A DNA stretch of 15,251 nucleotides from Flavobacterium psychrophilum. GTDB taxonomy: Bacteria; Bacteroidota; Bacteroidia; Flavobacteriales; Flavobacteriaceae. The notes under the pieces were generated by a model. It had not been told where the DNA came from. It ran no database searches and saw nothing but the letters and a program-made list of their open reading frames with translations. The DNA lies in contig CAMDGJ010000046.1 of NCBI GenBank assembly GCA_945897545.1, positions 1 through 15,251 on the forward strand. The letters run 5' to 3'. Position numbers and translations under genes: made by a program. This document shows, one piece after another, positions 1 through 15,251 of this stretch (position 1 is the first letter of the stretch; each line of letters starts with the position of its first letter).

Positions 1-1821
1 GTATTGTTCGTTATTTTCGGTGATTGATTTAATTTCTTCCTGGTCAAACCAAAACCTAAAACCACTTTTGAAAAGAAATAAAGCTTGTGAAAAAGCCATA
101 TTAATATCTACATTGTGTTGGTATTTGATGCCTTCTAATTCAAAACAAAGAAATCTTCTGCTTCCTGTACTATCGTTTAAGAACTGTGCTGTGTTGACAC
201 TTCCAGCAAAGGATGCGCGTCTTGGCATTGTTTCGTTGTTGTGTCCGTATGCTTTTCTCATTCTGATTTGGGTTTTTGTGATGATTTCTTTTAATGATCC
301 AATTTCAGAACGGTTTAGGTTTTCTAATTCGTCCAAGTTGATTAACATACATTCCGCCAGTTGTACTAAAGTATCTTTATTGTTTGGGTTTATGGTTCCG
401 GAAAATAAATACTCTTTCAATTGTTTTGGAACAAGTTTCTCCACCCAAGTTGTTTTTCCTAATCCTTGTCTGCCACTGAACACAATAACAGTGTGATTGA
501 TTACTTTATCATCAAGAACACAACCGACCATAGCTACTAACCATTTTTTGAAACATTGCTGCCAAAGGTCCTGTTTTGTTGTTGTGATTGTATTGGCTAA
601 TTCGGTAATATAATCGGTCTTTTCATCATAGGTTGGCAAATTGAAAAAGTAATCTTCAAACGGATTGAACAGTTCACAAAAATCAGAATACAGCAAGTTT
701 CTTAATGAAGATAAATTGGTTTTAATTCGACCTTTTAGACATTCTCGAAGCATTGAATTTTCGATAAAATCATTCATCACATTCCATTTCTTTTTACCAA
801 AATATTGGAACTCTAACTTGCCAGAAACGATATTATGACGAAATACATATCTTGATGATAAAAACAGTTCTAAACGGTCTATTTGCGTTGGTTTTGGTTT
901 GTCTTCGTCGTCGTCTTCAGTAGTATCTGTTATTGAAAAGTTCGCTGCTTTTTTTGGTTTATTAGGCTGTTCAAATTTCTCATTTTTACCAAACTCGTGA
1001 ATGTTTCCATAGGCACTGTTTACTGCTTGTGTTACTTCCTTTTCATCATAGCCAAAATCGGTTAGAATATATCCTAGAGCTTCCTGTAATGCAATACCTT
1101 TGCGGTTTAGGTTACACGCAAGTTGGTGTACGAATACGTTGCGACTACCATTCACGAATTGCACTTTTTTTTCGGTGAAATTTACGCAATGGTTGTAAAT
1201 AGCATCGTAATCTAAAATAGGTTCAGGTTTTTTGGCTTTAGGTTCTGGCTGTGTTTCAAGTAAAGGCATCTCGACTGCGCTCGATGTGACAAAGGTTGAA
1301 GCGTTTTCGTTTAGGTATAAATTTTCATCCCAGGAATAAAAGCATAACCTCGTTAAATCTTTGCCTGATTTGTCTATTTCTAACTTTAAAATATTCTCAT
1401 AATGAGCTTGAACCTTTAGGAACGTTTCTTTGTGTTCGGTTTTTGGTGTGTCTATTTTGACTAGAATTTTTAAACCATTTCCAGAAGGACTTATAAAACT
1501 TGCATAGGTAAACTCACTTTGTGCAGCTATACTTTTTGATTTTTGTAAATCGGTTGTACTTAATTTGTCAATATCTAAGATTATAAACTTTGAATATTCT
1601 GTTAGGAATTCTAATTTACGACCACCAACAAATTTACCTGAAGGTGTAAATGCTGGAAGTGATTTTTTGGCTTTGTTGTATGCTTCCTCTTTCTTTTCAG
1701 CCAATGATTTACGCAAGTAAATTATGCCGGGTTTGTACTTTCCTGTTTTGATTTCTTCTAAAATTGTTGGAATTGTTTTGTGTTCCACCACTTCGTTGAA
1801 ATTCTTGAATATTGTTACCAT
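1..1821 (-). CDS. VirE-type primase/helicase of a mobile element (3' end beyond window)
   Basis: The frame is open for 607 codons from ATG at 1821 to the left edge, so the C-terminus is missing. The N-terminal third (residues about 40-180, with FIILDID near residue 80) looks like the BT4734/VirE_N primase-like domain. It is followed by a PriCT-like helical segment (about 230-300) and then a VirE superfamily P-loop ATPase: Walker A GRQGLGKT near 450, Walker B LINLDE near 490, sensor GSVN, and a GSRRF arginine motif near 555. Such proteins are replication primase-helicases carried by Bacteroidota integrative and mobilisable elements; the role here is inferred from the family. The start overlaps the stop of the preceding 48-codon ORF (ATGGTAA), suggesting translational coupling. 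A GC-richer palindrome-like segment at 1267-1290 sits in frame in the linker between the first two domains. Confidence 0.88.
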   Translation of the reverse strand, partial: MVTIFKNFNEVVEHKTIPTILEEIKTGKYKPGIIYLRKSLAEKKEEAYNKAKKSLPAFTPSGKFVGGRKLEFLTEYSKFIILDIDKLSTTDLQKSKSIAAQSEFTYASFISPSGNGLKILVKIDTPKTEHKETFLKVQAHYENILKLEIDKSGKDLTRLCFYSWDENLYLNENASTFVTSSAVEMPLLETQPEPKAKKPEPILDYDAIYNHCVNFTEKKVQFVNGSRNVFVHQLACNLNRKGIALQEALGYILTDFGYDEKEVTQAVNSAYGNIHEFGKNEKFEQPNKPKKAANFSITDTTEDDDEDKPKPTQIDRLELFLSSRYVFRHNIVSGKLEFQYFGKKKWNVMNDFIENSMLRECLKGRIKTNLSSLRNLLYSDFCELFNPFEDYFFNLPTYDEKTDYITELANTITTTKQDLWQQCFKKWLVAMVGCVLDDKVINHTVIVFSGRQGLGKTTWVEKLVPKQLKEYLFSGTINPNNKDTLVQLAECMLINLDELENLNRSEIGSLKEIITKTQIRMRKAYGHNNETMPRRASFAGSVNTAQFLNDSTGSRRFLCFELEGIKYQHNVDINMAFSQALFLFKSGFRFWFDQEEIKSITENNEQY

Positions 1822-1961
1822 TGTTTAAAGTTGATAGTTGTTTGGAGGCAGTTGTTGGTTCTCGTTTTTGTGAGTTTTGCAATCGCAAAACTATCTCGCG
1901 TGATTTTATTTTTTTGGAGCTCGATGATTTTCAATTCACAAGTTCCGTTGCAGCTGCTCAT
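1815..1961 (-). CDS. 48-residue mini-ORF coupled to HTH gene and primase
   Basis: A short ORF starting ATG at 1961 (MSSCNGTCELKII...) ends with TAA at 1815. Its start lies 2 nt beyond the TAG of the helix-turn-helix gene, and its stop overlaps the ATG of the primase gene (ATGGTAA), so three genes would be read in one tightly coupled chain. An AAGGACG stretch just upstream could serve as a ribosome site. The product is basic and has a CNGTC pair of cysteines near the N-terminus. I recognise no family. An 8-bp-arm palindrome (1873-1892) lies inside it. It may be a real accessory peptide or only a translated leader that keeps ribosomes moving into the primase gene. Confidence 0.45.
   Translation of the reverse strand: MSSCNGTCELKIIELQKNKITRDSFAIAKLTKTRTNNCLQTTINFKQW
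1873..1892. repeat. Perfect inverted repeat, 8-bp arms
   Basis: AGTTTTGC, a 4-nt AATC centre and GCAAAACT form a perfect hairpin. It lies within the 48-codon ORF and about 50 nt before the primase start, where it could affect translation of the primase mRNA or be a dispersed palindrome. Confidence 0.5.
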
Positions 1962-1962
1962 A

Positions 1963-2244
1963 CTATCGTCCTTTAAATGATTTGTTGTAATGCTCTTGTA
2001 ATAGCTTTTCAACATCAGAAAGTTTGTAGTAGATTTTGTTTCCCACTTGACTGAATGAAATTTTGCCTTCGTCTCTCCAGGTTTGAGCTGTACGTTTTGA
2101 AATTTTCATTAGTAATAGGAATTCTTGATTGTCTAAAAAGGTTTCCTTCTTTGGGTCTGCCTTGATAGAAATTTGAGATTGAATAGTGTCTAATTTTGTC
2201 ATTAGATCTGAGAACTGGTCTTTTGTGAAGATAATTGCATCCAT
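1963..2244 (-). CDS. Excisionase/MerR-like helix-turn-helix DNA-binding protein
   Basis: A 93-residue protein if started at ATG 2244. A TTG 30 nt upstream is in frame but falls inside a likely -7 box (minus-strand TCCATTTG, 2272-2279), so ATG is preferred. Residues about 36-85 carry the signature of HTH_17/MerR-type excisionase domains: LDNQEFLLLMKISKRTAQTW is the recognition region, followed by DEGKISFSQVGNKIYYKLSD with the wing tyrosines. In Bacteroidota mobile elements these small proteins sit next to the primase and act as excision factors or regulators; that role is inferred. The gene follows a strong terminator-like hairpin and is directly coupled to the mini-ORF and primase gene downstream. 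Confidence 0.82.
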   Translation of the reverse strand: MDAIIFTKDQFSDLMTKLDTIQSQISIKADPKKETFLDNQEFLLLMKISKRTAQTWRDEGKISFSQVGNKIYYKLSDVEKLLQEHYNKSFKGR

Positions 2245-2292
2245 TTTTAAAAGTTTTAAATTGTTATGGTGCAAATGGACGAAATCAAAAAA

Positions 2293-2325
2293 AGTCCGAT
2301 TAGACTTATTTGGTCTTATCGGACT
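2293..2325 (-). terminator. Rho-independent terminator for the split gene
   Basis: Two 13-nt arms (AGTCCGATTAGAC at 2293-2305 and GTCTTATCGGACT at 2313-2325) pair with one mismatch around a 7-nt loop. Read on the minus strand the stem is followed by seven T residues, the form expected for a terminator of the split gene (stop at 2389) before the HTH gene starts. A third copy of ATCGGACT overlaps the stop codon at 2389, so an operator role for this motif is also possible. Confidence 0.75.
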
Positions 2326-2388
2326 AAAAAGTTTGTTAGCCCTTATAGATGTTGAAAAGTTGAAATGTTAATTTTAGAAAAAATCGGA

Positions 2389-3275
2389 CTATAGTTTTAT
2401 TTTCCAATCATTATTTGGGTTCTTGTCAGTTCGAGTTGGCGATAAATACGTTTGAATTGTAAGCATTGAAAGTTCATTTCCATTTTCGCCTAAATAATTA
2501 TCACAAATAAATTTTGCAATTTCTTTTATCTTATACTCAATGTAAGGTTTCCCATTTGGCTTTACCTCATACATCATTTGTTTGTAAGCATCCGTTAAAA
2601 TATTAATTGGACCATTCAAACGGATTTTTAATGTTGGCTTTTTCTCTAAAGCTATTTTATTTTTCTCTTCAGCTTGTTCCTTCTCTAATTGACATTTTAA
2701 GATTTTTTCATTTTGGATTTGTTTCAATAAAGCTTTGCATTGTTTTTTGTAATCCAATAGTTTGTTGTTGATAAAATATATTCTGATTGCTTATACTCAC
2801 ATATTTCTTCGTTCAAATAAAGGATTTTATCTGGATAATTAGTTAGAGTAGCGATGTGTTTTTTAACCTCTGAAAACGAAAAATATCTTTCTTCACTTTC
2901 TGCGTTTATTAGTCTTTTTGGAGTTTTTGCAACTGGCTCTTTTACTCTCGAAGATTGCAGCTCTGTTCGTTTTTTCTCGATTAAGATGTACAATTTATTG
3001 TATCTACTCATTGCCGTTTTGGAGCTGAAAAAAGCTTCATTATTGGCTAAAAGTTTTTCTAGTTTACAAATCCATACTTCTGGGTTCTTCACCAGGTTGA
3101 ATTGATAATCGATAAATGCAGGAAAATGAGATTGTTTGAGTTCTAGAATTTTTGCAATTAAGGCATTGCAATAGTTTTGAATGTTGATTTTGTCTTCGAC
3201 AATAATATCAAATAAAGGATTTTTGGCTTGTGCCTGTGGCACTGCCAATAATTCTACAAACTCTGCGGTTTGCAT
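2389..3275 (-). pseudogene. Split or frameshifted mobile-element protein of unknown function (possibly RteC-like)
   Basis: Two minus-strand frames overlap: an upstream frame from ATG 3275 (preceded by AAAGGA) to TGA at 2724-2726, and a downstream frame, open from about 2790, that runs to TAG at 2389. Joined by a one-base shift they give 295 residues. The downstream frame has only a TTG as possible start (2757), and its reading before that (IYFINNKLLDYK) looks like ordinary protein, so a single base lost near 2780-2784 in an original GAAATA would explain the break. Alternatively, A AAA AAC at 2748-2742 is in the correct phase for programmed -1 frameshifting into the second frame, also giving 295 residues. 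The helical, lysine-rich sequence and context recall RteC-type regulators, but I could not confirm a family. The C-terminal part has a conserved-looking segment (TIQTYLSPTRTDKNPN). Confidence 0.6.
2742..2748 (-). other. A AAA AAC slippery heptamer in the frame overlap
   Basis: Read on the minus strand, the codons ...ACA AAA AAC... of the upstream frame contain the canonical X XXY YYZ heptamer in zero-frame phase. A -1 slip here enters the downstream frame (next codons CAA TGC AAA). No strong stem-loop or pseudoknot is obvious just 3' of it, so function is uncertain. Confidence 0.45.
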
Positions 3276-3449
3276 ATTTTGATCCTTTGAATTCAAATTG
3301 TAGTATGTCTTTTTTGTTATTCATTTACTTAAAAATTGTAATTAAAAGCGGTTTAAAATTTGATGTTTTCTTGTTGCTGTTTGGCTTGTAAAGAGCAATC
3401 ATCTTTTTTTCGATTTGTTTGCTTTAAAAATTACTAGATTTCTATAATG

Positions 3450-3457
3450 CAAATGTA
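3450..3457 (-). promoter_or_regulatory. Candidate -7 box for the split gene
   Basis: Minus-strand TACATTTG matches the Bacteroidota -7 consensus TAnnTTTG exactly. It follows directly after the terminator of the Fic transcript, a sensible place for a new promoter. The -33 element is weak or absent. Confidence 0.4.
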
Positions 3458-3467
3458 GAAAATAAAA

Positions 3468-3489
3468 AAAATCCTTGTTAAAGGATTTT
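3468..3489 (-). terminator. Terminator of the Fic transcript
   Basis: Nine-base perfect arms (AAAATCCTT and AAGGATTTT) surround a 4-nt loop. On the minus strand the stem runs into eight T residues. It lies about 125 nt beyond the Fic stop codon. Confidence 0.75.
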
Positions 3490-3613
3490 AATTGAAGTTA
3501 TTAACAAAGTTCTATCTGTTTGATAATCTGCTATTTATTTTAAAAATATCACAAACAGCTACCGTTTACTCGTTTGAGGTTACTCTATTTTAATTTTTTA
3601 ATTTTAGTTGGAA

Positions 3614-4702
3614 TTACTGTTTTAGAATTTCTAATAATCTGTAATTAATGTATATTTTTTCTTTGCCAACTGTTTCACTTTTTAGAAAGCCTTTTTCTTC
3701 TAAAGCTATCAGATAATTTCCAATAGTTTTTAATGATGCTAGACCTTCTGCTTCTAATTGTTGTCGTTTTGTATATGGTAATCGGAATAAGGCTTCTACC
3801 AAATCTTTTGAATATACTTTTGGCAATTTTTCTTGAATTTCAACTGCCATTGTATTCATTAATTCTTCAATTGCTGTGATTTGTTTTCTGCCTTTTAGCG
3901 CTGTTTCTTCCACCATATCTAACATATACATTATCCAATCTTCCCAGTTACCCTCTTCGGTTACTTTTCGTAAATTGTTGTAATAGGCCGCTTTGTTGTC
4001 GATGATGTAATTACTCATATACAACGCTGGTAAGTCTAATAGGCCTGCCAATTTTAAATACAATAATAAAATGATACGTCCGGTTCTTCCATTTCCATCA
4101 AAAAACGGATGTATGGCTTCAAACTGATAATGAATAATTGCCATTTTTACTAATGGATCTATTTCGTCTTCTGCGTGAATGAAGTCTTCTAGGTTTTTTA
4201 ATTTTTCTCGTATGGTGTTTTCTCCTTCTGGTGGTGTATAAATTACTGTTCCTGTAGCTGGATTTTTTAATTGTGTTCCTGGTGCGTTTCTGATTGAAGC
4301 TGTATTTTCTTTAATGATTTGTGCTATTTTGATAAACAAATTGGTCGTTAAGAAAGGTCGTTTTTCGATTTCTTGAAAGCCAAACCATAAAGCGTCTTTG
4401 TAATGCATTACTTCTTTAGTCGCTGGATTGTCGTATTTTTTTTCGGCTATGGAAGCCATAAACAATTCGTCTTGGGTTGTAATGATGTTTTCTATTGCAG
4501 AACTGGCTTGTGCTTCTTGTAAATTGATGGTGTCAATAAACAGTGTTGGGTTTGGCAAATTGGTTATCGCTCCTTTTAGTTCGGATAAAGCTCTACTGGA
4601 AGTAATTAGTTTTTTTAAAATTACTTTAGTTTCTAAATCGGTATTAGGTGGTAGTAACGGTAATTCGTTATACGGTTTTTCCGGGTTATAATTTGCTGCC
4701 AT
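3614..4702 (-). CDS. Fic-family protein AMPylase with self-inhibitory motif and C-terminal winged helix
   Basis: A 362-residue protein from ATG 4702; the upstream in-frame TTG at 4726 overlaps a TAAAATTG box and is less likely. Residues 198-209 are the complete catalytic motif HPFFDGNGRTGR, with the base His198, the anion-binding loop and the second arginine that binds ATP. S67-S-A-I-E71-N72 fits the (S/T)xxxE(G/N) inhibitory helix of class II Fic proteins, in which the glutamate blocks productive ATP binding. The N-terminus (PYNELPLLPP) is of the Fic_N type, and residues about 280-360 look like a winged helix (YTKRQQLEAEGLASLKTIGN). Family members transfer AMP to hydroxyl groups of target proteins; the target is unknown. 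The gene sits between split gene and integrase, has its own repeat-laden upstream region and terminator, and may be autoregulated. A toxin-like or stabilising cargo role is inference. Confidence 0.92.
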   Translation of the reverse strand: MAANYNPEKPYNELPLLPPNTDLETKVILKKLITSSRALSELKGAITNLPNPTLFIDTINLQEAQASSAIENIITTQDELFMASIAEKKYDNPATKEVMHYKDALWFGFQEIEKRPFLTTNLFIKIAQIIKENTASIRNAPGTQLKNPATGTVIYTPPEGENTIREKLKNLEDFIHAEDEIDPLVKMAIIHYQFEAIHPFFDGNGRTGRIILLLYLKLAGLLDLPALYMSNYIIDNKAAYYNNLRKVTEEGNWEDWIMYMLDMVEETALKGRKQITAIEELMNTMAVEIQEKLPKVYSKDLVEALFRLPYTKRQQLEAEGLASLKTIGNYLIALEEKGFLKSETVGKEKIYINYRLLEILKQ

Positions 4703-4737
4703 AGTCGATGTATTTATGAAAGTCAATTTTAGGATTG

Positions 4738-4886
4738 TTTACCTTCGTTTTGTTTTCGAGAGTAAAAATAGTAAAAAATTACCTTCGAAATGATTTTCGA
4801 GAGTAAAAAAATGAAAAAATTACCTTCGTAATTGATTTTAAAAGTAGAATTTACTAAAATTTACCTTCGTTGTTTTCTAAAAAATG
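4738..4886. repeat. Array of about 41-bp dyad repeats upstream of fic
   Basis: TTACCTTCG occurs at 4739-4747, 4779-4787, 4820-4828 and 4861-4869, periods of 40-41 bp (close to four helix turns). Between copies lies TTTTCGAGAGTAAAA (4753-4767 and 4794-4808, a decayed copy near 4836-4849). Each unit is an imperfect dyad, because the reverse complement of the second motif (TTACTCTCGAAAA) resembles TTACCTTCGAAA. The last copy begins just before the integrase stop. This is a likely operator array, perhaps for the winged helix of the Fic protein. TACCTTCG also resembles a plus-strand -7 box, so promoters antisense to the integrase gene are an alternative. Confidence 0.7.
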
Positions 4887-6094
4887 TAACTGTCAACTGC
4901 TTTGTCTAATTCTTCGCTGATGATTTTGGCATATATCTGGGTTGTGCTAATGTCTGTGTGGTCCATTAATTTTGAAACGTGCTCAATTCTCATTCCATTA
5001 TTTAACGCATTTGTTGCAAAACTGTGTCGCGATAAATGGAAGGAAAGTGGAAACGGAAGTTTCAACATTTTACCCATTCGGTTGAGTTGGAAATTTGCAG
5101 AATGATTTTCTCTTTGTGAAATGAAATAACGTATTTCTTCACTCTTGTTGTATGATTTTTTATCTGTAATAATTGGGAAAATATAATCATCTGGTTGTGC
5201 ATCTTCTTTGATGTATTTATTCAAAATATCAATCGCCACTTTACCAATTTTAAACTGGTGTAATCTTCCTGTTTTACGGATTACTTTTTTTATTCTTTGC
5301 TCTTCGCTATTGTAATTGGTGTATTGCAGCTCGATAACATCGCTAAATCTTAATCCTCCGGCATAAATTGAGAAAAGGAATAAATCACGCCATAAATCCG
5401 CTTTCTTTCCTTCTTTGAGGTCTAAATTGGTTAGTTTTTCGATTTGGTCTTTGTTTAGGAATACTCTTTTCTCGGTATCTTTTTTTAATGTCAGTTTGTT
5501 GAATGGATACATATATTCTGGAATGATGTCTTCTTTTATAGCTTCCTTGAACATTATCGCCAAGATCATTATTGAATAGCGTTGTGTCGTTGCTCCGTTT
5601 TTTAGAATATTTCCCATATGAGCCATATAGTCCTTTAAAACCGAAACAGTAATGTCATCAAAATAAACATCTTTGCTGCCTACATAATTTTCAAATTTCT
5701 TTGTGTAAAGCATATAATTTTTATAAGTTCCAAACGAAACGCTGCCTTTTATTTTTTCACATCGAGCATAAGCATATTGAAAAAAGTTTGGCACTTCTTT
5801 TCCCTTGATGGCTTCTTTTAGTTTTTTGATGGAAACGGTTTTTATCTTTCTTTCCATATCGGCAACCTGACCTTCAGCATCTGCAATTTTTTGAGATAAT
5901 GCAGCGTTCATCCTTGCACTATTTGGATGGTTCTTTTTTACTTTCTGCTTTACTTCATCCCACTCGTTCTCTTTGAGCTTCACTCCAGCAGTGATAAATT
6001 TCGTTTTTCTATCTTTTATAATTCGAATGTACAAAGGGCTGTGTCCGGTTTGGTCTGCCTGGTGTGTTCTTAAAATTAGTTTAATTGATGCCAT
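4877..6094 (-). CDS. Tyrosine recombinase (integrase) of the element
   Basis: A complete 405-residue site-specific recombinase. Residues 1-80 form the Arm-DNA-binding domain usual in Bacteroidota element integrases (KLILRTHQADQTGHSPLYIRI), and about 100-200 the SAM-like core-binding domain. The catalytic domain contains R249 (GGLRFSD), a lysine around 274-277, H353xxR356 (FHLSRHSFAT), H379 (LMDHTDI) and the nucleophile Y388 (TTQIYAKI), so all catalytic residues are present and the enzyme should be active. It would integrate and excise the element by strand exchange between att sites. The gene is the outermost one on this side, reading into the element, which places an element end probably within 6.1-6.3 kb. 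The start ATG at 6094 gives the full arm domain. Confidence 0.95.
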   Translation of the reverse strand: MASIKLILRTHQADQTGHSPLYIRIIKDRKTKFITAGVKLKENEWDEVKQKVKKNHPNSARMNAALSQKIADAEGQVADMERKIKTVSIKKLKEAIKGKEVPNFFQYAYARCEKIKGSVSFGTYKNYMLYTKKFENYVGSKDVYFDDITVSVLKDYMAHMGNILKNGATTQRYSIMILAIMFKEAIKEDIIPEYMYPFNKLTLKKDTEKRVFLNKDQIEKLTNLDLKEGKKADLWRDLFLFSIYAGGLRFSDVIELQYTNYNSEEQRIKKVIRKTGRLHQFKIGKVAIDILNKYIKEDAQPDDYIFPIITDKKSYNKSEEIRYFISQRENHSANFQLNRMGKMLKLPFPLSFHLSRHSFATNALNNGMRIEHVSKLMDHTDISTTQIYAKIISEELDKAVDSYIF

Positions 6095-6113
6095 AGTGTT
6101 AGGAAATTAGAAA

Positions 6114-6218
6114 TGTTGTACTATATTTGTAAAGCAATGCAAACGAGTGAAAGTATTGTAAATACTGGGTTTTCAATTGGGTGCATCGTGATACGAAGGT
6201 ACAACATTGGGTACAACA
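6114..6218. repeat. GTACAACA motif repeated around the integrase promoter
   Basis: GGTACAACA occurs as direct copies at 6199-6207 and 6210-6218, 11 bp apart (one helix turn), and its reverse complement TGTTGTAC at 6114-6121. The position just upstream of the integrase start suggests regulator or recombinase-arm binding sites. Confidence 0.5.
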
Positions 6219-6223
6219 AAACA
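6193..6223 (-). promoter_or_regulatory. Candidate integrase promoter
   Basis: On the minus strand, CTTG is followed after 20 nt by TACCTTCG (plus positions 6193-6200), one base from the Bacteroidota -7 consensus TAnnTTTG at the expected spacing. The two GTACAACA copies lie between the boxes, so a protein binding there would block the promoter. Confidence 0.45.
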
Positions 6224-6330
6224 AGTATTTCATTGCTTTTTTATGCTTAAAATTGCATTGTCAAATTTAATAAAGTCAATGAATACAACACTTTAAGTGC
6301 AATTTGGAACTGGCGGAAATAAAATGAGGA

Positions 6331-6458
6331 TAACAGCGGTTTGCCGCAATTGGGGCATTTTGACGAATCGGAAAGTTAGTTTTGTATTTTAAGTTTGGTT
6401 TTTAATCGATACATTTGGCTAACCTAATCCACAACTGTCGGCAAGCCAACGGGCGTTA
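6331..6458 (+). repeat. attC-like recombination site, copy 1
   Basis: The 128-bp site runs from TAAC to GTTA. Its ends pair as a long bulged hairpin: GGTTTGCCG then CAATTGGGGCATT (6338-6359) is complementary to 6426-6447 with only a few mismatches and two single extra bases. The outer TAAC/GTTA pair is separated from this stem by unequal spacers (AGC against AACGGGC). Outer boxes, unpaired spacer, inner stem with extrahelical bases and variable loop are the features of integron attC sites. The last part (CCAACGGGCGTTA) recurs in copy 2. The full GTTRRRY core is not met beyond GTTA, so it is attC-like rather than classical. The loop contains TACATTTG (6410-6417), a possible promoter box for the gene that follows. 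Confidence 0.7.
6410..6417 (+). promoter_or_regulatory. Candidate -7 box for the cassette gene
   Basis: TACATTTG fits TAnnTTTG and lies 63 nt before the cassette ATG, inside the loop of the attC-like site. No TTG at 17-23 nt spacing was found (nearest are 12 and 25 nt away), so support is modest. Confidence 0.35.
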
Positions 6459-7128
6459 GCAGCAACCAAAAAAACCAAACATGAATATGCCAATATTAAT
6501 TGTATTTGTACTCATAATAGCTTTAGTATTGTTATTTATTATTAGCCTAATTGTTATGATAACTGGAAAAGTTAAACAGAATAAAAAAGTTCTAAGAATT
6601 GGTTTTAGACTTTTTCTAATTCCAATTTTAGTTTTCAGTTCGGTACTAATTTATAATCTAGCATTGGAAAAGTTTAGTGTAAAACCAACCAAAACAGACT
6701 TAGTTGGTAATTATATATTGACAAGTTCAAGTACTTCCAAATTTGGAGATGCAAATTTACGTTTATATGAAAATGGTGACTTTGAGAAATCTTTTATTTC
6801 AAATCACGGCTTATGCGAAAAAGGAAAATATAGTTTATACGATGACGAAGTTTGGTTTCGATGTGATAACCATTCGTCAGTAGCGAAAATAGATAGAGGT
6901 TTTAGAGATTTTAAAATTAAGTTTATTATTGGGAATAATCCGAATAGCGACGAAAATATAATATTTGAAAAAGTAGAAGACTAAAAAATATGGTGGACTA
7001 CTAACAGCTAGAGTTTCGTCAAATTGGTGTTTTAAAGCTAAATTAAAAGGTGATTTAATATATTTGACTTGAGTCTTTTACGAAAAGCTTGGGCGTGAAT
7101 TCCCCAACTTCTTGAAGCCAACGGGACG
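6456..7128 (+). mobile_element. Integron-like one-gene cassette
   Basis: If recombination occurs between G and TT of the terminal GTTA, as in integrons, the mobile unit is 673 bp: a 25-bp leader, one ORF, and its own attC-like site. No integron integrase is visible; the nearby recombinase belongs to the Arm-DNA-binding element type and has no attC-specific insertion that I can see. The unit may have been inserted in trans or represent a non-integron repeat-bounded cassette. Confidence 0.6.
6481..6984 (+). CDS. Cassette-borne membrane protein with lipocalin-like C-terminal domain, function unknown
   Basis: A 167-residue protein. Residues 4-29 and about 38-62 are strongly hydrophobic and probably form two membrane helices joined by a short basic loop (GKVKQNKKVLR). 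The rest (about 70-167) looks like a small beta-rich domain: LVGNYIL near 74-80, LRLYENGDFEKSF near 93-105, GKYSLYDDEVWF near 115-126, a pattern seen in lipocalin-like 'copper resistance/YARHG-like' small domains but not assignable to one. Cys112 and Cys128 could form a disulfide if this part is outside the cytoplasm. The ATG lies 22 nt after GTTA of the first attC-like site and the stop 17 nt before TAAC of the second, the tight packing of integron cassettes. Base composition is very AT-rich. Confidence 0.75.
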   Translation: MNMPILIVFVLIIALVLLFIISLIVMITGKVKQNKKVLRIGFRLFLIPILVFSSVLIYNLALEKFSVKPTKTDLVGNYILTSSSTSKFGDANLRLYENGDFEKSFISNHGLCEKGKYSLYDDEVWFRCDNHSSVAKIDRGFRDFKIKFIIGNNPNSDENIIFEKVED

Positions 7129-7131
7129 TTA
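7002..7131 (+). repeat. attC-like recombination site, copy 2
   Basis: This 130-bp site starts TAACAGC and ends AAGCCAACGGGACGTTA, sharing both ends with copy 1 (the right end differs by one inserted A). The inner segments CAAATTGGTGTTTT and CAATTGGGGCATTTT also align. The 5' stretch 7012-7033 pairs with the 3' stretch 7098-7119 at roughly 14 of 22 positions, so the fold is kept though less well than in copy 1. It starts 17 nt after the stop of the cassette gene. The loop holds TATATTTG (7059-7066), another promoter-like box pointing towards gmk. Confidence 0.65.
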
Positions 7132-7166
7132 TAATTCGTGGCTAAATTAAAAATAATTAGAGGATG

Positions 7167-7191
7167 AGATTTCTTCGTGCCTCGCAATGAT
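7167..7191. repeat. REP-like element just before gmk
   Basis: GAGATTTCTTCG followed by TGCCTCGCAATGA resembles, from memory, the widespread intergenic repeat read on the other strand as TCATTGCGAGGCACGAAG. It ends 6 nt before the gmk ATG and encodes the spurious N-terminal extension seen when gmk is started at GTG 7177. Confidence 0.4.
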
Positions 7192-7197
7192 TTTAAA

Positions 7198-7770
7198 ATG
7201 AAAAAAGGAAAATTAATAGTTTTTTCGGCGCCATCAGGATCTGGGAAAACAACCATAGTTAGGCATTTATTAGGAAAAGAAGACTTGAATTTAGAGTTTT
7301 CTATTTCGGCAGCAACGCGTGAAGCTCGTGGCGAAGAAGTGAACGGAAAGGATTATTACTTTATGTCCTTAGAGGAATTTAAAAAGCACATAAAAAACGA
7401 AGATTTTGTAGAATGGGAAGAAGTCTATCGCGATAATTTTTATGGAACTTTAAAAAGCGAAGTGGAGCGCATTTGGGCCAAAGGAAAAAACGTGATTTTT
7501 GATATCGACGTTTCTGGTGGACTGCGAATCAAGCATAAATTCCCTGAGGAAACCTTAGCTGTTTTCGTAAAACCACCCAGTGTTGACGAACTCAAAAGAA
7601 GACTCAAAGAACGCTGTACTGAAAGTGATGATAAAATCAATATGCGCATTGCAAAAGCTTCGGTTGAACTGGCGACAGCTCCACAATTTGATAAAATCAT
7701 CAAGAATTATGATTTAGATACAGCCAAAGAAGATGCGTATCAATTAGTCAAGGACTTTGTGAAAAAATAA
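7198..7770 (+). CDS. gmk: Guanylate kinase
   Basis: A 190-residue cytoplasmic enzyme that phosphorylates GMP to GDP with ATP, an essential step in guanine nucleotide supply. The P-loop FSAPSGSGKTT is at residues 8-18. The GMP-binding region SAATREARGEEVNGKDYYF follows at about 38-56, FVEW and YGT are in place, and the lid arginines occur in LKRRLKERC. Length is typical. ATG 7198 is chosen because an upstream in-frame GTG (7177) lies in a REP-like repeat and only adds PRNDFK-like residues not expected in the family. nadD follows 110 bp downstream on the same strand. In flavobacteria a yicC-type gene often precedes gmk; here the cassette and the mobile element are found instead. Confidence 0.96.
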   Translation: MKKGKLIVFSAPSGSGKTTIVRHLLGKEDLNLEFSISAATREARGEEVNGKDYYFMSLEEFKKHIKNEDFVEWEEVYRDNFYGTLKSEVERIWAKGKNVIFDIDVSGGLRIKHKFPEETLAVFVKPPSVDELKRRLKERCTESDDKINMRIAKASVELATAPQFDKIIKNYDLDTAKEDAYQLVKDFVKK

Positions 7771-7778
7771 AATCAGTA

Positions 7779-7872
7779 CACAAAGATTCACAAAGAAAAA
7801 TACAAAGACAGCTGAAAATTTCTATAGGTGCTTTGAGAATCTTTGTGAAAACTTTGAGAATCTTTGTGAAAA
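7779..7872 (+). repeat. CACAAAG hairpin with duplicated right arm between gmk and nadD
   Basis: CACAAAGATTCACAAAG (7779-7795) pairs with CTTTGAGAATCTTTGTG at 7831-7847 with one mismatch. The right arm is the first part of a 21-bp unit repeated exactly in tandem (7831-7851 and 7852-7872), so two alternative hairpins are possible just before the nadD start. Confidence 0.65.
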
Positions 7873-7880
7873 AAAATAGT

Positions 7881-8492
7881 ATGAAAATTGGACTTTATTT
7901 CGGAACATTCAACCCCATACATAGTGGGCATTTGATTATTGCTAATCATATGGCAGAATATTCTGGATTGGATCAAATTTGGATGGTCGTAACTCCACAT
8001 AATCCTTTGAAAAATAAAGATACATTGCTAGACGATTATCAAAGACTGCGATTGGTTTTCCTTGCCACCGAGGATTATCCAAAGATCAAACCTTCGGATA
8101 TTGAATTCAAGTTGGCGCAGCCCAATTACACGGTAAATACCTTAGCACATTTACAAGAAAAATATGCTGAATATGCTTTTTCGTTGATTATGGGCGAAGA
8201 CAATTTAAAGTCCTTACACAAATGGAAAAACTATGATGAGATTTTACAAAATCACGAAATTTATGTGTACCCACGAATTTCTGAAGAAAAAGACACTAGC
8301 CTAAACGACCATCTGACGAAGCTAAATTCCGAGTTCAAAAACAATACGAATATTCATATTATTGATGCTCCAATTGTAGAAATTTCATCGACATTTATTC
8401 GCAAAAACATCAAAAACAAAAAGAATGTTCAGCCGCTTTTACCTTCAAAAGTTTGGGAATATATTGACCACAATAACTTATACAAAAAGTAG
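7881..8492 (+). CDS. nadD: Nicotinate-nucleotide adenylyltransferase
   Basis: A 203-residue cytoplasmic nucleotidyltransferase that joins nicotinate mononucleotide and ATP to give deamido-NAD, the penultimate step of NAD synthesis. The alpha/beta-phosphodiesterase-type motif GTFNPIHSGH is at residues 8-17 (second copy of the HxGH family signature) and ISSTFIR at 168-174 near the C-terminus, both characteristic of NadD. VTPHNPLK follows at about 51-58. An in-frame ATG at 7833 would add 16 residues encoded entirely by the tandem CTTTGTGAAAA repeat, so ATG 7881 is used. The gene probably shares a transcript with gmk through the hairpin-containing spacer. Confidence 0.95.
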   Translation: MKIGLYFGTFNPIHSGHLIIANHMAEYSGLDQIWMVVTPHNPLKNKDTLLDDYQRLRLVFLATEDYPKIKPSDIEFKLAQPNYTVNTLAHLQEKYAEYAFSLIMGEDNLKSLHKWKNYDEILQNHEIYVYPRISEEKDTSLNDHLTKLNSEFKNNTNIHIIDAPIVEISSTFIRKNIKNKKNVQPLLPSKVWEYIDHNNLYKK

Positions 8493-8515
8493 TATAATAA
8501 ATACTTTTGAAAAAT

Positions 8516-8541
8516 TATTTATCACAAGTTTGTGATAAATA
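8516..8541. promoter_or_regulatory. Perfect 26-bp palindrome, candidate operator
   Basis: TATTTATCACAA, GT, TTGTGATAAATA: 12-bp arms with no mismatch. It lies 24 nt after the nadD stop and about 26 nt before a TAATTTTG -7 box (8567-8574) of the next gene. No T tract follows it, so an operator or dispersed palindrome is favoured over a terminator. Confidence 0.55.
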
Positions 8542-8566
8542 GATTTCGTTACTAACATATTCAACC

Positions 8567-8574
8567 TAATTTTG
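8567..8574 (+). promoter_or_regulatory. Candidate -7 box of the DJ-1/PfpI gene
   Basis: TAATTTTG matches TAnnTTTG and lies 14 nt before the GTG start at 8589. The -33 region overlaps the right flank of the palindrome at 8516-8541, which would suit repression or activation from that site. Confidence 0.5.
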
Positions 8575-8588
8575 TAGAAAGCAAATAA

Positions 8589-9359
8589 GTGAAGAAAAAA
8601 CTTGAACTTTTAATCATTACAGCAATAACGTTAAGTTGCACAACTGCCATTGCACAAAAACAAAATAAAAAAGATATGAAAAAAGTATTATTTGTTGTAA
8701 CCAGTCACGATAAATTGGGCGACACAGGGGAGAAAACAGGATTTTGGACAGAGGAATTAGCAGCGCCTTACTATGCGTTATCAGACAAAGGTATTGAAAT
8801 TGATATTGCAACACCGCTTGGCGGTCAACCACCAGTTGACCCAAAAAGTGAGGATTCATCGGCAGAGACGGAAGACACTAAGAGATTTGATAACGATACA
8901 GTTTTATTGGAAAAACTAAAAAACCCGAAAAAATTATCAGAAGTTAGCCAAGCAAATTATGATGCTGTTTTCTATCCGGGTGGTCACGGTCCTTTATGGG
9001 ATTTAGCTGAAGACACAAATTCTGCCGCTTTGATTGCATCTTTTTACACGAATAACAAACCTGTTAGTTTTGTTTGTCATGCACCTGCTGCTCTCAAAAA
9101 TGTAAAAATTAATGGAGAATTTCTTGTGAAAGGGAAAAACGTCACTGGTTTTTCAAACACCGAAGAAGAAGCTGTAGGTTTAACTAATATTGTTCCTTTT
9201 TTATTAGAAGATGTACTCCAGGACAATGGTGCAACATATTCAAAAGTGGGCGATTGGCAGCCTTATGCTGTTGAGGATGGTCTCTTGATAACCGGACAAA
9301 ATCCAGCTTCATCTAAACTAGTTGCAGAAAAATTATTACATCAAATAAATACAAAATAA
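8589..9359 (+). CDS. Secreted DJ-1/PfpI-family protein (glyoxalase III/deglycase type)
   Basis: A 256-residue protein starting at GTG 8589. Residues 1-22 are a signal peptide (KKKLELLIITAITL, cleavage near AIA|Q), so the mature protein is probably periplasmic or exported; the cysteine at 17 is in a poor lipobox. The mature part is a class I glutamine amidotransferase-like fold of the DJ-1/PfpI superfamily. TEELAAPYY (near 57) holds the conserved glutamate, YPGGHGPLWDL (near 130) the oxyanion loop, and CHAPAAL at Cys163-His164 the nucleophile elbow. The pattern is closest to Hsp31/HchA-like and yeast-type glyoxalase III proteins that detoxify methylglyoxal; the actual substrate is inferred. 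ATG 8676 (MKKVLFVV) would give a cytoplasmic form. The gene has its own promoter and is followed by a terminator. Confidence 0.88.
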   Translation: MKKKLELLIITAITLSCTTAIAQKQNKKDMKKVLFVVTSHDKLGDTGEKTGFWTEELAAPYYALSDKGIEIDIATPLGGQPPVDPKSEDSSAETEDTKRFDNDTVLLEKLKNPKKLSEVSQANYDAVFYPGGHGPLWDLAEDTNSAALIASFYTNNKPVSFVCHAPAALKNVKINGEFLVKGKNVTGFSNTEEEAVGLTNIVPFLLEDVLQDNGATYSKVGDWQPYAVEDGLLITGQNPASSKLVAEKLLHQINTK

Positions 9360-9380
9360 TTATTAATTTGATCAAAATAA

Positions 9381-9415
9381 AAAGGCGTTCCTAAACTACC
9401 TGTAAGAACGCCTTT
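9381..9415 (+). terminator. Terminator after the DJ-1/PfpI gene
   Basis: Perfect 10-bp arms AAAGGCGTTC (9381-9390) and GAACGCCTTT (9406-9415) surround a 15-nt loop, 21 nt after the stop codon. The longer T tract is on the minus strand, so it may work in both directions. The following stretch to 9637 is very AT-rich with no ORF and no clear promoter box. Confidence 0.75.
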
Positions 9416-9637
9416 CCAAAAAATACTAAAACAAACTAACTAATTCAAAACATTTATTAATCTATAAAAATGAATTAACAAAGTACTAACGTATAATAGA
9501 TTTTAATATTGTAGCTAAAATATTTTTTATCAATATTTTTTTTCTTTTGGATTATTGCTATTTTTTAATTCACATTCAATTATTTATTAATTTGTCAATA
9601 AATTTTTAAGTGCTTTTGATTTAATTTAATAAAAAAA

Positions 9638-10633
9638 ATGACTGAAAATATAAAATTTGCAGTAATTGGAGGAGGAAGCTGGGCAACAGCTATTGCTAAA
9701 ATGTTGTGCGTGAATCAGAACGAAATTTGCTGGTATATGCGCAACGAATTTGCTATTGAACATTTACGGGTTCATCACCATAATCTTAATTACTTAAGTT
9801 CCGTTGAATTTGACACTAAAAAATTAAAGTTGACAAGCGATATCAATGAAGCGGTTGCTTATGCTGACTACATTATTTTTGCAATTCCCTCTGCATTTTT
9901 AGGTGCCGAATTAGAAAAATTGACGGTTTCTTTAAAAGATAAAGTTATTTTCTCAGCCATTAAAGGCATTGTTCCAGAAACGAGTTTGATTGTTGGCGAA
10001 CATTTCAATAAAATTTATGATATCCCTTTCGATAATATTGGAGTAATTACTGGTCCTTGCCACGCCGAAGAGGTGGCTTTGGAACGTTTATCTTACCTCA
10101 CTATAGCTTGTGGTGACGCTTCAAAAGCAAAAATAGTTGCCAAAAATTTGTCTAGTAATTACATTAAAACAAAAATTTCTGACGATATTATCGGCACGGA
10201 ATATGCCGCAATGCTTAAAAACATTTATGCCATTGCAGCAGGAATCGCCCACGGATTGGGTTATGGCGATAATTTTCAATCAGTCTTAATGAGCAACGGC
10301 ATTCGAGAAATGAAAAAATTCATTAGAAAAGTCCATAAAATGAAACGCAACATCAACGATTCAGCTTATTTAGGAGATTTATTGGTAACGGGTTATTCGG
10401 TTTTTTCTCGAAATAGAATGTTCGGCAATATGATTGGGAAAGGGTATACCGTAAAATCAGCAATGATGGAAATGAGTATGGTTGCCGAGGGCTATTATGC
10501 TAGCAAAAGTGCTTATAACCTGAACTTGGACTACGGTGCAGCTACGCCAATAATTGATGCGGTTTACAGTATTTTATATGACGGAAAAAGTGCTAAAAAA
10601 GTTTTTGAAAAATTGACAGAGAAGTTAGATTAA
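9638..10633 (+). CDS. gpsA: Glycerol-3-phosphate dehydrogenase [NAD(P)+]
   Basis: A 331-residue cytoplasmic enzyme that reduces dihydroxyacetone phosphate to sn-glycerol 3-phosphate, the backbone of phospholipids. The N-terminal Rossmann fold shows VIGGGSWATA at residues 9-18. VITGPCHAEEVA corresponds to the usual GPxxAxEV segment, and EYAAMLKNIYAIAAGIAHGLGYGDN carries the catalytic lysine. GDLLVTGYSVFSRNRMFG is the substrate-loop signature, with GY in place of the usual C(T/S). The ATG follows a run of A residues. It stands alone between a terminator-isolated gene and a convergent gene 19 bp downstream. Family and length agree well. Confidence 0.95.
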   Translation: MTENIKFAVIGGGSWATAIAKMLCVNQNEICWYMRNEFAIEHLRVHHHNLNYLSSVEFDTKKLKLTSDINEAVAYADYIIFAIPSAFLGAELEKLTVSLKDKVIFSAIKGIVPETSLIVGEHFNKIYDIPFDNIGVITGPCHAEEVALERLSYLTIACGDASKAKIVAKNLSSNYIKTKISDDIIGTEYAAMLKNIYAIAAGIAHGLGYGDNFQSVLMSNGIREMKKFIRKVHKMKRNINDSAYLGDLLVTGYSVFSRNRMFGNMIGKGYTVKSAMMEMSMVAEGYYASKSAYNLNLDYGAATPIIDAVYSILYDGKSAKKVFEKLTEKLD

Positions 10634-10651
10634 GTTTTTCTTTGTTTTCTT

Positions 10652-11059
10652 CTACCTCACAATAACGCCATCTACAAATAAAATAGGCACCTCCTCGACA
10701 TAATCTGGAGTAATGGAATTTGCCTTGAAAATAAATTTCCTGTCGTATAATTTATCATCCATAAAAAAAGTAACCATAAACTCGTTGTTGAGTACCAAAA
10801 CACTTTTCTCCATCATTTCAATTTTTACGATCGAAACGGCTGGAATTTCTAAATAAGCGTGACGCAACAGAGATGTTTTTTTCATTTCGCCATCTATTGT
10901 CCCAAAGGCTTTGGAAACGACCATAACGCTATCTAGTTTAAAATCGCTGTCGTTTACTAAATATGCATACCACACTTTTTCCATAAAATCGTCGCTCCAT
11001 TCTTGGACTGCGGCGAGGAAAACGTTTTCTACTATTGGAATAATGATGTCTTTTTTCAT
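10652..11059 (-). CDS. Conserved hypothetical protein
   Basis: A 135-residue protein from ATG 11059. An in-frame TTG at 11080 adds seven residues that come from the CACAAAG repeat and is rejected. It has no signal peptide or membrane segment. The sequence alternates short beta-like stretches (VWYAYLVND, VMVVSKAFGTIDG, VTFFMDDKLYDRKFIFKAN) with charged turns, and ends in ILFVDGVIVR. I recognise no family. It lies downstream of pheS on the same strand, separated by 82 bp containing a repeat, and converges on gpsA with a 18-bp gap lacking a hairpin. It could be co-transcribed with pheS. Confidence 0.7.
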   Translation of the reverse strand: MKKDIIIPIVENVFLAAVQEWSDDFMEKVWYAYLVNDSDFKLDSVMVVSKAFGTIDGEMKKTSLLRHAYLEIPAVSIVKIEMMEKSVLVLNNEFMVTFFMDDKLYDRKFIFKANSITPDYVEEVPILFVDGVIVR

Positions 11060-11070
11060 AAAATTGAAAC

Positions 11071-11102
11071 TTAACCACAAAGTTCACAAAGAAGGCACAA
11101 AG
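11071..11102. repeat. CACAAAG-type dispersed repeat
   Basis: TTAACCACAAAGTTCACAAA and then GAAGGCACAAAG form three CACAAAG words at about 10-11 nt spacing. The same family occurs at 7779-7872, 14080-14110 and, inverted, 14511-14576. Confidence 0.65.
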
Positions 11103-11141
11103 CGCTCCATGTTTTAAACTTAAATACTATAATATTGGAAA

Positions 11142-12161
11142 TTAAATACTCGATTTGAATTGCTCTAAGAAGCGAATGTCGTTTTCGTAGAACATTCTTA
11201 TATCACCAATTTGATACAACAACATTGCTATCCTTTCGATTCCCATTCCAAAGGCAAAACCGGTGTATTCTTCTGAGTTGATGTTGCAATTTTTCAAAAC
11301 ATTTGGGTCGACGATGCCGCAACCGCCAATTTCTAACCAACCGGTTCCCTTGGTAATTCTATAATCGGTTTCGGTTTTTAAACCCCAGTAAATATCTATT
11401 TCGGCACTAGGTTCCGTGAAAGGAAAATAAGACGGACGAAGACGTATTTTCGATTTCCCGAACATTTCTTTGGTGAAATACAAAAGCGTTTGTTTCAAAT
11501 CAGCAAAAGAAACATCCTTGTCAATATACAATCCTTCGACTTGGTGGAAAATACAATGCGAACGCGATGAAACAGCTTCATTACGGAAAACTCTACCCGG
11601 TGAAATCGTTCTGATAGGCGGTTTATTGTTCTCCATATAACGCACTTGCACGGATGAAGTGTGGGTGCGCAACAAAATATCGGGATTGGTCTGGATGAAA
11701 AAAGTGTCTTGCATATCGCGAGCCGGATGATATTCTGGCAGGTTTAAAGCAGTGAAATTATGCCAATCGTCCTCGATTTCTGGACCTTCGGAAACGTTGA
11801 AGCCTATAGTGGAGAAGATGTCTATGATTTGATTTTTGACCAATGATATCGGGTGACGAGAGCCAATAATTACAGGTTCGGCAGAGCGAGTTAAATCACC
11901 ATACAATCCGTTAATTTCGGCTGTGCTTTCTAAAGATTCCTGAATGGCTTTAACTTTTTCTTCGGCTGAAGATTTCAACAAATTAATTACCTGTCCAAAT
12001 TCCTTTTTTTGATCATTTGGCACGTTTTTAAATTCGCCAAATAAGTCTTTTAAAAGCCCTTTGCTCCCCAAAAATCTGATTCGAAATGCTTCAAGTTCTT
12101 CCTTATTTTGTGTCGAAAAAGCTTGTGCTTCACCAATATATTCTTTTATCTTATCTATCAT
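11142..12161 (-). CDS. pheS: Phenylalanyl-tRNA synthetase alpha subunit
   Basis: A 339-residue cytoplasmic subunit of the (alpha-beta)2 PheRS that charges tRNA-Phe. The N-terminal coiled coil (residues about 1-85, [20 protein letters not shown]...) binds tRNA. The class II catalytic core follows, with [21 protein letters not shown] (motif 2), [10 protein letters not shown], and [16 protein letters not shown] (motif 3). Length and motifs are standard. ATG 12161 is preceded by a good Bacteroidota promoter (12179-12214). pheT is not in the window, as is usual in this phylum, where the two subunits are often unlinked. Confidence 0.96.
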
Positions 12162-12181
12162 TTTTGTCTAATAATTGAGTG

Positions 12182-12212
12182 CAAATATAAGAAATTTTGT
12201 TGGTAGAGACAA
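12182..12212 (-). promoter_or_regulatory. pheS promoter
   Basis: Minus-strand TATATTTG (12182-12189) matches the -7 consensus, and TTG (12210-12212) lies 20 nt upstream, the expected spacing. The TTG is inside the palindrome at 12203-12230. The -7 box ends about 20 nt before the pheS ATG. Confidence 0.6.
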
Positions 12213-12230
12213 GTCGCGACTTGTCCGTAC
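12203..12230. repeat. GTAGAGAC-type palindromic repeat
   Basis: The central 18 bp (12208-12225) is a perfect palindrome, and the full 28 bp has 12 of 14 arm pairs. GTAGAGAC palindromes of this kind are, from memory, scattered in many bacterial genomes. Here it overlaps the -33 box of pheS and lies between pheS and the next upstream gene. Confidence 0.65.
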
Positions 12231-12243
12231 ACAACAAATAATA

Positions 12244-12600
12244 TTAATCAATAAGTTCCTTTTCAATAAAATAATTGACAATGGCTTCTTTCATCAAAAC
12301 CGATTGTTCTCCTGCTTTCAGTGCTGGCAACTCCTCTTTAACTTTATAATGTGGCCAACCTTCTTCATCGAAAAATTCGAATTCATAAAACCCATAAGGT
12401 TCCAATAATCGGCAAATAGCAATGTGCATTAGGTTCAATTTTTCGTCTTTTTCATACGTTTGATGCACTTTTCCTAGTTCCTGAACTCCAATTAAATAAA
12501 TAATGGCGTCTAAATCGAGGTCTTCGCCCTGTGAAAATTGATCAGAAAGCAGGCTAACGAGCTTTTCCCAGCGTTCTTTTAGTTGTATATCTCTTGACAT
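12244..12600 (-). CDS. Conserved hypothetical protein
   Basis: A 118-residue acidic protein, probably cytoplasmic, with no signal or membrane segment. The N-terminal half is helical (SRDIQLKERWEKLVSLLSDQ, DLDAIIYLIGVQELGK), and the centre has the striking run LEPYGFYEFEFFDEEGWPHY, rich in aromatic and acidic residues. I know no function, though proteins of this look and size appear conserved near pheS in Bacteroidota. The ATG abuts a large hairpin (12617-12664). A minus-strand TATATTTG box at 12685-12692 may be its promoter, giving a leader of about 80 nt that contains the hairpin. Confidence 0.75.
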   Translation of the reverse strand: MSRDIQLKERWEKLVSLLSDQFSQGEDLDLDAIIYLIGVQELGKVHQTYEKDEKLNLMHIAICRLLEPYGFYEFEFFDEEGWPHYKVKEELPALKAGEQSVLMKEAIVNYFIEKELID

Positions 12601-12616
12601 TTGATTGTAGATTGCA

Positions 12617-12664
12617 GATTTTAGATTTTAGATTGCGGATTTTTTTAATCTGAAATCTAAAATC
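12617..12664. repeat. Long hairpin repeat (GATTTTAGATT type)
   Basis: Arms 12617-12634 and 12647-12664 pair at 17 of 18 positions around a 12-nt loop (GCGGATTTTTTT). It lies between two divergent genes, so it is not a terminator for either; it would be in the leader of the 12600-12244 transcript. The TAGATT words suggest a dispersed intergenic repeat. Confidence 0.7.
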
Positions 12665-12698
12665 ATAATTATTAAATTATTCGTGCAAATATAAGAAG

Positions 12699-12726
12699 TT
12701 GAAAATAGAATATTCTGTTATATTTG
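12699..12726 (+). promoter_or_regulatory. cvpA promoter
   Basis: TTG at 12699-12701, a 17-nt spacer and TATATTTG at 12719-12726 fit the Bacteroidota consensus. The ATG follows 25 nt later. It overlaps the putative divergent promoter of the neighbouring gene. Confidence 0.6.
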
Positions 12727-12751
12727 TCTTTCGAAATTTAAAAATTATAAA

Positions 12752-13255
12752 ATGAGTTTTTTAGATATTGTTTTGGGCGTTATACTCGCGATTAGTATTT
12801 ATAAAGGCATAAGAAATGGTCTTTTTGTGGCTTTAGCTTCTTTAATTTCATTGATTTTAGGGATATTTATTGCCATAAAGTTTTCGTCTTTTGCAAAAGA
12901 AATATTGGCGGGATTTGTGCATTGGAATCCAAAAACGATTCAAATTGCGGCCTTTATAATCACTTTTCTTATAGTGGTTGTTGGGATTTCACTTTTGGCA
13001 AAATTCCTTACCAGCGTTGCGAATTTTGCTCACTTAGGCATAATAAACAATCTTGGTGGAGGTTTTTTCAGACTTTTAAAAACTATTTTAATTCTAAGTG
13101 TCTTTTTAAATCTATTCGAAAAGCTAAACTTCAACAATACTTTTGCCAAGAAAGAGACTTTAGACAAATCTTTGTTTTACAGACCCATCCAAAAAACAGC
13201 AGCATTCATTTATCCTTCGATTGAAAAATGGGTTGAAAATTTGAAGAAGAAGTAA
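12752..13255 (+). CDS. cvpA: CvpA-family membrane protein
   Basis: A 167-residue integral inner-membrane protein with four hydrophobic segments at about 3-20, 25-47, 62-86 and 100-122. It begins with the typical SFLDIVLGVILAISIYKGIRNG, the conserved family start in which a short helix is followed by YxGxRxG. GGGFFRLLKTILILSVFLNL near 107-126 fits the family's GxxxGxxxG/K segment. CvpA proteins are needed for colicin V export and for envelope-stress or bile resistance in Enterobacteria, with the molecular role unresolved. It is a single gene with its own promoter, convergent with batE; an overlapping reading frame inside it is a shadow. Confidence 0.88.
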   Translation: MSFLDIVLGVILAISIYKGIRNGLFVALASLISLILGIFIAIKFSSFAKEILAGFVHWNPKTIQIAAFIITFLIVVVGISLLAKFLTSVANFAHLGIINNLGGGFFRLLKTILILSVFLNLFEKLNFNNTFAKKETLDKSLFYRPIQKTAAFIYPSIEKWVENLKKK

Positions 13256-13258
13256 TCA

Positions 13259-13316
13259 GTGTCTGGTTTTTAGTGATCAGTCCACGCAAACTGATCGCTG
13301 AATACTGACCACTAAC
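13259..13316. repeat. Inverted repeat between convergent cvpA and batE
   Basis: AGTGATCAGT (13272-13281) and ACTGATCGCT (13290-13299) pair with one mismatch around an 8-nt loop, and weaker pairing continues outwards. It fills the 66-bp gap between two convergent genes, so it may act as a bidirectional terminator even though no T tract is present. ACTGA-type words suggest a dispersed palindrome family. Confidence 0.55.
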
Positions 13317-13321
13317 TACTA

Positions 13322-14065
13322 CTATTTAACTTCTTTAATGGCAGTGTTCTCAATCCAACCTTCGGTGCCATCAGTTAATTGAATTTTTCTCCAATTGTCT
13401 AATGTATCCTTAATAAAAACTTTGGTTCCTTCGTGAATGGTAAAGACCGTGTTACTTGCTTTTTGTGGTTCGCTTTTAACTAAAACCATTTCGGCAAAAA
13501 CGATAGCTGGTTTTTCATTGTCGAAATCATTTTTATCAGAAATTGCAGCTGAAACACTAACCAAAAGTAGCACTAACAAGCCAAACATACCAAAGAAAAA
13601 TATTCTTTTCGTGAAGGTTAATTTCGAAAAATAATATCCCATAAAACACATTAAAAACAATGTGGAAAATCCAACAGAAATCCAAGCCCAAGTATTGTAA
13701 TGAAAGATGGAAGTGAAGTCTTGAACCATTTTTGAAAAACCAACCGTTGGAATCACTTTTATTTCGTCGATTTGCATTTTCTGTGCAAATTTCAGGTTGT
13801 TCGCTATTTCTTTATCATCGGGATTGAGCACTAAAGCTTTTTCATAATTATAAATGGCGGGAGCCACTTTATTCAATTTGTAATAGCAATTTCCAAGGTT
13901 AAAATACAATTCCGCTGAATGCTGTTTTGCAGACAAAACACTTTCATATTCAGAAATTGCTTGTTCATACCTTCCTTTTTGGTATAAATAATTCCCTTTA
14001 TCAAAGCCTTTTTGAGCTGAGAAAATTTGGGTTGTTAATAGTAATATAAAAATTATCTTTTTCAT
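13322..14065 (-). CDS. batE: BatE: TPR and SH3 protein of the Bat system
   Basis: A 247-residue protein with a signal peptide (residues 1-17, KKIIFILLLTTQIFSA). Two to three tetratricopeptide repeats follow (about 20-90: GNYLYQKGRYEQAISEYESV, then LYFNLGNCYYKLNKVAPAIY). Next come two membrane helices (about 125-145 and 155-177) and a C-terminal SH3-like domain (about 188-245, ending EGWIENTAIKEV). This order is typical of BatE in Bacteroidota bat (aerotolerance) loci, where MoxR ATPase, BatA/B with VWA domains, BatD and BatE form a membrane complex for stress tolerance. The domain order supports the name; the molecular function is not known. It is downstream of batD but separated from it by a GxxExxY gene. 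Confidence 0.88.
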   Translation of the reverse strand: MKKIIFILLLTTQIFSAQKGFDKGNYLYQKGRYEQAISEYESVLSAKQHSAELYFNLGNCYYKLNKVAPAIYNYEKALVLNPDDKEIANNLKFAQKMQIDEIKVIPTVGFSKMVQDFTSIFHYNTWAWISVGFSTLFLMCFMGYYFSKLTFTKRIFFFGMFGLLVLLLVSVSAAISDKNDFDNEKPAIVFAEMVLVKSEPQKASNTVFTIHEGTKVFIKDTLDNWRKIQLTDGTEGWIENTAIKEVK

Positions 14066-14079
14066 AAAAAAAATTTAAA

Positions 14080-14110
14080 CACAAAGGGCACAAAGAAGAC
14101 ACAAAGTTCA
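14080..14110. repeat. CACAAAG repeat, left side of the GxxExxY gene
   Basis: Three CACAAAG words at 9-11 nt spacing. Positions 14086-14106 are an imperfect inverted copy (17 of 21) of 14520-14540 on the other side of the gene. Confidence 0.65.
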
Positions 14111-14114
14111 CTAT

Positions 14115-14495
14115 TTAAAGTATTCCATTGACCACTCTTCGCACTCCATCTTTGAGTAATTTAACATTAAAATTGATTAGTAATCCTAGTTTACAATCTG
14201 ACAATTTTAAATAAGTTAGTAATTGAGCGAGATGAACATCATTTAGAGCTTCTACAGATTTAATTTCTACAATAAATTTATCTTCAACAATAATGTCTAT
14301 TCTATAACCAACATCCAACTTAACTTCTTCATAAACCAATGGTAACGCTTTTTGTTTTTCAACTTTTAAATTGGATTTTTTAAGTTCATAAAACATGCAT
14401 TCCTCATAAGCACTTTCCAACAATCCTGGACCTAATGTTTTATGCACTTTCAAAGCACTTTCGAATACTATTCTTGATATTTCGTTTTCAGTCAT
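14115..14495 (-). CDS. GxxExxY protein, PD-(D/E)XK nuclease-like
   Basis: A 126-residue protein that carries the name-giving motif at G24LLE27SAY30. D67 (YRIDIIV), E77-I-K79 (FIVEIKSV) and Q91LLTY form the full set of PD-(D/E)XK nuclease core residues, with the downstream Q/Y helix. The family is widespread and of unknown function; endonuclease activity is a prediction from the fold. It lies on the same strand as, and exactly between, batD and batE, genes normally adjacent. Inverted CACAAAG-type repeats begin 4 nt beyond its stop and 15 nt before its start. This suggests an inserted unit. Codon choice is not obviously different from its neighbours. Confidence 0.9.
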   Translation of the reverse strand: MTENEISRIVFESALKVHKTLGPGLLESAYEECMFYELKKSNLKVEKQKALPLVYEEVKLDVGYRIDIIVEDKFIVEIKSVEALNDVHLAQLLTYLKLSDCKLGLLINFNVKLLKDGVRRVVNGIL

Positions 14496-14510
14496 TTTGT
14501 TTTATAAAAA

Positions 14511-14576
14511 CTTTGCGCGCATCGTGCCTTCTTTGTGTCCTTTACTTCGTCCGTTCGCTTCGCTCGGGTGTGGTTA
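14511..14576. repeat. CACAAAG repeat, right side of the GxxExxY gene
   Basis: On the minus strand it reads TTAACCACACCC at the batD end, then GAGCGAAGCGAACGGACG, then GGACACAAAGAAGGCACG. Its first TTAA supplies the stop codon of batD. The CACAAAG part is inverted relative to the copy at 14080-14110. Confidence 0.6.
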
Positions 14577-15251
14577 AGAGATTTGTTTTTCCAAATCCGA
14601 AATTATCGCTACTGCTTTGTCAAAATCCTGTTGAATTGCTGCACTTGATGATTGCGCGAAACGTGCCAATTCGCAGTTTTCTGTCAGTGTAATAAAATCA
14701 ATAACCGTTTGAGCTCCTGCATTTTTCGATAACAACAATTCTTGAATATTGCTTTTAGTCATATCAGATGTTTCAATGTGCAATTTAGCTTTCAGGAAAT
14801 TGTGCATTGCTTTTTCTAAAGCCACGTAAAACGGTTCTTTGTTGTTGATTTGCTTTTTGGCTTCTGATAAATATTTCTTGGCTAATCTGTTGTTCATCTT
14901 TATTCTATTTCCAAAAACATCACTGTTTATAGCTTCTTTTTTCTTTTTGAACAATACAATCAACGGCAGCATTAAAAATGGTAAAAACAATAAGCTATAA
15001 AATAAATTTGACCCCAAGAAATCATTATTATTCAGTGATATAAGATTGCTTTTTAACTTAATGTATTTGAATTGTTCGTTACTAGAAACTATATTTTTAG
15101 AAGTTCCCTGTGGTGTTGTAGCCACTTGATCATTGGCCGAAGGACCATCCAAAACATTAATCATTATTTCTGGTGAGCTTATTGTTTTATAGGTTCCTGA
15201 ACCTAAATCAAAATAAGAAAATTGCATCGATTTGATGGGGTAATTCCCTTT
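14574..15251 (-). CDS. batD: BatD, C-terminal part (5' end beyond window)
   Basis: The frame is open from the right edge (KGNYPIKSMQFSYFDL) to TAA at 14574, 225 residues. An internal ATG at 15227 is not the start, since the beta-sandwich motif YPIKS.QFSYFD-x-Y-KTI-SP runs across it. A membrane helix near residues 80-103 (LFYSLLFLPFLMLPLIVLFK) is followed by a cytoplasmic helical tail. Bacteroidota BatD proteins have this form: periplasmic beta domains, one helix and a C-terminal tail. It is the largest periplasmic component of the Bat complex. The stop codon is part of a CACAAAG-type repeat. Confidence 0.85.
   Translation of the reverse strand, partial: KGNYPIKSMQFSYFDLGSGTYKTISSPEIMINVLDGPSANDQVATTPQGTSKNIVSSNEQFKYIKLKSNLISLNNNDFLGSNLFYSLLFLPFLMLPLIVLFKKKKEAINSDVFGNRIKMNNRLAKKYLSEAKKQINNKEPFYVALEKAMHNFLKAKLHIETSDMTKSNIQELLLSKNAGAQTVIDFITLTENCELARFAQSSSAAIQQDFDKAVAIISDLEKQIS

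What the first reader, a model, noticed from the sequence alone, without database searches (positions are those of the whole stretch)
6331..7131. Integron-like gene cassette: one ORF between two attC-like hairpin sites in a Bacteroidota genome
Two sites of 128 and 130 bp flank a single ORF. Both start TAACAGC and end AAGCCAACGGG(A)CGTTA. Site 1 folds into a long stem (6338-6359 with 6426-6447) with single extrahelical bases, an outer TAAC/GTTA pair and unequal spacers: the architecture of attC sites. ORF start and stop lie 22 and 17 nt from the sites, as in integron cassettes. No integron integrase is nearby. Integrons are little known in this phylum, so this could be a distant integron or a new repeat-bounded cassette system.
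Basis: partly seen in the sequence, partly recalled or inferred. Interest (0 to 1): 0.88.

Follow-up and report, generated by a model that had tools for sequence, protein, structure and literature searches.

The report
Integron cassette of a new kind
The gene between two hairpin-forming sites is a stray cassette of a gene-collecting system that looks widespread in Bacteroidota and is built like an integron, but whose apparent recombinase lacks the hallmark insertion of known integron integrases.

Summary
Both sites lie at the stated coordinates; a covariance model built from 37 other sites finds them at 66 and 40 bits and nothing else in the window, although the two stems folded alone do not beat shuffles. 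Related sites form one-directional arrays of mostly one-gene cassettes in Bacteroidota (about 248 in 177 kb in one chromosome of the genus Flavobacterium). Arrays start just downstream of a tyrosine recombinase: in 20 loci around it, 66 of 66 sites lay downstream on its strand. About 100 nt after its frame lies a conserved attI-like element at which the first cassette begins, and each cassette's start is complementary to its own end. The recombinase is not IntI: it lacks the IntI insertion (18 of 18 sequences), falls outside the IntI clade, and carries an N-terminal, possibly HARP-like domain. The windowed cassette is an isolated, probably decayed copy: no recombinase of this family lies in the window and its terminal complementarity is at background, but its right edge falls where homology to a cassette-free relative resumes. 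Architecture and association are shown; recombination is inferred. No description was found in the open-access papers searched.

The parts
6331..6458 (+). site 1, attC-like
   Evidence: R1 66.1 bits, E 6.4e-13; sequence; same subtype as sites in L033, L055, L061 by eye
6456..7128 (+). inferred cassette: from the TTA after the G of site 1's GTTA to the G of site 2's GTTA
   Evidence: inference from the array architecture; own-terminus match only 3 of 8 here
6481..6984 (+). cassette ORF, 167 aa, by eye two N-terminal hydrophobic segments, function unknown
   Evidence: no Pfam; 12 relatives, none with a Pfam domain; a 44%-identical relative is a cassette in L220
7002..7131 (+). site 2, attC-like, diverged
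   Evidence: R1 40.2 bits, E 3.1e-7
7132..7198 (+). right-hand chromosomal junction before gmk
   Evidence: homology to relative L227 starts at 7133, two bases after site 2
6410..6417 (+). TACATTTG inside site 1, candidate Bacteroidota -7 element (speculative)
7059..7066 (+). TATATTTG inside site 2, candidate -7 element (speculative)
4877..6094 (-). neighbouring mobile-element tyrosine recombinase; NOT the recombinase of the cassette system
   Evidence: Arm-DNA-bind_5 + Phage_int_SAM_5 + Phage_integrase; outlier on a very long branch in the tree

Best explanation
6331-7131 is an isolated, probably decayed cassette of a chromosomal integron-type system of Bacteroidota that works without IntI. 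Proposed mechanism: a cassette circle, or one strand of it, folds at its attC-like site. The outer stem is TAAC/GTTA extended by about 8 cassette-specific bases, followed by an unpaired spacer and a long variable inner stem, most likely on the bottom strand. A Xer-like tyrosine recombinase with a small N-terminal, possibly HARP-like domain recombines it at G^TT with an attI-like site about 100 nt downstream of its own gene. Cassettes pile up in one orientation downstream of that gene. Shown: sites, covariation, arrays, orientation, recombinase adjacency, attI-like element, cassette-specific termini, dispersed duplicates, absence of the IntI insertion. Inferred: that this recombinase acts on these sites, folded single-strand substrate, bottom strand, crossover at G^TT, role of the N-terminal domain, and that the window cassette reached the gmk locus by an off-site insertion.
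For: Held-out model hits on both window sites. Covariation in 37 non-window sites: 92.0% standard pairs against 77.1 +- 0.9 shuffled (0 of 500), 12 of 21 pairs changed on both sides, slid controls 26-51%. Arrays: 248 sites on +, 0 on -, over 177 kb in G088; ORFs of 247 cassettes 215 same strand, 4 opposite, 28 none. Own-terminus match: 60 of 82 adjacent pairs >= 6/8, mean 5.70 (6.62 for 55 pairs with gap < 900) against 3.14 for 1034 cross pairs; 217 of 247 in G088, cross mean 3.07. Recombinase: in 20 loci 66 of 66 sites downstream on its strand, in 18 loci; two contigs end early. First cassette start found after the recombinase with >= 6/8 in 24 of 25 loci, 20 of them 92-106 nt from the frame's end; conserved attI-like element in 22 with a covarying 6-bp inverted repeat, 116 of 132 cells paired against 48% with shuffled partners. 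Site number tracks the recombinase in 101 genomes: mean 15.6 with (51), 5.8 without (50), p 3e-6. Dispersed near-identical copies in G088: 57 pairs, 52 cassettes, 0 adjacent. A relative of the window ORF is a cassette in an array elsewhere. Right edge of the window cassette coincides with resumed homology to a relative without it.
Against: No recombination was observed. The window sites do not fold better than shuffles and the window cassette's termini match only 3 of 8, background. Only 1 of 5 genomic relatives of the window ORF lies between sites. Only 1 of 3 relatives examined shows the clean junction; two carry other DNA before gmk. Presence of sites alone hardly depends on the recombinase (46 of 51 with, 38 of 50 without), and of 10 site-rich genomes without a close copy only 2 hold a long distant one. 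In the first set of 14 genomes fetched, 9 had the array downstream, 1 (G015) had sites on the other side and strand, 1 (G005) had none, and 3 contigs ended. No cassette body was shared between 21 genomes' loci at 75% DNA identity. Sites for the alignment were chosen partly by stem complementarity, which inflates the pairing counts.
Confidence: 0.84

Rival explanations
1. An ordinary integron remnant: the sites are canonical attC sites whose IntI lies elsewhere or was lost.
For: Same general anatomy (AAC/GTT ends, unpaired spacer, long stem); canonical integrons are reported in Salinibacter ruber and in Chlorobi/Ignavibacteriae (PMC9024848, passages).
Against: TIGR02249 passes its cut-off in 0 of 16 genomes holding the sites but in 57 of 143 Gammaproteobacteria. 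R1 finds 0 sites up to E = 1 in six IntI loci (that they hold attC arrays was not shown) and 0 of 143 Gammaproteobacteria at E <= 1e-4.
Confidence: 0.06
2. Dispersed palindromic repeats (REP- or MITE-like) that happen to sit between genes; the recombinase neighbour has another job.
For: Very many copies, some near-identical across the phylum; many genomes have sites without the recombinase; isolated copies such as this window.
Against: One strand per array, mostly one ORF per interval in one orientation, cassette-specific complementary termini that fit the next site rather than the same site, array start at an attI-like element.
Confidence: 0.06
3. The window pair is a chance assembly: two decayed sites that never bounded one mobile cassette, brought together by the neighbouring mobile element.
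For: Terminal match only 3 of 8, weak site 2, mobile-element recombinase 237 bp to the left.
Against: ORF spacing typical of cassettes (median 41 and 24 nt in G088 by a slightly different measure); a relative of the ORF sits in the same layout in L220; exact right junction.
Confidence: 0.15

Closest known systems
Sedentary chromosomal integrons (IntI-type, e.g. the Vibrio cholerae superintegron)
   Same: Recombinase gene, attI-like site, long one-directional array of small mostly unknown ORFs, sites ending AAC/GTT with variable paired stems and an unpaired spacer, own-terminus complementarity (PMC2727003 passages: canonical R boxes extend to 9-11 complementary nt), dispersed duplicate cassettes.
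   Different: Recombinase lacks the IntI-specific insertion and lies outside the IntI clade; it has an extra N-terminal domain; array and recombinase run in the same direction; sites are not found by a shared model (R1 misses IntI loci).
Treponema 'atypical' integrons (PMC3607928, passages)
   Same: Integrase gene transcribed toward attI, same direction as the cassettes.
   Different: They carry IntI; ours do not.
XerA/XerC-like tyrosine recombinases (NCBIfam NF040815; PDB 5hxy, 4a8e)
   Same: Catalytic core: NF040815 over cut-off in 4 of 5 tested; best Foldseek hit 5hxy. NCBI already labels some family members 'site-specific tyrosine recombinase/integron integrase', which is the generic name of that model.
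   Different: N-terminal domain of about 65 aa, arrays of hairpin sites downstream.
HARP domain of SMARCAL1 (PF07443, PDB 4o66)
   Same: Pfam HARP 1.3e-4 on the triple-repeat recombinase L131 (21.9 bits, below the cut-off of 25), profile of 19 N-terminal domains has 4o66 as best PDB sequence hit, E 0.0018.

Membership tests
IntI-type integron | Integrase of the IntI family with the IntI-specific insertion between box I and box II | tested here: not met
   Box I to box II distance 91-92 residues in 18 of 18, IntI 133 in 13 of 13, Xer 96-98 in 7 of 7; TIGR02249 below cut-off in 5 of 5 proteins and 0 of 16 genomes; IntI clade 100/99 excludes them
IntI-type integron | attC-like sites: AAC/GTT outer boxes, unpaired spacer, structure conserved over sequence | tested here: met
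   The full consensus RYYYAAC/GTTRRRY (recalled) is not matched as such; IntegronFinder and HattCI models were not available
IntI-type integron | Array of one-ORF cassettes in one orientation | tested here: met
   G088: 248 sites one strand, ORFs 215 to 4; loci
IntI-type integron | attI next to the integrase where the first cassette starts | tested here: met
   24 of 25 loci; 22 aligned
IntI-type integron | Cassette start complementary to its own attC 5' box | tested here: met
   Arrays. Window cassette itself: 3 of 8, not met
IntI-type integron | Recombination of folded single-strand (bottom) attC | not testable with these tools
   Only indirect: 67 of 85 terminal mismatches would be G.T on the bottom strand, 61 of them at one position
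IntI-type integron | Common promoter Pc | not tested
   Sites carry a TANNTTT[GA] element in 19 of 37 against 5.1 +- 1.9; a full promoter box only in 3 of 37
HARP domain | Sequence match to PF07443 | tested here: inconclusive
   1.3e-4 but below curated cut-off; 3 of 19 domains at E <= 1
HARP domain | Fold of 4o66 | tested here: inconclusive
XerA-like recombinase (NF040815) | Score above curated cut-off | tested here: met
   4 of 5 proteins; L155 191.4 < 220

The most novel reading that the evidence does not exclude
Bacteroidota evolved an integron independently of IntI: a Xer-like recombinase gained a HARP-like (structured-DNA binding or annealing) domain in place of the IntI insertion to recognise folded cassette hairpins, and this system is a phylum-wide platform for capturing and shuffling genes.
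Probability: 0.5. Interest if true: 0.93.

Novelty: new variant of a known kind. Interest (0 to 1): 0.87.

Why it matters
Integrons are regarded as rare in Bacteroidota: IntegronFinder 2.0 reported a complete integron there only in Salinibacter ruber (PMC9024848, passages). Here sites of one family occur in 84 of 101 genomes of one genus and 92 of 247 of the phylum, with an array of about 248 cassettes in one chromosome (the V. cholerae array, as I recall, holds fewer than 200). If the recombinase works as proposed, integron function does not need the IntI insertion, the question of how hairpin recognition arises becomes testable by comparison, and a large reservoir of unknown genes (2 of 20 sampled cassette ORFs have any Pfam hit, both below cut-off) becomes visible to IntI-independent searches.

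Tried and rejected
Rejected: canonical IntI integron remnant; Rfam family (0 matches at gathering score in the window); recombinase at 4877-6094 as the system's enzyme. Led nowhere: plasmid collection with the cassette (3 weak unrelated hits); viral contigs with the ORF (17 pattern stretches, none a relative); own genome of the window (none held); start of a further cassette to the left of site 1 (best match 5 of 8, chance level); cassettes shared between genomes (0; 16 of 307 ORFs have a protein relative in another array). The promoter-in-site idea rests on the -7 element only. A fold comparison did not settle the HARP question.

The 37 sites of A2 were picked by heuristics that ask for complementary arms; from the 21 non-redundant pattern sites I dropped L098 and L025. 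The heuristic array finder gave 17 hits on reversed sequence of the same length (276,887 bases). The 20 loci were chosen from 51 recombinase-positive genomes for contig length; site counts are capped at 34 and 14 per genome. For the tree, 13 of 15 IntI loci yielded an ORF; the tree tool warned of long branches. The 20 ORFs are a random 20 of 39 that met length limits.

Papers: passages only of PMC9024848, PMC8618304, PMC9668308, PMC2426708, PMC3607928, PMC2727003, PMC8352920, PMC4035279; all others only as listings. 'Not found in print' rests (open-access PubMed Central only, no preprints).

Full report
Observation. Folded alone the sites are unremarkable. The test that carries weight is the held-out covariance model: R1, built from 37 sites of other genomes, scores 66.1 and 40.2 bits on exactly these two stretches and nothing else in the window up to E = 10.

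What the sites are. The sites share TAACAGC and ACGTTA ends and a long stem whose letters change on both sides: 92.0% of cells pair against 77.1 +- 0.9% in shuffles and 26-51% when slid, 12 of 21 pairs show double changes, and G.T is almost absent apart from one conserved T.G on the top strand in 33 of 37. Selection by complementarity inflates the first number. Three intact array sites fold significantly on both strands; the bottom-strand fold of the two from L142 and L144 shows paired TAAC/GTTA, an unpaired four-base spacer and isolated unpaired bases in the stem, the anatomy described for canonical attC (PMC2727003, passages).

Arrays and cassettes. In ten array loci 82 adjacent site pairs were read. 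The eight bases after GTTA of one site match the reverse complement of the eight before TAAC of the next site in 5.70 positions on average, 6.62 for the 55 pairs with short gaps, against 3.14 for 1034 other pairs and 3.13 for the same site. So the inverted ends belong to a cassette, not to a site, as expected if the site is completed when the cassette closes into a circle. R1 confirms 216 in the first 160 kb (one site is split over two rows). Fifty-two G088 cassettes belong to 57 near-identical pairs, never adjacent, median 77 cassettes apart.

The recombinase. A tyrosine recombinase of about 345-370 aa, sometimes about 580-610 aa with two or three N-terminal domain copies by eye, precedes the arrays. 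In 20 loci around it, 66 of 66 sites are downstream on its strand, none upstream; the two loci without sites are contig ends. In an earlier set of 14 genomes, 9 agree, G015 has sites on the other side and strand, G005 has none, and 3 contigs end. Of ten site-rich genomes without a close copy, two hold a long distant copy, one of them (G097) with its array downstream on the same strand.

attI. In 24 of 25 loci the start of the first cassette can be recognised between recombinase and first site (6-7 of 8 bases), in 20 of them 92-106 nt after the frame. The 22 aligned elements end TATANACNAGTT and carry, just before that, a 6-bp inverted repeat whose two halves change together (116 of 132 cells paired, 48% with shuffled partners).

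Not IntI. The distance from box I to box II is 91-92 residues in 18 of 18, 133 in 13 of 13 IntI, 96-98 in 7 of 7 Xer. The IntI clade (100/99) leaves the new proteins out; they form one group at 41/90, in 92% of 200 bootstrap trees. TIGR02249 stays below its cut-off in 5 of 5 proteins and 0 of 16 genomes but passes in 57 of 143 Gammaproteobacteria. R1 finds none of its sites in those 143 genomes. Nearest solved structures are XerA and IntI4 (model pLDDT 83, pTM 0.53).

The window. Host: the genus Flavobacterium. Left of site 1 lies a mobile element with an unrelated recombinase. To the right, homology to L227 starts at 7133, two bases after site 2; L227 has 122 bp between the upstream gene (YicC-like, recalled name) and gmk and no cassette. 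Two other relatives have a different ORF or other DNA there. A relative of the window ORF, 44% identical, is a regular cassette in L220 with ends matching 6 of 8 by eye; four more distant or equal relatives (31-53%) lie outside detectable sites. The window cassette's own ends match only 3 of 8. I read it as an off-array cassette past its prime.

Novelty. Eight literature searches in the open-access library gave no description of such a system; subscription papers and preprints were not covered. NCBI's label 'site-specific tyrosine recombinase/integron integrase' on some members is the name of model NF040815. It works like an integron; by the IntI criterion it is not a member of that family.

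Noticed in passing
window 1-6094: Mobile element: VapE-like/BT4734-like primase-helicase, HTH_17, SoFic-like Fic protein and a tyrosine recombinase with Arm-DNA-bind_5, ending about 237 bp left of site 1.
   Followed up: partly
L002, L003, L007, L009 (viral contigs): R1 finds 7 sites in 4 of 10 viral-contig loci (E 1e-15 to 6.5e-8), up to three on one short contig: cassettes may ride on phages.
   Followed up: partly
L011, L018, L027, L044, L051, L114 and others: One site subtype (TAACAGCCGTTTGCCGCAATGGGGGCTGACGTGG...) is nearly identical over its whole length in Flavobacteriales, Chitinophagaceae, Cyclobacteriaceae and a Kapaibacterium MAG, suggesting recent spread.
   Followed up: no
sites, central part; window 6410, 7059: TANNTTT[GA], the Bacteroidota -7 box (recalled), in 19 of 37 sites against 5.1 +- 1.9 in shuffles, mostly 55-64 nt from the site's end: each site may carry a promoter for the next cassette.
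   Followed up: partly
A5 (22 attI-like elements): The attI-like element repeats one short word as inverted pairs; the word differs between genomes but the copies change together.
   Followed up: partly
L228, L229: In two relatives other DNA, in L228 a 167-codon frame, stands between the upstream gene and gmk: the spot seems to accept insertions repeatedly.
   Followed up: no
window 11079-11115 and 14507-14543: Imperfect 37-bp inverted copies (81%) in non-coding gaps, with a third related copy at 14071-14106.
   Followed up: no
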